Positions 1-64,000 of a DNA stretch of 64,000 nt are shown in pieces (within the stretch, counting starts at the first letter, position 1; the number at the start of each line of letters is the position of its first letter). The notes beneath the pieces are model-generated. The model was not told the DNA's origin, did not search any database, and worked only from the letters and a program-made list of their open reading frames with translations. The DNA is taken from positions 5,170,001 to 5,234,000 of the forward strand of contig NZ_CP029193.1 in NCBI RefSeq assembly GCF_008642355.1. Direction: 5' to 3'. Source of the DNA: Streptomyces venezuelae (GTDB lineage: Bacteria > Actinomycetota > Actinomycetes > Streptomycetales > Streptomycetaceae). A program made the translations under genes and the position numbers.

Positions 1-1
1 G

Positions 2-1213
2 AAGGACGTCGCGCGTGAACGCCGCGAGCTCGGCACGAATTTCGTCCGCTTCCTCCTCCAGTGGCGCAAGGTCGAGCCGTCGCCGGGAACGTACGACAGG
101 ACGTATCTGCGGCAGGTCGCCGAGCGGGTGCGCTGGTACGGGAAGCGGGGCCACCACGTCCTGCTCGACATGCACCAGGACCTGTACGGGCCGCGCGTCG
201 GCGGCAACGGCGCCCCCGCGTGGGCGACCGGGACCGACGGGCTGACCTCGGCCCCCACCGACCCCTGGGAACTCGGCTACGTCGAGCCGGGGACCGTCCG
301 CGCCTTCGACCGTTTCTGGGGGACGGTCGAAGGCGACGGACGTGACCTGCGCAAGCACTACGTGGGTGCGCTGCGGGAGGTCGCCAGGCACTTCGCCGCC
401 GACGACGCCGTCATCGGCTACGACCTGATGAACGAGCCCTGGGGCGGCAGCGTCCAGGGCCCCGCCTTCGAGTCAGGGCCGCTCGCCCGGCTCTACCAGG
501 ACGCCATCGACGCCATCCGCACCGTCGACCGCGACCACTGGCTGTTCGTGGAGCCGTCCGCCATCGGCTCCAACTGGGGCTTCGCCACGGGCCTGCCCCG
601 CCTGGACGACCCGCGCGGCGACGGCGACGCGGCACGCATCGCGTATGCGCCACATCTCTACCCCCTCCCCATGGACCTCGGCGGCGGCTACACCGGCAGC
701 ACCAAGGCGCAGGTCGACAGATCGCTGCGGGCCTGGCGCGACCAGACCGAGAAGACCGCGCGACGCCTCGGCGCGCCCGTCGTCATCGGGGAGTTCGGCC
801 TCGACGTGGGGCTGCCGGGCGCCATGGAGTACGTCGAGAAGGTGCAGCGCATGGCCGACGACATGGGGGCGGGCTTCGCGTACTGGTCCAACGACCCCGG
901 CACATGGGCCCCGTGGGACGCGAAACTGCGTCCGACACGGCTGCTGCCCGTACTCGACCGCCCCGCCCCGCTGGCCGTCGCGGGGGATCCGGTCGCGTAC
1001 CGCTGGGACGCGAAACGGAAGGCGCTGACGGTGAGCTGGCGCGGAACGGAGGGCGTGCGGGGCGGCACGGAGGTCCGGCTGCCGGCCCGGCACTTCCCGA
1101 GGGGCGGTCGTGCGCAGGGCGGGGAGGCGGCCTCCTGGGACCCCAAGTCCCGCATCCTCACCCTCACTTCGGGCCCGGGGACGCACTCTGTCCGCATCAC
1201 GCCACATGCGTGA
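2..1213 (+). CDS. Endoglycosylceramidase-like GH5 glycoside hydrolase, 3' part
   Basis: The reading frame is already open at the first base, so the N-terminus and any signal peptide lie outside the window; 403 residues remain. Clan GH-A GH5 hallmarks are visible. NEPWG near fragment residue 144 carries the acid/base Glu, VIGEFGLD near residue 263 carries the nucleophile Glu, and LLDMHQDLYG resembles the MHQD stretch of endoglycoceramidases. The last ~80 residues form a beta-rich domain like the GH5 C-terminal domain of that subfamily. The family cleaves the glycan-ceramide bond or other beta-glucosides outside the cell. The exact substrate is inferred only; another GH5 subfamily is possible. 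Confidence 0.8.
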   Translation, partial: KDVARERRELGTNFVRFLLQWRKVEPSPGTYDRTYLRQVAERVRWYGKRGHHVLLDMHQDLYGPRVGGNGAPAWATGTDGLTSAPTDPWELGYVEPGTVRAFDRFWGTVEGDGRDLRKHYVGALREVARHFAADDAVIGYDLMNEPWGGSVQGPAFESGPLARLYQDAIDAIRTVDRDHWLFVEPSAIGSNWGFATGLPRLDDPRGDGDAARIAYAPHLYPLPMDLGGGYTGSTKAQVDRSLRAWRDQTEKTARRLGAPVVIGEFGLDVGLPGAMEYVEKVQRMADDMGAGFAYWSNDPGTWAPWDAKLRPTRLLPVLDRPAPLAVAGDPVAYRWDAKRKALTVSWRGTEGVRGGTEVRLPARHFPRGGRAQGGEAASWDPKSRILTLTSGPGTHSVRITPHA

Positions 1214-1310
1214 AAGGGAAGGGTTCCCACCCCTTGTACGCCCGCAACAGCGCCCCCAAGAATGCCCCTGACAATCGCACTTTTGGCGTACACGAGGGGG
1301 GCTCCACATC

Positions 1311-2195
1311 ATGGGACAGAAGAGCAGAGCGGTCGCGGGCGGACTGCTCGCCCTCGCACTGGCCGGCGCGGGAGCGGCACCGGCGGTCGCGGGCAACGGG
1401 CAGGGTCAGGGGGCGGACCGGGCGCCGACGAAGGCCCCGGCGAAGACCAAGGCCGTCGACTTCGCGGGAACGGTGGCGCTCAGCAACTGTTCCGGGTCGG
1501 TGGTCCGCATGCCGAAGTCCAAGGCGGGCGACCCGGCACTCGTCCTCACCAACGGACACTGTCTGGAGACGGGCTTCCCCGGCGCCGGTGAGGTCATCGT
1601 CGACCAGCCGTCCACCCGTACCTTCAAACTGCTCGACGCGAAGGCCAATGACGTCGCCACGCTCAAGGCGTCCAAGGTGTCCTACACGACCATGACGGAC
1701 ACCGACATCACGCTCTACCGACTCACCCAGTCCTACGGCGACATCACCAAGAAGTACGGCATCAAGCCGCTGGAGCTGGAGGACGACCACCCGGTGAAGG
1801 GGCGCGCCATCACGGTCGTCTCCGGCTACTGGAAGAAGACCTACAGCTGCGACATCGACGGGTTCGTGTACCGGATGAAGGAGGGGGAGTGGACCTGGAA
1901 GGACTCCGTCCGCTACACCCCCGCCTGCCAGACCATAGGCGGCACGTCCGGGTCGCCCGTCATCGACCACAAGACCGGAAAGGTCACCGCGGTCAACAAC
2001 ACGGGCAACGAGGACGGCGAGCGCTGCACTCTCAACAACCCCTGTGAGATCGACCGCAAGGGCAGGGTGACGGTGCGGCAGGGCATCAACTACGCGCAGC
2101 AGACGTACGGGATCGTGCCGTGCGTCGGCAAGGGCAGCAAGATCGACCTGGGCCGCAAGGGCTGCAAGCTGCCGAGGCCGACGGCCACGAGGTAG
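1311..2195 (+). CDS. Secreted trypsin-like serine protease
   Basis: This 294-residue protein has a Sec signal peptide (residues ~1-27, ending in an AVA-type site). A chymotrypsin-fold triad is visible: His in TNGHC (~82), Asp in TDITLY (~131) and Ser in GGTSGSPV (~212). Paired cysteines suggest a disulfide-stabilised extracellular enzyme. The ATG follows a GAGGGGGG Shine-Dalgarno run. It is monocistronic, lying after the GH5 gene and convergent with the deacylase gene. It resembles the S1-family proteases common in Streptomyces; cleavage specificity cannot be read from the sequence. Confidence 0.85.
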   Translation: MGQKSRAVAGGLLALALAGAGAAPAVAGNGQGQGADRAPTKAPAKTKAVDFAGTVALSNCSGSVVRMPKSKAGDPALVLTNGHCLETGFPGAGEVIVDQPSTRTFKLLDAKANDVATLKASKVSYTTMTDTDITLYRLTQSYGDITKKYGIKPLELEDDHPVKGRAITVVSGYWKKTYSCDIDGFVYRMKEGEWTWKDSVRYTPACQTIGGTSGSPVIDHKTGKVTAVNNTGNEDGERCTLNNPCEIDRKGRVTVRQGINYAQQTYGIVPCVGKGSKIDLGRKGCKLPRPTATR

Positions 2196-2210
2196 CCACT
2201 CGGTCGCTGG

Positions 2211-3827
2211 TCAGGGGGTCCGGCGTACGGAGCGTCCCGCGAGGACGTCCGTGCGCCGGCCGTCCCGCATGACGAACCGCCCGTCGATCAGGACGTGCGG
2301 GATGCCGACGGGCAGCGTACGAGGAGCGTCGAAGGTGGAGCCGGCCGCGACGGTCTCCGGGTCGAAGAGGACGAGGTCGGCGCGGTAGCCCTCGCGGACG
2401 ACGCCCCGGTCGGGCAGGCGGAGGCGGGCGGCGGGCCGGGAGGTGAGGTGCGCGACGGTCTCCTCCACGGACATCACCCCGAGCTCCCTGGCGTACTTTC
2501 CCAGGTACTGCGGGAACGTGCCGTACGCGCGCGGGTGCGGCTTGAACCCCTGCAGGATGCCGTCGCTGCCGCCCGTGTGCACGCGGTGCCGCATGATCTC
2601 CTGCACGTTCTCCTCATGGCCGACGTGCTGAAGGATCGTGGACCCGAGGTTGTCGTTGAGGAGCAGCCGCCGGGCCGTGACCCAGGGCTCCTCGCCGCGC
2701 TGGGCGGCGGACTGGGCGATGGTCTTGCCGACGCAGGACGCGAGCCCCGGGTCGCTGACGCCCGACACCTCGATGGTGTCCCACTCGATGGGCACGCCGT
2801 GGCAGCCGTCCGCGCCGATGACCTCCATGTGGTGGCGGATCTTCTCGGCGGTCGCGTCGTCCAGGAGCCGGGCGCGGATCGCGTCGGGCCCGCCCTCGCT
2901 CGCCCAGCTGGGCAGCATGGCGACGAGGGTGGTGCAGCCGGGGGTGTAGGGGTACGTGTCGAGGGTGATGTCGGCGCCGTCGGCGAGGGCGGCGTCGAGG
3001 AGGGTGAGGAGGTCAGGAGCCTTCCCCTTGTTCACCCCGAAGTTCATGGTGGCGTGGGCGAGGTGGAGGGGGCAGTGGGCGGTACAGGTGAGGTTCACCA
3101 TCTCCTCGTAGGCCTGGAGGGCCCCGGCTCCGTAACTCCGGTGATGGGGACAGTAATAGCCCTTGTGCGCCGCGACGACCTTGCACAGCTCGGTGAGCTC
3201 GGAGTCGTCGGCGTACATGCCGGGCGTGTACGTGAGCCCCGACGACATGCCGACGGCGCCCTCCCGCATGCCCTCCGCGACGAGCCGCTTCATGCGGTCC
3301 AGCTCGGCGGGGGTGGCCGGCCGGTCCTCCCAGCCCATCGCATACATGCGGACGGTGCCCTGCGGGATGAGGTACGCGGCGTTCACCGCGATGCCGTGGC
3401 CGCCGTGGGCGGAGTCGAGGGCGTCGAGATATCCGCCGACGGTGCGCCACGTGAAGTCGATGTCGCTTCCGTCGCCGTTCCAGCCGGTGATGGCCTGGCG
3501 GACCTGGGCGAGCGTGCGGTCGTCCACGGGGGCGTAGGAGAGGCCGTCCTGGCCGATGACTTCCAGGGTGACGCCCTGGGCTGCCTTCGCGGAGTGGTCG
3601 GGGTCGCGGAGCAGGGCGAGGTCGCTGTGGGCGTGCATGTCGATGAAACCGGGTGCCAGCGCGAGGCCCTGGGCATCGAGATTGGCCTGCCCCGTGAGGC
3701 GGGGCGCTCTCTCCTCCCCCTCCCGGTGGATCGCGGCGATCCTTCCGTCCTGTACGCCGACGTCGGCGCGGTAGGAGGCACCTCCGGTGCCGTCTATGAC
3801 GCGGGCGTCTCGGATCACCAGGTCCAT
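2211..3827 (-). CDS. N-acyl-D-amino-acid deacylase (amidohydrolase)
   Basis: The 538-residue protein begins MDLVIRDARVIDGTGG, the small beta-sandwich start of amidohydrolase/dihydroorotase-type enzymes. It has the metal-binding HxH (DMHAHSDLAL, ~residue 65), a His-rich segment with HLAH, and the late Asp in HTGGSDGI, matching the D-aminoacylase family. The family hydrolyses N-acyl-D-amino acids to D-amino acids plus a carboxylate in the cytosol. The frame stays open far upstream, but this ATG has an AGAAAGG ribosome site and the family start. It is the last gene of the leftward pair in the cassette. An N-acylated amino-sugar acid is an alternative substrate. Confidence 0.85.
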   Translation of the reverse strand: MDLVIRDARVIDGTGGASYRADVGVQDGRIAAIHREGEERAPRLTGQANLDAQGLALAPGFIDMHAHSDLALLRDPDHSAKAAQGVTLEVIGQDGLSYAPVDDRTLAQVRQAITGWNGDGSDIDFTWRTVGGYLDALDSAHGGHGIAVNAAYLIPQGTVRMYAMGWEDRPATPAELDRMKRLVAEGMREGAVGMSSGLTYTPGMYADDSELTELCKVVAAHKGYYCPHHRSYGAGALQAYEEMVNLTCTAHCPLHLAHATMNFGVNKGKAPDLLTLLDAALADGADITLDTYPYTPGCTTLVAMLPSWASEGGPDAIRARLLDDATAEKIRHHMEVIGADGCHGVPIEWDTIEVSGVSDPGLASCVGKTIAQSAAQRGEEPWVTARRLLLNDNLGSTILQHVGHEENVQEIMRHRVHTGGSDGILQGFKPHPRAYGTFPQYLGKYARELGVMSVEETVAHLTSRPAARLRLPDRGVVREGYRADLVLFDPETVAAGSTFDAPRTLPVGIPHVLIDGRFVMRDGRRTDVLAGRSVRRTP

Positions 3828-3868
3828 GGGGGAGCCTTTCTGGGGTCGGCTGCGGGACGGTTGTGGCG

Positions 3869-3897
3869 CACCCGGCCTCCGGCCGGGTGTTTCTGTT
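3869..3897 (+). terminator. Hairpin with T-rich tail
   Basis: CACCCGGCC and GGCCGGGTG pair perfectly around a 3-nt loop and are followed by TTTCTGTT on the + strand. It looks like an intrinsic terminator, but no + gene lies just upstream, so its role is unclear; it could act against antisense transcription. Confidence 0.4.
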
Positions 3898-4120
3898 CCC
3901 ACCCGCACCACCCGTGCGACTTTCGTCGTCGGGTGCGGGTGGCCCAGGTGGGACGGTCCCGCCGTGGGCGGCGAACGGTGGGGAGGGGGTGGTGGCGCGA
4001 ACGGGCGAAACAAACAATTCGGGACCCAGCGCGCGCTGCGCGAGGGGGGCGAACGGGCGGTCCTGCCCTTGTCTCCTGGGGCGGCTATGCGATGTGGGGT
4101 GAACGGGCGGGTGGGTGGAT

Positions 4121-4192
4121 GTGATCCGCCGCGAAGCGGCGGGGCAGGGCAGCCCCCACGGGTGTGATCCGCCGCGGAGCGGCGGGGCAGGG
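4121..4192. repeat. Two 29-bp REP-like direct repeats
   Basis: Copies at 4121-4149 and 4164-4192 match at 28 of 29 positions. Each contains the small palindrome CCGCCGC-(GAA or GGA)-GCGGCGG. They lie just downstream of the deaminase stop codon and look like the dispersed GC hairpins of Streptomyces intergenic DNA. Confidence 0.6.
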
Positions 4193-4211
4193 GACCGCCC
4201 AAGACCCCCGG

Positions 4212-5489
4212 TCAGAAATACGTTCGGACGTAGGACGAGACCGTCCCATCCCCCTCCACCACAGGGATCAACTGCCACTTGTCGAACGCCGTGCACGGGT
4301 GCGAGAGGCCCATGCCCACCCAGTCGCCGACCGCCAGGTCCGCCTCCGGTGACGTGCGGAGCCAGCCGTGCTGGTCGGACAGGCCGGTGACCGTGATCCC
4401 CGTCGCCGCCCGCTCCACCCCGTCCCGGCGGACGACCTGCGCCTCGGGCAGGTCGAGGTCGTACGCCGCGTCCCGCTTCCCCGCGTTGGTGAACGCCTGC
4501 TCCGCGGACGGCCGCGACACGACCTGCGCCCAGAGCCGGAACGCGGGTTCGAGGGCGCCCTCCTCAGGGACCCGGTTGAACGGGGTCAGGTGCTTGTAGT
4601 GGCCGTCGTCGTGCGACACGTACGCGCCGGAGCGCAGGAGCTTCAGGACGGGCCGCGACAGTTCGGGGATCTCCGCGAAGACCGCCGCGACCGCGTCGAA
4701 CCACGCGCTGCCGCCCGCACTGACCACGACCTCCGGCAGGTCCGCGAACCACCCGGACTTGTCGAAGTCGGCGAGCAGCGCGACGAGCCGCCGCAGCCAA
4801 GCCGTCACCGTCTCGCTGGACGCCTCCGGCACCTCCCCCTCGTACCCCGCGACACCCACCAGCCGCAGCGTGTCCGCCGCGGCGACCGCGTTGGCGATGT
4901 CGAAGCACTCGGCCTCGGTGCGCGCCCCGGTCCGCGCGCCGTCACCCGCGGCGAGCTCGACGACCACGTCCACCGGACGGCTCGCGCCCGCCTCGCCGAG
5001 GGCGGCGTGCATGAGCTCGACGCCGCGTACGGAGTCGACGTAACAGACGAAACGGAAGGAGGAATCCGCATCCAGCTCGCCCGCCAGCCAGCGCAGCGCC
5101 GCCGCGTCGACGAGTTCGTTGGCCAAGAAGATCCGCTCCACGCCGAACTTCCGTGCCACGCGCACCTGGTGGGGGACGGCGAGGGTGATGCCCCAGGCGC
5201 CGCGCTCCAGCTGGCGGGCGAAGAGCTGCGGGGCCATGGACGTCTTGCCGTGCGGCGCGAACGCGAGGCCGTGGCGTTCGGCGTACGTCTCCATGAGGGC
5301 GAGGTTGTGCTCCAGGCGTTCGGCGGAGAGCGCGAGGACGGGCGTGGTGAAGCCGCCCGTGAAGAGGTTCCGCCGCTGGGCGGTGAGTTCGCCGACCGTC
5401 AGTCCTTCGGCGTCCGGAGGAAGCCCCTTGAAGCGGTGGTCCACTCGCTCGTCCGCGAGGGCGGTGTCGACGACGTCGTCGGCGGCCAT
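4212..5489 (-). CDS. PLP-dependent D-amino acid deaminase / dehydratase
   Basis: This 425-residue protein has an alanine-racemase-type TIM barrel with the PLP lysine in PHGKTSMAP and a C-terminal D-serine-dehydratase-like domain. SHPCTAFDKW near the C-terminus supplies the His-x-Cys pair that binds Zn in eukaryotic-type D-serine dehydratases. The family includes D-threonine aldolase, D-serine dehydratase and D-glucosaminate dehydratase, producing a 2-keto acid and ammonia. The ATG at 5489 was chosen because GGAGGAG stands 6-7 nt before it; an in-frame ATG at 5516 would put that site inside the coding region. It is divergent from the sugar kinase across a palindromic operator. The physiological substrate is inferred. 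Confidence 0.8.
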   Translation of the reverse strand: MAADDVVDTALADERVDHRFKGLPPDAEGLTVGELTAQRRNLFTGGFTTPVLALSAERLEHNLALMETYAERHGLAFAPHGKTSMAPQLFARQLERGAWGITLAVPHQVRVARKFGVERIFLANELVDAAALRWLAGELDADSSFRFVCYVDSVRGVELMHAALGEAGASRPVDVVVELAAGDGARTGARTEAECFDIANAVAAADTLRLVGVAGYEGEVPEASSETVTAWLRRLVALLADFDKSGWFADLPEVVVSAGGSAWFDAVAAVFAEIPELSRPVLKLLRSGAYVSHDDGHYKHLTPFNRVPEEGALEPAFRLWAQVVSRPSAEQAFTNAGKRDAAYDLDLPEAQVVRRDGVERAATGITVTGLSDQHGWLRTSPEADLAVGDWVGMGLSHPCTAFDKWQLIPVVEGDGTVSSYVRTYF

Positions 5490-5520
5490 GGGCGCCTCCT
5501 CCAGGAGTGCATTCAAGAGC

Positions 5521-5541
5521 GCGTTGCAACATTTGCAACGC
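5521..5541. promoter_or_regulatory. Perfect palindrome in divergent promoter, probable IclR operator
   Basis: GCGTTGCAA and TTGCAACGC form a perfect 9-bp inverted repeat around CAT. It lies 32 bp above the leftward deaminase start and ~90 bp above the rightward kinase start. The TTGCAAC-type symmetric half-sites fit IclR-family operators, and the only regulator in the cassette is an IclR protein. Assignment is inference from position and symmetry. Confidence 0.65.
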
Positions 5542-5629
5542 TCATTGCGTATGTCGCTTACTGCTGTCTAACATCCGAGCCAACGCCGGGTCAACGGATC
5601 AGGCGAGCCGGTGAAGGGGTTGGAAGATC

Positions 5630-6679
5630 GTGACCGCACAGGCACCCGTGGACGTCGTGGCGCTCGGCGAGTCCATGGTCACCTTCCTCCCCGCCCGGCC
5701 CGGCCGCCTCGCCGACGTGCCGTCCTTCGACCGCGGCATCGGCGGCGCCGAGTCGAACGTCGTCTGCGCGCTCGCCGCCGCCGGGCACACCACCCGCTGG
5801 GTCAGCCGCGTCGGCGCCGACGGTTTCGGCGACCACCTCGTCGAGGCGATCGCGCGCTACGGAGTGGACACCTCCGCCGTCGGCCGCGACCCGCACCGCC
5901 CCACCGGCATCTACTTCCGCACCGCCGACGACCGCGACACCGACGCCCACGAGGTCGTCTACTACCGCGCGGGTTCCGCCGCCTCCGCCATGGCGCCGGG
6001 CTCCGTCGACGAGGACGCCCTCGCCTCGGGCCGCATCCTGCACCTGTCGGGCATCACCCCCGCGCTGTCCGCCGACTGCCTCGCGCTCGTACGTCACCTC
6101 TGCGCCCGGCGCGCGGACCGCGGACCGCTCGTCTCCTTCGACGTCAACCACCGCCCCGGCCTCTGGAAGGACGACGCCCCTGCGGACCCCTCCGTCCTTC
6201 TCGACCTCGCGCGCGGCACCGACCTCGTCTTCGTCGGCGAGGACGAGGCCGCCGCGGCCTGGGGCGTCACCGGCGGACCCGACGCCATCCGCGCCGCCCT
6301 GCCCGAACCCGACACCCTCGTCGTGAAGCAGGGCAGCCGCGGCGCCACCGTCCACCGCCACGGTGAGGACCCCGTCTTCCAGGCCGCGCTGAAGGTCGAC
6401 GTCGTCGCGCCCGTCGGCGCCGGCGACGCCTTCGCCGCCGGTTTCCTCTCCGCCACCCTGCGGGGCCTGCCCGCCGCGCAGCGCCTGCGGCACGGCCACC
6501 TCATGGCCGCCGCCGCCCTCACCGTCCCCGGTGATCTCGCACCGCCCCCCGCCCGCGCCCACGCCGACCGCCTCGCCGCCCTGGACGACGCAGCCTGGGA
6601 GACACTTCGTCTCGGCCCCGGCTGGACGGAACGCGTCCCGGAGGACACCGGGGCCGAGGAGGAGGTACGTACCCCATGA
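5630..6679 (+). CDS. PfkB-family sugar kinase (2-keto-3-deoxygluconate kinase-like)
   Basis: The 349-residue protein has both PfkB signatures: GGAESNVVCALAAAG near the N-terminus and VAPVGAGDAFAAGF near residue 260, whose Asp is the catalytic base. VALGESMVTF at the start is typical of 2-dehydro-3-deoxygluconokinases. It would transfer phosphate from ATP to a sugar acid in the cytosol. The GTG start follows GGAAG. Its stop overlaps the IclR start by 4 nt, so the two are translationally coupled. A KDG role fits a neighbouring PLP dehydratase that could make KDG; fructokinase or ribokinase activity cannot be excluded. Confidence 0.8.
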   Translation: MTAQAPVDVVALGESMVTFLPARPGRLADVPSFDRGIGGAESNVVCALAAAGHTTRWVSRVGADGFGDHLVEAIARYGVDTSAVGRDPHRPTGIYFRTADDRDTDAHEVVYYRAGSAASAMAPGSVDEDALASGRILHLSGITPALSADCLALVRHLCARRADRGPLVSFDVNHRPGLWKDDAPADPSVLLDLARGTDLVFVGEDEAAAAWGVTGGPDAIRAALPEPDTLVVKQGSRGATVHRHGEDPVFQAALKVDVVAPVGAGDAFAAGFLSATLRGLPAAQRLRHGHLMAAAALTVPGDLAPPPARAHADRLAALDDAAWETLRLGPGWTERVPEDTGAEEEVRTP

Positions 6680-7440
6680 GCCAGACCGTCGACCGCGCGC
6701 TCTCGATCCTGCCGCTGCTCGCCGAGGGCCCCGCCGATCTGGGACAGGTGGCCGACCGGCTCGACGTCCACAAGTCGACCGCGCTCCGGCTCCTGCGCAC
6801 CCTCCACGAGCACGGCCTGGTCTTCCGCCAGTCCGACCAGCGCTACCGCCTCGGCGCGCGCCTCTTCGCGCTCGCCCAGGAAGCCGTCGAGAACCTCGAC
6901 GTGCGCGAGATCGCCCACCCCCATCTCCTCGCCCTCAACGAGAAGTGCGGCCACACGGTCCACCTCGCCGTGTACGAGGAGCAGGAGGTGCTGTACATCG
7001 ACAAGGTCGAGAGCCGCTATCCGGTGCGGATGTACTCCCGTATCGGAAAGCCGGTGGCGATCACCGTCGCCGCCGTCGCGAAGCTGCTGCTCGCCGACTT
7101 CCCGGAGGCCGAGCGCCGCGCCATCGCGGAGAAGCTCGACTACCCCACCTACACGTCCCGTTCGACGCCGAACGCCGCCGCGTTCCTCAAGGAGCTGGCG
7201 GCCGTGCGCGAACAGGGCTGGGCCACCGACCTCGGTGGCCACGAGGAGTCCATCAACTGCATCGGGGCCCCCATCCGCGGTGCGGACGGACGCGTCGTCG
7301 CCGCCATGTCGGTGTCCGCACCGAATGTCGTCGTCACCGCCGAGGAACTCCTCTCCCTGCTCCCACTGGTGCGCCGCACGGCGGACGCCATCAGCCGGGA
7401 GTACTCCGGCAACGCCCCTCTGAAGGAAGCACGTTCATGA
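6676..7440 (+). CDS. IclR-family transcriptional regulator
   Basis: This 254-residue protein has an N-terminal winged helix-turn-helix (LGQVADRLDVHKSTALRLL) and a C-terminal IclR effector domain. It is coupled to the kinase in front and to RidA behind by ATGA overlaps, so it belongs to the catabolic operon. The palindrome at 5521-5541 is its likely binding site. IclR proteins of such cassettes usually repress until a pathway intermediate binds; the effector here is not known. Confidence 0.9.
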   Translation: MSQTVDRALSILPLLAEGPADLGQVADRLDVHKSTALRLLRTLHEHGLVFRQSDQRYRLGARLFALAQEAVENLDVREIAHPHLLALNEKCGHTVHLAVYEEQEVLYIDKVESRYPVRMYSRIGKPVAITVAAVAKLLLADFPEAERRAIAEKLDYPTYTSRSTPNAAAFLKELAAVREQGWATDLGGHEESINCIGAPIRGADGRVVAAMSVSAPNVVVTAEELLSLLPLVRRTADAISREYSGNAPLKEARS

Positions 7441-7847
7441 CCGAGAAGACCGCCCTCACCCCGGCCACCCACACCACCCCGCCCGCGAAGTTCTCCCACG
7501 GCGTGAAGAAGGGCAACATCCTTCAGGTCGCGGGACAGGTCGGCTTCCTGCCCGCCGAGGAGGGCAAGGCGCCCACCCCCGCGGGCCCGACCCTGCGCGA
7601 GCAGACCCTCCAGACGTTCGCCAACGTCAAGGCGATCCTCGAAGAAGGCGGCGCGACCTGGGACGACGTGATGATGATGCGCGTCTACCTCACGGACGTG
7701 GACCACTTCGCGGAGATGAACGAGATCTACAACGCGTACTTCGAGGAGCAGGGCCTGAAGGCCCCCGCCTCCGCCCGCACCACGGTCTACGTCGGTCTTC
7801 CGGCGGGCCTCCTCATCGAGATCGACGCGCTCGCCGTCCTCGGCTGA
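7437..7847 (+). CDS. ridA: RidA family enamine/imine deaminase
   Basis: The 136-residue protein matches RidA in length and has VYLTDVDHFAEMNEIYNAYF plus the SARTTVYVGLP segment carrying the substrate-binding Arg. RidA hydrolyses reactive enamines and imines released by PLP dehydratases, which suits the neighbouring deaminase. The ATG at 7437 overlaps the IclR stop by 4 nt and follows GAAGGAAG; the frame is open further upstream, but that part is antiparallel to neither domain nor start signal and lies inside the kinase and IclR genes. Confidence 0.9.
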   Translation: MTEKTALTPATHTTPPAKFSHGVKKGNILQVAGQVGFLPAEEGKAPTPAGPTLREQTLQTFANVKAILEEGGATWDDVMMMRVYLTDVDHFAEMNEIYNAYFEEQGLKAPASARTTVYVGLPAGLLIEIDALAVLG

Positions 7848-7962
7848 CGCACATCCCTCTCCACCGGCAAGCCGTACGTCGTCACGGCACGGCGCCCACC
7901 CCCGGGGCGCCGTGCCGCGATCCCCCCTGCTCCGAAAGCCCCATGCACTTACGAGGTCAACG

Positions 7963-9453
7963 ATGTCCCCGTCCCACACCGCCGTGCTCGCGGCCGCCCC
8001 CGCCGCAGAACCGCCCCCGCACACCGGCGGACTGCTCGCCCTGATCGACGGCACGGCAGGCCTGCTGACCGTCGCCGCGCTGGGCATCGTCCTTCTCCTT
8101 TTCCTGATCATCAAGATCAGGCTGCAGCCCTTCGTGGCGCTCCTGGCGGTCTCCATAGCCGTCGGCCTCGCGGCCGGCCTCTCCGTCACCGAACTCTTCG
8201 GCACCGTCCAGAAGTCCGACGCCGTCTCGGTCATCGAATCGGGCATGGGCGGGATCCTCGGCCATGTGGCGATCATCATCGGCCTCGGCACGATGCTCGG
8301 CGCGATCCTGGAGGTCTCGGGCGGAGCGGAGGTCCTCGCCTCCCGCTTGCTGGGCCTCTTCGGTGAGAAGCGCGCGCCTCTGGCCATGGGCCTGACGGGT
8401 CTGATCTTCGGTGTCCCCGTCTTCTTCGACGTCGGCATCTTCGTCCTCGCGCCGATCGTGTACGCGGCGGCGAAGCGCAGCGGCAAATCGATCCTCCTCT
8501 ACTGCCTCCCCCTGCTCGCGGGTCTCTCCATGACCCACGCGTTCCTGCCCCCGCACCCCGGCCCGGTGGCCGCGGCGGGACTGCTCAAGGTGGACCTGGG
8601 CTGGGTCATCCTCATGGGCATCGTCTGCGGTATCCCCGCGGTCCTTGCCGCCTGGGTCTACTCCGCATGGATCGGCAAGCGCATCTTCGTGCCCGTGCCG
8701 CAGGACATGGTCGAGGCGGCGGACGAGGCGAAGGCGGCGGTCGTCGCGGAGCAGCGCGCGGCGGGTGTGGCGCCGCAGGAGAAGCCGGTGCCGCTGGGCA
8801 CCGTCTTCACGATCATCGGTACGCCCCTGTTCCTGATCCTCCTCGCCACGTTCTCCTCGATCGCCTTCGACCCCTCCACGTTCCGCTCGGTCATCGAGTT
8901 CTTCGGCAGCCCGTTCGTGGCCCTGACGATCGCCCTGCTGATGGCCTACTACCTGCTGGGCATCCGGCGCGGCTGGTCCCGCAAGTCCCTGGAGACGGTG
9001 TCCACGTCCTCCCTCAAGCCGGTCGGCAACATCCTCCTCGTCGTCGGCGCGGGCGGGATCTTCGGCGCGGTCCTGAAGGCGAGCGGCGTGGCCGCCGCGA
9101 TCTCGGACACGTTCCAGGACGTGGGCCTGCCCATCATCGTCCTCGCCTACCTGCTCTCCCTGATCCTGCGCGTCGCCCAGGGCTCGGCGACGGTGGCGAT
9201 CGTCACGACGGCGGGCATCGTCGCCCCCCTCCTCTCCGAGGGCGACTACTCCCAGGCGTTCGTGGCCCTGGTCATCATGGCCATCTCGGCGGGCTCCATC
9301 TTCGCCTCGCACGTCAACGACGGCGGCTTCTGGATGGTCGCGAAGTACTTCGGCATCAGCGAGCGGGACACGCTGAAGACATGGACGGTCCTGGAGTCGG
9401 TCCTGTCGGTCGCGGGCTTCGCGGTGGCGGCGGTCGTGAGCTTGTTCGTGTAG
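7963..9453 (+). CDS. GntP-family permease (gluconate/D-serine type)
   Basis: This 496-residue, very hydrophobic protein has about 12-14 predicted membrane segments, including LLLFLIIKIRLQPFVALL, GVPVFFDVGIFVLAPI and AGSIFASHVNDGGFW, typical of the GntP/GntT/DsdX family. That family imports gluconate or other sugar acids, and D-serine in DsdX, by proton symport. The ATG at 7963 has GAGGT 7-8 nt before it and starts the family homology. It closes the cassette and is followed by a terminator. Substrate is likely a D-amino acid or amino-sugar acid. Confidence 0.88.
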   Translation: MSPSHTAVLAAAPAAEPPPHTGGLLALIDGTAGLLTVAALGIVLLLFLIIKIRLQPFVALLAVSIAVGLAAGLSVTELFGTVQKSDAVSVIESGMGGILGHVAIIIGLGTMLGAILEVSGGAEVLASRLLGLFGEKRAPLAMGLTGLIFGVPVFFDVGIFVLAPIVYAAAKRSGKSILLYCLPLLAGLSMTHAFLPPHPGPVAAAGLLKVDLGWVILMGIVCGIPAVLAAWVYSAWIGKRIFVPVPQDMVEAADEAKAAVVAEQRAAGVAPQEKPVPLGTVFTIIGTPLFLILLATFSSIAFDPSTFRSVIEFFGSPFVALTIALLMAYYLLGIRRGWSRKSLETVSTSSLKPVGNILLVVGAGGIFGAVLKASGVAAAISDTFQDVGLPIIVLAYLLSLILRVAQGSATVAIVTTAGIVAPLLSEGDYSQAFVALVIMAISAGSIFASHVNDGGFWMVAKYFGISERDTLKTWTVLESVLSVAGFAVAAVVSLFV

Positions 9454-9467
9454 CGGTACGGAAGCGG

Positions 9468-9499
9468 TGGGGCACCCGGCGAACCTGCTGGGTGCCCCG
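9468..9499 (+). terminator. Hairpin terminator after GntP permease
   Basis: GGGGCACCC (9469-9477) pairs with GGGTGCCCC (9490-9498), starting 15 bp after the permease stop. There is no real T run, as is usual in Streptomyces. Confidence 0.6.
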
Positions 9500-9776
9500 T
9501 CTGCGTCAGAGCAGGTGTCGGTGAGGGGGGCCCGCAGAAGCTCTCCACGTCGTCGTCCACGACTGGCACCCGAGGCACAGGCACCCCCCGCCTCATCGCG
9601 GCCTGCGACGCCCGGCGTGGGTCCGCTCTGCGGCTGCTCGGCCGCGTGGCCCGCGCGTGCGGGGGCGACTGGGGGTTCGGGGCGGCGAGGGAACCCGGCG
9701 GTCGTACGCGGATGTGGGCGACCCCGCCGTACGGCGGGGGTGCGACCTACGCGGCATGAGGGAAGGTCGCGTGGCG
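9500..9776. other. Non-coding stretch, no gene recognised
   Basis: Open frames here show no family features or ribosome sites. The one structure seen is a perfect 18-bp palindrome at 9722-9739 (CCCCGCCGT/ACGGCGGGG), about 40 bp beyond the stop of the leftward NTPase gene, which could end its transcript. Confidence 0.5.
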
Positions 9777-12700
9777 TCACGTGCACGTCTCGGCGTAGGG
9801 GATGTCCGGGATGTGCTCCGCCCACTCCGTGGGGGAGAAGCCGCCACCGGTGCGGGCGCAGACGCGGTCGACCAGGTAGGGGCGGTCGATCCGGTAGGCG
9901 AAGGGTGGCGTGTGTTCGCCCGTGGCCAGGACCGTGCCGCTGTCCCGGGTGAACGCCAGCGCGCGGATCACGTCACCGCCGGTCGGCAGGGAGGAGACCA
10001 GGAGCCTGCTGGACGGCACGTCGTGCAGCGCCACCCGGCCCCCGTCGTCGCCCACGGCCAGGGTTCTGCCGTCCGGGCTGACGGCGAGGGCCGTGACCGG
10101 CGACCCCGAGCCGTCCCCGGTCACCGTGAAGGTGCCGGGGAGGTCCGCGATCAGGCGGGTTCCGTCGCCGTTCCACAGGGCGACCCGGCCCGAGTACCCG
10201 CCCACGGCGAGCAGCGTGCCGTCGGGGCTGAAGGCGACGCGGTGCGCGCCCCGCGACAGGAGCGGGTCGCGGGCGGGGCGGCGGCCGGAACGGAGGCCGT
10301 AGAGGCCGCCGCCGTCCGCCGCATAGGCCCCGTCGGGACGTACCACCAGGTGATCCGTGCCCGACGACCAGCCGCTCAGCAGGCCCTCCGGGGAGGGCGC
10401 CGCCGCACCGGCGTGGAGCTTCAGGCGCTCAAGGCGCACCGCGTTCTCACGGCGCGTCAGGAGAGCGGCGCCGTCCGGGATGAGGGCGAAAGCCGACACG
10501 TCCTCGCCGTTGCTGCCCGCGCGGGCCAGGACGTGCCGACCCCGCTCGCGTGCCTCGCGTACGTCCCATACGCGGACCGTCTGGGCGTGCCGCCGAACCC
10601 CGTGGCTGTGCCGGGCGCGGACGCCGAGCGCCAGCCGGTTCCCGTCGGCGCTGAACGACAGGAGCGCGTCGCAGCGACGGTCCGCCCGGTCGATGTCACC
10701 CTTCTCGGAGAGATGGCACTCCTCGGGGGCCGGATGGCGGGGCGCGGCCTGTCCGGTGCCCGTGGACCGTACTTCGAAGCGCATCTGGTCGCCTTCCCTG
10801 CGGGCGAGGGCCACGTGCTCGCCGTCGGGTCCGTACCGCGCCTCGACGACGGGCGCGCGCCGCCAGGACGGCGTGAGGGCGTTGCCCAGGGCGAGGGTGC
10901 GCACGGTCGTGCCGTCCTCCCAGTAACGGACGGCCCGGTCCTCCGTGTCGATACGGAGTTGCGCGGCGGAACCGCCGTTGAGGGAGTGCCGGAGGACCGG
11001 ACGCCGCGGAGCCGTCGCGTCGGCCGTGCGGTACAAAAGGATCTCCTCGTCCGTGGTCACGCCGAGGAACGCCCCGTCGTCGCTGAACGCGACGCTCGCG
11101 TGGACCGGCGCGGCCCGCCACGACGCACCGGTCCGCAGGTTCCAGACGCGGACGTCGTCGCCCACGGAGGCGATGAAGCGCCCGCCGGGGTCGAGGACGA
11201 TCCGGTGACCGAGGCGTTCGGTACCGCACACCGCCCGCCGGGCACCGGCCGTGAGGCCCGTCGGCGCGGCGGTGGCGGCAGGACCGCCCGCCGCCGCGCG
11301 GATCTCCAGGGCGCGCGGCCCTTCGCGCTCGTCGGCGCGGCAGAACGCCATGATCCGGTCGTCGCGGCCGACCACGGCCTCCGCCACGTCCGCGTACGGC
11401 GTCAGGGCGATCCGGCGCGTGACGTGCCCACTCCCCGTGCGCAGCACCCGCAGCGCGGTCAGGTCGTGGACGACGACGTGGCGTCCGGTCGGGGAGAAGG
11501 ACGCGGGTTCGTACGAGGAGCGGAACGCGGGGCCGACGGGCTTCCCGGACCGCGCGTCGTGCACCCGTGAACGCCCGCCCTTGCCGAGGATCAGACGATC
11601 CCCTCCCGCCGACAGGTCCTGGATCTGCCGCCCGTGATGGCTGATCCGGGCCGTGCGCCGGTGACGTACGACGTCCCATACATGGATGTGTCCGGCGTCT
11701 CGGGTGAGGACGACGCGGCCGTCTGCGCTGAGGTGCGCGCCGTGGTACTCGTCGTCGCCCTTGCCCACGGGGGGCCGGAACGCGTCCTGTTCCCGCTGGG
11801 CCGCCGCGGCCACGAGCCCGGCCGCCGCCTCCGGCGTGGGATGGAGACGCCACGCCGCCACGTTCATCCGCATCGCGGCCACCGGCTGCGTGTAACGCAG
11901 GCTCTCGGCGCGGGACGCGAGCCTGCGCGAGGCCGTCTCGACGTCCCGTTGGATGCCGCTCCGGTGCTGCTGCCACGCGGTGACGCTCGCGAGGAGGACG
12001 AGGACGGTGAGCACGACGAGACCCGCCCGGGTGGTACGGCGTCTGCGCGTCCGGCGCCCCTCGGCGGCGCGCGCGGCAGCGAGGAAGCGCCGCTCGGGCG
12101 TCTCGCGGTCGGTGTGCGTACCGGACAGGGCCTCGGTGGCCAGGGCGAGTTGCGTGCCGCGGTAGAGGACCGCCGGGTCGTGCCCGCAGGACGCCCACGC
12201 GTCGGCGGCCTCGGCGAGCCGCTGCCGTTCGCGCAGCAGCGCGGCGTCGGCGTCGATCCAGCCGCGCAGCCGTGGCCAGGCCGACAGGAGTGCCTCGTGG
12301 GCGAGTTGGGCGCCCTCCTCGTCCAGGGTGAGGAGCCGGGCGTCGGCGAAGACGTCGACGACGCGACACGTGGTGTCCGTGTCGGGCAGCAGGGCCGCCA
12401 GGTCGTCGCGGGTGACACGGCGGCGCGTGCTCTGCCGTCCCGGGCCGATCCGCACCATGGACAGGAGGAGGTGCCGGGCCGCCGTCCGTTCGGCGGGCGC
12501 GAGCCGGCCGTACACGCGCTCGGCGGTCGCCTCGACGGCGCCCCGGATGCCGCCGGTGAGCCGGTAGCCGCCCACACTCATCCGGGCGTCGGGCTCGTCC
12601 CGCTGCTGCCAGGTGGCGAGGAGCGCGTGGGCCAGGAGGGGCAGCGCGCCCGCGTCGTGCGGCGGCCGGCCGTCGTCGCCGTGGACGCCCAGCTCGGCGA

Positions 12701-13691
12701 GGAGCAGCTCCGGGAGCCCGGGGTCGAGTGTGAGCCCCGTCCGCAGGGCGGGCCCTTCGATGGCCTCGCGCAGCTCCTCCCGCGTCATGGGGCCCAACGG
12801 AAGCTGCCCGTCCCGCAGGGCGGAGACCAGCTCGGGGTGCTCCAGGCAGGTGGCGTAGAAGTCGGCACGCACCCCGATGACGACCAGGACGGGCGCCCGC
12901 GCGTGGCCACCGTCGGGCCCGGCCAGCGCACTCAGGACCTCGATGAACCGCCGCCGCTCCCGCTCGGCGGCGCACAGCGTGAACACCTCCTCGAACTGGT
13001 CGGCGACCAGGACGAGTCCACCGGCGCGGAGGGCGACGGCGCGCGCGTCGTCGACGCACGACTCCCGGGTGACGGGAGCGTCCGTGGTGCCTGCCACCCC
13101 CGCGAGCGCCCCCGCCAAAGCGTCCAGCGGACGCGCCCCCGGCGAGAAACAGACCACCGGCCACGACCGCGACCCCGGCACCGGCAGCGCGCCACGCGCC
13201 ACCGCCGGGACCAGACCGGCGTGCAGCAGCGACGACTTGCCCGCCCCGGACGGGCCGACGACCACCACCGGACCCGGCACCCGCAGCCGGTCGGCGAGCC
13301 GGGACGTCAGCGCCGCCGTGGCCCGTTCACGGCCGAAGAACCACGCCGCGTTCCCGGGGCCGAAGGCGGCGAGGCCCGGGTACGGACACTCCTCCCGTCC
13401 CCGCGCGCCCGGCTGCGGCGGGGCGAGCGCGATGAGCGCCCCTGCCGCGCCCAGCGCCTCGTCGCAGCCGCGGGCCACGTCCGCCGTGGGCGGTTTCTGC
13501 CCGGTCTCGACCTTGCTCAGGTAGCCGCGGCTGTAGTGCGCGACGCGTGACAGATCCGCCAACGACATCCCCCGGTCAACGCGCAGCCTCCGCAGGCACT
13601 CCCCGAAGGTCTCGCGCGTCGGGCGACGTAGCTGGTGTCCTCGCTGGTCAGATGGTGTTTCCCGTTTCCCGTCGGACAAGGCGACAGGCAC
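9777..13691 (-). CDS. XRE helix-turn-helix nSTAND1 NTPase with WD40-like repeats
   Basis: This 1304-residue modular protein has an XRE/Cro helix-turn-helix at ~28-85 (MSLADLSRVAHYSRGYLSKVETG) and a STAND-type NTPase with Walker A GPSGAGKSS at 146-154 and GLVLVADQFEEVF as Walker B. A single membrane-like segment lies near 545-562 (LVVLTVLVLLASVTAW). About 650 C-terminal residues follow, with recurring F-S-P-D-G-x-x-L-A-V-G WD40-like blades. STAND proteins are ATP-driven switches in signalling or immunity. The GTG used here overlaps its own AGGAGG; a TTG at 13679, 11 nt after AGGAGG, is more plausible. It is divergent from the phospholipase gene. Specific role unknown. Confidence 0.85.
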   Translation of the reverse strand: MPVALSDGKRETPSDQRGHQLRRPTRETFGECLRRLRVDRGMSLADLSRVAHYSRGYLSKVETGQKPPTADVARGCDEALGAAGALIALAPPQPGARGREECPYPGLAAFGPGNAAWFFGRERATAALTSRLADRLRVPGPVVVVGPSGAGKSSLLHAGLVPAVARGALPVPGSRSWPVVCFSPGARPLDALAGALAGVAGTTDAPVTRESCVDDARAVALRAGGLVLVADQFEEVFTLCAAERERRRFIEVLSALAGPDGGHARAPVLVVIGVRADFYATCLEHPELVSALRDGQLPLGPMTREELREAIEGPALRTGLTLDPGLPELLLAELGVHGDDGRPPHDAGALPLLAHALLATWQQRDEPDARMSVGGYRLTGGIRGAVEATAERVYGRLAPAERTAARHLLLSMVRIGPGRQSTRRRVTRDDLAALLPDTDTTCRVVDVFADARLLTLDEEGAQLAHEALLSAWPRLRGWIDADAALLRERQRLAEAADAWASCGHDPAVLYRGTQLALATEALSGTHTDRETPERRFLAAARAAEGRRTRRRRTTRAGLVVLTVLVLLASVTAWQQHRSGIQRDVETASRRLASRAESLRYTQPVAAMRMNVAAWRLHPTPEAAAGLVAAAAQREQDAFRPPVGKGDDEYHGAHLSADGRVVLTRDAGHIHVWDVVRHRRTARISHHGRQIQDLSAGGDRLILGKGGRSRVHDARSGKPVGPAFRSSYEPASFSPTGRHVVVHDLTALRVLRTGSGHVTRRIALTPYADVAEAVVGRDDRIMAFCRADEREGPRALEIRAAAGGPAATAAPTGLTAGARRAVCGTERLGHRIVLDPGGRFIASVGDDVRVWNLRTGASWRAAPVHASVAFSDDGAFLGVTTDEEILLYRTADATAPRRPVLRHSLNGGSAAQLRIDTEDRAVRYWEDGTTVRTLALGNALTPSWRRAPVVEARYGPDGEHVALARREGDQMRFEVRSTGTGQAAPRHPAPEECHLSEKGDIDRADRRCDALLSFSADGNRLALGVRARHSHGVRRHAQTVRVWDVREARERGRHVLARAGSNGEDVSAFALIPDGAALLTRRENAVRLERLKLHAGAAAPSPEGLLSGWSSGTDHLVVRPDGAYAADGGGLYGLRSGRRPARDPLLSRGAHRVAFSPDGTLLAVGGYSGRVALWNGDGTRLIADLPGTFTVTGDGSGSPVTALAVSPDGRTLAVGDDGGRVALHDVPSSRLLVSSLPTGGDVIRALAFTRDSGTVLATGEHTPPFAYRIDRPYLVDRVCARTGGGFSPTEWAEHIPDIPYAETCT

Positions 13692-13736
13692 CTCCTAGGC
13701 CGCCCGCCTCGGGTGCCCCACGCTGGGACCCGGCAA

Positions 13737-13764
13737 CGCTGCGTGAGCGAAAAGCTACGCAGCG
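13737..13764. promoter_or_regulatory. 8-bp inverted repeat in divergent promoter
   Basis: CGCTGCGT (13737-13744) and ACGCAGCG (13757-13764) are perfect inverse copies 12 bp apart, between the NTPase and phospholipase starts. A helix-turn-helix dimer site is possible, with the XRE domain of the NTPase as an obvious candidate. It could instead be a leader hairpin. Confidence 0.4.
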
Positions 13765-13856
13765 CCGCCCTCTGGGTGTGCTCGTTTCGCGCCCCTCACC
13801 TCTATGGAGTGATCCGCGGCGGACGCTCCACCGCTTCCACGAAAGGAACCCCCGTC

Positions 13857-14306
13857 ATGCGTGTACGAAACGCCCTGTCCAAAACCCTGCTCGCCGCGAC
13901 CGCCTGCGTCGCCCTGACGGCCGGTGCCGTCCCCGCCACCGCGCAGGACGTCCGCGGCGAGGCCGACCGCATCATGAACCTCAACCGGCTCGACTTCATC
14001 AACCACCCGCACAACCCGCCGTTCGACTGGAGCAACGACGGCTGCACGTGGTGGCCGGACGGCATCTTCTTCGAGGCCTGCGCGCAGCACGACTTCGGGT
14101 ACCGCAACTACGGCAATCACGGGGCGCTGAAGCTGAGCGCCACGCCGGAGGTCAAGGCCTGGATCGACGAGCACTTCTGGCACCAGATGCGGGCGTCCTG
14201 CCTGGAGCACCACCGGCCGGGCGGCGCGCAGAACCTCTGCCTCGGCGAGGCGAAGCTCATGTACGACGGCCTGCGGGCCGGTGTGGCGGACGGCGCCTTC
14301 TACTAG
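13857..14306 (+). CDS. Secreted phospholipase A2
   Basis: The 149-residue precursor has a Sec signal peptide (~1-30, ending ATAQ). The mature part matches prokaryotic PLA2: FDWSNDGCTWWPDG for calcium binding, CAQHDFGYRN with the catalytic His-Asp pair (~78-81), and four to six Cys for disulfides. Length equals Streptomyces violaceoruber-type PLA2. It hydrolyses the sn-2 ester of phospholipids outside the cell. GAAAGGAAC precedes the ATG by ~7 nt. It is monocistronic, divergent from the NTPase, with a hairpin terminator behind it. Confidence 0.92.
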   Translation: MRVRNALSKTLLAATACVALTAGAVPATAQDVRGEADRIMNLNRLDFINHPHNPPFDWSNDGCTWWPDGIFFEACAQHDFGYRNYGNHGALKLSATPEVKAWIDEHFWHQMRASCLEHHRPGGAQNLCLGEAKLMYDGLRAGVADGAFY

Positions 14307-14327
14307 GCCGTACGCCGCGACCGTACG

Positions 14328-14366
14328 GCCGCGGCCCCGAACCCGTCACGGGTCCGGGGCCGCGGC
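14328..14366. terminator. Bidirectional hairpin between convergent genes
   Basis: A 12-bp GC stem (GCCGCGGCCCCG with its complement), with an inner ACCCGT/ACGGGT pairing, sits between the phospholipase stop and the convergent carboxypeptidase stop. Confidence 0.65.
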
Positions 14367-14379
14367 ACCGCACACTTCG

Positions 14380-15723
14380 TCAGCCCGTGCAGTACTGCTG
14401 TTCCTTGCCGATGGAGCGGTACATGCAGTCCGCGTTCTCCAGGAGCTGCAGCACCGCGTCACGGTTGCGGCTCGTCTCCCGCTCGATCACCTCGTCGGGC
14501 GGGTAGAAACCGCCGCCGCCCGCGGACGACGGGTACATCTCGAAGGTGTAGCTGAAGATCTTCTGGCTGCCCCACAGCCAGTCGTTGATCGACCCGTCGG
14601 TGATGTAGAGGTCGCTGGACTGCTGGGGCGTGTAGCCGTTGCTCGCGGCCATCCTGCGGCCGACGGCGGCGTGCGCGTCGCGGTCGTCCTGGGTGAGGCC
14701 GGGGCCCGTGTCGCTGTATGTGTAGCCGTACGGCCACAGGACGAGCTCGCTGTACGTGTGGAAGTCGATGGACGCCCTGATCTGCTGCTTGCCGCCGACG
14801 ACGCGGCTGCGCACGAAGTTGGCGACGACCTGCGTCTCGGGGGCGGACTCGGCGCTGCGGCCGCGGTACGTCTCGGAGCCCGTGGAGCCGGACGAGCCGC
14901 CGCAGCAGCCCCACCGGTAGGCCCAGTTGCGGTTCAGGTCGGTGCCGACGTTCGACGAGCCGGTGTTGGGCTGCCGGTTCTTGCGCCAGCTGCGGTACGA
15001 GCCGGTCGCGATGTCGTACTCGCCGCCGTCCGGGTTCACGTCCGGCACGATCCAGATCTCGCGCTCGTCGACCATCTTCTTGACCCGCGCGTCGGTGGCG
15101 TAGTCGTCGCCCAGCTCGCGCAGCAGGTAGAGCGCCATCTCCACCGTCAGGTGCTCGCGCGCGTGCTGGTGGTGGGTGAAGAGGACCTCGGGCTCGGCCT
15201 CGTCGGTGTTCACGTTGTCGCTGATCTTGATGGCGACGATGTCCCGGCCCGAGTAGGACTTGCCGATGACCTTCTTGCTGAACAGGTTCGGGTGGGCCGC
15301 GACGCGCTGGTCGATCTCCGCGTTCATCTCGGCGTAGTTGTGGTACCTCGCGTCGGCGGGCGGGAAGTCCTTGATCTTCACTTCCTCCCCGTTCGCCCGC
15401 TTCGGGGGCCCGGCCAGTGGCCTGAGTTCGTAGCCCGCCTTCCGGAGCGCCGCCGCCTCGGCCGCGTCCGCCGAGACCACCACCGCGCGGGCGTCGACCT
15501 CGTCGATCGCGACACCGGTGCGGGCGAGCGCGGTGCGGGCGGCGCGGTCGTCGCGCAGGGGGACCTCATACTGGCGCGTTTCTTCGTCGGCGGCGGTCGC
15601 CGCGCTGCGGGGGGCCGGGTCGGCCTGTCCTGTCGAGGCGTTGGCGGTCAGGGGAGCCGCCACGGCCAGGGCGAGAAGCGCCGCGAGGGCCGCGGATCTC
15701 CTGCCGCGTATGCGGAGTCGCAT
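14380..15723 (-). CDS. Secreted M14 zinc carboxypeptidase
   Basis: This 447-residue preproprotein has a signal peptide (~1-32) and a propeptide of ~80 residues, followed by a metallocarboxypeptidase domain. Zn ligands are in [12 protein letters not shown] (HxxE, ~183-191) and IDFHTYSE (His, ~319); the catalytic Glu is in YTFEMYP (~393). It resembles carboxypeptidase T/SG of actinomycetes, which removes C-terminal residues from extracellular peptides. The ATG at 15723 has AGGAG 5 nt before it; the longer open frame upstream is repetitive DNA. Likely secreted for peptide scavenging. Confidence 0.92.
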
Positions 15724-15756
15724 GAAGTCTCCTGAGGGGTGGGGGTTGTTCAGTGC

Positions 15757-15893
15757 GACGTGCGGGGCTGTCACGTGCGGGGTGCGCGACGTGCGGGCGT
15801 GCGATGCGCGGGGTGCGGTGCGCGACGTGCGGTGTGCGGGCGTGCAGGGCGTGATGCGCGGGCGTGCGATGCGCGGCGCGCGACGCGCGGATT
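15757..15893. repeat. Degenerate GTGCG-rich repeat tract
   Basis: The carboxypeptidase upstream region is low-complexity DNA built from GTGCGCGACGTGCGG (15782-15796 and 15818-15832) and CGGGCGTGCGATGCGCGG (15794-15811 and 15859-15876), with many partial copies. It lies in the divergent spacer before the Nramp-like gene and looks like slippage-generated sequence rather than coding DNA. Confidence 0.7.
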
Positions 15894-15995
15894 GCCGGTC
15901 GCGCGGGCCCATCGTCGATGCGTGGCATGCACCGGTCAATGCTGTCTTTGGCCAACCTCTTGTGCCCGGGACCGCGATGCGCTTTCTTGATCGGC

Positions 15996-17315
15996 ATGGC
16001 TGAAAGCACAGGCAGTGGCACCACCGCCGGCGAAGCGGAACCTCGGCTCCGCAAGGCGAGCTGGAAATACGTCGGGCCCGGCATCGTCGTCGCGGCCACC
16101 GGAGTGGGCGCGGGAGACCTGGTCGCGACCCTCATCGCGGGCAGCAAATTCGGCTACACCCTGCTGTGGGCCGCCATCATCGGCTGTCTGGTGAAGATCT
16201 CCCTCGCCGAGGCGACCGGCCGCTGGCACCTGGCCACCGGCCGCACCCTTTTCGAGGGCTGGCGCAGCCTTGGCCAGTGGACCACGTACTACTTCGCCGT
16301 CTACGTCGTCATCTGGGGCTTCGTCTACGGAGCCACCGCCATGTCGTCCAGCGCGCTCCCGCTCGTCGCGCTCTTCCCGGACGGGCCGAGCCTGAAGACG
16401 TGGGCGATCCTCTGCGGCCTGCTCGGCCTCGCCTTCGTCTGGTTCAACCGGTACGCCGTCTTCGAGAAGGCCATGACGGTCGTCATCGGCATGAAGTTCC
16501 TGATCGTCGTGTACGTCGCCATCCGCGTCGCCCCCGACCTCGGCAACGCCGTCGCGGGCCTCGTACCGGCCCTCCCCGACGGCTCGCTGCTCTACACGCT
16601 CGGCCTCATCGGCGGCGTCGGCGGCACCATCACCATGGCCGCGTACGGCTACTGGGTGAACTCCAAGGGCTGGACCGACATCACCTGGCTCAAGGTGATG
16701 CGGCTCGACAACCGCGTCGCCTACATCACGACCGGCGTCTTCGTCGTCGCCATGATGATCATCGGCGCCGAGCTCCTGCACTCCACGAACATCGCCCTCA
16801 CCTCCGGCGACCGGGGCCTCATCGACCTCGGCAAGGTCCTTGAGGACAAGTTCGGCGCGGTGACCGCCAACCTCTTCCTCGTCGGCTTCTTCGCCACGTC
16901 CTTCGGTGCGCTGATGGGCGTGTGGCACGGCGTGAGCCTCATGTTCGCGGACTTCGTGGAGCGGCTGCGGCGCGAGCGCGGCGGCGCGGCGGCGGCCGAC
17001 GGGGGCAACATGGTCGAGGAGGTCGCGGCCGGCCGTCGCGAGAAGTCCGCGCCGTTCCGGGCGTACCTGCTCTGGCTGACCTTCCCGCCGATGGGCCTGC
17101 TCTTCCTCGACGAGCCCTTCGGCCTCGTCATCGCCTACGGCGTCCTCGGCGCGTTCTTCATGCCGTTCCTCGCCCTCACCCTGCTCTGGCTCCTCAACTC
17201 CTCGCGCACGCCCCAGCAGTGGCGCAACGGCATCCTCAGCAACGTGATGCTGGCGGGGGCGGGCCTGCTCTTCCTGGTCCTGTGCGTGCAACAGGTGCGC
17301 GACCTGCCCTGGTGA
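15996..17315 (+). CDS. Nramp-like divalent metal transporter, atypical TM1 motif
   Basis: This 439-residue membrane protein has ~11 hydrophobic segments and overall Nramp similarity ([31 protein letters not shown]). In classical Mn/Fe Nramps TM1 reads DPGN and TM6 MPH; here TM1 has GAGD and the TM6 region has [10 protein letters not shown]. It is therefore a divergent member whose ion may differ, for example Mg-type or an uncharacterised clade. The ATG at 15996 starts the family homology; no good ribosome site is visible. It is divergent from the carboxypeptidase across the repeat tract. Confidence 0.75.
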
Positions 17316-17532
17316 CGGGGGCGGGGGGAACCGGGACGCGCGCAGCGCCGCCGGGGGAGCGGCGGCGCTGTGGTCGTCCAAGCTGGTCCAGACCAATTGC
17401 GTTGTCAAGGCCCCAAACATCACTTGGTGCCCGGCGGTGCGCGCCCACCTCCACATGAACAGTGCGAAGTTGGGTGTTGAGGCGACCATGACGTGGATAT
17501 GGTGCTGAGGCAGGAGTGCACGACCACCGGGG

Positions 17533-18501
17533 GTGTACGCGTTGCCGACCGCCATAGCCGTCACCGACCCCGACCTCGTGCTGCCGTCACCCGACCGGCA
17601 CACCCCGTCGGCCGCCGTCCTCCAGTCGGCCGTGCGGTCCCCGCGGACGTACTCCCTGGACCAGGCGCTCACGGAGACGCACACCCTCGTCGAGCACCAC
17701 GGCTACGTGATCGCGCTGTGCCCGTCCTCCGCGCCCGCGTCCGTCGCCCGGCGCCTGCACGCCGTCCGCTCCGTCCTGGAGAGCGACCGCATCGCCATCG
17801 TCCGCTCCGACCTGCCGCCGCTCGGCCTCGCCGTACTCGCCCTGCAGCTGCGGCAGTTGTCCGTCTGCGACTTCAGTCCGGGTGTCCTGGCCTCCGCGGC
17901 CCGCCTCCTGTCCCACTACATCTACGCCGGCGCCCTCCTCGGCTCCGTCGCCCGCCTCGACCGCGGCAGGATCGACGTCACCCTGGAGTCGCACGCCAAG
18001 TCCTGGCTCCCCGGCAGCCAGTTCGCGGCGCTCGCCACGCCGAGCCCCGAGCTCGTGAAGGTGACGGGCGGCGGCGAGGAGACCGAGCTGGCAGCCCCCG
18101 GCTTCGCCACGCGACTCCTCTACGCTCCCGGCCGCCTCGCCCCCGGCTGGGTGACCGGCACGCTCGCCCCCGCCTGGAAGGCGCAGGACGTCACCGAGAC
18201 GCGGCTGCCCGCCGAGTCCGAACGCTGGTGGGCCACGGGCAGACTCGTCGAGTTCGCCGCGGCGATCCCCGACATCTCCGTCCTCTACCAGCTGGTGTCG
18301 TCCGTCCGCCGCGACGACTGTCACTGGTGCGGACTCGAACTCATCGGTGACCGCTGCGCGTTCTGCGCCGCGCCCCTGCCGCCGCCCGGCGAGCGCCCCG
18401 CACAGCCGACGCGCACCCTCGTCCCCGCGAGCCACCGGCTCCGCCCGGCCGCGGGCCCGGCCCCCGCGCCGGACACCACCGCCCTGGGCGGCGCCACGTA
18501 G
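17533..18501 (+). CDS. Unknown protein with C-terminal zinc ribbon, next to tad genes
   Basis: No family function is recognised for this 322-residue protein. A mixed alpha/beta N-terminal part (~1-255) is followed by a treble-clef-like CHWCGLELIGDRCAFC, two CxxC pairs that should bind zinc, and a Pro-rich tail. It stands 105 bp upstream of the pilus gene cpaB on the same strand. Position suggests a Tad-associated accessory protein, but this is only context. The GTG at 17533 is chosen; a TTG at 17542 is an alternative. The 217-bp spacer before it holds no gene. Confidence 0.7.
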   Translation: MYALPTAIAVTDPDLVLPSPDRHTPSAAVLQSAVRSPRTYSLDQALTETHTLVEHHGYVIALCPSSAPASVARRLHAVRSVLESDRIAIVRSDLPPLGLAVLALQLRQLSVCDFSPGVLASAARLLSHYIYAGALLGSVARLDRGRIDVTLESHAKSWLPGSQFAALATPSPELVKVTGGGEETELAAPGFATRLLYAPGRLAPGWVTGTLAPAWKAQDVTETRLPAESERWWATGRLVEFAAAIPDISVLYQLVSSVRRDDCHWCGLELIGDRCAFCAAPLPPPGERPAQPTRTLVPASHRLRPAAGPAPAPDTTALGGAT

Positions 18502-18584
18502 CCCGCACCCGCCCGCCCCCGCTCCTCGTACGCGACCGACGACCGCACGTGCGCCACCCCGCTCACTGTCCGTAGCCAATCGCA

Positions 18585-18594
18585 CTCGATCGAG
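18585..18594. promoter_or_regulatory. Small palindrome before cpaB
   Basis: CTCGATCGAG is a perfect 10-bp palindrome 13 bp before the first pilus gene. It may be part of an operator, but a chance palindrome of this size is not unlikely. Confidence 0.2.
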
Positions 18595-18606
18595 GTAGTC
18601 CGGCTT

Positions 18607-19317
18607 ATGAACTCACGCCAGCGCCGCGGCGTCATCCTGCTGGTCCTTTCGGTCCTGTGCGCGATCGGCGCGTTCGCGGGCGTCCTCTCGGTGATCCGCG
18701 ACGCGAACTCGAAGGTCGGACCCGAGGTCCCCGCGTACAAGCTGAAGGGCGACATCGCGCCCTACAAGGAACTCACCGCCGACCAGTTCGAGAAGGTCGA
18801 GATGCCCGAGCGGTGGCTGTCCGACAACGCGGTCACCGACCTGCGCGAGATCCGCGGCAAGATCGCGGTCACCCAGCTGCGCGAGGGCTCGCTGCTGCAG
18901 TCCGACATGATCGTCAGACGCCCCGAACTCGGCCCGGGCCAGCAGGAGATCGCCATCATGATCGACGCGGCCACCGGCGTCGCGGGCAAGATCACCCCCG
19001 GCTCGAAGGTCAACATCTACGCCACGTTCAAGGGCGAAACCGACAACGCCGAGGACCAGTCCAAAGTCATCGTGGAGGGCGCCAAGGTGCTGGACGTCGG
19101 CAAACTGACCCCGCTCGAACCCGACCAGGACGACCGCACGCGCCGCAGGGCCATGGAAGCGGTTCCGATCACCTTCGCCCTCGGCACGGCGGACGCCCAG
19201 CGCGTCGCGTACGCCGAATCGTTCGCCACGCATGTCCGACTCGCCCTGGTCGGCGCGGGCGGCGACGCCACCGTGCCGCCCCGCGACCGGACATACACCC
19301 TCGACGAGGACAAGTAG
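18607..19317 (+). CDS. cpaB: Flp pilus assembly protein CpaB/RcpC (SAF domain)
   Basis: The 236-residue protein has one N-terminal membrane segment (~9-27) and a SAF-type domain in the region MPERWLSDNAV to GSLLQSDMI, then a beta-rich extracellular part with ITPGSKVNIYATFKG. This is the CpaB/RcpC architecture, a periplasmic or cell-wall assembly factor of Tad pili. It is the first clear gene of the tad operon; its stop lies 10 nt before the next start, inside whose leader AGGAGG stands. Confidence 0.85.
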   Translation: MNSRQRRGVILLVLSVLCAIGAFAGVLSVIRDANSKVGPEVPAYKLKGDIAPYKELTADQFEKVEMPERWLSDNAVTDLREIRGKIAVTQLREGSLLQSDMIVRRPELGPGQQEIAIMIDAATGVAGKITPGSKVNIYATFKGETDNAEDQSKVIVEGAKVLDVGKLTPLEPDQDDRTRRRAMEAVPITFALGTADAQRVAYAESFATHVRLALVGAGGDATVPPRDRTYTLDEDK

Positions 19318-19327
19318 GAGGTCAGGC

Positions 19328-20950
19328 ATGACCACTCGGATCCTCCCCGCGGTCGGTGACATCGACGCGGCCCGTGCGCTGTCCACCCTTGCCGGGCAGC
19401 TTCCCGATACCGAGCCCGCCCTGCCCGTCGGTGACTCCACGGAGCTCCTCGACACCCTCGCGCGGCTCGCCGCAGAGTCCGTCGACGAGCTGCCCGAAGT
19501 CGTCCTCGTCCACGAGCGCATCGGGCCCGTCCCCGCCCTCGACCTCATCCGCGACCTCGTCCTGCGCTTCCCCGCGGTCGGTGTCGTCCTCATCACCGCC
19601 GACACCAGCCCCGGGCTCCTCACCGCCGCCATGGACTCCGGCGCCCGCGGCATCGTCGGCCTCCCGCTCGCCTACGAAGCCCTCGCCGAACGCGTCCAGG
19701 CCGCCGCCTCCTGGTCCACCGGGATGCGCAGGCACCTGGGCAACGGCAACGGCGGGGGGCTGGAGCTGTACGCGGGCGGCGGGGGCGGGGCGGGCGCGGG
19801 CACCGTCGTCACCGTCAGCGGAGCGAAGGGCGGCGTCGGCACCACCCTCGCCGCCGTCCACCTCGCCCTTGCCTCCCGCGCGTCCGGCCACAGCGTAGCC
19901 CTCGTCGACCTCGACCTCCAGTCCGGCGACGTCGCCTCCTACCTCGACGTGCAGTTCCGCCGCTCCATCGCCGACCTCGCCGCCATCTCCGACATCACGC
20001 CCCGCGTCCTCCAGGACGCCGTCTACACCCACGAGACCGGCATCGGCCTGCTCCTCGCCCCCGCCGACGGCGAACGCGGCGAAGAGGTCACCGACCGCGT
20101 CGCCCGCCAGACCATCGGTGCCCTCCGCGCCCGCTACGACGTCGTCATCGTCGACTGCGGCACCTACGTCACCGGCGCCGGAGCCACCGCCGTCGAACTC
20201 GCCGACCGCGCCCTGCTGCTCGTCACCCCCGACGTCGTCGCCGTCCGCGCCGCCAAACGGATGGTCCGCCTCTGGGACCGGCTGCAGATCCGCAAGGCGG
20301 AGGAGACCGTCACCGTCGTCAACCGGCACGGCAAGACCGCGGAGATCCAGCCCGTCCTCGTCGAACGCGTCACGGGAACCAAGACCGCACGGACCACCGT
20401 GCCCGCCAACTTCAAGGAACTGCAGGCAGCCGTCGACGCGGGCCGCATGCAGGACCTCGAAAGCCGCTCCTCCGTCAAACAGGCCCTCTGGGGCCTCGCG
20501 GGCGAACTCGGCCTCGTCGACCCGGACGCGGCGGGCACCGGCGGCAAACGCGGCCTCGCCCTGCGCAGGAAGGCGACGACCGGCGACCGCGGCGCCGTCA
20601 CCCTCGAATTCGCCGGGATGTTCCCGCTGCTGCTCGCCGTCATGGCGATCCTCTGGCAGTGCGCGCTGTACGGCTACACGTACTCCCTCGCCGGAAACGC
20701 GGCGGACGAGGCGGCACGCGCGGCCACGGCGGCGTACGCGGCGGGCGAGGGCGCGGACGGGGCCTGCTCCGACGCCGCCCGGCAGCACCTCCCCGACGCC
20801 TGGCAGGACGCGTCGGTGTCCTGCACGGACGAGGGCACGGTGTGGAAGGCCCACGTCTCGGTGGACGTACCCGTGTTCTTCCCGGGCTTCGACGCGGGAT
20901 GGCACGTGGACGGGGAAGCGGGGGCGGCGAAGGAGGGGGAGGACGGGTGA
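19328..20950 (+). CDS. CpaE/TadZ-like ATPase fused to a TadE-like pseudopilin
   Basis: One 540-residue frame joins two Tad proteins. Residues ~1-135 resemble a receiver-like domain. Residues ~158-400 are a MinD/ParA-type ATPase with deviant Walker A SGAKGGVGTT (164-173) and DLDLQSGD. Residues ~420-540 are a TadE-like pseudopilin: RGAVTLEFAGMFPLLL with a G|xxxxE prepilin-peptidase motif at the membrane edge, one membrane helix, and a Cys-containing extracellular tail. The family positions pilus machinery at the membrane. There is no stop or start between the parts. The ATG follows AGGAGGTCAGGC. The next gene overlaps by GTGA. Confidence 0.88.
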   Translation: MTTRILPAVGDIDAARALSTLAGQLPDTEPALPVGDSTELLDTLARLAAESVDELPEVVLVHERIGPVPALDLIRDLVLRFPAVGVVLITADTSPGLLTAAMDSGARGIVGLPLAYEALAERVQAAASWSTGMRRHLGNGNGGGLELYAGGGGGAGAGTVVTVSGAKGGVGTTLAAVHLALASRASGHSVALVDLDLQSGDVASYLDVQFRRSIADLAAISDITPRVLQDAVYTHETGIGLLLAPADGERGEEVTDRVARQTIGALRARYDVVIVDCGTYVTGAGATAVELADRALLLVTPDVVAVRAAKRMVRLWDRLQIRKAEETVTVVNRHGKTAEIQPVLVERVTGTKTARTTVPANFKELQAAVDAGRMQDLESRSSVKQALWGLAGELGLVDPDAAGTGGKRGLALRRKATTGDRGAVTLEFAGMFPLLLAVMAILWQCALYGYTYSLAGNAADEAARAATAAYAAGEGADGACSDAARQHLPDAWQDASVSCTDEGTVWKAHVSVDVPVFFPGFDAGWHVDGEAGAAKEGEDG

Positions 20951-21363
20951 GGAGGTCATGGACACGGCCCCGGGCCCGCGCCGGGCACTGTCACCGTCAC
21001 CCGCGCCGCCGCTGGGGCGACCACGGCGTCTCCATGCTGGAGTTCGCCGGCTTCCTGCCGATCCTGCTGCTCATCGGCCTCGCCGCGATCCAGCTCGGCC
21101 TCATAGGCTACGCCGCCAACCAGGCGGGCTCCGGCGCCAGGGCCGCCGCCCGCGCCGCCTCGCAGGGCGACTCCGGCGAAGCCGCGGGCGCCGCCGCCAT
21201 GGACGACGGCCTGACCGCGTCCGTCGGCGTCAGCAAGGGCGGCGCCACGACGACCGCCACGGTCGAGGTCCAGGTGCCCACCCTGCTCCCCTTCATCGAC
21301 ACGGACTGGAGCGTCACCAAGGAGGCGACGATGCCGAACGACGACGCACCGGACACGGACTGA
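20947..21363 (+). CDS. TadE-like pseudopilin
   Basis: This 138-residue protein has a basic cytoplasmic leader of ~35 residues, a prepilin-type site HG|VSMLEFAGFLPILLL with Glu at +5, a membrane helix, and a short extracellular part. It is a minor pilin-like subunit of the Tad pilus. The GTG at 20947 overlaps the preceding stop by 4 nt and has GGGGGAGGA upstream, so it is translationally coupled to the ATPase-TadE gene. Confidence 0.82.
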   Translation: MRRSWTRPRARAGHCHRHPRRRWGDHGVSMLEFAGFLPILLLIGLAAIQLGLIGYAANQAGSGARAAARAASQGDSGEAAGAAAMDDGLTASVGVSKGGATTTATVEVQVPTLLPFIDTDWSVTKEATMPNDDAPDTD

Positions 21364-21404
21364 CCCGGTACGGCCCGTATCCACGAGGGAGGTTGAAGGA
21401 CGAC

Positions 21405-22742
21405 ATGAGTCTGCGCGACCGCGTGGCCCCCACCCACCAGACCGAGCCGAGCCGCGACGACGGCCTCGTCGCCGTCTACCGCTCCAAGCTCCTGGAGGAG
21501 ATCGACCTCGCCGAGATGTCGTCGCTCACGGCCGCGGACCGCCGCGTCCGCCTGGAGCGCGTCCTCGGCCACATCATCAGCCGCGAAGGCCCCGTCCTCT
21601 CCACCTCCGAACGCTCCCAGCTGATCCGCCGCGTCGTCGACGAGGCCCTCGGACTCGGCGTGCTCGAACCGCTCCTCGCCGACACCTCCATCACCGAGAT
21701 CATGGTCAACGGCCCCGACTCGATCTTCGTGGAGCGCGCGGGCCGCGTCGAACAGCTCCCCCTCCGCTTCGCCTCGAACGACCAGCTCATGCAGACGATC
21801 GAACGCATCGTGTCGACCGTCAACCGCCGCGTCGACGAGTCGAACCCCATGGTCGACGCCCGCCTGCCCACCGGCGAACGCGTCAACGTGATCATCCCGC
21901 CGCTCGCCCTGACCGGCGCCACCCTCACGATCCGCCGCTTCCCGCGCGCCTACACCCTCCCCGAACTCATCGGCCTCGGCTCCCTCGACGAGCACATGCT
22001 GATGCTGCTCTCCGCGTTCGTGCGCGCCCGCTTCAACCTCATCGTCAGCGGCGGCACCGGCACCGGCAAGACGACCCTGCTCAACGCGCTCTCCGGCCTC
22101 ATCCCGGCCCGCGAACGCATCATCACCATCGAGGACTCGGCGGAACTCCAGCTCCAGCAGGAACACGTGATCCGCCTGGAGTCCCGCCCCCCGAACGTGG
22201 AGGGCAAGGGCCAGATCACCATCCGCGACCTCGTCCGCAACAGCCTCCGCATGCGGCCCGACCGCATCATCGTCGGCGAGGTCCGCGGCGGCGAGACCCT
22301 CGACATGCTCCAGGCCATGTCGACGGGCCACGACGGCTCACTCGCCACCGTCCACGCGAACACCGCGGAGGACGCCCTGATGCGCCTCCAGACCCTCGGC
22401 TCCATGTCGGAGGTCCAGATCCCCTTCGAGGCGCTGAAGGACCAGATCAACTCGGCCGTCGACGTCGTCGTCCAGCTCGCCCGGCACGGCGACGGCTCCC
22501 GCAAGGTCGCCGAGATCGTGCTGCTCGTCTCCCACGGCCGCCAGCACTTCCGCATCGTCCCGGTCTCCCGCTTCGTGCCCCGCCCGCTCGGCGCGGACCG
22601 CGTCGTGCACGGCCACTTCGAGCACCTGCCGCTGCCGCGCGAGGTCGCCGACAAGCTGTACGTGGCGAACGAACCGGTGCCACCGGCCTTCGGGGTGGCG
22701 GAGGCCATCGACGTACTGGACACGAGGGAAGCCATCGGATGA
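21405..22742 (+). CDS. tadA: Tad pilus secretion ATPase TadA/CpaF
   Basis: The 445-residue protein has an N-terminal domain and a VirB11/PilT-type hexameric ATPase core: Walker A GGTGTGKTT (~215-223), TIEDSAELQL, the Asp box DLVRNSLRMRPDRIIVGEVR and His box TGHDGSLATVHAN. It powers assembly of Flp pilin from the cytosolic face. GAAGGACGAC precedes the ATG. Its stop overlaps the tadB start (ATGA). Confidence 0.95.
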   Translation: MSLRDRVAPTHQTEPSRDDGLVAVYRSKLLEEIDLAEMSSLTAADRRVRLERVLGHIISREGPVLSTSERSQLIRRVVDEALGLGVLEPLLADTSITEIMVNGPDSIFVERAGRVEQLPLRFASNDQLMQTIERIVSTVNRRVDESNPMVDARLPTGERVNVIIPPLALTGATLTIRRFPRAYTLPELIGLGSLDEHMLMLLSAFVRARFNLIVSGGTGTGKTTLLNALSGLIPARERIITIEDSAELQLQQEHVIRLESRPPNVEGKGQITIRDLVRNSLRMRPDRIIVGEVRGGETLDMLQAMSTGHDGSLATVHANTAEDALMRLQTLGSMSEVQIPFEALKDQINSAVDVVVQLARHGDGSRKVAEIVLLVSHGRQHFRIVPVSRFVPRPLGADRVVHGHFEHLPLPREVADKLYVANEPVPPAFGVAEAIDVLDTREAIG

Positions 22743-23686
22743 ACGACCCCGCCCTCATCGCCCTGGGCGCCACCCTCCTGACGGGCACGCTCGCGGTCGC
22801 CGGCGTCCACACGTACGCGTCGGGCCGCGCCCAGCGCCAAGCCCTGGTGGACCGCCTCGCGCTCGGCCCCGGCACGGGCGACGGAGGCCCGCCCGCCCGC
22901 ACCCGCCGCTTCGCCGCCGTCGACCGCCGCCTGCGCCGCACCCGCCTCGGCCGCGCGATCCACCTGCGCCTGTCCTCGACGGGCCTCGACCTCACGGCGG
23001 GGGAGTTCTTCACGTACGTCGTCGCGGTCGTCGCCGCCCTCTGGCTGATCGCGGCCGCGACCCTGGCCCCGTTCTTCGGCCCGATCGCCGGCGTCGTGGC
23101 GATATGGGGGGCCGTGGCGTTCCTCAACTGGCAGCGCCAGAAACGCATCGAGGCGTTCATCAACCAGCTCCCCGACGTGGCGCGCATCCTGGCGAACGCG
23201 ACGGCGGCGGGCCTGGCGCTGCGCACGTCCTTGGCGATGGCGGCGGAGGAACTGGAAGCCCCCGCGGGCGAGGAGCTCTCCCATGTGGCCGACCAGTTGA
23301 CGATGGGCCGCTCCATCGACGACACACTGGGCGAACTCGCCGCCCGCCTCCCCTCCCGCGAACTGGTCGTCCTGGTCACAACCCTCGTCCTGTCCAACAA
23401 GGCGGGCGGCACGGTGGTCAACTCCCTGCGGAACCTCACGCAGACCCTGGAGGACCGCAAGGAGACACGGCGCGAGGTCCGCACGATGCTCTCGGAGGTC
23501 AACGCGACGGCGTTCACGGTCCCGCTCCTGGGCCTGGGCTCCCTGCTCCTCATCAACTCGTCGAACGAGGGCGCGCTGGCGCGGGTCACAGGCTCACCGC
23601 TCGGCCAGACGCTGATCCTGATCTCCCTGGGCCTGTACGGCGTCGGCTTCTTCGTGATCCGCCGCCTGGGAAAGATCGAAGTGTAG
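22739..23686 (+). CDS. tadB: Tad pilus inner-membrane protein TadB
   Basis: This 315-residue type II secretion F-domain protein has N-terminal and C-terminal membrane helices around a cytoplasmic helical bundle (INQLPDVARILANATAAGLAL to ELVVLVTTLVLSNKAGG). With TadC it forms the membrane platform of the pilus machine. It is coupled to tadA by a 4-nt overlap. Confidence 0.9.
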   Translation: MNDPALIALGATLLTGTLAVAGVHTYASGRAQRQALVDRLALGPGTGDGGPPARTRRFAAVDRRLRRTRLGRAIHLRLSSTGLDLTAGEFFTYVVAVVAALWLIAAATLAPFFGPIAGVVAIWGAVAFLNWQRQKRIEAFINQLPDVARILANATAAGLALRTSLAMAAEELEAPAGEELSHVADQLTMGRSIDDTLGELAARLPSRELVVLVTTLVLSNKAGGTVVNSLRNLTQTLEDRKETRREVRTMLSEVNATAFTVPLLGLGSLLLINSSNEGALARVTGSPLGQTLILISLGLYGVGFFVIRRLGKIEV

Positions 23687-23722
23687 GTGTCCGGTGGGAA
23701 GTCGAGGAAGGAGGAAGTCCCC

Positions 23723-24613
23723 GTGCTGAGCCTGCTCCTAGCGGCTGTGATGGGCCTCGCCGTGGCGGGCGTCTGCCTGGGCATCCGCATGTACCGCGCG
23801 GACGCGAAGCTGCCGACCGACCTGGCCGTGGCCCTGGAGGTCGGCGCGACCCGGGTGTCGGTGGCCGGCTCGGCGGTGGACCGCCTCGGCATGCGCTTCG
23901 CGCCCCTCGTCCTGCGGCTGATGGGCCCGAAACGGGTCGACGCCAAGCGCCGCCGGATAGACATGGCGGGCAACCCCGGCGGCCTGACGATCGACCGTTA
24001 CGCCGCTCGGCGCGCGGTCTACGGCGTCTTCGGCCTCGTCCTCGGCCTGGTCTTTCTCACCAACGGCTCCCCGCTCTTCGGCCTGCTGACCCTCGCCTTC
24101 GGCGCGGTGGCGGCGGACGCGCTGATCTGGCAGGCGATCCGCGAACGCCGCGAGGTCATCGACCGCACGCTCCCCGACTTCCTGGACGTCCTGGCCGTCG
24201 TGGTCTCGGCGGGCCTGGGCTTCCGCCAGGCGCTGGACCGCGTCGCTGAACGGTACGAGGGTCCGTGGGCGGACGAACTCCGCATCACGCTGCGCCAGAT
24301 GGACATGGGCGTGAGCCGCCGCCAGGCCTTCGACGACCTGCGCCGCCGCAACGCGTCCGAGCAGGTCGCCCAGTTCGTCTCGGCGCTCCAACAGGGGGAG
24401 GAGCTGGGCTCGCCGATCGCTGACACGCTGATCCAGATCGCCACGGACATGCGGCGCACGGACGCGCAGAACTCCCGCCGCCGGGCGGCGAAGACGATCC
24501 CCAAGGCGACGATGGTGACGCTCGTCTTCATGCTCCCCGCCACGATGATCCTGATCGCGGCGGGCATGTTCCTGGGCTCGGGCTCCGACTTCGGCTCCAT
24601 TCTGGACCGTTGA
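23723..24613 (+). CDS. tadC: Tad pilus inner-membrane protein TadC
   Basis: The 296-residue protein is the second F-domain protein of the pair, with RTLPDFLDVLAVVVSAGLGFRQAL-type sequence, hydrophobic ends and the TadC ending MLPATMILIAAGMFLGSG. The GTG at 23723 is preceded by GGAAGGAGG at 9 nt and gives the normal hydrophobic N-terminus; an earlier in-frame GTG at 23687 lacks this. It ends the coupled cpaB-tadC stretch. Confidence 0.9.
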   Translation: MLSLLLAAVMGLAVAGVCLGIRMYRADAKLPTDLAVALEVGATRVSVAGSAVDRLGMRFAPLVLRLMGPKRVDAKRRRIDMAGNPGGLTIDRYAARRAVYGVFGLVLGLVFLTNGSPLFGLLTLAFGAVAADALIWQAIRERREVIDRTLPDFLDVLAVVVSAGLGFRQALDRVAERYEGPWADELRITLRQMDMGVSRRQAFDDLRRRNASEQVAQFVSALQQGEELGSPIADTLIQIATDMRRTDAQNSRRRAAKTIPKATMVTLVFMLPATMILIAAGMFLGSGSDFGSILDR

Positions 24614-24623
24614 GCGGAGGCGT

Positions 24624-24710
24624 ATGGCGGGGGCCGCTGAGATGAACGCAATGAACGACTTCGCGAAAGCTCTTCGCGGATGCAACTCGATGTGGGACAG
24701 TCAGGACTGA
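24624..24710 (+). CDS. Candidate 28-residue small protein after tadC
   Basis: An ATG with GGAGG 3 nt before it opens 10 nt after the tadC stop and runs 28 codons (MAGAAEMNAMNDFAKALRG...). No family is known. The ribosome site and position in a tightly packed operon are the only support; it may be chance. Confidence 0.3.
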   Translation: MAGAAEMNAMNDFAKALRGCNSMWDSQD

Positions 24711-24900
24711 GTTCACGGTTCGCGTGAGGGGACTTCGTGCATGGTGATCTCGACGAGGGGGAAGAGAACCCGCCAACTTGCGGGCCCGGCACGCCGGTTA
24801 CCGCATACGTCGCGCAGAGTTGCTGCCGACGCACGCCGTGTGGCGTACGTTGCCTCTGACCACAAAGGGCGCGGTATCGGGTGGGAAAGAAGGGTCCGTC
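24711..24900. other. Spacer holding the probable flp promoter
   Basis: The region between tadC and flp has no further gene. It is lower in GC than its surroundings and should hold the promoter of the pilin block. A small inverted repeat CGCGAA/TTCGCG (24662-24678) lies just upstream, within the candidate small frame. Confidence 0.4.
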
Positions 24901-25119
24901 GTGCTGAAGGAACGCGTGCTCAAAGTCTGGGTCGACTGGTCGGTCTCCGTGGCGTCGCGGGTTCGGGGGGAAGGGCGGGATTCGGGGGCGGGGTTTGTGG
25001 AGTATGCGGGGCTGATGATTCTTATTGCGGGGATCTTCGTCCTGATCGACGGTCTGGGGCTCGACGGCCAGATCTCAGGAGCCATCCAGGATGCCGTCTC
25101 CGACGTGGTCGGCGGCTGA
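24901..25119 (+). CDS. flp: Flp-family type IVb pilin
   Basis: The 72-residue prepilin has a leader of ~30 residues ending DSG, then the Flp motif G|AGFVEYAGLMILIAG with Glu at +5 and Tyr at +6, and a short C-terminus. It should be cleaved by a TadV-type prepilin peptidase and polymerised into the pilus shaft by TadA/B/C. GTG at 24901 follows AAGAAGG at a longish spacing. Codon use is less GC-biased than in tadA-tadC (GTT, TGT, CTT, ATT present). Confidence 0.88.
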   Translation: MLKERVLKVWVDWSVSVASRVRGEGRDSGAGFVEYAGLMILIAGIFVLIDGLGLDGQISGAIQDAVSDVVGG

Positions 25120-25727
25120 CGCGGTGCCTTTCTCGCGCTGACAGTGGGCAGACGCTCCCCATCTACATCTGGCTGACGGGCATTCTGCTCTTCGCCGCCC
25201 TGGCCTTCTTTGCCTTCGCCCAGGCGGCGTCGGCGCGCAACGGTGCCCAGTCCGCAGCCGACGCCGCAGCGTTGGCTGCCGCGCAGGAGTCCAGGGATGA
25301 ACTGGCGGAAGAGCTCGGTCTGTCCATCGGCGAGGGCGATGGCTGGCTCGACTGGCTCACGGGTGTCCCGCCCACCGATGCCGGGGCCGCCCGAGCGGCG
25401 GCCGACGTACTCGCCGCCGACAACGACGCACAGGTCAAAGACCTCACATCGACCGTGGTGAACGGGTCCCCCGGTTACAAGGTGTCGATCCGGACCAACT
25501 ACACGGTGGGCGACTCCGTCATTCCCGGTACGGAGACACAGCACGCCAAGGCTGACGCCACTGCCGTCATCAAACCGCGTTGTGACATGGACCCCTCGAG
25601 CGATCCTGAGAAGGTCGTGGAATTCGATTGCGACGGCGGCGAATCCTTCGAGATCGACCCCGAAGACTTCGAGCCGGAAGATCTCCCGGACGCCTCCGTT
25701 CTCTTCTCTGTCCACCTGGCCGACTGA
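25116..25727 (+). CDS. TadG-like pilus-associated protein, apparent CTG start
   Basis: DSGQTLPIYIWLTGILLFAALAF, followed by AASARNGAQSAADAAALAAAQ, is the typical start of actinobacterial TadG-like proteins: one membrane helix, then an Ala-rich helix and an acidic extracellular tail. No ATG, GTG or TTG exists in frame between ~24838 and the membrane helix. CTG at 25116 would overlap the flp stop as CTGA, like the ATGA/GTGA couplings of the operon, giving 203 residues. The start is therefore inferred; a sequencing error or decayed start is the alternative. Confidence 0.7.
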   Translation: MTRCLSRADSGQTLPIYIWLTGILLFAALAFFAFAQAASARNGAQSAADAAALAAAQESRDELAEELGLSIGEGDGWLDWLTGVPPTDAGAARAAADVLAADNDAQVKDLTSTVVNGSPGYKVSIRTNYTVGDSVIPGTETQHAKADATAVIKPRCDMDPSSDPEKVVEFDCDGGESFEIDPEDFEPEDLPDASVLFSVHLAD

Positions 25728-25759
25728 CAAGCGATCGACGAGAGAAGGAAGCCGTAGCG

Positions 25760-26365
25760 ATGAACATTCGGCGTACCGCGACGACCCGCAGGGCAATGAC
25801 CGCTGTCGCGATCACGACTGGGCTGGTCTTCACGGTGGCCGGTTGCGGCGGCGGAGACGGTGACGGCGACGAAGCCGAGAAAAGCGCGACCTCGACATCG
25901 TCTTCTGGGCAGGGCAAAGGGGGCGGCGGTAAGGATGGGAGCGAACAGACGCCCGAGACGGACGAAGTCCTGGCTGAGGTCAAGGGTGAGGAAAACATCA
26001 CCCTGACGGTCACCTCGGCCGTCCGGGATGCGGGCGGTTTTGTCACGGTCTCCGGCAAGGTGACGAACAACGGTGGAAGGTTCTGGGCAGCTGCCAACTG
26101 GCGTGGCGAGGAACGTGAGCTGAACAAGAATGGTTCCTCCGTGGCAGGTGCGAACCTGATCGACAACGTGGGCAAGAAGAAGTACCTGGTGCTGCGGGAC
26201 ACCGAGGGGCGATGCCTGTGCACGAAGTTCACCGGCGGCGTCAAACCCAGTCAGACAGCCGACTGGTTCGCCCAGTTCCCCGCCCCCCCAGAAGGAACGG
26301 ACAAGGTCACCTTCCAGGTGGGGTCGATGCCGCCCGCCCCCATCGAGATCTCCCAGGGCGAGTGA
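25760..26365 (+). CDS. Putative lipoprotein of the pilus block
   Basis: This 201-residue protein has a twin-Arg-rich N-terminus, hydrophobic segment and lipobox FTVAGC (Cys ~29), followed by an acidic, Ser/Gly-rich linker. The beta-rich domain (ITLTVTSAVRDAGGFVTVSGKVTN) resembles small immunoglobulin-like or DUF4352-type folds. GAGAAGGAAG precedes the ATG. It lies between tadG-like and the OmpA-like gene, so a role at the pilus or envelope is likely but unproven. Confidence 0.75.
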   Translation: MNIRRTATTRRAMTAVAITTGLVFTVAGCGGGDGDGDEAEKSATSTSSSGQGKGGGGKDGSEQTPETDEVLAEVKGEENITLTVTSAVRDAGGFVTVSGKVTNNGGRFWAAANWRGEERELNKNGSSVAGANLIDNVGKKKYLVLRDTEGRCLCTKFTGGVKPSQTADWFAQFPAPPEGTDKVTFQVGSMPPAPIEISQGE

Positions 26366-26369
26366 CCGC

Positions 26370-27011
26370 ATGACCCGCCACCTCCGCCACCTCGCGGGCG
26401 CCGCCACCCTCACGACCCTGATCCTCATCGCCCCGTCGGCCCACGCCGACGAAGACCCCCCCGCCCCACCCGGCAGCACCACCACCTCCCCACCCCCGAA
26501 GGTGGACGCCAACAGTCCGGGGCTGAAGCTCGCCGACGGCGCCACGCTCGCGCCGGCCAAGGTGCTGGACATCAAGTCCGTCGTCGAGGACCTCGGCGGC
26601 GAGGAGCGCCGCGAGGACACCAACACCGACGTGAAGTTCGCGCTGCAGGCGGAAGTCCTGTTCCCCAAGGACAGCTCGAAGCTGAACCCCGAGGCGAACG
26701 CCCGCATCCAGGCGATCGCGGAGGAGGCCGAGGCCCAGAAGGCCACGGACGTCCGCGTCTTCGGCTTCACGGACAACCTCGGCTCCTACAGCCACGGCAA
26801 GAAACTCTCCCGCGAACGCGCCGAAGCGGTCCACGACAGGCTCGCGAGCCACCTCGGCCCGGACGTCACGTACTCCGTTCGCGGCTACAGCGAGGACTAC
26901 CCCATCGCGGACAACGGTTCAGAGGAGGGCCGCAAGAAGAACCGCCGCGTCGAGGTGTCCTTCCCCCGAGGCACGACGGACGACGCCCCCGGCACGGAAA
27001 CCACCGGCTGA
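26370..27011 (+). CDS. Secreted OmpA-family peptidoglycan-binding protein
   Basis: The 213-residue protein has a signal peptide (~1-26, ending AHA), a Pro/Thr linker, and an OmpA C-terminal-like domain: VLFPKDSSKLNPEANARIQAI, VRVFGFTDNLGS, LSRERAEAV, and the terminal GRKKNRRVEVSF. This domain binds meso- or LL-DAP peptidoglycan. It starts 4 nt after the lipoprotein stop and probably anchors the Tad machinery to the wall. Confidence 0.85.
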   Translation: MTRHLRHLAGAATLTTLILIAPSAHADEDPPAPPGSTTTSPPPKVDANSPGLKLADGATLAPAKVLDIKSVVEDLGGEERREDTNTDVKFALQAEVLFPKDSSKLNPEANARIQAIAEEAEAQKATDVRVFGFTDNLGSYSHGKKLSRERAEAVHDRLASHLGPDVTYSVRGYSEDYPIADNGSEEGRKKNRRVEVSFPRGTTDDAPGTETTG

Positions 27012-27049
27012 GCCCCACGCCCGCCCTCGCCCCACCCCGCCCCCAATGC

Positions 27050-27055
27050 CAGGAT
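27050..27055 (+). promoter_or_regulatory. Possible -10 of a leaderless transcript
   Basis: CAGGAT ends 6 nt before the methyltransferase ATG and no Shine-Dalgarno is present. Weak match to TANNNT. Confidence 0.3.
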
Positions 27056-27061
27056 TGCCCC

Positions 27062-27892
27062 ATGAACAGCAATCCCGCAGACCAGGGCCGGGGCAAGAGC
27101 GGCGAGGGCCAGGTTCAGGGTCCGCGCCAAGCGCCCCGTACCTTCGACGACCTCGTGGCCGAGGCCGAGGCCGCGCCCACCGAAGGGTGGGACTTCTCCT
27201 GGTTCGAGGGGCGGGCCACCGAGGAACGGCCCTCGTGGCGATACGCGGAGGCGATGGCCCGACGGCTCGCCCGCGCCTCCGCGAGCCTGGACATCCAGAC
27301 CGGTGGCGGCGAAGTGCTGGCCTCCGCCGCCACGCTTCCGCCGCTCGCCGTCGCCACGGAAGGCTGGCCCGCGAACGTCGCGAAGGCCACCGCCCTGCTG
27401 CACCCGCGCGGGGTCGTGGTCGTCGCGGCACCGGAGGACGCACCGCTGCCGTTCGCCGACGGCGCGTTCGACCTCGTCACCAGCCGTCACCCGGTGAAGC
27501 CCCGCTTCGACGAGATCACCCGTGTCCTGCGGCCCGGTGGTACGTACTTCGCGCAGCACGTCGGACCCGCCAGCGTCTTCGAAGTCGTGGAGTATTTTCT
27601 CGGTCCGCAGGCGGAGGACGTCAGGAACGCCCGCCACCCGGACCAGGAGCGCGCCGAGGCCGAAGCCGCGGGGCTCGAAGTCGTCGAGCTGCGCGCGGAG
27701 CGGCTGCGCATGGAGTTCCGCGACATCGGCGCGGTCGTCCACTTCCTGCGCAAGGTGGTGTGGATGGTCCCGGGCTTCACCGTGGAGGCGTACCGGCCGC
27801 GGCTGCGTGAACTCCACGACCGCATCCGGGCGGAAGGCCCCTTCGTGGCCCACAGCACGCGGCACCTCTTCGAGCTCCGCAAGCCGGAATAG
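27062..27892 (+). CDS. Class I SAM-dependent methyltransferase
   Basis: This 276-residue protein shows a Rossmann-like methyltransferase: LDIQTGGGEVLASA corresponds to motif I, APLPFADGAFDLVTSRHPVKP to motif III/IV, and ITRVLRPGGTYFAQHVGP to the post-motif strand. The substrate is not predictable. It is transcribed alone after the ompA-like gene, probably from a promoter with the -10 only 6 nt before the start. Confidence 0.8.
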   Translation: MNSNPADQGRGKSGEGQVQGPRQAPRTFDDLVAEAEAAPTEGWDFSWFEGRATEERPSWRYAEAMARRLARASASLDIQTGGGEVLASAATLPPLAVATEGWPANVAKATALLHPRGVVVVAAPEDAPLPFADGAFDLVTSRHPVKPRFDEITRVLRPGGTYFAQHVGPASVFEVVEYFLGPQAEDVRNARHPDQERAEAEAAGLEVVELRAERLRMEFRDIGAVVHFLRKVVWMVPGFTVEAYRPRLRELHDRIRAEGPFVAHSTRHLFELRKPE

Positions 27893-28071
27893 GGGCGCCT
27901 AAAGCCGCTCGGACCCTGCAAGCGGGCGTAACGATCCAAATATCGCTACATCACCATGTACCCACCGAACTAGAAGCCTTGATTCCGCATCGTTATCAAT
28001 ACTGGCTCGTTCCGTCCCCGGGTGTCGCGTAAGTTCAGACCAAGGCTAATTCGCGTGAGCAAACCGCGCGT

Positions 28072-28108
28072 GCGGTGCCGCGCAGTGGAGGGGACCGCGC
28101 GGCACCGC
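28072..28108. repeat. 12-bp perfect inverted repeat
   Basis: GCGGTGCCGCGC at 28072-28083 and its reverse complement at 28097-28108 flank a 13-nt loop. It may form a stem in an RNA or serve as a binding site. Confidence 0.55.
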
Positions 28109-28329
28109 GAGCCGTCACTCACCACCCCGCCCGCCACTGCTCCCGGCGCCGTCCGCGACGATCCGCGCGCCCCGGCGCAAATAGCGGCCCGGCACTCCGG
28201 CGCGTCAAGCACGCGACATCCGAGGGGTCCCTCTTCGGGGTTACCGCCACGCCCGGCCGAAATTCGCCCCCGAACCCGTAATTCCGCCGGTAGAACGGGA
28301 TCGCGCAGTCGTCGGCCGGTCTCGGAGAG

Positions 28330-28433
28330 TAGTTGTGGGGCGCCAATGCACCCAGCAGCACTTACGAAGGGTTATGGTGGAAACCCCCCCTCGGGCCGGT
28401 CCGTCTCCCCCCCACGGACCGGCCCGATTTTTT
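28330..28433 (+). ncRNA. Candidate small RNA, possibly 6C-like
   Basis: Only the 3' end is firm: a 13-bp stem with a C-rich loop followed by six Ts. The sequence has two runs of seven Cs, at 28384-28390 and inside the terminator loop at 28407-28413. The actinobacterial 6C RNA is known for two hairpins with C-rich loops and a terminator, so the resemblance is notable. However, the first C run is not clearly enclosed by a stem here. The 5' end given is arbitrary; the transcript could begin anywhere after ~27930. Confidence 0.45.
28392..28433 (+). terminator. Strong intrinsic terminator
   Basis: A perfect 13-bp stem (left arm 28392-28404, right arm 28414-28426) encloses CTCCCCCCC and is followed by ATTTTTTG. 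One of the few classical T-tract terminators in the window. Confidence 0.85.
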
Positions 28434-28480
28434 GTGCCACCGGGGAGCGGCCGGAAATCCGCGGAAGATCGACATCCCGT

Positions 28481-28486
28481 TATCGT
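28481..28486 (+). promoter_or_regulatory. Probable -10 box, leaderless start
   Basis: TATCGT ends 7 nt before the ATG at 28494, placing transcription start at or next to the start codon. Confidence 0.4.
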
Positions 28487-28493
28487 CAGGGAC

Positions 28494-29048
28494 ATGTCGA
28501 ACCCATTCCCCCCACCCCCTGGCCCGCCCCACCAGCCCGGCCCTCCGCAGCAGGCCCCGGCCCAGCCCGGCCTCCCCACCTACCAGGGCCCCGCCCAGGA
28601 CCCCGCCCACGCATACGCACAGGGGTACGGGCAAGGCTACGGACAGGGGTACGGGTACGGGTACGGCTACGGGGCAGGGCCGATGGGTCCTCCGAAGATG
28701 CCCGGCGTCGTCCGCGCCGCGCAGATCGTCATATGGGTGCTCGCCGGGCTCACCGTCCTCGGCAGCATCATCCTGATAGCCGCCGTCAACCCGGAGACGG
28801 GCGGCGCCGCGCTCGGCGTGAACGTCTGCCTTCTCGTCGCGGCCGGCATGGCCTTCCGGTTCGGCAGCGCGGGTCACGGCATACGGGTGACGTGCATCGT
28901 CCTGATGAGCGTGCAGATCCTCTTCGGGCTCGGCGGCACGGCCGGGGGCAACCCGGGCGGTCTGCTGCCGATGCTCGGCGCGATCGCCACGGTCATCCTG
29001 CTCTCGCAGAGCGCCGCCGGCGCCTGGTTCAAGCGCCCGCGCGCCTGA
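28494..29048 (+). CDS. Small membrane protein with Pro/Gly/Tyr-rich N-terminus
   Basis: This 184-residue protein has ~65 disordered residues rich in Pro and Gln and a run of GY(G) repeats, then ~4 hydrophobic segments (VVRAAQIVIWVLAGLTVLGS onward). This layout is common in Streptomyces membrane proteins of unknown function. It has no recognised catalytic motif and is monocistronic. A very strong hairpin follows. Confidence 0.75.
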   Translation: MSNPFPPPPGPPHQPGPPQQAPAQPGLPTYQGPAQDPAHAYAQGYGQGYGQGYGYGYGYGAGPMGPPKMPGVVRAAQIVIWVLAGLTVLGSIILIAAVNPETGGAALGVNVCLLVAAGMAFRFGSAGHGIRVTCIVLMSVQILFGLGGTAGGNPGGLLPMLGAIATVILLSQSAAGAWFKRPRA

Positions 29049-29105
29049 CGGACCGACACGCCCGGCTCGGCCGGTACGCCCGGCGCGCCCGGCACGCCCG
29101 GGACA

Positions 29106-29160
29106 GACGTGAGGGAGCCCCGGGCGGAGCACGTGTCTCCGCCCGGGGCTCCCTCACGTC
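29106..29160. terminator. 24-bp perfect-stem bidirectional terminator
   Basis: Arms 29106-29129 and 29137-29160 are perfect complements around a 7-nt loop, between convergent genes. It has no T run. Confidence 0.85.
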
Positions 29161-29172
29161 CGCCCCGCCGGA

Positions 29173-30210
29173 TCAGCCCCGCCCGGCCCAGATGTTCGTG
29201 CCCGGCGTCGACACCGCGAACGTGTCGATCGCCGTCAGCTCCTCGTCCGTCAGCTTCGGGCCCGCGAGCGCCGCCACGTTCTCCTCCAGCTGCCGGACGC
29301 TGGACGCGCCGATCAGCGCCGACGTCATCCGCTCGTCGCGCAGCACCCAGTTGAGGGCGAGCTGGGCCAGGGACTGGCCGCGGCCGGCCGCGATGTCGTT
29401 CAGGCCGTTGAGGCGGCGTACGACCTCGTCGCTCAGGAGATCCGGGTCCAGGGACTTGCCCTGCGTCGCGCGCGAGCCCTCCGGAATGCCGTTCAGGTAC
29501 TTGTTCGTGAGCAGGCCCTGCGCGAGCGGGACGAAGGAGATGCAGCCCATGCCCGCCGCCTCCAGCGTGTCGAGCAGCCCGTCGTCCTCCGTCCAGCGGT
29601 TGATCATCGAGTACGACGGCTGGTGGATGAGCGCCGGCACGCCCATCTCCCGCAGCAGCCGCGCCGCTTCCGCGGTCTGCTCGCTGTTGTACGACGACAC
29701 GCCGACGTAGAGCGCCTTGCCCTGCTGCACCGCGGAGGCGAGCGCACCCATCGTCTCCTCGAGCGGGGTGTCCGGGTCGAAGCGGTGGGAGTAGAAGATG
29801 TCTACGTAGTCGAGACCCATCCGGTCGAGTGACGCGTCCAGCGACGACAGCAGGTACTTGCGGCTGCCCCACTCGCCGTACGGGCCCGGGTGCATCAGGT
29901 AGCCCGCCTTGGTCGAGATGACCAGCTCGTCGCGGTAGGGGGCGAAGTCCTGGGCGAAGAGCTTGCCGAAGTTGAGTTCCGCGGAACCGGGCGGCGGACC
30001 GTAGTTGTTCGCCAGGTCGAAGTGCGTGACGCCCAGGTCGAAGGCGCGGCGCAGGATCGCGCGCTGCGTGTCGAGGGCCTTGTCGTCGCCGAAGTTGTGC
30101 CAGAGACCGAGCGAGACGGCGGGCAGCTTCAGGCCGCTGCGGCCCGTACGGCGGTACTCCATCGAGTCGTACCGGTCCTGTGCCGCGCGATACATAGACG
30201 TGTCGTTCAT
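29173..30210 (-). CDS. Aldo/keto reductase (YghZ/MgrA-like)
   Basis: The 345-residue (alpha/beta)8 NADPH-dependent oxidoreductase shows tetrad residues: Asp and Tyr in FDLANNYGPPPGSAE, Lys in ISTKAG, His in FYSHRFD. The GPPPGSAE motif and length match the L-glyceraldehyde-3-phosphate reductase group (AKR14). It probably reduces small aldehydes. Monocistronic. A TAGCTT hexamer 7 nt before the ATG suggests a leaderless mRNA. Confidence 0.88.
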   Translation of the reverse strand: MNDTSMYRAAQDRYDSMEYRRTGRSGLKLPAVSLGLWHNFGDDKALDTQRAILRRAFDLGVTHFDLANNYGPPPGSAELNFGKLFAQDFAPYRDELVISTKAGYLMHPGPYGEWGSRKYLLSSLDASLDRMGLDYVDIFYSHRFDPDTPLEETMGALASAVQQGKALYVGVSSYNSEQTAEAARLLREMGVPALIHQPSYSMINRWTEDDGLLDTLEAAGMGCISFVPLAQGLLTNKYLNGIPEGSRATQGKSLDPDLLSDEVVRRLNGLNDIAAGRGQSLAQLALNWVLRDERMTSALIGASSVRQLEENVAALAGPKLTDEELTAIDTFAVSTPGTNIWAGRG

Positions 30211-30217
30211 GGGTACG

Positions 30218-30223
30218 AAGCTA
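30218..30223 (-). promoter_or_regulatory. Probable -10 box of aldo/keto reductase gene
   Basis: TAGCTT on the minus strand ends 7 nt before the ATG; no Shine-Dalgarno is present. Confidence 0.4.
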
Positions 30224-30338
30224 CTTCAGCGTCCTAGTACCCGACTGTGGAGGGACGCTTGAGCGGCGGTAGGGTGTCGCCCTCGGGGTTGCTCTGGGCG
30301 CGCCCCTGGAGATCGCCATCTGCTGGAGGCTGACACAC

Positions 30339-31100
30339 GTGAACCTGCGCGACCTGGTGTACGGACTTTACGCACGCCGGGTGGAAGGCCGCCTCGACCA
30401 CGACCAGGTGCCGAAGCACATCGGGGTCATCCTCGACGGCAACCGTCGCTGGGCGAAGGCTGCGGGCGGGACCACCGCACAGGGCCACCAGGCGGGCGCA
30501 CACAAGATCGAGGAGTTCCTCGGCTGGTGCGCGGAGACGGACGTCGAGGTCGTCACGCTGTGGATGCTCTCGACCGACAACTTCGACCGTCCCGACGACG
30601 AGCTGAAGCCGCTCCTCGGCATCATCGAGGCCACCGTCCGCTCGCTCGTCGCCGACGGCCGCTGGCGCGTGCACCACGTCGGCGCGCTCGACCTGCTGCC
30701 CGCCCACACCCAGATGGTCATGAAGGAAGCCGAGGAGGCGACCCGCACCAACACCGGGATACTGGTCAACGTCGCCGTCGGCTACGGCGGGCGCCAGGAG
30801 ATCGCCGACGCGGTCCGCTCGTTGCTCCTGGAGCAGGCGGACAAGGGCCGTACCCTGGAGGAGGCCGCGGAGAGCGTCGACATCGACCAGATCTCCAAGC
30901 ACCTCTACACCAGCGGCCAGCCGGACCCCGACCTGGTGATCCGTACGAGTGGTGAGCAGCGGCTCTCCGGATTCATGCTCTGGCAGTCCGCGCACTCCGA
31001 GTACTACTTCTGCGAAGTCTTCTGGCCGGCCTTCCGCAAGGTCGATTTCCTGCGTGCGCTGCGTGATTACGCGGCCCGCCACCGCCGTTACGGGGGATGA
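30339..31100 (+). CDS. uppS: cis-isoprenyl diphosphate synthase (UppS family)
   Basis: This 253-residue protein has the cis-prenyltransferase signature GVILDGNRRWAK with the catalytic Asp, the conserved region STDNFDRP and the C-terminal RTSGEQRLSGFMLWQSAHSE. It condenses IPP onto allylic diphosphates to make polyprenyl carriers or Z-farnesyl diphosphate at the membrane. Actinobacteria often carry two copies, so this may be the short-chain (Rv1086-like) one. The GTG start follows GGAGG. Confidence 0.9.
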   Translation: MNLRDLVYGLYARRVEGRLDHDQVPKHIGVILDGNRRWAKAAGGTTAQGHQAGAHKIEEFLGWCAETDVEVVTLWMLSTDNFDRPDDELKPLLGIIEATVRSLVADGRWRVHHVGALDLLPAHTQMVMKEAEEATRTNTGILVNVAVGYGGRQEIADAVRSLLLEQADKGRTLEEAAESVDIDQISKHLYTSGQPDPDLVIRTSGEQRLSGFMLWQSAHSEYYFCEVFWPAFRKVDFLRALRDYAARHRRYGG

Positions 31101-31432
31101 CTCCGCGGCGCCCCTGAGGTCGGGGCCACCCAGAGTTAACCAACGCGTCGTCATATGCCCTGGCATGGCTGCGCATGTTCGAGGGAATACCCCTTCCAGG
31201 TCGACGTCCGAGCAGTGTCCGACAGGGACGTCGTATCTCAGCGGACGGCATGGGCCGTCCGCCCGGGAGGTCCTTTGCACCAGGACGACCGTGTGAGCAG
31301 CGCGGGCGACGTGGAGGGCCGGTACTCGGCCCGCGCATCGCGGCCCGTGACCGGTCCGGTTCACAGCCGCCGGATCGCCCCCGGTATCCCTCCCGTCGCT
31401 CCCCGACCTCATCCGAGGGGGTACGTCCTTCC
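31101..31432. other. 332-bp leader before phoH
   Basis: No family-like gene is visible. A perfect hairpin, GCGGACGGC with GCCGTCCGC around ATGG, lies at 31241-31262. The region could be a long 5' leader of phoH. The upstream extension of the phoH frame shows no conservation-like features. Confidence 0.45.
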
Positions 31433-32755
31433 GTGGTGAACAGCACAAAGCGCCGCATGCCCGACAGGCGCACCTACGTTCTCGACACCAGCGTCCTGCT
31501 GGCCGACCCGAACGCCCTGACCCGCTTCGACGAGCACGAAGTCGTGCTGCCGATCGTCGTGGTGACGGAGCTGGAGGCCAAGCGGCACCACCCGGAGCTC
31601 GGTTACTTCGCCCGGCAGGCGCTGCGCCTGCTGGACGACTTCCGTATCCGGCACGGCCGCCTGGACGCCCCGATCCCCATCGGGGACCTGGGCGGCTCGC
31701 TGCGCGTCGAGCTCAACCACTCCGATCCCGGCGTGCTCCCGGCCGGCTACCGGTTGGGGGACAACGACTCACGGATTCTCGCCGTAGCACGCAATCTCCA
31801 GGCGGAGGGGTACGACGTCACGGTCGTCTCCAAGGACCTGCCGCTCAGGATCAAGGCGTCGTCGGTGGGGCTCCTCGCCGAGGAGTACCGCGCCGAGCTC
31901 GCCATCACGGACTCCGGCTGGACCGGCATGTCCGAACTGACGCTCTCCGGTGAACAGGTGGATCTCCTCTTCGAGGAGGACACCCTCTATGTCCCCGAGG
32001 CGGCGGAGCTGCCCGTGCACACGGGCCTCACCATCCAGTCCGAGCGGGGCAAGGCCCTCGGCCGGGTCACGGCGGAGGGCAACGTCCGGCTCGTGCGCGG
32101 CGACCGCGAGGCATTCGGGCTGAAGGGGAGGAGCGCGGAGCAGCGGGTCGCGCTCGATCTGCTCCTCGACCCGGACGTCGGCATCGTCTCGATGGGCGGG
32201 CGCGCGGGCACCGGCAAGTCGGCGCTCGCCCTCTGCGCGGGCCTGGAGGCCGTCCTGGAGCGCAGGCAGCACCAGAAGGTGATGGTCTTCCGGCCGCTGT
32301 ACGCGGTGGGTGGGCAGGAGCTCGGCTATCTGCCCGGCACCGAGGCCGAGAAGATGGGGCCCTGGGCGCAGGCGGTCTTCGACACGCTGGGCTCGGTGGC
32401 GGGCAAGGAGGTCATCGAGGAGGTCACCGCGCGCGGGATGCTCGAAGTGCTCCCGCTCACCCACATCCGCGGACGCTCGCTGCACGACGCGTTCGTGATC
32501 GTGGACGAGGCGCAATCCCTGGAACGGAACGTCCTGTTGACCGTTCTGTCCCGAATCGGGGCGAACTCCCGTGTCGTACTGACCCATGACGTGGCGCAGC
32601 GCGACAACCTCCGCGTGGGGCGGTACGACGGCGTGGTCGCCGTCGTCGAGAAGCTGAAGGGGCATCCGCTCTTCGCGCACGTGACGCTCACCCGCTCGGA
32701 GCGGTCGCAGATCGCGGCCCTGGTGACCGAAATGCTGGAGGACGGTCACATCTGA
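31433..32755 (+). CDS. phoH: PIN-PhoH family protein (RNase/ATPase)
   Basis: The 440-residue protein has an N-terminal PIN nuclease domain ([12 protein letters not shown], acidic residues in VTELEAK and [11 protein letters not shown]) and a C-terminal PhoH ATPase with Walker [13 protein letters not shown] and DEAQ-type Walker B VIVDEAQS. Mycobacterial PhoH2 of this architecture unwinds and cleaves RNA. Two adjacent GTG codons (31433, 31436) can start it, after GAGGGGG. Confidence 0.9.
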
Positions 32756-33164
32756 GGCAGTACATGGCAGTTGCACCACTCAGGACGCCGTCCGGCAAAG
32801 CGAAGGAGCCTAGCCGGGCGGCGTCTTGCTGCACCCCTGTTTCCGGAAAACTCCTGGGGCAAACGGGGTGTGAGCTTTCCCACGCAACGGAGAATTGCCT
32901 TGCGGTGTCCGGCTGGGGCAGAGTCTGGGTCCTGTCAGGCCCCGCATGCGACACACGTGTACCCCCAGCGGTACGACAACTCGAGCACCACAGAACTTCA
33001 TAGTGACTGTCGCATGCCGCCCGAAGCATCACGCGACGCTCCCGTCACGGGAGTTGTCCACCGGGTCCGTGCCTCCCGTGACCGATGGACCAGCGGAGGC
33101 CAGTGCCAGGGGCACGATTGCGTCCGCGAGGTCACCTATGCGGGCGATGCTGGAAGGAAACCGT
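32756..33164. other. 409-bp leader of the transglycosylase gene
   Basis: No gene is recognised. The length and position upstream of a cell-wall hydrolase recall riboswitch-controlled actinobacterial hydrolases. Small hairpins are present, for example CTCCCG/CGGGAG near 33041-33055, but the conserved core of the c-di-AMP (ydaO) riboswitch was not recognised. Confidence 0.4.
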
Positions 33165-33884
33165 GTGAGCCGGATTTCGGTCCGGGGATTCGCCGTGGCT
33201 TCTGCCACCGCGGTCACCACCGTCGGCGCTGTCGTGGGTGTCGCCTCGGGCGACACCCAGCCCTCGAACACGAACGACATCGAGGCAGCGGCAAGCGACG
33301 CGACGCTCCTCGCAGACATACCCGCGGGTCAGCAGGCCCAGGTCCAGACCGCGTCCCTGACGCAGCAGGCCGACGCGCAGGCCATGGCCGCCGACACCGC
33401 AGCGAAGAAGACCGCAGCGGAGGAGGCCCGCAAGCAGGCCGCCGCATCGGCGATCGAGAAGCAGAAGGCCGCGGAGAAGGAAGAGGCGGCCAAGAAGGCC
33501 GCGCTCAAGAAGGAGCGTGAGGAGAAGGCCGAGACCAAGGCCAGCCGCTCCTCCGCCCGCGACGCCTCCAGCTTCAAGCCCCAGGGCTCCTACACGGTCG
33601 CTCAGGTCCAGGCGATGGCACGGCAGATGGTCCCCGGGGACCAGTTCCAGTGCTTCAGCAACATCGTCAACCACGAGTCCACGTGGAACTACAAGGCGGT
33701 CAACGCCTCTTCGGGTGCCTACGGCCTCGTCCAGGCGCTGCCCGGTTCCAAGATGGCCTCGGCGGGCGCCGACTGGCAGACCAACCCGGCCACGCAGATC
33801 AAGTGGGGCCTGAACTACATGAACGACCGCTACGGAAGCCCGTGCGGAGCATGGAGCTTCTGGCAGGCGAACAACTGGTACTAG
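33165..33884 (+). CDS. Secreted transglycosylase-like (SLT) cell-wall hydrolase
   Basis: This 239-residue protein has a signal peptide (~1-30) and an Ala/Lys/Glu-rich coiled-coil region (~65-125). A C-terminal lytic-transglycosylase-like domain carries the catalytic Glu in NHESTWNYKA, then SSGAYGLVQALPGSKMA and the terminal WGLNYMNDRYGSPCGAWSFW. It probably cleaves peptidoglycan glycan strands during growth or germination. The GTG at 33165 has GGAAGG 7 nt upstream; a longer frame exists but lacks a start signal. Confidence 0.88.
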   Translation: MSRISVRGFAVASATAVTTVGAVVGVASGDTQPSNTNDIEAAASDATLLADIPAGQQAQVQTASLTQQADAQAMAADTAAKKTAAEEARKQAAASAIEKQKAAEKEEAAKKAALKKEREEKAETKASRSSARDASSFKPQGSYTVAQVQAMARQMVPGDQFQCFSNIVNHESTWNYKAVNASSGAYGLVQALPGSKMASAGADWQTNPATQIKWGLNYMNDRYGSPCGAWSFWQANNWY

Positions 33885-33916
33885 GCCCCTCGTGCGGCCG
33901 TACCGCGCTCAACCTC

Positions 33917-33953
33917 GCGAGGCCCCTCACCGTCCTACGGTGAGGGGCCTCGC
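33917..33953. terminator. 17-bp perfect hairpin terminator
   Basis: Arms 33917-33933 and 33937-33953 pair perfectly around CCT, 33 bp after the SLT gene stop. Confidence 0.8.
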
Positions 33954-34021
33954 CCGTGTACGGTCGGTCCGGACAGCTCCAGGGGGGAGTGGTGGGGAAA
34001 GACGGGGGTAGAGGACGGATC

Positions 34022-35395
34022 ATGTCGCGAGTGCCAGGGTGGCTCGGCCGGCTCGGCGCCGGACTGAGCGGGATGGGCGAGCGGTTGAACGAGCAGCGCC
34101 GCGACAGGGACGCCGACTCGGACACCGACGAGCCGAGAGACGCCTCCACGGAGGACTACGACCAGGTGCCCGCGCCACCGGCGTACGCGCCGGCCATAGC
34201 GGCCAGACCCGACCCCGTGGACGCCGTGCCCTGGGGCATGCGCGTCGCCGCGGAGGCCGGCTGGCGGCTCCTGATCCTCGCGGGCACCCTCTGGGTCCTG
34301 ATGAAGGTCATCAGCGCGGTCCAGCTGGTCGTGCTCGCGTTCGTGGCCGCGCTGCTGATCACCGCACTGCTCCAGCCCACGGTGGCCCGGCTCAGGAGAA
34401 TGGGTCTGCCGCGCGGTCTCGCGACGGCGGTCACCGCGATCCTCGGCTTCGTCATCATGGGCCTGGTCGGCTGGTTCGTGGTGTGGCAGGTCATGGAGAA
34501 CGCCGACGAACTGTCGCGGCAGATCCAGGACGGCATCGAGGACCTGCGCAAGTGGCTCCTCAACAGCCCGTTCCACGTGACCGAGGACCAGATCAACGAC
34601 ATCGCCAAGAGCCTGCGGGACGCGGTCGGCGCCAACACGGAGGAGCTCACCTCCGCGGGCCTCGAAGGCGTCACGGTCATCGTCGAGACGCTCACCGGCA
34701 TCCTGCTCGCGATGTTCTCGACGCTCTTCCTGCTCTACGACGGCAAGCGCATCTGGCAGTGGTTCCTGAAGCTGGTGCCCGCCCAGGCGCGGCCCGGCAT
34801 CGCGGGCGCGGGCCCGCGGGCGTGGCGCACCCTCACCGCGTACGTGCGCGGCACGGTGATAGTGGCCTTGATCGACGCCATCTTCATCGGCCTCGGCATC
34901 TACTTCCTCGGTGTGCCGATGGCGGTGCCGCTCGCCGTCATCATCTTCCTCGCCGCGTTCGTGCCGCTGGTCGGTGCCGTGGTCTCCGGCGCCCTCGCGG
35001 TCGTCGTCGCGCTGGTCACGCAGGGCGTGTTCACCGCGGTGATGGCGCTCGTGGTGGTCCTCGCCGTGCAGCAGATCGAGGGCCACATCCTGCAGCCGTT
35101 CATCCTCGGCCGCGCGGTGCGGGTGCACCCGCTGGCGGTGATCCTCTCGGTCGCCGCGGGCGGCATGATCGCCGGGGTCGGCGGCGCGGTCGTGGCGGTG
35201 CCGCTGGTGGCCGTCACGAACACGGTCGTCGGCTATCTGCGGGCGTACTCCCGCGAGGCCGCGCTCAAGCAGGCGCCGCAGCCGCGGGGTGCGACGGCGA
35301 TGGACGCTTCGCCGGTGGGCGCGGCGGGGGCGGACGAGGCGCGGGAGGGCGCGGCGCCGACGGACGAGCCGCCGCAGTCCGCACGTACGGACTGA
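34022..35395 (+). CDS. AI-2E family transporter
   Basis: This 457-residue membrane protein has a charged ~70-residue N-terminal tail and ~8 membrane segments with the family pattern (LVVLAFVAALLITALLQPTVARLRR, LPRGLATAVTAIL, FVPLVGAVVSG, HILQPFILGRAV). The family includes TqsA-like exporters and Na+/H+ antiporters; substrate unknown. The ATG at 34022 follows GAGGA by 8 nt. It is followed by a hairpin terminator. Confidence 0.88.
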   Translation: MSRVPGWLGRLGAGLSGMGERLNEQRRDRDADSDTDEPRDASTEDYDQVPAPPAYAPAIAARPDPVDAVPWGMRVAAEAGWRLLILAGTLWVLMKVISAVQLVVLAFVAALLITALLQPTVARLRRMGLPRGLATAVTAILGFVIMGLVGWFVVWQVMENADELSRQIQDGIEDLRKWLLNSPFHVTEDQINDIAKSLRDAVGANTEELTSAGLEGVTVIVETLTGILLAMFSTLFLLYDGKRIWQWFLKLVPAQARPGIAGAGPRAWRTLTAYVRGTVIVALIDAIFIGLGIYFLGVPMAVPLAVIIFLAAFVPLVGAVVSGALAVVVALVTQGVFTAVMALVVVLAVQQIEGHILQPFILGRAVRVHPLAVILSVAAGGMIAGVGGAVVAVPLVAVTNTVVGYLRAYSREAALKQAPQPRGATAMDASPVGAAGADEAREGAAPTDEPPQSARTD

Positions 35396-35446
35396 CGACT
35401 CCCCGAACGACTCCCCGAATCGAATGCGACGGCGTCGGAAACGCGA

Positions 35447-35478
35447 AGTGGGCCGGAACCCGAGGGTTCCGGCCCACT
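35447..35478. terminator. Hairpin between convergent genes
   Basis: Arms AGTGGGCCGGAACCC and GGGTTCCGGCCCACT are perfect complements, separating the transporter from the convergent ahpD. Confidence 0.75.
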
Positions 35479-35496
35479 GTCGTGTCGTACGGCGCG

Positions 35497-36027
35497 TTAC
35501 GCGAGGACGTCCTCGGAGTCCAGCGTGACGCCGACCGCCTGGATGACCGCGGCGATCTTGAAGGCTTCCTGGATCGTCTCGCGGTCGACCCCGGCCTTGC
35601 GCAGGACCTGCTCGTGCGAGTCCAGGCACTGGCCGCAGCCGTTGATCGCGGAGACCGCGAGGGACCACAGCTCGAAGTCGACCTTCTCGACCCCGGGGTT
35701 GCCGATGACGTTCATCCGCAGACCGGCGCGCATCGTCCCGTACTCCGGGTCGGAGAGCAGGTGACGCGTGCGGTAGAAGACGTTGTTCATCGCCATGACG
35801 GCGGCGGCCGACTTGGCGGCCGTGTACGCCTCGGGGGAGAGGTTCGCCTTCGCCTCGGGCTCAAGCTCGCGCAGCACCTTCGGGGAGCGGGACGCGATGG
35901 CGCAGGCCAGCACGGTGCCCCACAGCTGCTGCTGCGGCAGGTCCGAGTTGCCGATGACCGAGCCGAGGTTCAGCTTCAGGTCCTTGGCGTAGTCCGGTAC
36001 GGCGGACTTCAGTTCGTCGAGTGCCAT
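35497..36027 (-). CDS. ahpD: Alkylhydroperoxide reductase AhpD
   Basis: The 176-residue all-helical protein of the carboxymuconolactone decarboxylase superfamily has the redox motif [11 protein letters not shown] (CxxC plus downstream His). In actinobacteria AhpD passes electrons from a lipoyl protein to AhpC. It starts 15 nt after the ahpC stop and forms an operon with it, under OxyR. Confidence 0.95.
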
Positions 36028-36042
36028 GTCAGAAGACTCCGT

Positions 36043-36597
36043 TCACTCGCCGGAGAGCAGCGCGACCGGGTCGAGGGTCTCGTCGCCCTTGCTCCAGTTG
36101 CACGGGCACAGCTCGTCGGTCTGCAGGGCGTCGAGGACCCGGAGGACCTCCTTGGGGTTACGGCCCACGGAACCGGCGGTCACCATCGTGAACTGGATCT
36201 CGTTGTTCTGGTCCACGATGAAGACGGCGCGCTGCGCGAAGCCGTCCTCGCCCTCGATGCCGAGGTCACGCATGAGCTCGTGCTTCGAGTCGGCCAGCAT
36301 CGGGAAGGGCAGGTCCGTCAGGTCCGGGTGGTCCTTGCGCCAGGCGTGGTGCACGAACTCGGAGTCGCCGGAGAAGCCGAGGATCTGGGCGTCACGGTCG
36401 GCGAACTCGTCGTTCAGCTTGCCGAACGCGGCGATCTCGGTCGGGCACACGAAGGTGAAGTCCTTGGGCCACGCGAAGACGATCTTCCACTTGCCTTCGT
36501 AGGTCTTGTGGTTGATCTGCTCGAACTCCTTGCCCTGCTCCAGCGAGACGCAGGCGGTCAGGTCGAACTCGGGGAACTTGTCACCGACAGTGAGCAC
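36043..36597 (-). CDS. ahpC: Peroxiredoxin AhpC
   Basis: This 184-residue 2-Cys peroxiredoxin has the peroxidatic Cys in DFTFVCPTE and resolving Cys near the end in ELCPCNW. It reduces H2O2, alkyl hydroperoxides and peroxynitrite in the cytosol, recycled by AhpD. The GTG at 36597 gives the usual MLTVGDKFPEF start and has AAGGAG upstream; 27 further residues of open frame are leader. It is divergent from oxyR. Confidence 0.95.
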   Translation of the reverse strand: MLTVGDKFPEFDLTACVSLEQGKEFEQINHKTYEGKWKIVFAWPKDFTFVCPTEIAAFGKLNDEFADRDAQILGFSGDSEFVHHAWRKDHPDLTDLPFPMLADSKHELMRDLGIEGEDGFAQRAVFIVDQNNEIQFTMVTAGSVGRNPKEVLRVLDALQTDELCPCNWSKGDETLDPVALLSGE

Positions 36598-36689
36598 ACG
36601 TACTCCTTGCGCGAGAGAGTCCCTTTTGAGGACTTTCCTGTGGGGTTGGACTGATGTCGATGGTGGCACAGGGTGCATTGATTAGGGAA

Positions 36690-36726
36690 ATAGCTAGAGT
36701 GGGTCGTGTTGATCGGAGGTAGCTAT
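36690..36726. promoter_or_regulatory. Inverted repeat in ahpC-oxyR promoter, probable OxyR site
   Basis: ATAGCTA (36690-36696) and TAGCTAT (36720-36726) are exact inverse copies separated by 23 bp in the 131-bp divergent spacer. AAATAGCTAGAG also has internal symmetry. OxyR binds extended sites over such promoters, so both genes would be covered. The match to the OxyR box is by position and symmetry only. Confidence 0.5.
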
Positions 36727-36728
36727 CA

Positions 36729-37682
36729 GTGCGAGCCATAAATAGGGGCAAGCAGCCCAGTGGCAAACAACCCAGCCTGGCGCAGCTGCGCGCGTTCGCC
36801 GCCGTGGCCGAGCATCTGCACTTCCGCGATGCCGCGTCGGCGATCGGGATGAGCCAGCCCGCGCTCTCGGGGGCCGTGGCCGCGCTGGAGGAGGCACTGG
36901 GTGTCCAGCTCCTGGAGCGGACCACGCGCAAGGTGCTCCTCTCGCCCGCGGGGGAGCGGCTCGCGGTGCGGGTCGGGGCGGTCCTCGACGAGGTCGAGGC
37001 GCTCATGGAGGAGGCCGACGCGGTGAAGGCGCCGTTCACGGGCGCCCTGCGGCTCGGCGTCATCCCGACGGTCGCGCCGTATCTCCTGCCGACCGTGATC
37101 GGCCTGGTCCACGAGAGGTATCCGGACCTCGACCTCCAGGTCCACGAGGAGCAGACCTCCTCGCTTCTCGAAGGGCTCACCGCGGGCCGGCTCGACCTGC
37201 TGCTCCTCGCCGTGCCCCTCGGCATGCAGGGCGTCACCGAACTCCCGCTCTTCGACGAGGATTTCGTGCTCGTGACCCCCCTCGACCACTGGCTCGGGGG
37301 CCGGGAGGGGATTCCGCGCGAGGCGCTGAAGGAGCTGAACCTGCTGCTCCTGGACGAGGGCCACTGTCTGCGGGACCAGGCGCTCGACATCTGCCGGGAG
37401 GCGGGCCGCGCGGACGCGCCCGTCACGACGACGGCCGCGGGGCTCTCGACGCTTGTTCAGTTGGTCGCGGGTGGGCTGGGGGTGACGTTGTTGCCTCGGA
37501 CGGCGGTGCGCGTGGAGACCACGCGCAGCAACCAGCTCCTGACGGGGTACTTCGCGGATCCCGCTCCTACTCGGCGGATCGCGCTCGCCATGCGTACGGG
37601 GGCTGCGCGGGCTGCCGAGTATGAGGAGTTGGCCTCCGCCCTCAAGGAGGCGGTGCGGCCCCTGCCGGTGCGGGTCGTCTGA
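36729..37682 (+). CDS. oxyR: LysR-family peroxide sensor OxyR
   Basis: The 317-residue protein has an N-terminal LysR helix-turn-helix (LAQLRAFAAVAEHLHFRDAA) and a C-terminal sensor domain. The two redox Cys lie in GHCLRDQALDICREAG, matching the C199/C208 pair of OxyR. H2O2 forms a disulfide and switches it to activate ahpCD. The GTG start follows GGAGGT. Confidence 0.95.
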   Translation: MRAINRGKQPSGKQPSLAQLRAFAAVAEHLHFRDAASAIGMSQPALSGAVAALEEALGVQLLERTTRKVLLSPAGERLAVRVGAVLDEVEALMEEADAVKAPFTGALRLGVIPTVAPYLLPTVIGLVHERYPDLDLQVHEEQTSSLLEGLTAGRLDLLLLAVPLGMQGVTELPLFDEDFVLVTPLDHWLGGREGIPREALKELNLLLLDEGHCLRDQALDICREAGRADAPVTTTAAGLSTLVQLVAGGLGVTLLPRTAVRVETTRSNQLLTGYFADPAPTRRIALAMRTGAARAAEYEELASALKEAVRPLPVRVV

Positions 37683-37735
37683 TTCCGCGGGCCGGTGGGG
37701 GCTGACCGCGCCCACGTGGCGGATGTGACAGCCCC

Positions 37736-37773
37736 GCGCCCCTGGAAGGGCCCCTGCGGGCCCCCAGGGGCGC
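37736..37773. terminator. Nested hairpin between oxyR and ABC permease
   Basis: GCGCCCCTGG pairs with CCAGGGGCGC around an inner GGGCCC/GGGCCC stem, lying between convergent stops. Confidence 0.65.
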
Positions 37774-37781
37774 TCGGGGAG

Positions 37782-40127
37782 TCACTCCGTCCGCAGGCCG
37801 TCCGGGCGCATCATTCTGCGTAGTGGTGGGAGGCTCAGCAGCGTCACCGCCGCCACCATCGCCGCTCCCGCGCCCGTCAAGGGGATGAAGGACCACCAGT
37901 CCGTGACGCTCTTGCCGATCATGCGGGTCATGACCACGCCGAGGCCCAGGCCGCCGGCGATGGCGAGGGCCAGGCCGAGGGCGACGGGGATCGCCGTCTG
38001 CCACAGGAGCGACCACGCCATCGACGAGCGCCGCGTGCCGAACGCGGTGAGCGCCGCCAGCAGCCGCTTGCGTTCGCGGAGCTGCTCCATCAGCGACACC
38101 AGCATCGACGCGGCGATCAGCGCCATCGTGACACTCGCGCCGATCTGCAGGCCGCGCGCGATCGACGCGTACTGCTTGTCGCGGTCCACCGCCTTCAGCG
38201 AGTCCACGCCGAGGAAGGGGCTGATGCGGGCCGCCGCGTTGCGTACGTGCTCGTCGGCGTCCGGCGTGTTCGGGTCGAGCTTGACCCAGGAGCTCGTACT
38301 CGCGTCGTCCAGCATCTTGATGTCGACCGCGCCGGGGGTGGCGAAGATGCCGTCGAACTTCGTGCCGGACGGGTTGCGCCGGGCCTGAACCGTGGGCGTG
38401 TCCTTCGGCAGCGTCCACAGGACCGGCTTCGCACCCTTGTTGAAGTCGGGGTCCGGTCCGACGTTGACCGGCTTGCCGGGGCGTGCCGTCGTGTCGACCC
38501 AGTCGTTCTGCTCCCGGCTGCCCGTGTGCGAGACGAAGGTGTCGCCGTCCTCGCAGGAGCGGAGCTCGGCGAGCTCGCGGAGGGTCGCGCAGGTGCCGAT
38601 GGTCAGTTCCGTGGTCGGCGTCATGCCGTCGGCGTTCTTGCCGCCGGGCCGCGTGACGTACGCCTGGACGGTCCCGATGACCTTCGTGACGCCCTCCGTC
38701 CCGGCGAAGTCGTCGATCATGCGCTGGGCGAGCGGGCCGTCGCCGGTCATGCTGTGCACCGTCAGCTGGGCGCGCGTCGGATCCTGCCCGGTGATCTGGT
38801 TGAACTCGTCGTGCATGGACGCGAACATCATCTGCAGGGCCACCGCGCCCGCCACCGCGACGGTGATGCCGCTGACCGCGCGGGACGCCGTGCCCGACGT
38901 CAACTGGAGCCTGCGGACGGCGAGCTGCCACGGCACGGGACCGCCGCGCAGCCGTCCCACGGCGGCCTCGACGAGCCAGGGGAGCAGCGCGCTGAGCCCG
39001 ATCAGGGCGAGCGCCGAACCCACCGCGATCGCGGTCACGTTGACGGCGTCGTTGCCCATGTCGGCGTCGATGCGGCCGGAGAGCAGCAGGATGGCGATAC
39101 CGGCGGCCGGCACGACGAGCCGCCACCACAGCCTGCGCTTGCGCTGCTTGCCGCCCCTGACCACGCCGAGCGGCTCGATGGCGACCGAGCGCAGCGAGAT
39201 CAGCGTCACCAGGACCGCCGACACCGGCACCGCCACCACGACCAGCGCCACCAGGCCGGGCGCGGGCACCATGTCGGACGGGTACGCGCTGACGTTCGTC
39301 AGGTCGACCACGCCCACCAGTTCGCGCAGGAGCAGGAAGAGCACGGCGCCGGCGACGAGCCCGAGCAGCGCCCCGAACAGCGCCTCCCCCGCGGCGATCC
39401 TGCGCACCGAGCGGGCGCTCGCGCCGACGAGCCGCAGGGCGGCGAGCCGCCGGTCGCGCCGGTCGCCGCCGAACCGGACCGCGGTGCCGATGAAGATCGC
39501 CACGGGGGTGAGCAGGACGACGCAGATCAGCACGACGAGCGCCATCAGGAACGGGTCGAGGGGCAGGGAGTCGTCCTGGCCGAAGCCCGAGACGCGGTGG
39601 GCGCCGTGCGCGGAGGTCAGTGGGTCGGCACCCACGTAGTAGTAGAGCTCAAGGGGGGACATGAGCCCCGCCTCGCCGATGGTGCCGGTCTGGCGGTACT
39701 TGCCGAAGCGCTCCTTGAGCAGCGTGTTCGACGGGTCGTCGAGCAGGTCGCGCAGGGCGGGCGAGACGACCATCTCGCCGGGAGCGGGGATCTTGTCGAG
39801 CCCCGGCGGCAGCACCGGGTGGTCGCCGTCCGCCTTCAGGAACCTGCCGGTCAGCGTGCGCCCGTGGAACTCGGTGCCGGTGTCGCGCACCAAGATCGTC
39901 GTGTCGTCGGCCTTCGGCGGCTTGCCGTCCATCGCGGTGGCCGGCGTGCGGGCGACCGACCGGTCGTCGCGGTTCTGCAGCATGTTCGGCACGGAGGCCG
40001 CGCCGAGCAGCAGGGCGACGCCGAGGCCGACGCCGACGGCCGTCAGGATCGTACGGATCCAGCCCTCGCGACCACCGCCCGCGGCGAACCGTATGCCCAT
40101 GGCGAGGTCGCGTGTCCAGGCACTCAT
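37782..40127 (-). CDS. FtsX-type ABC transporter permease
   Basis: This 781-residue permease has two FtsX/MacB units: a first helix (~20-40), a large extracellular part, and membrane clusters at ~190-310 and after ~690 (SVTMALIAASMLVSLMEQLRERKRLLAALTAFGTRR). Such permeases work with one MacB-like ATPase to move lipids, peptides or antibiotics, or act mechanically. Its start overlaps the ATPase stop by 4 nt; third gene of the PadR operon. Confidence 0.88.
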   Translation of the reverse strand: MSAWTRDLAMGIRFAAGGGREGWIRTILTAVGVGLGVALLLGAASVPNMLQNRDDRSVARTPATAMDGKPPKADDTTILVRDTGTEFHGRTLTGRFLKADGDHPVLPPGLDKIPAPGEMVVSPALRDLLDDPSNTLLKERFGKYRQTGTIGEAGLMSPLELYYYVGADPLTSAHGAHRVSGFGQDDSLPLDPFLMALVVLICVVLLTPVAIFIGTAVRFGGDRRDRRLAALRLVGASARSVRRIAAGEALFGALLGLVAGAVLFLLLRELVGVVDLTNVSAYPSDMVPAPGLVALVVVAVPVSAVLVTLISLRSVAIEPLGVVRGGKQRKRRLWWRLVVPAAGIAILLLSGRIDADMGNDAVNVTAIAVGSALALIGLSALLPWLVEAAVGRLRGGPVPWQLAVRRLQLTSGTASRAVSGITVAVAGAVALQMMFASMHDEFNQITGQDPTRAQLTVHSMTGDGPLAQRMIDDFAGTEGVTKVIGTVQAYVTRPGGKNADGMTPTTELTIGTCATLRELAELRSCEDGDTFVSHTGSREQNDWVDTTARPGKPVNVGPDPDFNKGAKPVLWTLPKDTPTVQARRNPSGTKFDGIFATPGAVDIKMLDDASTSSWVKLDPNTPDADEHVRNAAARISPFLGVDSLKAVDRDKQYASIARGLQIGASVTMALIAASMLVSLMEQLRERKRLLAALTAFGTRRSSMAWSLLWQTAIPVALGLALAIAGGLGLGVVMTRMIGKSVTDWWSFIPLTGAGAAMVAAVTLLSLPPLRRMMRPDGLRTE

Positions 40128-40810
40128 ACGATCCGCTCCATGTCGCGGGAGCGGCCGTCGCGCACGATGATCTCGCGGTCGGAGTAGGCGGCGACGCGGG
40201 TCTCGTGGGTGACGAGGACGACGGCCGCGTTGGTGGAGCGGGCCGCGTCGGTCAGGAGCTCCATGACGCGTTCGCCGTTGAGCGAGTCGAGGGCGCCGGT
40301 CGGCTCGTCGGCGAAGATCACGCGCGGGCTCGTGGCGAGGGCGCGGGCGACGGCGACACGCTGGCCCTGGCCGCCGGAGACCTCGCCGGGCCGCTTGGCG
40401 GCGACGTCGTCGACCTCCAGGCGCTCCATCCAGGTACGGGCGGTGGCCTCGGCCTCCTTGCGCTTCGCGCCGTTCAGGCGCAGCGGGAGCGCGACGTTCT
40501 CGACGCAGGTGAGCTCGGGGACGAGCTGGCCGAACTGGAAGACGAACCCGAACTCGCTGCGGCGCAGGGCGCTCAGCTCGGCGTCCGAGAGGCCGGTCAG
40601 GGAGCGGCCGTTGTACGTGATGGAGCCCTCGTCGGGACGGACGATGCCGGCGAGGCAGTGCAGCAGGGTCGACTTTCCGGAGCCGGAAGGACCCATGACG
40701 GCGACGACCTCACCGGGGTGGATGGAGAAGGCGGCGCCGTCGAGCGCGGTGGTGGGGCCGTACGACTTGCGGAGTCCTTGGGCCACGAGAAGGGAACCTG
40801 CGGGGGTCAT
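40124..40810 (-). CDS. ABC transporter ATP-binding protein (MacB/LolD type)
   Basis: The 228-residue ATPase has Walker A GPSGSGKSTLLHC (~40), Q-loop, signature EVSGGQGQRVAVARALA, Walker B VIFADEPTGALDS and a switch His in VTHE. The TGALDS and length fit the LolD/MacB group that drives FtsX permeases. It is coupled by ATGA overlaps to padR upstream and the permease downstream. Confidence 0.95.
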   Translation of the reverse strand: MTPAGSLLVAQGLRKSYGPTTALDGAAFSIHPGEVVAVMGPSGSGKSTLLHCLAGIVRPDEGSITYNGRSLTGLSDAELSALRRSEFGFVFQFGQLVPELTCVENVALPLRLNGAKRKEAEATARTWMERLEVDDVAAKRPGEVSGGQGQRVAVARALATSPRVIFADEPTGALDSLNGERVMELLTDAARSTNAAVVLVTHETRVAAYSDREIIVRDGRSRDMERIV

Positions 40811-41334
40811 GCGGAGCGCACCTCCTGGGCGAGCTTGCCGAGGCGCGCGGCGGTGAGCTCCAGCCAGCGCAGGTCGGCTTCGAGGTGGAACAGCGCGTGG
40901 TCGCAGATCAGCTGGTCGGCGAGGTCGCCCTTGCGCTTGCGGTCGGTGAGGATGCGCATCAGGCGCAGGTGTTCGGCGCGCTGGACGTCGAGGAGTTCGG
41001 CGGCGTCGCGTTCGGTGAGGAGCGCGAGGACGACCTTGGTGTAGAGGGTGGACTGGAGGTAGGGCTCCGGCTTCTCCGGGGTGGCGAGCCACCGCTGGAC
41101 ATCCGTGATGCCGGCCTCGGTGATCGCGTACCGCTTGCGCTCCGGACCGCCGCCCGCCTCTATGCCGTCGACCTCGACGAGGCCGTTCTTCAGGAGGCGG
41201 GACATGGTCGAGTAGACCTGGCCGTAGTGCAGGGGTTTGTCGTGCCCGAACTTCTCGTCGAAGGCGCGCTTGAGGTCGTATCCGTGCCGGGGGCCGGACT
41301 CCAGGAGTCCCAGAAGGGTGTGGCCAATGGACAT
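40807..41334 (-). CDS. PadR-family transcriptional regulator
   Basis: This 175-residue protein has an N-terminal winged helix (HTLLGLLESGPRHGYDLKRAF, YGQVYSTMSRLLKNGLVE) and a C-terminal helical dimerisation domain, subfamily s1. PadR proteins repress multidrug-type exporters until ligand binds. It is the first gene of the exporter operon. TAGAGT 7 nt before its ATG and three GTGTATAC-type repeats across the -35 region suggest autorepression. Confidence 0.92.
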   Translation of the reverse strand: MSIGHTLLGLLESGPRHGYDLKRAFDEKFGHDKPLHYGQVYSTMSRLLKNGLVEVDGIEAGGGPERKRYAITEAGITDVQRWLATPEKPEPYLQSTLYTKVVLALLTERDAAELLDVQRAEHLRLMRILTDRKRKGDLADQLICDHALFHLEADLRWLELTAARLGKLAQEVRSA

Positions 41335-41341
41335 GCGGAGC

Positions 41342-41347
41342 ACTCTA
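41342..41347 (-). promoter_or_regulatory. Probable -10 box of padR operon
   Basis: TAGAGT on the minus strand ends 7 nt before the ATG, implying a leaderless transcript. Confidence 0.5.
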
Positions 41348-41353
41348 CACGGT

Positions 41354-41392
41354 GTGTATACGTGCGGTGTATACGCCCGGTGCATACACCAG
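41354..41392. promoter_or_regulatory. Three 13-bp direct repeats, probable PadR operator
   Basis: GTGTATAC at 41354-41361 and 41367-41374 and GTGCATAC at 41380-41387 recur with exactly 13-bp spacing, each holding the GTATAC palindrome or a variant. They start 6 bp above the presumed -10, so a protein bound here would block RNA polymerase. PadR family operators often carry palindromic AT-centred sites. Confidence 0.6.
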
Positions 41393-41584
41393 TCGTGGAG
41401 CACACTTGTGCGAGGCCGGGCAACCATCCGGGCCCCATGGACGTCGGTTCCTGAGGGGCAGGTGCTCATTGTCACGTCCGCAAAAGACCGGATCGGCAGA
41501 CGTTTGTCCCAGGGTGCGGTGTTAGCTTCATGAGCTGACTCGACGTACGCATGTTGACTAGACCGAAGCGGAGCAATCTCAGTC

Positions 41585-43819
41585 ATGGGCCGAGCCGAAG
41601 AACGACAAGCGCGGCAGCGCGGGGCCCGCAGGGCAGCGCGCAAGCGCCCGTCCGGCGGCAAGCGCACCGGCATACGCCGCTTCTTCACCTGGAAGAAGAT
41701 CCTCGGAACTTTCCTCGGGTTCTGCCTGCTCGGCATGCTCGGCTTCGTCGTGCTCTACCTCGTCGTGGACATCCCCAAGGGCAACGCCGCGGCGAAGATG
41801 CAGAGCAACGTCTACAAGTACAGCAACGGCGATGTCATCGCGCGTACCGGAGACGTGAACCGCGAAATCGTCGACCTGGACAAGGTTCCCGAGGACGTCC
41901 AGAAGACCTTCGTCGCCGCGGAGAACAAGTCCTTCTACAAGGACGAGGGCATCGACTTCAAGGGCACGGCCCGCGGTGTCCTGAACACGCTGACCGGCAA
42001 GGGCAAGCAGGGTGGCTCGACGATCACCCAGCAGTACGTGAAGAACTACTACCTCAGCCAGGACCAGACCGTCAGCCGCAAGCTGAAGGAGCTCGTCATC
42101 TCGCTGAAGGTGGACCGCGAGAAGAGCAAGGACGACATTCTCGCGGGCTACATCAACACCAGCTACTACGGCCGCGGCGCGTACGGCATCCAGGCCGCCG
42201 CCCAGGCGTACTACCGCGTCGACGCCAAGGAGCTGAACGTCCAGCAGGGCGCCTACCTCGCCGCCCTGCTCCAGGCCCCGAGCCAGTACGACTGGGCCGC
42301 CGCGACGCCGACCGGCAAGAAGCTCGTCAAGCAGCGCTGGAACTATGTCCTCGACAACATGGTCGAGGAGGGCTGGCTGGACTCCGGCAAGCGCGAGGGC
42401 CTGACCTTCCCCAAGCCGAAGGATCCCAAGGCGCCGCCCGGCCGCGAGGGCCAGATCGGCTACCTGGTGGAGGAGGCCAAGCGTGAGGTCCTGCGCAACA
42501 GCAACCTCAGCGAGGCCGAGTTCGAGGCCGGCGGCTACACCGTCACCCTGAACATCGACCCCAAGAAGCAGAAGCAGCTCGAGAAGGCCGTCGACGCGCA
42601 GCTGAACGACAAGCTCGACCGCAAGAAGAACAAGGCGGACGCACGCGTCCAGGCGGGCGCCGCGTCCGTCGACCCCAAAACGGGCAAGGTCCTCGCCATG
42701 TACGGCGGTGAGGACTACGTGAAGCACTTCACGAACAACGCCACCCGCCGCGACTACCAGCCGGCCTCCACCTTCAAGCCGCTGATCCTCGCCGCGGCCC
42801 TGGAGAACGGCGCCAGGACGCAGGAAGGCCTGCCGATCACCGCGAGCACCGTCTACGACGGCACCAGCAGGCGGCCGGTCAAGGGCGGCGACGTGGCCTT
42901 CGCACCGCCCAATGAGGACAACATCAGCTACGGCCCCGTCACCGTCCAGAAGGCGATGAACAAGTCCGTCAACTCCGTCTTCGCGCAGATGGGCGTGGAC
43001 GTGGGCATGCCCAAGGTCATGGAGACGGCGGGCAAGCTCGGCATGGACGTCAAGGGACTGCCCGCCGTGCCCGCCCAGACCCTCGGCTCCATGGGCGCGA
43101 GCCCGCTGGAGATGGCCGGTGTCTACGCCACGCTCGACAATCACGGCAAGAAGGTCACCCCGGCCCTGGTCGGCTCCGTCGAGCACAAGGACCGCACGGT
43201 CGACCTGCCGGACCCGATCGGCGACCAGGTCGTCCAGCGGGGCACCGCGGACTCCATCACGTCGGTCCTGACCGGCGTGGTCGACGACGGCACCGGCAGC
43301 GCGGTCCGCAACCCCGCGCAGGACGTCGCGGGCAAGACGGGCACCTCCGACGACAACAAGTCGGCCTGGTTCGCCGGCTACACGCCGAAGCTCGTCACCG
43401 CCGTCGGCCTGTTCGGCGAGGGCGCCAAGGGCGATCAGGTGTCCATGAAGGGCGCGGGCGGCTTCCCTCGCATCAACGGCTCGGGCTTCCCCGCCAAGAT
43501 CTGGGCGGCCTACACGTTCGACGCCATGGGCTCGCCGAGCTCGTTCGACCTCGACACGAACATGGGCGCCGCCATCGCGCCGGTCCCTGACCCGTCGTCG
43601 AAGGCCCCGAAGGACCCGTCGAGCACGCCGACGGCGCCGGAGGACGACGACGAGCCGACGAAGAAGCCGTCGAAGACACCGACCCCGACGAAGTCGTCCA
43701 CGTCGCCGACCCCGACCCCGACGCCGACCAAGACGACGCCGACGCCGACGGCCGACCCGGACCCGACGGACACCGGCGGGCCCCCGGACCCGGAGGACGG
43801 CAGGCCCAGCAGGGACTGA
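41585..43819 (+). CDS. Class A penicillin-binding protein (transglycosylase/transpeptidase)
   Basis: The 744-residue bifunctional peptidoglycan synthase has a basic cytoplasmic tail, one membrane helix (~38-60), and a GT51 domain with AAENKSFYKDEGID (catalytic Glu) and KQGGSTITQQ. The transpeptidase has SxxK (ASTFKP, ~393-398), SVN (KSVNSVF) and KTGT (~583). A ~75-residue Thr/Pro/Ser tail is typical of actinobacterial PBPs. It polymerises and cross-links peptidoglycan outside the membrane. The ATG follows GGAG. A strong terminator follows. Confidence 0.95.
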   Translation: MGRAEERQARQRGARRAARKRPSGGKRTGIRRFFTWKKILGTFLGFCLLGMLGFVVLYLVVDIPKGNAAAKMQSNVYKYSNGDVIARTGDVNREIVDLDKVPEDVQKTFVAAENKSFYKDEGIDFKGTARGVLNTLTGKGKQGGSTITQQYVKNYYLSQDQTVSRKLKELVISLKVDREKSKDDILAGYINTSYYGRGAYGIQAAAQAYYRVDAKELNVQQGAYLAALLQAPSQYDWAAATPTGKKLVKQRWNYVLDNMVEEGWLDSGKREGLTFPKPKDPKAPPGREGQIGYLVEEAKREVLRNSNLSEAEFEAGGYTVTLNIDPKKQKQLEKAVDAQLNDKLDRKKNKADARVQAGAASVDPKTGKVLAMYGGEDYVKHFTNNATRRDYQPASTFKPLILAAALENGARTQEGLPITASTVYDGTSRRPVKGGDVAFAPPNEDNISYGPVTVQKAMNKSVNSVFAQMGVDVGMPKVMETAGKLGMDVKGLPAVPAQTLGSMGASPLEMAGVYATLDNHGKKVTPALVGSVEHKDRTVDLPDPIGDQVVQRGTADSITSVLTGVVDDGTGSAVRNPAQDVAGKTGTSDDNKSAWFAGYTPKLVTAVGLFGEGAKGDQVSMKGAGGFPRINGSGFPAKIWAAYTFDAMGSPSSFDLDTNMGAAIAPVPDPSSKAPKDPSSTPTAPEDDDEPTKKPSKTPTPTKSSTSPTPTPTPTKTTPTPTADPDPTDTGGPPDPEDGRPSRD

Positions 43820-43840
43820 GAACCCGTCGCCGAGACGAGA

Positions 43841-43879
43841 AAGAGGCGCCCCGGACCGTAAAGGTCCGGGGCGCCTCTT
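43841..43879. terminator. 17-bp hairpin between convergent genes
   Basis: Arms 43841-43857 and 43863-43879 pair perfectly around GTAAA; CTT follows on the + strand. Confidence 0.8.
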
Positions 43880-43902
43880 CTTGCGTACGGAACCGGTGCC
43901 GG

Positions 43903-45933
43903 TCAGCTCCGGTTCAGCTCGAACCAGACCACCTTGCCGGTGCTCAGCCGCGTGGCACCCCAGCGCCGCGCCATCTTGTTGACCAGGTACAGGCCACGGC
44001 CGCCCTCGTCCGTGGCGCGCGCCTGCCGCAGCCGCGGCAGCTGCGGCACGTCGTCGCCGACCTCGCAGCGCAGCACGTCGGTCCGCAGCAGCCGCAGCGT
44101 GATCGGCCGCGACGCGTACCGCACCGCGTTCGTCACGACCTCGCTGACCAGCAGCTCCACCGAATCGGTCAGCTCTTCGAGACCCCAGCGGGCCAGCGCG
44201 CTGCGCGCCAGCCTGCGGGCCCGGGACGGCGTCGCGTTCTCCGGTTCGAGGAACCAGTACGCCACGTCGCTCGGCGCGATCCCGTCGAAGCGGGCCGCGA
44301 GCAGCGCGATGTCGTCGTCCCGGTCGCCCGGACCGAGCATGTCGAGCACCTCGTCGCAGAGCGCCTCAAGGGGCGGCGGGTGGTCCGGGCCCGTCAACTG
44401 GGCGGTGGCGGCCAGCCGCTCGCGCAGCTGCTCTATGCCGGTCCACACGTCGCGCAGACGGGACTCGACGAGCCCGTCCGTGTAGAGGAGCAGGGTCGCG
44501 CCCGCGGGGGCGTCCAGCTCCACGGCCTCGAAGTCGACGCCGCCCACGCCGATGGGGGCGCCCGGCGGCACCCGCAGGACCTCCGCCCGGCCGCCCAGGT
44601 GCAGCAGGACGGGCGGCGGGTGGCCCGCGTTGGCGATGGTGATGCGGTGCGACACCGGGTCGTACACCGCGTACAGGCAGGTCGCCATGCGGTCGGAGCC
44701 GAGCCGCTGCGCCTGCTCGTCCAGGTGGTGCAGGACCTCCTGGGGCGGCAGGTCGAGCCCGGCGAGGGTCTGCGCGGTCGTCCGCAGCTGGCCCATGATG
44801 GCCGCCGACGTCATGGAGTGCCCCATGACGTCACCGACGACCAGGGCGACGCGGCTGCCGGGCAAGGGGATCGCGTCGTACCAGTCGCCGCCGACCCGGG
44901 CGGTCTCGGCGGCCGGGAGGTAGCGCGAGGCGAGCCGCACGCCGGTCGGGCGCGGCAGCGTCTCGGGAAGCATGGTGCGCTGCAACTCGTCGGCGATGTA
45001 CGCCTCGCGGCCGTACAGGACCGCCTTGTCGATGCCGAGCGCGCTGTGCGTGGCCAGCTGGGCGGCGACGAGGAGATCGTCCGCCTCGAACGCGGGCCGG
45101 TCGGGGCGGCGCAGGAACACGGCCGCGCCGATCACCCGGCGGCGCCCCCGCAGCGGCGCGAGGATGCCCCGCTGCCCGCCCGGCAGGGTGCGTCCCTCGC
45201 CGAGCAGTTCGGGCAGCGCGGCGCGGGCCGCCGCCGAGTCGGCGAAGACCGGGCGCACCCCGCGCAGCACCTCGGCGAGCGCGCCGCCGGGCCGCACCTC
45301 GCACAGCTCGGCGCTGCCCATCACATCGGTGATGTCGGCCTGCGCCGTCTGCGGCGCGGGCAGCGTGCCACCGCCGTCGGTGTCCGGTTCCTCGCCGCCC
45401 TCCTCGATGGAGCGCAGCCGGTCGGAGCGGCGCAGCCGCAGCACCAGCGGGCCCGTGGGCCGCTCGTCGCCGACCGGCAGCGGATCGCGCAGGTAGACCA
45501 GGATCGCGTCGGAGAACGTCGGCACCGTCGCCCGGCACAGGCCCATCACGATCTCGTCGAGGTCTATGCCGCGGGCGATGCGCCGCGTCGCGGCGCCCAC
45601 GAAACGGAGCCGGTCGCCGTCGCGCCGCATCGCCACCGGGCCCGCGCCGGGCGGCCTCGGCCGGCCGGAGCGCCGCTCCTCGCCGTCCGGCGGTCCCACC
45701 GGTGCGGGGCCCGGCTGCGAGGGCACGCCGCTCTCGGGCACGGGGCGCGGGCGGTGCGGGTCGGGCTCGGCGGCCGGGGACTGGGTGTGCTCATCGGAGG
45801 ACGGCACGGCTGTGCTGCCACCGCCCTCCGAGGTCTCCGGGGAACGCAGCAGCGCCCCGCGGGGATCCGCGGGGGCGGTCGGCCGGGCAGCTGGTGCCTT
45901 GCGACCCTCGTGGGGGGTGAGGTGCTCCGTCAC
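43903..45933 (-). CDS. SpoIIE-type PP2C phosphatase with GAF and HATPase domains
   Basis: This 676-residue protein has a disordered Pro-rich N-terminus (~1-110), a GAF-like sensor region (~130-310), and a PP2C/SpoIIE phosphatase core (DELQRTMLPETLP, VGGDWYDAIPL, VVGDVMGHSMTSA, NAGHPPPVL, DGLVE, DDIALLAARF). A C-terminal HATPase_c anti-sigma-like kinase fold carries ELLVSEVVTNAVRYAS and GGRGLYLVNKMA. It likely dephosphorylates anti-anti-sigma factors and may also bind a sigma or anti-anti-sigma partner. GTG at 45933 is chosen; the frame is open upstream to the inverted repeat and the start is uncertain. Confidence 0.88.
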   Translation of the reverse strand: MTEHLTPHEGRKAPAARPTAPADPRGALLRSPETSEGGGSTAVPSSDEHTQSPAAEPDPHRPRPVPESGVPSQPGPAPVGPPDGEERRSGRPRPPGAGPVAMRRDGDRLRFVGAATRRIARGIDLDEIVMGLCRATVPTFSDAILVYLRDPLPVGDERPTGPLVLRLRRSDRLRSIEEGGEEPDTDGGGTLPAPQTAQADITDVMGSAELCEVRPGGALAEVLRGVRPVFADSAAARAALPELLGEGRTLPGGQRGILAPLRGRRRVIGAAVFLRRPDRPAFEADDLLVAAQLATHSALGIDKAVLYGREAYIADELQRTMLPETLPRPTGVRLASRYLPAAETARVGGDWYDAIPLPGSRVALVVGDVMGHSMTSAAIMGQLRTTAQTLAGLDLPPQEVLHHLDEQAQRLGSDRMATCLYAVYDPVSHRITIANAGHPPPVLLHLGGRAEVLRVPPGAPIGVGGVDFEAVELDAPAGATLLLYTDGLVESRLRDVWTGIEQLRERLAATAQLTGPDHPPPLEALCDEVLDMLGPGDRDDDIALLAARFDGIAPSDVAYWFLEPENATPSRARRLARSALARWGLEELTDSVELLVSEVVTNAVRYASRPITLRLLRTDVLRCEVGDDVPQLPRLRQARATDEGGRGLYLVNKMARRWGATRLSTGKVVWFELNRS

Positions 45934-45994
45934 GCGTTCTGAATCCGTCCGTCCGGGGCTGCGCGCGGTGCGCGCCGTCCAGCGTTGCACGTTG

Positions 45995-46107
45995 CTGAGA
46001 GCCTGTCTTCGAACCCCGGCTGCACGCCGACGCCCGGCACACACGCCCCGACCGCCGCCGCGCCCGCGCTCCGCGCGGACGACGGGGGTTCACAGACAGG
46101 CTCTCAG
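45995..46107. mobile_element. 113-bp MITE-like inverted-repeat element
   Basis: The ends CTGAGAGCCTGTCT (45995-46008) and AGACAGGCTCTCAG (46094-46107) are perfect inverse copies; extending inward, 21 of 23 positions match (GAACCCC with GGGGTTC). The core has no gene. The right end overlaps the methyltransferase stop codon. Long terminal inverted repeats around a short non-coding core fit a MITE or an IS end pair; a large transcription-terminating stem-loop is the alternative. No clear target duplication was seen. Confidence 0.5.
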
Positions 46108-46745
46108 CCGCGTCGGCAGTGCAGAAAGACCTGGTGCTCGGGTGGTGCGTCGGTGCTTGCGGGGGCGTACGCATACGTGTCCTCGCCGGTGATCTCGAAT
46201 CCCGCGTCCCGCACGACCTGCCGCAGTTCGTCCGCCAGGTAACCCGATACCCGGATCGTGTGCCCCAGGAACGGAATTGCCGCGTCGTCCAGGTCGGCCT
46301 CGACCATGGACAGCTCCATCAGGCCTCCCGGTCGCAGCAGCCCGTGCAGCAGCCGCAGCGCTTCGGGGATCTCGGCGCGCGGCAGCATCAGGAGGGCGAA
46401 GAAGCACGCGATGCCGTCGAACCTGCCGACACCACCGGGTCCTTCGGCCCTCAGGTCGGCTATGTCGAGCTGCCGGAACTCGGCGGCCGGCACGTTCTTT
46501 CCCGCCAGCTCAAGCATGCCCGTCGAGATGTCCGTGCCGAGCACCGAGTGGCCGGATTCGGTCAGCTGCCGGGCGGTCGGCAGACCGGTGCCGCAGCCCA
46601 CGTCGAGAACGCGGGAACCGGCGGGAAGCGCCGTCGCGAGCCGGCGTCCCGCGGCGAGCTGGCCCTCCTTGTGCGGGAAGGCGTCGTCGTAGTGCTGCCC
46701 GATGGCATCAAAGGCCTCGGCCTGACCCCTGCGGTCCTCGCTCAC
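46104..46745 (-). CDS. SAM-dependent methyltransferase
   Basis: The 213-residue class I methyltransferase has motif I VLDVGCGTGLPTA, GTDISTGML, and LLRPGGLMELSM. It has Methyltransf_11/25-like length and order; acceptor unknown. The GTG start follows GAGGGGCGG. Its last codons run into the 113-bp inverted-repeat element, so its C-terminus may have been altered by the insertion. Confidence 0.85.
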   Translation of the reverse strand: MSEDRRGQAEAFDAIGQHYDDAFPHKEGQLAAGRRLATALPAGSRVLDVGCGTGLPTARQLTESGHSVLGTDISTGMLELAGKNVPAAEFRQLDIADLRAEGPGGVGRFDGIACFFALLMLPRAEIPEALRLLHGLLRPGGLMELSMVEADLDDAAIPFLGHTIRVSGYLADELRQVVRDAGFEITGEDTYAYAPASTDAPPEHQVFLHCRRG

Positions 46746-46861
46746 GTTCTGCCGCCCCTCGATGACTTCCTGTCAGGCACCGCGCAGACCCTCGGAGTTA
46801 CTGCTGTGCGCCCTTGCGGAGGACGATCCTACGTTTGAACCACGGGGGCGCATCAAGGGTC

Positions 46862-47548
46862 TCATGAGGACACATGCGCGGGCGTACGGTCCCAGTCATC
46901 CGGAAGGGGCGGTACGACCCAGGACGGATCGGGACGCCAGTGCTGCCAGCCGTCCGAGAACGGCGCCCCCCACGCGGCGATCACGTCGAGCGCGGCGCGA
47001 CCCGCCGCACGTACGTCAGCGGCCTTTCCCGCGTCCATCAGACCGACCCTGCGGGCCTCGGCGAACTCGTCCTCGTCGTGCCAGCGCCAGCTGCGGTCCG
47101 GGCTCACGGAGATGTCCAGAAAGTGATCCTCGGAGTCCACGCCTCCGGACCAACGGACGCGCGGCTCCTCCAGGTTGACGTACCAGCTCCGGAACTGCCA
47201 GCCCGGCTCCCAGAACAGCCAGACCGACCACGGTTCGTCCGGTCTCGCCAGCTTCAGGACGCCGGTGCCGAACCAGTGGTCGCGGCGGACGGCGCGCGGC
47301 TTGGTGTAGCGGGTGGCGAGCGGCTCGTCGTGCACGGGGGTGCCGTCGGCGAGCACCGGCTTCACGCATTCGGTGCCGGGCGCCATCCACACGGCGAGCA
47401 GCTCGTCGGTGTCCCGCACGACGGTGACGGGGCGGCAGATGTGGACCCGGTTCCCGGAGTTCTCCCGGTACCGCCACAGGATGTGGTCCCCGGGCGCCCA
47501 CCGCGCCACCCCGTCACCGGCCGCCGTCTTCCCGTCGAGGTCTGTCAT
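46862..47548 (-). CDS. DUF402 domain protein
   Basis: This 228-residue DUF402 protein has the pattern WAPGDHILWRYR, HWFGTGVLKLARPDEPWSVWLFW, WYVNLEEP and DHFLDISVSPD. Related proteins include FomD-type nucleotidyl hydrolases with a barrel fold and metal-binding acidic residues. The specific reaction is unknown. TAGTAT lies 6 nt before the ATG, suggesting a leaderless message. Confidence 0.85.
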   Translation of the reverse strand: MTDLDGKTAAGDGVARWAPGDHILWRYRENSGNRVHICRPVTVVRDTDELLAVWMAPGTECVKPVLADGTPVHDEPLATRYTKPRAVRRDHWFGTGVLKLARPDEPWSVWLFWEPGWQFRSWYVNLEEPRVRWSGGVDSEDHFLDISVSPDRSWRWHDEDEFAEARRVGLMDAGKAADVRAAGRAALDVIAAWGAPFSDGWQHWRPDPSWVVPPLPDDWDRTPAHVSS

Positions 47549-47554
47549 GCACAG

Positions 47555-47560
47555 ATACTA
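47555..47560 (-). promoter_or_regulatory. Probable -10 box of DUF402 gene
   Basis: TAGTAT on the minus strand, 6 nt before the ATG; close to the TANNNT consensus. Confidence 0.5.
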
Positions 47561-47590
47561 GACGCCCGGTTCCCGCGGGAGGCGGTGTCG

Positions 47591-49003
47591 CTACGGATGC
47601 GTCATCCGCAGGACGTCCAGTGCCTCGTCCAGCTGTTCCAGGGTGAGGTCGCCCCGCTCCACGTACCCGGATTCGAGGACGACCTCGCGGATCGTCCTCC
47701 GCTCGGCGAGGGACTTCTTGGCGACCTTCGCCGCCTCCTCGTACCCGATGTACTTGTTCAGGGGCGTCACGACGGACGGCGACGACTCGGCGTACTCCCT
47801 GGCGCGCTCGCGGTTGGCGGTGATGCCGTCGACGGTGCGGTCGGCGAGCAGGCGCGCCACATTGGCGAGGAGCCGGATCGACTCCAGGACGTTCTTGGCG
47901 ATGACCGGCAGCATGACGTTCAGCTCGAAATTGCCGGCCGCGCCCGCCGCGGCGACCGTCGCGTCGTTGCCGGTGACCTGCGCGGCGACCATCAGCGCGG
48001 CCTCCGGGATGACCGGGTTGACCTTGCCGGGCATGATCGAGGAGCCGGGCTGGAGGTCCGGCAGGCCGATCTCGGCGAGGCCGGTGCGCGGGCCCGACGC
48101 CATCCACCGCAGATCGTTCGCGATCTTCGTCAGGCCGACGCCGATCGTGCGCAGCTGCCCGCTGGTCTCGACGATGCCGTCCCGCGCGCCCTGCGCCTCG
48201 AAGTGGTCGCGCGCCTCCGTCAGCGGCAGCCCGGTGGTCCGCGCGACCTCGGCGATGACGGCCGCGGAGAAACCGGGCGGCGTGTTGATGCCGGTGCCCA
48301 CGGCCGTGCCGCCCAGCGGCAGTTCGGCGAGGCGGGGGAGCGAGGCGCGGAGCCGCTCGACGCCGTACCGCATCTGGGCCGCGTACCCGCCGAACTCCTG
48401 GCCGAGCGTCACCGGTGTCGCGTCCATGAGGTGGGTGCGCCCGGACTTCACGACGTCCGAGAATTCCTCTGCCTTGCGCTCCAGGGCGGCGGCGAGGTGT
48501 TCGAGCGCGGGAATGAGGTCGTTGCTGACCGCGCCCGTCGCCGCGATGTGGATCGAGGACGGGAAGACGTCGTTCGAGGACTGCGAGGCGTTGACGTGGT
48601 CGTTGGGGTGCACGTCGCGGCCGAGGCGCTCGGTCGCGAGGGTGGCGATGACCTCGTTGGTGTTCATGTTGGACGACGTGCCCGAGCCGGTCTGGAAGAC
48701 GTCGACGGGGAAGTGGTCGTCCCAGCGTCCCTCGGCGACCTCGGCCGCCGCGTCCGCGATGGCGTCGGCGACGTCCTTGTCGACCACCCCGAGCTCCGCG
48801 TTGACCTTCGCGGCGGCCGCCTTGATCCGGGCGAGCGCGGCGATGTGGGCGCGCTCCAGGACCTGTCCCGAGATGGGGAAGTTCTCCACCGCCCGCTGCG
48901 TCTGGGCACGCCATTTGGCGTGCGCGGGGACCCGCACCTCGCCCATCGAGTCGTGCTCGGTCCGGTACTCGCCGGTGCGGCCTTCGCTGGCGTCGCTGGT
49001 CAT
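47591..49003 (-). CDS. fumC: Class II fumarate hydratase
   Basis: The 470-residue protein belongs to the fumarase/aspartase superfamily with [14 protein letters not shown], the catalytic-loop signature [11 protein letters not shown] and NLMDATP-type segment [12 protein letters not shown]. It interconverts fumarate and malate without an iron-sulfur cluster. The ATG at 49003 has TAGGTT 6 nt before it and no clear ribosome site. It is divergent from the SGNH hydrolase gene. A class I fumarase lies 1.7 kb away. Confidence 0.95.
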
Positions 49004-49009
49004 GCGCTG

Positions 49010-49015
49010 AACCTA
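49010..49015 (-). promoter_or_regulatory. Probable -10 box of fumC
   Basis: TAGGTT on the minus strand ends 6 nt before the ATG. Confidence 0.5.
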
Positions 49016-49079
49016 CCTCTCCGCTCAAACCCCGTGGAAAGTTGAGCACTTGTCTTGTTCCAGGTATTCCCAAGTCTGC

Positions 49080-49091
49080 TACTGACCAGTA
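49080..49091. promoter_or_regulatory. 12-bp palindrome in fumC / hydrolase divergent region
   Basis: TACTGACCAGTA is an inverted repeat (TACTG-AC-CAGTA), 34 bp above the hydrolase ATG in an AT-richer stretch. It looks like a TetR- or GntR-type operator; the regulator is not in the window. Confidence 0.4.
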
Positions 49092-49125
49092 AAAACCCTG
49101 GGTAACACCACACCGGGGAGGCGCA

Positions 49126-50703
49126 ATGGAGCGCAACAGACGCAGCGGGCGAAGCGGCGGCGGGAGGCGAAGCAGCGGCAGGGGACGCCTGCGATGTTCG
49201 TTCGCGGCGGCGGTCGCGATGGCGGCCGTGCTCGGCACGGCCGCGGCCGTGCCCGCCCAGGCGGCGGACGGCGGCGGGGCGCAGACCGCCGCCGCGACGC
49301 CCCTGCCGCCCGAGCTGGAGAAGATCCGGGCGGCCGAGGCCACCAAGCTCTACGGCAGCCCCGCGGAGCGCCCCATGGCCGACCGCAAGACCGGCCTGAT
49401 CTCGCTCGGCGACAGCGAGATCTCGGGTGAGGGCGTCGGCACGTACGAACCGGGCACGGACGGCCCCGACAACTGGTGCCACCGCTCACCGGACGCCGCG
49501 ATCCACCGCACCGGCATCCCCGCGGACGTGACGTACAACGTCGCCTGCTCCGGTGCGCAGACCGTCAACATCAGGATCGGCGGCCAGAAGCAATATGCCG
49601 ACGAGCTGGTCCAGAGCGACAACCTCGCGATCAAGGCGCGCAACACGAGGATCAAGACGATCCTGCTCGTCATCGGCGCCAACGACGACCTCCAGTTCGC
49701 CCCCGTGATGACGGACTGCGTCACCCGCTACCTGCTCCTCCAGGGGCCCTGCGCCGGCAAGTACGACGACGGCTGGCAGGCGCGTGTCGACGCCCTCGTC
49801 CCCAAGGTCGAGCAGTCCATCCGCGACCTGAAGACCGTCATGAAGGACGCGGGATACCAGGAGGGCGACTACAAACTCGTCGCCATGGGCTACCCGAGCC
49901 CGATCGGCCCCGACTTCCGCGACAACCCGAAGTTCCCGGGCAAGCTCGCCTGCGGCGGACTCGGCTACGACTCCGACACCGAGTGGGGCCGCAACATCGC
50001 GGTACCGGCCTTCGAGACCGGCATGCGCAGGGCCGCGCGGAACGCCGGCGCCACCTACCTCGACAACTCGCGCCTCTTCCACGGCCACGAGGTCTGCATG
50101 GAGGACACCTGGGCGCGCGGTCTGTACGTGGACCTGTCGAACCCGTTCCCGCCGGACTCCAACTCGGTGCGCCAGTCGTTCCACCCCAACGCCCGCGGCC
50201 ACGCCGCCTTCGCGTCCTGCCTCACGCAGATCCACAACTCGGACCGGCGCGAGGGCAGTTGCGCCGACCCCGCGAGCACGGGCAGCCCGAAGCTGTACCC
50301 GGTGGCCTGGGACGACGTGTACAAGCCGCTGAGGAACGAGGCCACCGGCACCTGCGTGGACGTCGACGCCTCCAGGAGCGGCAACGGGACCAGGGTCCAG
50401 GGCTGGGACTGCACCGACAACCGCAACCAGACCTGGTGGCACGACGGCACCTCCGGTGGGCAGCGCTCGCTGCACACCGGCCTCACCCAGGACCGCTGCC
50501 TGGACGTGCCCGACAGTGCCTACAAGGAAGGCACCGCGGTCGTGCTCTGGAACTGCCACGGCGGCGCCAACCAGAAGTTCGTCCGTGACGCGGGAACGGT
50601 GCGTCCCGCCGCCGACACCGGGCTCTGCCTGACCCTCGCGGGGGCCAAGGAGCCGGTGCGGCTGCAGAAGTGCACGGGAGCGGCGAACCAGCGGTTCGCC
50701 TGA
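49126..50703 (+). CDS. Secreted SGNH hydrolase with ricin-B lectin domain
   Basis: This 525-residue protein has a long signal peptide (~1-47, AQA end) and an SGNH/GDSL esterase domain: nucleophile in LGDSEISGEG (~84), Asn in IGANDD, His in SFHPNARGH. A C-terminal ~120-residue ricin-type beta-trefoil follows, with QTWWH, QKFV and QRFA (QxW-like) repeats. It probably removes acyl groups from a carbohydrate or lipid held by the lectin part, outside the cell. GGGGAGG precedes the ATG. A perfect palindromic terminator follows. Confidence 0.9.
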   Translation: MERNRRSGRSGGGRRSSGRGRLRCSFAAAVAMAAVLGTAAAVPAQAADGGGAQTAAATPLPPELEKIRAAEATKLYGSPAERPMADRKTGLISLGDSEISGEGVGTYEPGTDGPDNWCHRSPDAAIHRTGIPADVTYNVACSGAQTVNIRIGGQKQYADELVQSDNLAIKARNTRIKTILLVIGANDDLQFAPVMTDCVTRYLLLQGPCAGKYDDGWQARVDALVPKVEQSIRDLKTVMKDAGYQEGDYKLVAMGYPSPIGPDFRDNPKFPGKLACGGLGYDSDTEWGRNIAVPAFETGMRRAARNAGATYLDNSRLFHGHEVCMEDTWARGLYVDLSNPFPPDSNSVRQSFHPNARGHAAFASCLTQIHNSDRREGSCADPASTGSPKLYPVAWDDVYKPLRNEATGTCVDVDASRSGNGTRVQGWDCTDNRNQTWWHDGTSGGQRSLHTGLTQDRCLDVPDSAYKEGTAVVLWNCHGGANQKFVRDAGTVRPAADTGLCLTLAGAKEPVRLQKCTGAANQRFA

Positions 50704-50706
50704 GAA

Positions 50707-50750
50707 CGCGGCGGGGCCCCTTCACGCGCGCGTGAAGGGGCCCCGCCGCG
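50707..50750. terminator. 44-bp perfect palindrome terminator
   Basis: Arms 50707-50728 and 50729-50750 are exact inverse copies without a spacer, between convergent hydrolase and fumarase stops. Confidence 0.8.
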
Positions 50751-50755
50751 AGTTG

Positions 50756-52423
<1,668 letters not shown>

Positions 52424-52578
52424 TACGGCCATTCCTCACTCGGCAGACAGCGGCGCGGCCTCCATTGGCGACGCGTCAACCAGCGTAGAGCGCGCTGACC
52501 CGGCCGGGTTTGTGAGGTAAGGCTCAGTAGGCCGGAGCGGGTTGTCCACAGGGGTAGTCGCGATCTATCGCGTTTGGG

Positions 52579-52584
52579 TACGCT
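52579..52584 (+). promoter_or_regulatory. Probable -10 box of DUF1707 gene
   Basis: TACGCT ends 6 nt before the GTG start. Confidence 0.45.
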
Positions 52585-52590
52585 GCCGGT

Positions 52591-53241
52591 GTGGACCTCG
52601 AAAAGCAGCCCTCAGCGCTCCGTGCCTCCGACGCCGACCGGGACCGCACCGCGGACATACTCCGGGAGGCCCTGGCCGAGGGCCGCCTGACCGCCGACGA
52701 GCACGCCGAGCGGATCGACGGGGTCTACCGCGCCAAGACGATGGCCGAGCTCCAGCCGCTGGTGCGGGACCTGCCGGCCGCACACGAGCAGCCGTCCGCC
52801 CGCCGACCCGCCCCCGCGCCGTCCCGCCCGTCCCCGGGCGTCGTCCCGCCGGTCGCCGACGAGAACCTCGTCGCGGTGCTGAGCGGCTCGGTGCGCCGCG
52901 GCCGCTGGCGTGTGGGCCGGCGCACCCACGCGTACGCCGTGTTCGGCAGCGTCGAGATCGACCTGAGCGAGGCGATCTTCGAGCACCGCCAGGTCGTCAT
53001 CAAGGCGTTCGCGATCTTCGGCTCGGTCGAGGTCCGCGTCCCGGAGAACGTCTCGCTGCGCGGCAGCGGCACGGGCGTCCTCGGCAGCTATGAGGTGGAC
53101 ACGCTCGACTCCCCGGACCAGGACGCCCCCGTCGTCTTCGTGGACGGCGTGGCGGTCATGGGCAGCATCGAGGCCACCCCCAGGCGCGGCAAGTTCGTCC
53201 GCGACCTCCACCGGCAGCTGCGCAAGCACCTCGGGCACTGA
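52591..53241 (+). CDS. DUF1707 protein with LiaF-like C-terminal domain
   Basis: This 216-residue soluble protein has the DUF1707/SHOCT-like helical motif LRASDADRDRTADILREALAEGRLTADEHAERI at the start, a Pro-rich linker (~70-95), and a beta-solenoid-like cell-wall-response domain with repeating VFGSVEIDL / IFGSVEVRVP / VMGSIEA. No membrane segment is visible. Such proteins may sense envelope stress, but no activity is known. It has no ribosome site; a -10-like hexamer is right before the GTG. Confidence 0.8.
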   Translation: MDLEKQPSALRASDADRDRTADILREALAEGRLTADEHAERIDGVYRAKTMAELQPLVRDLPAAHEQPSARRPAPAPSRPSPGVVPPVADENLVAVLSGSVRRGRWRVGRRTHAYAVFGSVEIDLSEAIFEHRQVVIKAFAIFGSVEVRVPENVSLRGSGTGVLGSYEVDTLDSPDQDAPVVFVDGVAVMGSIEATPRRGKFVRDLHRQLRKHLGH

Positions 53242-53276
53242 GGGGCGTACGCGGGGGCGCGCAGGGGGCGCGGGGA

Positions 53277-53292
53277 GTCCGGACTTCCGGAC
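53277..53292. promoter_or_regulatory. 7-bp inverted repeat upstream of whiB-like gene
   Basis: GTCCGGA and TCCGGAC flank CT, 88 bp above the WhiB-like start; either a terminator remnant or an operator. Confidence 0.3.
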
Positions 53293-53379
53293 ATCGGAAC
53301 TCAGTGCATAGGCGCGCACACAGCGGGTAGAGCTTGCTGCATCGTCTCTCGCTCGCGAAGCCGTCGTCAGGAGTAGACC

Positions 53380-53757
53380 GTGCTGCAACCGTCGCCGCAT
53401 CAGTCTCTGCAGGTCGCCGCTGTCCCGGCCCAGCGTGAGCCAGTGCGAGATCGGGACGATGACGCCCCGTGGCACACGGAGGCCGTGTGCCGCCGTGACG
53501 AGGCCGGACTCTTCTTCGCCCCGTCCAAGGAACCGACCGCGGCGCGGCTCTCCCGCGAGGAGGCCGCGAAGCGCGTCTGCGCCCGCTGCCCCGTCATGGT
53601 CGAGTGCCGCGAGCACGCCCTCCTGCAGCCCGAGCCGTACGGCGTGTGGGGCGGCCTCACCGCCGCCGAGCGCCGCGTGGTCCTGGCCCGGCGCCGCAGG
53701 CGCGACCTCGAACTGCAGAAGGCGGCGCACGCCGCGGGGATAGCCGCGGCGGGATAG
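53380..53757 (+). CDS. WhiB-family iron-sulfur transcription factor
   Basis: The 125-residue protein has the four cluster Cys of the family: AVCRRD, then VCARCPVMVEC (CxxCx5C). The GVWGG turn and a basic C-terminus (RRVVLARRRRRDLEL) for DNA contact follow. WhiB-like proteins bind sigma factors and respond to redox or NO. The neighbourhood (class I fumarase, DUF1707, glpX) corresponds to that remembered for wblI. GTG follows CAGGAG. Confidence 0.92.
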   Translation: MLQPSPHQSLQVAAVPAQREPVRDRDDDAPWHTEAVCRRDEAGLFFAPSKEPTAARLSREEAAKRVCARCPVMVECREHALLQPEPYGVWGGLTAAERRVVLARRRRRDLELQKAAHAAGIAAAG

Positions 53758-53780
53758 GGCCCCATTCCGTGTGCGTACGC

Positions 53781-53816
53781 CGATGGGGGCGTCCCCCGCA
53801 CGGGACGCCCCCATCG
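53781..53816. terminator. 15-bp hairpin between convergent genes
   Basis: CGATGGGGGCGTCCC pairs with its complement around a 6-nt loop, between the whiB-like gene and convergent glpX. Confidence 0.75.
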
Positions 53817-53851
53817 ACGTACGGCTGTCCGGGTCGGACCGCCGACCGGTC

Positions 53852-54883
53852 CTACTTCGCGCGGTCGAAGTCGACGGCGCTGTACGCGCGCAGCTTCGAG
53901 AGCCGGTGGTCGGAGTCGATCTTGCGGATCGTCCCCGACTTGGAGCGCATCACCAGGGACGACGTCGAAGCGGTCGCCGCGCGGTAGCGGACGCCCTGGA
54001 GCAGCTCGCCGTCGGTGATGCCGGTGGCGACGAAGAAGACGTTGTCGCCCTTGACCAGGTCGTCCGTCGAGAGCGTGCGGTCCAGGTCGTGGCCCGCGTC
54101 GATGGCGCGCCGGCGCTCCTCGTCGTCCTTGGGCCACAGCTTGCCCTGGATGGTGCCGCCCAGGCACTTGATGGCGCAGGCCGAGATGATGCCCTCGGGG
54201 GTGCCGCCGATGCCCATCAGCAGGTCGACGCCCGTGCCCTCGCGGACGGCCATGACCGAGCCCGCGACGTCGCCGTCCGAGATGAACTTGATGCGCGCGC
54301 CCGTCTCGCGGATCTCCTTGACGATGCCCTCGTGCCGGGGGCGGTCCAGGATCATGACCGTGACGTCCTCGGGAGAGGAGTTCTTGGCCTTGGCGACACG
54401 GCGGATGTTGACGGAGACGGGCGCGTTGATGTCGACGTAGTCCGCGGCTTCGGGTCCCGTGACCAGCTTGTCCATGTAGAAGACGGCGGACGGGTCGAAC
54501 ATGGCGCCGCGGTCGGCGGCGGCGAGGACGGCGATGGCGTTGGGCATGCCCTTCGCACAGAGCGTCGTGCCGTCGATCGGGTCGACGGCGATGTCGACCT
54601 CGGCGCCGGTGCCGTCGCCGATGCGCTCCCCGTTGAAGAGCATCGGGGCTTCGTCCTTCTCGCCCTCGCCGATGACGACGACGCCGTTCATCGAGACGGT
54701 GTGGACGAGGGTCCGCATGGCCCTGACCGCTGCGCCGTCGGCGCCGTTCTTGTCGCCGCGGCCGACCCAGCGGCCCGCGGCCATGGCGGCGGCCTCGGTG
54801 ACCCGGACGAGCTCCAGGGCGAGGTTGCGGTCGGGAGCCTCGGGGGAGACCTCGAGCTCGGACGGGAGATGATGCTCGGTCAT
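53852..54883 (-). CDS. glpX: Class II fructose-1,6-bisphosphatase
   Basis: This 343-residue GlpX-family enzyme has [27 protein letters not shown] and the metal-binding [12 protein letters not shown]. It converts fructose-1,6-bisphosphate to fructose-6-phosphate in gluconeogenesis. AAAGGTG precedes the ATG. It is monocistronic; in actinobacteria it is usually the only FBPase. Confidence 0.95.
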
Positions 54884-55073
54884 CGGAGCGCACCTTTCTG
54901 CTTGATACGACGACGGCCGGATGAGGGATTGTGAACGACTCTATCCGTAGGCCGACAAAATGAGCAGAGGGCCCCACGCATGAGCGGCCGGGGTGCCGAG
55001 GGCGGGACCGGGGGAGGGGTCGGAGAGGAAGGGCGGGGGAAGGTGCGCGGTCCGCGCCTGAGACGATGGGGGC

Positions 55074-55592
55074 GTGGCAGGAAGACAAGGCACTCAGACC
55101 GTCAAGAACATGCTGTGGTCGTTGGTGGTGATCGCACTCGCCGCGGGTGTGATCTACATCTTCATCCCGCACAACGAGTCCAAGAGCTCCGTGAAGCGGG
55201 TCGACTACCGCGTGGAGCTCCTGACGGCCCGCCGGGCCGCGGCCTATCCGGTGGCGGCGCCCGAAGGCCTGGCCAAGGCGTGGAAGCCGACGTCCGTGCG
55301 GTTCAACGGCGCCGACCACGACACCTGGCACCTGGGTTTCCTCGACCCGGACGAGGAGTACGTGGCGGTCGAGCAGTCGACGGAGAAGCCGTCCGCGTTC
55401 ATCAAGAGGGTCACGCAGAACGCCTCGAAGACCGACGCCGCCGACGAGATCGGCGGCCGCACCTGGCAGCGGTACGAGGGCTCGAAGTACGACGCCCTGG
55501 TGATCGAGGGCGAGGGCGCCACGACGGTGGTCACGGGCACGGCGTCCTTCGATCAGCTGGCGAAGATGGCGGAGTCACTGAAGATGTCCTGA
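55074..55592 (+). CDS. DUF4245 membrane-anchored protein
   Basis: The 172-residue protein has one N-terminal membrane helix (~10-27, MLWSLVVIALAAGVIYIFIP) and an extracytoplasmic alpha/beta domain with WKPTSVRFNG, WHLGFLDPDEEYVAVEQS and WQRYEGSKYDALV. This is the actinobacterial DUF4245 pattern; function unknown. GTG at 55074 has a GACGAT hexamer 6 nt before it. It is divergent from glpX. Confidence 0.85.
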   Translation: MAGRQGTQTVKNMLWSLVVIALAAGVIYIFIPHNESKSSVKRVDYRVELLTARRAAAYPVAAPEGLAKAWKPTSVRFNGADHDTWHLGFLDPDEEYVAVEQSTEKPSAFIKRVTQNASKTDAADEIGGRTWQRYEGSKYDALVIEGEGATTVVTGTASFDQLAKMAESLKMS

Positions 55593-55608
55593 CCGCTCGG
55601 TCGTACAC

Positions 55609-55649
55609 GCACGAAGGGCCCCCGGCGGCGCGCCGGGGGCCCTTCGTGC
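55609..55649. terminator. 19-bp hairpin between convergent genes
   Basis: Arms 55609-55627 and 55631-55649 pair perfectly around a 3-nt loop. Confidence 0.8.
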
Positions 55650-55668
55650 GTGTCGTGGCGTCGTGCGG

Positions 55669-56259
55669 TCAGACCGTGGTGACGACGTCCTCGTAGGACA
55701 GGCGAGGGGAGCGCGGGAACCAGGCGTCCTCGCCCGGCTTGCCGATGTTGACGATCATCAGCGGGGTGTGGTCGTCGTCCAGGAACTCCTTCTGGACGCC
55801 GGCCGCGTCGTAACCCGTCATCGGGCCGGCGGCCAGACCGGCGGCGCGGACGCCGACGATGAAGTACGCGGCCTGGAGCGCGGCGTTCAGCTGGGCGGCC
55901 TGCTCGCGGACCGGGCGCTCCGAGAAGAAGGCGTCCTTGGCCTGCGGGAAGTGCGGGAACAGGGCGGGGAGCTCGTTGTGGAACTCGTTGTCCGCGGAGA
56001 GGATCGCGACGAGCGGCGCGGCGGCCGTCTTCGGACGGTTGCCCTCGGCCATGTGCTGCACCAGGCGCTCGCGGGCCTCGGGGGAGCGGACCAGGGTGAC
56101 GCGCAGCGGCGACTGGTTGAAAGCGGTCGGGCCGTACTTGACCAGGTCGTAGATGGCCTGGACCTGCTCGTCGGTGACCGGCTCGTCGGTGAAGGTGTTC
56201 GCGGTGCGGGCCTCGCGGAAGAGCAGGTCCTGGGCGGCGGGGTCAAGTGCGAGAGACAT
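55669..56259 (-). CDS. Nitroreductase family protein (RutE/HadB-like malonic semialdehyde reductase)
   Basis: This 196-residue FMN-dependent nitroreductase-fold protein has FREARTANTFTDEPVTDEQV, YGPTAFNQSPLR and AAGLAAGPMTGYD, features of the RutE/HadB subgroup that reduces malonic semialdehyde to 3-hydroxypropionate. AAGAAGG precedes the ATG. No pyrimidine-catabolic genes are adjacent, so the substrate is uncertain. Confidence 0.85.
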   Translation of the reverse strand: MSLALDPAAQDLLFREARTANTFTDEPVTDEQVQAIYDLVKYGPTAFNQSPLRVTLVRSPEARERLVQHMAEGNRPKTAAAPLVAILSADNEFHNELPALFPHFPQAKDAFFSERPVREQAAQLNAALQAAYFIVGVRAAGLAAGPMTGYDAAGVQKEFLDDDHTPLMIVNIGKPGEDAWFPRSPRLSYEDVVTTV

Positions 56260-56406
56260 GGATCAACCTTCTTGAACGTACGGGGTGTCTTGCGGAACCC
56301 GTCACCGGGCTCGCGACTACGACAGTACGCCGCCACTGTTCAACTTTCAATCAAAACTGGATCGGCGTGATCCGGTTCACAAACCGCAGGTCAGCGCTGT
56401 TTTCCC

Positions 56407-56664
56407 TCAGGCGTCATCCTCAGGGTCCGCCTCGTCGCCCGTCTCCGGGCCGGCCAGGGCCGCGTCGAGCCGGGCACGGGCGCCGTCGAGCCAGCGCCGG
56501 CAGATCTTCGCCAGCTCCTCGCCGCGCTCCCACAGGGCGAGCGACTCCTCCAGGGTCGTGCCGCCGGTCTCCAGGCGGCGCACCACCTCGATGAGCTCGT
56601 CCCGCGCCTGCTCGTAGCCGAGCGCGTCCGTGGAGCCGGTGACGTCGTCCGTTGTGCTGGTCAT
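56407..56664 (-). CDS. xseB: Exodeoxyribonuclease VII small subunit
   Basis: The 85-residue helical XseB has the core YEQARDELIEVVRRLETGGTTLEESLALWERGEEL. It binds XseA to form exonuclease VII, which degrades single-stranded DNA. It starts 9 nt after the xseA stop, in the same operon. Confidence 0.95.
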   Translation of the reverse strand: MTSTTDDVTGSTDALGYEQARDELIEVVRRLETGGTTLEESLALWERGEELAKICRRWLDGARARLDAALAGPETGDEADPEDDA

Positions 56665-56673
56665 GCGCCCACC

Positions 56674-57921
56674 CTAATTCTCGTCCTTGTCGTCGCTCTG
56701 CGCGGTTCGCGCCGCCGCTACGGCCCGTACGGTGAAGTCGCCCTCGGCGACGCGCGCCTTCAGCTCGTCGCCGGTGTCCACGTCCCCGGGGGCGCGGACG
56801 ACCGAACCGTCCGGCTTCTGCAGCACCGCGTACCCCCTCTGGAGGGTCGCGGCGGGGGAGAGGGCCACCACGCGCGCGTGGGTGTGCGTCAGCTCCGAAC
56901 CCGCGCGGTCGAGAAGGTGCCCGAGCGTGCGCCGACTGCGGTCGACGAGCGCGGCGACCTGCTCCTCGCGCTCCTCGACCATGCGGTGCGGATGCTCCAT
57001 GCAGGGCCGTGCCAAGGCGTGGGCGAGGCCGCGGGCCTCCCTCTCCAGAAAGCCGTCCATGCTGCGGCGGGCGCGGTCGCGGAGCCACTGCACGCGCTCG
57101 TACTCCTCGCCGACGTCCGGCACGACCTTCTTGGCGGCGTCGGTGGGGGTGGAGGCGCGCAGGTCCGCGACGTGGTCCAGGAGCGGGTTGTCCGGCTCGT
57201 GGCCGATGGCGGACACGACCGGCGTACGGCATGAGGCCACGGCGCGCACGAGCTGCTCGTCCGAGAACGGGAGCAGGTCCTCCACGCTGCCGCCGCCGCG
57301 CGCCACGATGATCACGTCGACCTCGTTGTGCGCGTCCAGGTCCTTCACGGCCTGCACGACCTGCGGCACGGCGTGGATGCCCTGGACGGGGACGTTGCGC
57401 ACCTCGAAGCGGACGGCGGGCCAGCGGTGCCGGGCGTTCTCCAGGACATCGCGCTCGGCGGCGGAGGCGCGGCCGGTGACGAGCCCGATGAGCTGCGGCA
57501 GGAAGGGCAGCTGCTTCTTCCGCTCGGGCGAGAAGAGGCCCTCGGCACCGAGGCTCTTCTTCAGCTGCTCGATCCGGGCGAGCAGCTCGCCGACGCCGAC
57601 GGGCTTTATCTCGGCGGCCCGCAGCGACAGCTGCCCGCGCCGCTCGTACCACTCCGGCTTCGCGCGTACGACGACGCGGGCGCCCTCGGACACGACGTCC
57701 GCGACCGCGTCGAACACCTGGCGGTAACAGGTGACGCTCACGGAGATGTCGTGCGACGGGTCGCGCAACGTCATGAAGACGACGCCGGCGCCGGGCCTCC
57801 GGGACAGCTGCGTGATCTGCCCCTCGACCCAGACGGCACCGAGCCGGTCGATCCACCCACCGATGAGCCGCGACACCTCACCGACGGGGATCGGCGCGTC
57901 GGCGGACGTGTTGAGAGCCAT
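56674..57921 (-). CDS. xseA: Exodeoxyribonuclease VII large subunit
   Basis: This 415-residue protein has an N-terminal OB-fold ([25 protein letters not shown]), the catalytic middle region ([45 protein letters not shown]), and coiled-coil plus C-terminal parts (LQRGYAVL). ATG at 57921 gives the usual [17 protein letters not shown] start; TACGCT lies 6 nt before it, suggesting a leaderless mRNA. Confidence 0.95.
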
Positions 57922-57927
57922 GCACCG

Positions 57928-57933
57928 AGCGTA
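57928..57933 (-). promoter_or_regulatory. Probable -10 box of xseAB
   Basis: TACGCT on the minus strand, 6 nt before the xseA ATG. Confidence 0.5.
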
Positions 57934-57983
57934 ACGGCCCCCACGGACAACCCCGCGAAACGGTGGACGGGGGCCAGGCACCG

Positions 57984-58008
57984 CTCAGGGGCGCGGGGAA
58001 CTGCGCGA
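57984..58008. repeat. Streptomyces dispersed intergenic repeat
   Basis: CAGGGGCGCGGGGAACTGCG and the following bases match a word seen very often in Streptomyces intergenic regions (recalled). It sits between the xseA promoter and the convergent-side permease stop. Confidence 0.5.
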
Positions 58009-58042
58009 GTGACCACGACCGACCCGCACCCGGGGCGGGACC

Positions 58043-59452
58043 TCAGGCCCCCAGCCGTTCCCGTCTGCGGCCCTGCGCCAGCAGCACCACCAGCCCCACC
58101 CCCAGCCAGACCGCCCCCACCACCTGCGCGGAGCCGGACGCCTCCCAGATGACCGCCACCACGATCGCCGCCCCCAGCACGGGGATCAGCACATGCCGCC
58201 ACCAGCTGAACGCAGCGTCCCGGTGGCGCAGCGCGAACCAACCCACCACGCTCGCGTGCAGCAGCAGGAACGCCGTGAGCGCCCCGATGTCGACCACCGA
58301 CACCAGGTGGTCCATCCCGTCGTCCCGCCGCGCCGCCCACACCGCCGCCACCAGCGTGATGACCGCCGCACAGAGCAGCGCGACCCGCGGCGTACCGGAG
58401 TCCGTCTTGGAGAGGGCCTTCGGCAGTCGCCGGTCCCGCGCCATCGCGAACAGCAGCCGCCCCGCCGCCGCCTGCCCGGCCAGCGCCGCGAACGCCGCAC
58501 CGATCGCCTTGCTGACGGCCACCAGATCGTGCAGCCACGACCCCGCGGCGGAGTCCACGGAGTCGTAGAACGCCGTGCCCTGCTTCCCCGGGTCCGACGC
58601 GAGCTCGGCCGATGACAGCGGCTCCAGGAGGGCCACCAGATACGTCTGGAGGATGAACAGGAAGCCCGCGAGCGCCAGACACACGAGCACCGCCCGCGCG
58701 ACCTTCGCCGACCCGCCCGTCACCTCCTCCGCGAAGGAGGCGATCGCGTCGAAGCCCAGGTAGGAGAGGACCGCGATCGACACCGCGCCGACCACCGCCG
58801 ACAGCGCGAACGCACCCTGCGACCCGTCCCCGGTCAGCGGCGACAGCCAGTCGCGCGTGGCGCCGTCCCTGACCAGCACGACCACCGCCGCCACGACGAA
58901 GACCAGCAGAACCACGACCTCCATGGCCAGCACCGCGAACCCGACCCGCGCCGCCGTCCGCACGCCCCACAGGTTCAGCGCGGTCGTGATGAGCACCGCG
59001 AGAGCCGTCCACACCCACCGGGACACCGACGGGACCAGCGAGTTCATGGCGATGCCGGAGAAGAGGTACGCGACCGCCGGGATGAGGAGGTAGTCGAGCA
59101 TCGCCATCCACCCGGCGATGAACCCGGGCCCTTTTCCGAGCCCCGCGCGCGCGTAGGCGAACACGGACCCCGCCTGGGGGACGACCCGCACCATCTGCGC
59201 GTAGCTGAAAGCGGTGAACGCCATCGCGACCGTGGCGATCAGATAGACGAGGGCGACGGCGCCGTGCGACTTCGCGTCCAGCGTCCCGAAGACGCCGACC
59301 GGCGCCATGGGGGCGATGAACAGCAGGCCGTAGACGACGAGGTCGCGGAAGCCGAGGCTGCGCCGCAGCCCGTCGCCCCCGCCGCCCCCTGGGGACCCGG
59401 CGCCTCCCGCGGGCTCGGCGTGGGCTCCCGTACTGGCGGACTGTCCGGACAT
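58043..59452 (-). CDS. APC-family amino acid permease
   Basis: The 469-residue protein has ~12 membrane segments with APC signatures (FRDLVVYGLLFIAPMAPVGVFG, AYARAGLGKGPGFIAGWM, SYLGFDAIASFAEEV). It should import amino acids or amines by proton symport. ATG at 59452 has GGAGGCACG before it and lies after a repeated GGAGGCAC; the frame is open upstream but lacks family sequence. It is divergent from ispH. Confidence 0.9.
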   Translation of the reverse strand: MSGQSASTGAHAEPAGGAGSPGGGGGDGLRRSLGFRDLVVYGLLFIAPMAPVGVFGTLDAKSHGAVALVYLIATVAMAFTAFSYAQMVRVVPQAGSVFAYARAGLGKGPGFIAGWMAMLDYLLIPAVAYLFSGIAMNSLVPSVSRWVWTALAVLITTALNLWGVRTAARVGFAVLAMEVVVLLVFVVAAVVVLVRDGATRDWLSPLTGDGSQGAFALSAVVGAVSIAVLSYLGFDAIASFAEEVTGGSAKVARAVLVCLALAGFLFILQTYLVALLEPLSSAELASDPGKQGTAFYDSVDSAAGSWLHDLVAVSKAIGAAFAALAGQAAAGRLLFAMARDRRLPKALSKTDSGTPRVALLCAAVITLVAAVWAARRDDGMDHLVSVVDIGALTAFLLLHASVVGWFALRHRDAAFSWWRHVLIPVLGAAIVVAVIWEASGSAQVVGAVWLGVGLVVLLAQGRRRERLGA

Positions 59453-59557
59453 CGTGCCTCCGTGCCTCCGTGGATCAAGGCCGCGTGGATCCGCGTAGAT
59501 CGACGCAGGTCCCCAGTGTCCCCAACCGGGCGATCTTTGACGCGCTGGACGCGGCCT

Positions 59558-59563
59558 TACGAT
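59558..59563 (+). promoter_or_regulatory. Probable -10 box of ispH
   Basis: TACGAT ends 7 nt before the ATG at 59571; TTGACG at 59537-59542 is a possible -35 with a short 15-bp spacer. Confidence 0.5.
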
Positions 59564-59570
59564 GGGGGGC

Positions 59571-60554
59571 ATGACTGCTACGCCTGGCTCCCGCCGTGTC
59601 CTGCTCGCCGCTCCCCGTGGCTACTGCGCGGGCGTGGACCGTGCCGTGATCGCCGTCGAGAAGGCCCTGGAGCAGTACGGGGCCCCGATCTACGTACGCC
59701 ACGAGATCGTCCACAACAAGTACGTGGTGCAGACCCTGGAGAAGAAGGGCGCGATCTTCGTCGACCAGACGGCGGAGGTGCCCGAGGGGTCCATCGTGAT
59801 GTTCTCGGCGCACGGCGTCGCCCCGACCGTCCACGCGGAGGCCGCCGAGCGCAAGCTCGCCACCATCGACGCGACGTGCCCGCTGGTCACGAAGGTCCAC
59901 AAGGAAGCGGTCAGGTTCGCCAAGGAGGACTACGACATCCTCCTCATCGGGCACGAGGGCCACGAGGAAGTCATCGGTACGTCGGGTGAGGCGCCTGACC
60001 ACATCACGCTGGTCGACGGCCCCGAGGACGTCGCGAACGTCGAGGTCCGCGACCCGGACAAGGTCGTCTGGCTCTCCCAGACCACTCTCTCCGTGGACGA
60101 GACCATGGAGACCGTCGACGCCCTGAAGGGCAAGTTCCCGAACCTGCTCTCGCCGCCCAGCGACGACATCTGCTACGCCACGCAGAACCGTCAGATCGCG
60201 GTGAAGAAGCTCGCCGAGGACGCCGAGCTCGTCATCGTCGTCGGCTCCAAGAACTCCTCGAACTCCATCCGCATGGTCGAGGTCGCCCTGGACGCGGGCG
60301 CCGCCGCCTCGTACCTGGTGGACAACGCCGGCGAGATCGACGAGGCGTGGCTGGAGGGTGTGACGACGGTCGGCCTGACCTCGGGAGCCTCCGTGCCGGA
60401 CGTGCTGGTCGACGGCGTCATCGAGTGGCTCGCCGAGCGGGGTTACGGCGACGTGGAGACCGTCAAGACGGCCGACGAGTCCATCACCTTCTCGCTGCCC
60501 AAGGAGCTCCGCAGGGACCTGCGCGCCGAGGCGGCGCAGCTGTCGCAGAGCTGA
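59571..60554 (+). CDS. ispH: 4-hydroxy-3-methylbut-2-enyl diphosphate reductase
   Basis: This 327-residue IspH/LytB has the three [Fe-S] cluster Cys in [22 protein letters not shown] and [11 protein letters not shown], and the active-site Glu/His set ([18 protein letters not shown]). It makes IPP and DMAPP in the final step of the MEP pathway, which supplies UppS and quinone synthesis. ATG at 59571 is preferred over one at 59562 because the -10 hexamer would overlap the latter. Confidence 0.95.
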
Positions 60555-60592
60555 GGCGGCCGGGCCGCCCCGCGCGCACGGCGCGGGCGCCG

Positions 60593-60598
60593 TACGGT
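60593..60598 (+). promoter_or_regulatory. Probable -10 box of ppgK
   Basis: TACGGT ends 7 nt before the ATG at 60606. Confidence 0.45.
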
Positions 60599-60605
60599 GG
60601 GAGCC

Positions 60606-61346
60606 ATGCAGATCTTCGGTGTGGACATCGGCGGATCCGGGATCAAGGGCGCTCCCGTTGACCTGGATCGTGGAGACCTGACAGAAGAGCGCCACAAGGT
60701 GCTGACCCCCCAACCCGCGACACCGGACGCCGTGGTCGACGGCGTGTGCGAGGTCGTCCGGCACTTCGGCTGGACGGGCCCCGTGGGCGCCACCTTCCCG
60801 GGCGTGATCACGAACGGCACGGCACGTACCGCCGCCAACGTGGACAAGAGCTGGATCGGCACGGACATCCGGAAGCTCGTCTCCGAGCGGCTCGGCGGCA
60901 CCCAGGTGACCGTCCTGAACGACGCGGACGCGGCAGGCGTCGCCGAGATGCACTTCGGCGCGGGCCGCGGCCGTACCGGCACGGTCATCCTGCTCACCCT
61001 CGGCACGGGCATCGGCAGCGCGCTGTTCACCGGCGGCCGCCTGGTCCCGAACACGGAACTCGGCCACCTGGAGCTGCACGGCCACGACGCGGAGAAGAAG
61101 GCCTCCTCCAAGGCGCGCGAGGACGAGGACCTGAGCTGGGAGCACTGGGCGCGACGCGTCCAGAAGTACCTGGCGCACGTGGAGATGCTGTTCTCGCCCG
61201 AGCTGTTCATCATCGGCGGCGGCGTGAGCCGCAAGTCGCACAAGTTCCTGCCGCTCATCAAGGGCATCTCGGCGGAGATCGTCCCGGCGCAGCTGCAGAA
61301 CAACGCGGGGATCGTGGGAGCGGCGATGGCGGCGGCGGAGGCGTGA
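60606..61346 (+). CDS. ppgK: Polyphosphate glucokinase
   Basis: The 246-residue ROK-family kinase has FGVDIGGSGIKGAPVDL, FPGVITNGTARTAANVDKSW and LTLGTGIGSALF. Length and the polyphosphate-binding-type segment GHDAEKKASSKARED match actinobacterial PpgK, which phosphorylates glucose from polyphosphate or ATP. A GTG at 60597 could start it three codons earlier, but the -10 hexamer favours 60606. Confidence 0.93.
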   Translation: MQIFGVDIGGSGIKGAPVDLDRGDLTEERHKVLTPQPATPDAVVDGVCEVVRHFGWTGPVGATFPGVITNGTARTAANVDKSWIGTDIRKLVSERLGGTQVTVLNDADAAGVAEMHFGAGRGRTGTVILLTLGTGIGSALFTGGRLVPNTELGHLELHGHDAEKKASSKAREDEDLSWEHWARRVQKYLAHVEMLFSPELFIIGGGVSRKSHKFLPLIKGISAEIVPAQLQNNAGIVGAAMAAAEA

Positions 61347-61359
61347 CGCCGGCGCCGGT

Positions 61360-62046
61360 CTAGGCGGTGGGCAGGCGCTTCCCGGCGGTACCGGTGCCCC
61401 CGGCGCCGTTGCCGGCGGAAGCCGTGCCCCCGCCCTGGGCCGGACGCGTCGGCTGCACGGGCCGTGCGCCCTGCCTCCGCGACACCATCAGCCGAATCTT
61501 CCGTACGGTCACGATGAGTCCGGCGACGAGCGTCCCGCCGTACAGCCAGCCGGCCTGGAGCGCCAGCGTCGTCACGACCCCCATGAACCGACCGCCGAAC
61601 CCGGCCGTGCCCTCCGCCACGGGCAGCACCCCGGCGGCGAAGGCGATCGGCACGGCCACCGGGGCGGTGACCAGGTCGGCGGGGCGCACCCACAGGGCCG
61701 TCAGCGCGGCGACGGGCACGAACAGCACGCCGTACGCGACGACGGAACCGTCGCCGATCAGATGCAGCAGGCAGGCGAGCAGGAACATCACCGCCGTGCA
61801 GAAGAGACCGCTGCCGAGCCCCGTCAGACGGGGGTTGGGCATGCGCCGCAGCGCGCGGTACAGCGGGGCCCTGCGCAGGGCCCGGACGAACGGTGGAACG
61901 GGGCGGCGCGGACGGGGCGCGGACCGGTACGTCGTGCCCGCCGCGGCGGGCCGTCCCTGTGGGGGCAGCGGGGCAGGCCGGCGGGGCCGGGCCGGTGAGG
62001 TGGTCCTTGGGCCGGACTGAGGGGGACGCGTCCTGTGTTGCTCCAC
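61360..62046 (-). CDS. DUF6542 membrane protein
   Basis: The 228-residue protein has a Pro/Arg-rich cytoplasmic N-terminus (~1-70), ~4 membrane helices (LGSGLFCTAVMFLLACLLHLI onward) and a Gly/Ala-rich tail. This is a conserved Streptomyces protein of unknown function beside ychF. GTG start; TAGGTT lies 6 nt before it. Confidence 0.8.
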   Translation of the reverse strand: MEQHRTRPPQSGPRTTSPARPRRPAPLPPQGRPAAAGTTYRSAPRPRRPVPPFVRALRRAPLYRALRRMPNPRLTGLGSGLFCTAVMFLLACLLHLIGDGSVVAYGVLFVPVAALTALWVRPADLVTAPVAVPIAFAAGVLPVAEGTAGFGGRFMGVVTTLALQAGWLYGGTLVAGLIVTVRKIRLMVSRRQGARPVQPTRPAQGGGTASAGNGAGGTGTAGKRLPTA

Positions 62047-62052
62047 TGGACC

Positions 62053-62058
62053 AACCTA
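62053..62058 (-). promoter_or_regulatory. Probable -10 box of DUF6542 gene
   Basis: TAGGTT on the minus strand ends 6 nt before the GTG. Confidence 0.5.
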
Positions 62059-62243
62059 GGCGGGGCGCGGCGCGGAATCCGGCACGGGACACGCCCTTGG
62101 GCCGACCTTGGCCATCCGTTCGAAGCGGAGGCGACGGGCAGGCGGGGGCGCCGGACGCACGCCGTAGACTGGGGGATCGCCCCACGGTCGCTCCGGCCCT
62201 CCGGGCCGTCCACCCACAGCCCTCACGTACGGGAAGTCGCAAC

Positions 62244-63332
<1,089 letters not shown>

Positions 63333-63380
63333 TGGGTGACATACCACCACGTCGCTGATCTGGCAAACATGCAGGTCAGA

Positions 63381-63418
63381 AGGGGTCCAGCCTTTCGAGG
63401 CTGGGCCCCTAAGTTTTT
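63381..63418 (+). terminator. Intrinsic terminator after ychF
   Basis: AGGGGTCCAGCCT pairs with AGGCTGGGCCCCT across a TTCG tetraloop (one T-G pair), followed by AAGTTTTT. Confidence 0.9.
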
Positions 63419-63419
63419 C

Positions 63420-63504
63420 CCGTGCTGGATCGGTGCTGGATAATCTGACACCTCGTCACCTGTCATCACCCCTCATCACCTGCACCGTGCTGGATCGGTG
63501 CTGG
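63420..63504. repeat. 20-bp direct repeat pair
   Basis: CCGTGCTGGATCGGTGCTGG occurs at 63420-63439 and again at 63485-63504, 65 bp apart. Each copy has an internal GTGCTGG repeat. This could be recombination-site or integrase-arm DNA, or a slippage product. Confidence 0.6.
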
Positions 63505-63629
63505 GTGACTCTGCCTGTCTTGGAGAGCGTCTCGCGGGCCGTCCGCATCCTCCTTATGTCCGCTTTCTGTACGACTGAAGGATGAGACCGGAAGGCACTC
63601 AAATACTCCTTGCTCTCGAACAGGCGTTC

Positions 63630-63651
63630 CATGTTCTACTGGCGGAACATG
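63630..63651. promoter_or_regulatory. Operator-like inverted repeat
   Basis: CATGTTC and GAACATG flank 8 bp, 24 bp upstream of the TTG start at 63676. Overlapping GTTCC/GGAAC words add more symmetry. Confidence 0.45.
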
Positions 63652-63675
63652 ACGTTCCGAAGGGGGAGGACTGCC

Positions 63676-64000
63676 TTGTCCAGCCGCATGAAGTCCGCGT
63701 TTGTTGACCTGCTCGCCATACCCGAGCGAGGCCACGAGCATCGGGCGTCAGCGGCTCTCGGATACGGCCTACTGGCCACCGCCGTCGTCTTCACGGGAAC
63801 CATGGCGGTCGTCGAGGACGGTCACGGGCAGGCAGCGAAAAGGACCCCCTTCGCCGCCGTGCCCGACCATGGGCCCACTGAGGCCGACATGCCCGGCAAC
63901 AACGTGGAGACGGGCGAAGAGGCGGTCCCCTCGAAGGGGCAGGCGCAGCCCGCGCCGGTCTTCAGCGGTGACGAGCGCGACGGGTATGTCCCCACGTACT
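63676..64000 (+). CDS. Unknown membrane-anchored or secreted protein, 5' part
   Basis: The frame runs off the window after 108 codons. TTG at 63676 is chosen because GGAGGA stands 5 nt before it; an ATG at 63688 would be 17 nt away. Residues ~28-46 (GYGLLATAVVFTGTMAVV) form one hydrophobic helix, followed by an acidic Pro/Gly-rich stretch (ETGEEAVPSKGQAQPAPVFSG). This fits a wall-exposed protein with the functional domain beyond the window. No family is recognised. Codon use is a little less biased than in ychF. Confidence 0.6.
   Translation, partial: MSSRMKSAFVDLLAIPERGHEHRASAALGYGLLATAVVFTGTMAVVEDGHGQAAKRTPFAAVPDHGPTEADMPGNNVETGEEAVPSKGQAQPAPVFSGDERDGYVPTY

Follow-up and report, generated by a model that had tools for sequence, protein, structure and literature searches.

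The 64,000-nucleotide stretch of the Streptomyces venezuelae chromosome analysed here (the window; NZ_CP029193.1, positions 5,170,001 to 5,234,000) carries a six-gene cassette which, together with a KDPG aldolase gene (eda) encoded elsewhere, probably encodes an actinobacterial version of the pathway for N-acetyl-D-glucosaminate (GlcNAc1A). It would be a variant of a known pathway: the ong cluster of marine Gammaproteobacteria, published in 2022, was described to convert GlcNAc1A to KDPG and was genetically tested in Pseudoalteromonas (PMC9537276). New here are the IclR operator, its recurrence at eda, the presence of KDPG aldolase within the cassette of other genera, and deaminases linked to OngIT-like transporters. 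All six genes are present as intact reading frames within 2211..9453, and the family assignments made in an earlier sequence-only reading of this DNA hold in Pfam, as does its single operator, a perfect palindrome. The features are as follows.

2211..3827, minus strand: D-aminoacylase-like amidohydrolase, 538 aa (Pfam Amidohydro_3); predicted N-acetyl-D-glucosaminate deacetylase
4212..5489, minus strand: fold-type III PLP deaminase, 425 aa (PF14031, D-ser_dehydrat, and PF01168, Ala_racemase_N); predicted to convert D-glucosaminate to 2-keto-3-deoxygluconate (KDG) and ammonia
5521..5541, no strand: operator GCGTTGCAACATTTGCAACGC, perfect palindrome with 9-bp arms; predicted site of the IclR regulator
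5544..5557, no strand: second, imperfect operator box to the right of the first, ATTGCG-N5-CGC; from column conservation across 22 eda and 22 cassette sites
5630..6679, plus strand: PfkB-family kinase, 349 aa, GTG start (Pfam PfkB); predicted KDG kinase
6676..7440, plus strand: IclR-family regulator, 254 aa (Pfam IclR_C and HTH_IclR)
7437..7847, plus strand: RidA-family protein, 136 aa (PF01042, Ribonuc_L-PSP); predicted to hydrolyse enamines/imines for the PLP deaminase
7963..9453, plus strand: GntP-family permease, 496 aa (PF02447, GntP_permease); predicted sugar-acid importer

In the proposed pathway GntP would bring in GlcNAc1A, the amidohydrolase would remove its acetate, the PLP deaminase would, with the assistance of RidA, convert D-glucosaminate to KDG and ammonia, and the PfkB kinase would phosphorylate KDG to KDPG. 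Eda, whose gene lies 2.9 Mb away in this genome and within the cassette in several other genera, would then cleave KDPG to pyruvate and glyceraldehyde-3-phosphate, while IclR would govern both promoters, by repression or activation, through one common two-box operator. This route had been proposed from the sequence as far as KDPG. It agrees with the tested Pseudoalteromonas pathway, is further backed by the aldolase-bearing cassettes, the operator at eda and the OngIT-like transporters beside related deaminases described below, and is likely to be correct to that point. The description of the cassette as complete-looking does not stand, as the aldolase is missing from it. With respect to the substrate, we infer N-acetyl-D-glucosaminate, the acid originally named, as the exact sugar acid, and do so with reserve because the enzymes are only distant kin of tested ones and the deacylase is without the tested specificity residues. 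The KDG-kinase features attributed to the PfkB protein were found in part: a KDG/KDGal kinase is its top NCBIfam model and the KDG kinase 1v19 its nearest solved structure in the PDB, yet its score of 182 bits does not pass the curated cut-off of 400. The top NCBIfam models for the regulator were KdgR (156 bits) and BhcR (155 bits), both under cut-off. A D-glucosaminate-6-phosphate (PTS) route was dropped because none of the six cassette genes is a PTS gene by Pfam.

In the ong pathway, deletion of kdgK, ongB, ongC or the RidA-type ongD abolished growth on GlcNAc1A, and the reactions of OngB, OngC and KdgK were demonstrated in vitro; OngD, the RidA analogue, is essential (PMC9537276). The cluster of Pseudoalteromonas prydzensis ACAM 620 has a reaction set like the one proposed here, carried out by matching enzyme superfamilies, and by family assignment the D-aminoacylase-like deacetylase, fold-type III PLP deaminase, PfkB KDG kinase and RidA genes likewise stand together in the window. 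Versions of the ong cluster in Vibrio, Klebsiella and Serratia add a KDPG aldolase. In contrast to ong, where the regulator is the RpiR-type OngR and the transporter the SSS-type OngIT, the window has an IclR regulator, with an operator of its own, and GntP. The cassette includes neither a hexosaminidase nor an outer-membrane receptor, and the aldolase gene is unlinked though preceded by the same operator. Identity to ong proteins, with Pseudoalteromonas piscicida and Vibrio as references and not ACAM 620, was 30-32% for the deaminase, 29% for the deacylase, 28% for the kinase and 27% for RidA. A published survey requiring >30% identity and at least four co-occurring ong homologues detected the whole pathway in Gammaproteobacteria and a single Betaproteobacterium, and nowhere else (PMC9537276); measured against the references above, most of the window proteins fall under that identity threshold.

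The palindrome at 5521-5541 is the predicted operator of IclR, since its core, GTTGCA-N5-TGCAAC at <=2 mismatches, is present wherever the Streptomyces locus has iclR (21/21) and missing where it does not (0/3); we infer binding itself from this association. A matching operator lies 41 bp upstream of eda, where a TTGC box also stands at the distance seen in the cassette. Of 22 Streptomyces, this genome counted, 21 have the operator ahead of eda at <=2 mismatches and the remaining one has it with three, compared with 0/1080 background stretches, and it was absent at all four second aldolase genes in Streptomyces. All 18 Streptomyces whose cassette includes the kinase had an Eda orthologue, versus 3/6 of those whose cassette does not. 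The cassette thus seems, from these shared sites, to be switched together with the aldolase gene that would complete the pathway. The association has departures on both sides: one genome (G479) has the operator at eda, yet no iclR in its cassette locus, and in one non-Streptomyces genome with the cassette (G801) the operator precedes the cassette genes but not eda. Genome-wide, the operator pattern and a reversed control pattern each gave 8 matches, so that the count alone is no evidence, and position and conservation are. A second exact match, at 7099382, was set aside as chance because it falls inside a 425-aa reading frame, at a Cys-rich stretch; the frame reads like a radical-SAM protein.

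The deacylase was detected in 117/121 sampled Streptomyces genomes (E <= 1e-150), and all six genes lay within about 9 kb in 15/24 inspected Streptomyces loci; given these two counts, the grouping is not chance. The 24 loci were hand-picked from the 117, with low-identity ones included deliberately, and their proportions are not genus-wide rates. Both the kinase and GntP were missing from six of the 24, with the deacylase kept in all six and the deaminase in five. Five of these six genomes have kinases elsewhere that are 33-40% identical, and none was found elsewhere in the sixth (G437); the operator, sought at seven other kinase places in four genomes (G441, G494, G466 and G479), was absent at <=2 mismatches. 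Outside Streptomyces, a survey of actinobacterial neighbourhoods, as the sequence-only reading had suggested, placed a KDPG aldolase within the cassette in 7/38 loci, with all six cassette genes present each time.

With respect to the deacylase, comparison was made with PpOngB, a GlcNAc1A deacetylase of the same amidohydrolase family (PDB 9KB1/9KB3; PMC12017989), and with the D-aminoacylases AfDam (1M7J) and BbDam (3GIP), using sequence alignment alone, in which the insertion loop aligns poorly. The window protein, about 29% identical to the two OngB copies compared, keeps the catalytic Asp368, the HxH motif, the metal ligands His222 and His252, and the Tyr285 and Arg379 positions. It differs from OngB at Cys97 (Asp), Lys254 (Thr), Ser292 (Thr) and the Gln298 position (Lys). 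AfDam and BbDam share with it the overall family and the Thr at the Ser292 position, but the window protein has Asp for their Cys ligand and Thr for their conserved Lys, and the insertion region is unalignable. The deacylase belongs to a subfamily of its own, in which Asp and Thr replace, respectively, the Cys metal ligand and the Lys254 of characterised relatives. OngB specificity could not be transferred to it, as the specificity residues Ser292 and Gln298 differ; this is not disproof, because OngIT-linked Nesterenkonia deacylases differ at both positions too (Thr292 and Arg298), although these keep Cys97 and Lys254.

An actinobacterial OngIT-like transporter is 53-55% identical to a Vibrio OngIT, which is itself 54% identical to that of Pseudoalteromonas piscicida. 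Among 21 actinobacterial loci with such a transporter, two of them truncated by contig ends on the gene-cluster side, a deaminase was present in 14, a kinase in 13 and a KDPG aldolase in 10. The clusters of Nocardiopsis and Nesterenkonia have a PLP deaminase 39-47% identical to that of the window, a PfkB kinase, RidA and often KDPG aldolase as well, with IclR in Nocardiopsis, and carry the OngIT-like SSS transporter where the window has GntP. The deacylase differs, being another amidohydrolase in Nocardiopsis and of the Cys/Lys type in Nesterenkonia. In a tree from which the Nesterenkonia OngIT-linked deaminases were left out, four OngIT-linked deaminases (L202-L205), those of the KDPG-aldolase cassettes and that of the window formed one clade (95/95 support), while OngC fell into a group with proteins of Comamonas and Agrobacterium (100/99) that stands separate from the remaining 33 rows.

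We considered a plain N-acyl-D-amino-acid cassette, in which D-serine or D-threonine would be freed and then deaminated with RidA, the kinase being incidental or for another substrate, to be quite unlikely. The names of the top PDB relatives speak for it: D-aminoacylase, with N-acyl-D-glutamate deacylase and PpOngB, for the deacylase, and 3gwq, a 'D-serine deaminase', for the deaminase. The deaminase also gets better scores against copies next to amino-acid ABC transporters than against OngC, and the Streptomyces loci that keep deacylase and mostly deaminase in the absence of kinase and GntP would suit such a cassette. D-serine and D-threonine are also deaminated by OngC itself (PMC9537276), a point against the sugar-acid reading. 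A D-amino-acid role leaves unexplained the aldolase within seven cassettes and the operator at eda; two kinase-less genomes which keep iclR (G441 and G494) still have that operator, and a third (G466) is without an eda orthologue. The permease, moreover, passes the TIGR00791 gluconate:H+ symporter model (387.8 against a cut-off of 292.75 bits) and scores 238 against the DsdX model. An arrangement in which the kinase and aldolase form a separate sugar-acid pathway, merely with a regulator in common with a D-amino-acid pathway, is very improbable. Kinase and aldolase are indeed separate from the window-type deacylase in some genomes (for example at loci L202, L203 and L209), but in L202-L205 and the OngIT-like Nocardiopsis and Nesterenkonia loci they mostly stand beside deaminase and RidA, so that the pairing persists.

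It is unlikely, if less strikingly so, that a similar route serves another acid, either N-acetyl-D-galactosaminate (via KDGal) or one whose N-acyl group is not acetyl. The top model of the kinase spans KDG and KDGal, the active site of the deacylase is unlike that of OngB, and on a Comamonas plasmid genes with KDGal kinase and KDPGal aldolase annotations lie near those for a deaminase and a D-aminoacylase, such that this variant may exist. Against this, the aldolase that seems to be co-regulated in Streptomyces scores above the cut-offs of two subfamily models for KDPG aldolase (PRK05718 and TIGR01182), is under the stricter PRK06015 cut-off (269.5 versus 320) and is far under that of the KDPGal model (101 versus 207), and the relatives are marked by OngIT-like transporters.

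For the GlcNAc1A pathway, the wider setting would be chitin. Streptomyces are major chitin degraders of soil, and N-acetyl-glucosaminate is the acid sugar that remains where oxidised chitin has been cut, chitin-active LPMOs making aldonic acid ends; no paper on the fate of these ends in Streptomyces was found in the open-licence literature searched. The chances seem about even that the genus recycles such ends through a separately assembled GlcNAc1A pathway, with an Asp-ligand deacetylase subfamily, a non-OngC deaminase lineage, GntP import and an IclR regulon joining an unlinked KDPG aldolase, and that serving this pathway is one of the main jobs of the Streptomyces Eda. Should the function be confirmed, many proteins now entered as 'D-aminoacylase' or 'amino acid deaminase' would be re-annotated, widely so because of the near-ubiquity of the deacylase in the sampled genomes; the pathway known from Gammaproteobacteria would be extended to soil Actinomycetota, and its operator, open to direct test, would mark out a small regulon. 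A tie to the chitin regulator DasR was unsupported: a dre-like pattern matched the window once, at 17382 and with three mismatches, which is outside the cassette. Outside Streptomyces, LPMO co-occurrence by genome was 20/35 versus 61/319 (p 3.6e-6), with 12 of the 20 from a single genus, and was not significant by genus (8/19 versus 31/117, p 0.18); it was therefore set aside as support for a chitin role. In the LPMO sample, four of the five genomes whose cassette includes the aldolase had no LPMO_10 match, and the present genome has four LPMO_10 genes.

The window covers positions 5,170,001-5,234,000 of an 8.02-Mb single-contig genome, assigned to Streptomyces from protein matches that, where named, come almost entirely from that genus, and carries six genes arranged divergently about a 21-bp palindrome (5521-5541, core GTTGCA-N5-TGCAAC):

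5489-4212, minus strand, PLP deaminase, first of two leftward genes
3827-2211, minus strand, deacylase, second leftward gene, after the deaminase
5630-6679, plus strand, pfkB kinase, first of four rightward genes
6676-7440, plus strand, iclR, rightward
7437-7847, plus strand, ridA, rightward
7963-9453, plus strand, gntP, rightward

The six-gene cassette noted in the sequence-only reading was confirmed, with Pfam and NCBIfam both agreeing with the six gene identities given there, and four-base overlaps were found at the pfkB-iclR and iclR-ridA junctions. The top curated NCBIfam model for the PfkB kinase was KDG/KDGal kinase, with a score under the cut-off, and its top solved relative was the KDG kinase 1v19, while GntP passed the gluconate symporter model. 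With respect to a DasR-like site, none was found near the cassette in a pattern scan of the window, which counts against the pathway assignment. Deaminase and deacylase are separated by 384 bases, and a 42-nt hairpin-like unit occurring twice in tandem at 4117-4201 (88% alike, 43-nt spacing) is possibly a mobile or regulatory repeat. The left flank carries a GH5 cellulase-family protein with a GH5 C-terminal domain (128-1213, plus strand) and then a trypsin-like peptidase (1311-2195, plus strand). A further neighbour (9777-13691, minus strand) encodes 1304 aa that combine an HTH, an nSTAND1 NTPase and WD40 repeats in an architecture of STAND signalling or defence-like type.

The route proposed for the cassette, in which N-acetyl-D-glucosaminate (GlcNAc1A) is deacylated, deaminated to 2-keto-3-deoxygluconate (KDG) and phosphorylated to KDPG, exists as a published pathway in Pseudoalteromonas prydzensis. 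In PMC9537276, GlcNAc1A (2-acetamido-2-deoxy-D-gluconate) is described as the C1-oxidised end produced by chitin-active LPMOs; the genes of the cluster that catabolises it carry the annotations sugar kinase, RidA, D-aminoacylase, D-amino acid deaminase, regulator, transporters and hexosaminidase. OngB carries out deacetylation, OngC yields KDG and ammonia, and KdgK produces KDPG; deletion of any one of kdgK, ongB, ongC or ongD prevented growth on GlcNAc1A, and OngIT was concluded by the authors to transport it specifically. Their survey of 2,455 marine and 12,220 terrestrial genomes, based on four co-occurring genes at >30% identity, placed the complete pathway in Gammaproteobacteria and one Betaproteobacterium only. 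As identity is 27-32% between the window proteins and the ong clusters of Pseudoalteromonas piscicida (L154) and Vibrio (L155, with KDPG aldolase), this threshold would probably have missed the cassette. Both reference clusters are plasmid records without annotation, and their genes were named from order and family resemblance. Search listings of an open-licence library showed no description of a cassette-type pathway in Streptomyces, and the terms LPMO, oxidi-, aminoacylase and gluconate were absent from the main text of PMC12370203 (2025, S. venezuelae chitin catabolism). The cassette is probably a form of the already known GlcNAc1A pathway and not a separate sort of system.

The strongest new evidence for KDPG as the cassette product is an operator common to the cassette and an unlinked KDPG aldolase gene (eda). 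At up to two mismatches, the operator was sought in front of the deaminase gene, and where none was adjacent, in front of the deacylase gene. It was present in all 21 Streptomyces loci with iclR and in none of the 3 without, in 8 of the 9 non-Streptomyces loci that have both iclR and the deaminase, and in one (L070) of three further loci with iclR and no adjacent deaminase (background, 8 of 1195 stretches of 250 bases). Of 26 non-Streptomyces loci without iclR, 1 carried it; in this exception (L065, genome G677) iclR is found elsewhere in the genome next to kinase and aldolase, and an operator-like site with 2 mismatches lies between these genes. A whole-genome scan at up to one mismatch returned 8 operator places, as did a reversed control pattern. 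One of the 8, at 2308440-2308456, is followed after 41 bp by the start codon of a KDPG aldolase gene (2308498-2309130), whose product passed two KDPG-aldolase subfamily models and did not pass one stricter model.

Orthologues of this aldolase were sought in 29 genomes, 25 of them Streptomyces, and were found in 21 of the 25, including 18/18 with a kinase in the cassette and 3/6 without; G451, which lacked the orthologue, also gave no deacylase match. The operator was observed 22-65 bp upstream of eda at up to two mismatches in 21 of 22 Streptomyces (own genome included), the 22nd having three, and in 0 of 1080 clean background stretches at up to two mismatches. It was absent upstream of all four second aldolase genes examined in Streptomyces and of all four aldolase genes from outside the genus; one of the latter comes from G801, which does carry the operator at its cassette. 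In G479 the operator is present at eda, yet the cassette locus yielded no iclR. Across cassette and eda sites the arms are near-fixed and the five spacer bases more variable, and each of the two promoters has a further TTGC box, equally spaced from the first; they thus share a two-box layout.

Sixty-two fetched loci with an orthologous deacylase were surveyed, 38 non-Streptomyces (Tsukamurella and Arthrobacter plasmids included) and 24 Streptomyces; the counts are descriptive, with related genomes treated as independent and the Streptomyces set hand-picked. RidA, deaminase, kinase, IclR and GntP were present in 29, 18, 18, 12 and 8 of the non-Streptomyces loci, where the full set is a minority, and in 23, 23, 18, 21 and 15 of the Streptomyces loci. 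A KDPG aldolase lay no more than 3 kb from the deacylase in 7/62 loci, all non-Streptomyces (0/24 in Streptomyces) and all also carrying deaminase, kinase, IclR, RidA and GntP. The kinase was missing from 6/24 Streptomyces loci, which counts against the route. In three of these six genomes a kinase and an aldolase are paired elsewhere and lack the operator, and GntP was found in 15/18 Streptomyces loci with the kinase and 0/6 without. On the Tsukamurella and Arthrobacter plasmids RidA-IclR-kinase diverge from deaminase-deacylase-KDPG aldolase-GntP, and the Arthrobacter aldolase passed TIGR01182. The published ong pathway, the aldolase in seven loci and the shared operator support the proposed route, and the cassette very probably encodes a route to KDPG.

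A haloarchaeal deacylase that shares about 40% identity with the one in the window (L021, Natrialba magadii plasmid) lies near an annotated dipeptide epimerase, NlpC/P60, dacB and lysA, suggesting a different, peptide or D-amino acid, role of that branch. On a Comamonas odontotermitis plasmid (L023), deaminase, D-aminoacylase and RidA lie near an annotated 2-dehydro-3-deoxygalactonokinase and KDPGal aldolase, and may form a version of the route for N-acetyl-D-galactosaminate.

GlcNAc1A is probably the main natural substrate, which we infer from a chain linking the relatives' transporter, the deaminase clade and OngIT specificity. Four genomes (L202-L205) carry a second cluster with RidA, kinase, IclR and a deaminase sharing 41-45% identity with that of the window, KDPG aldolase in 2/4, and an adjoining SSS transporter 53-55% identical to Vibrio OngIT, as compared with 54% between the Vibrio and P. 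piscicida OngIT. In a tree of 37 deaminases (midpoint root for drawing only), the window's Streptomyces clade, the aldolase-bearing cassettes and L202-L205 formed one 23-row clade (95/95), which includes copies from kinase-less loci; OngC fell in a separate group (100/99). The active site of the deacylase differs from those of the tested enzymes, which counts against GlcNAc1A, as seen when the window protein and 60 fetched orthologues (L064-L123) were aligned to OngB. The OngB ligand Cys97 is Asp in all 61. In PpOngB the carboxylate of the substrate is held by Lys254 (PMC12017989); this position is Thr in 24/24 Streptomyces deacylases and in the 12 non-Streptomyces loci with an adjacent deaminase of at least 39% identity, and His in the other 24. 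In the window deacylase Gln298 is Lys and Ser292 is Thr, a change (S292T) reported to leave PpOngB 1.3% of kcat/Km (PMC12017989). OngIT-linked Nesterenkonia deacylases also have Thr at 292, with Arg at 298, but keep Cys97 and Lys254, so enzymes outside Gammaproteobacteria may be able to do without the published specificity signature. Also against it, genomes with the aldolase inside the cassette mostly lacked an LPMO_10 gene (one of five in the class sample had one, by a weak match), so they would have to rely on oxidised ends from other organisms.

A scan of named genomes for OngIT-like transporters returned 66 loci, of which 31 were analysed (21 actinobacterial, 9 gammaproteobacterial ong clusters, 1 planctomycetal). 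The 21, from Nocardiopsis, Murinocardiopsis, Glycomyces, Nesterenkonia and four Streptomyces, contained deaminase in 14, kinase in 13 and KDPG aldolase in 10, with L215 and L220 ending at contig ends on that side; all three genes were missing beside the transporter in Murinocardiopsis and the four Streptomyces. The latter (S. oceani, albidus, daqingensis and abyssalis; L223, L224, L227, L228) have a D-aminoacylase-like deacylase and IclR and no fold-type III deaminase. In L227, the only one of the four inspected at this point, that position is taken by a PLP enzyme of the PALP family, which may offer another way to carry out the deamination. In Nocardiopsis (L204, 8411-9892, and relatives) an amidohydrolase distantly related to the window deacylase fills the deacetylase place in the OngIT cluster, and the genus group has a window-type deacylase elsewhere, with a kinase.
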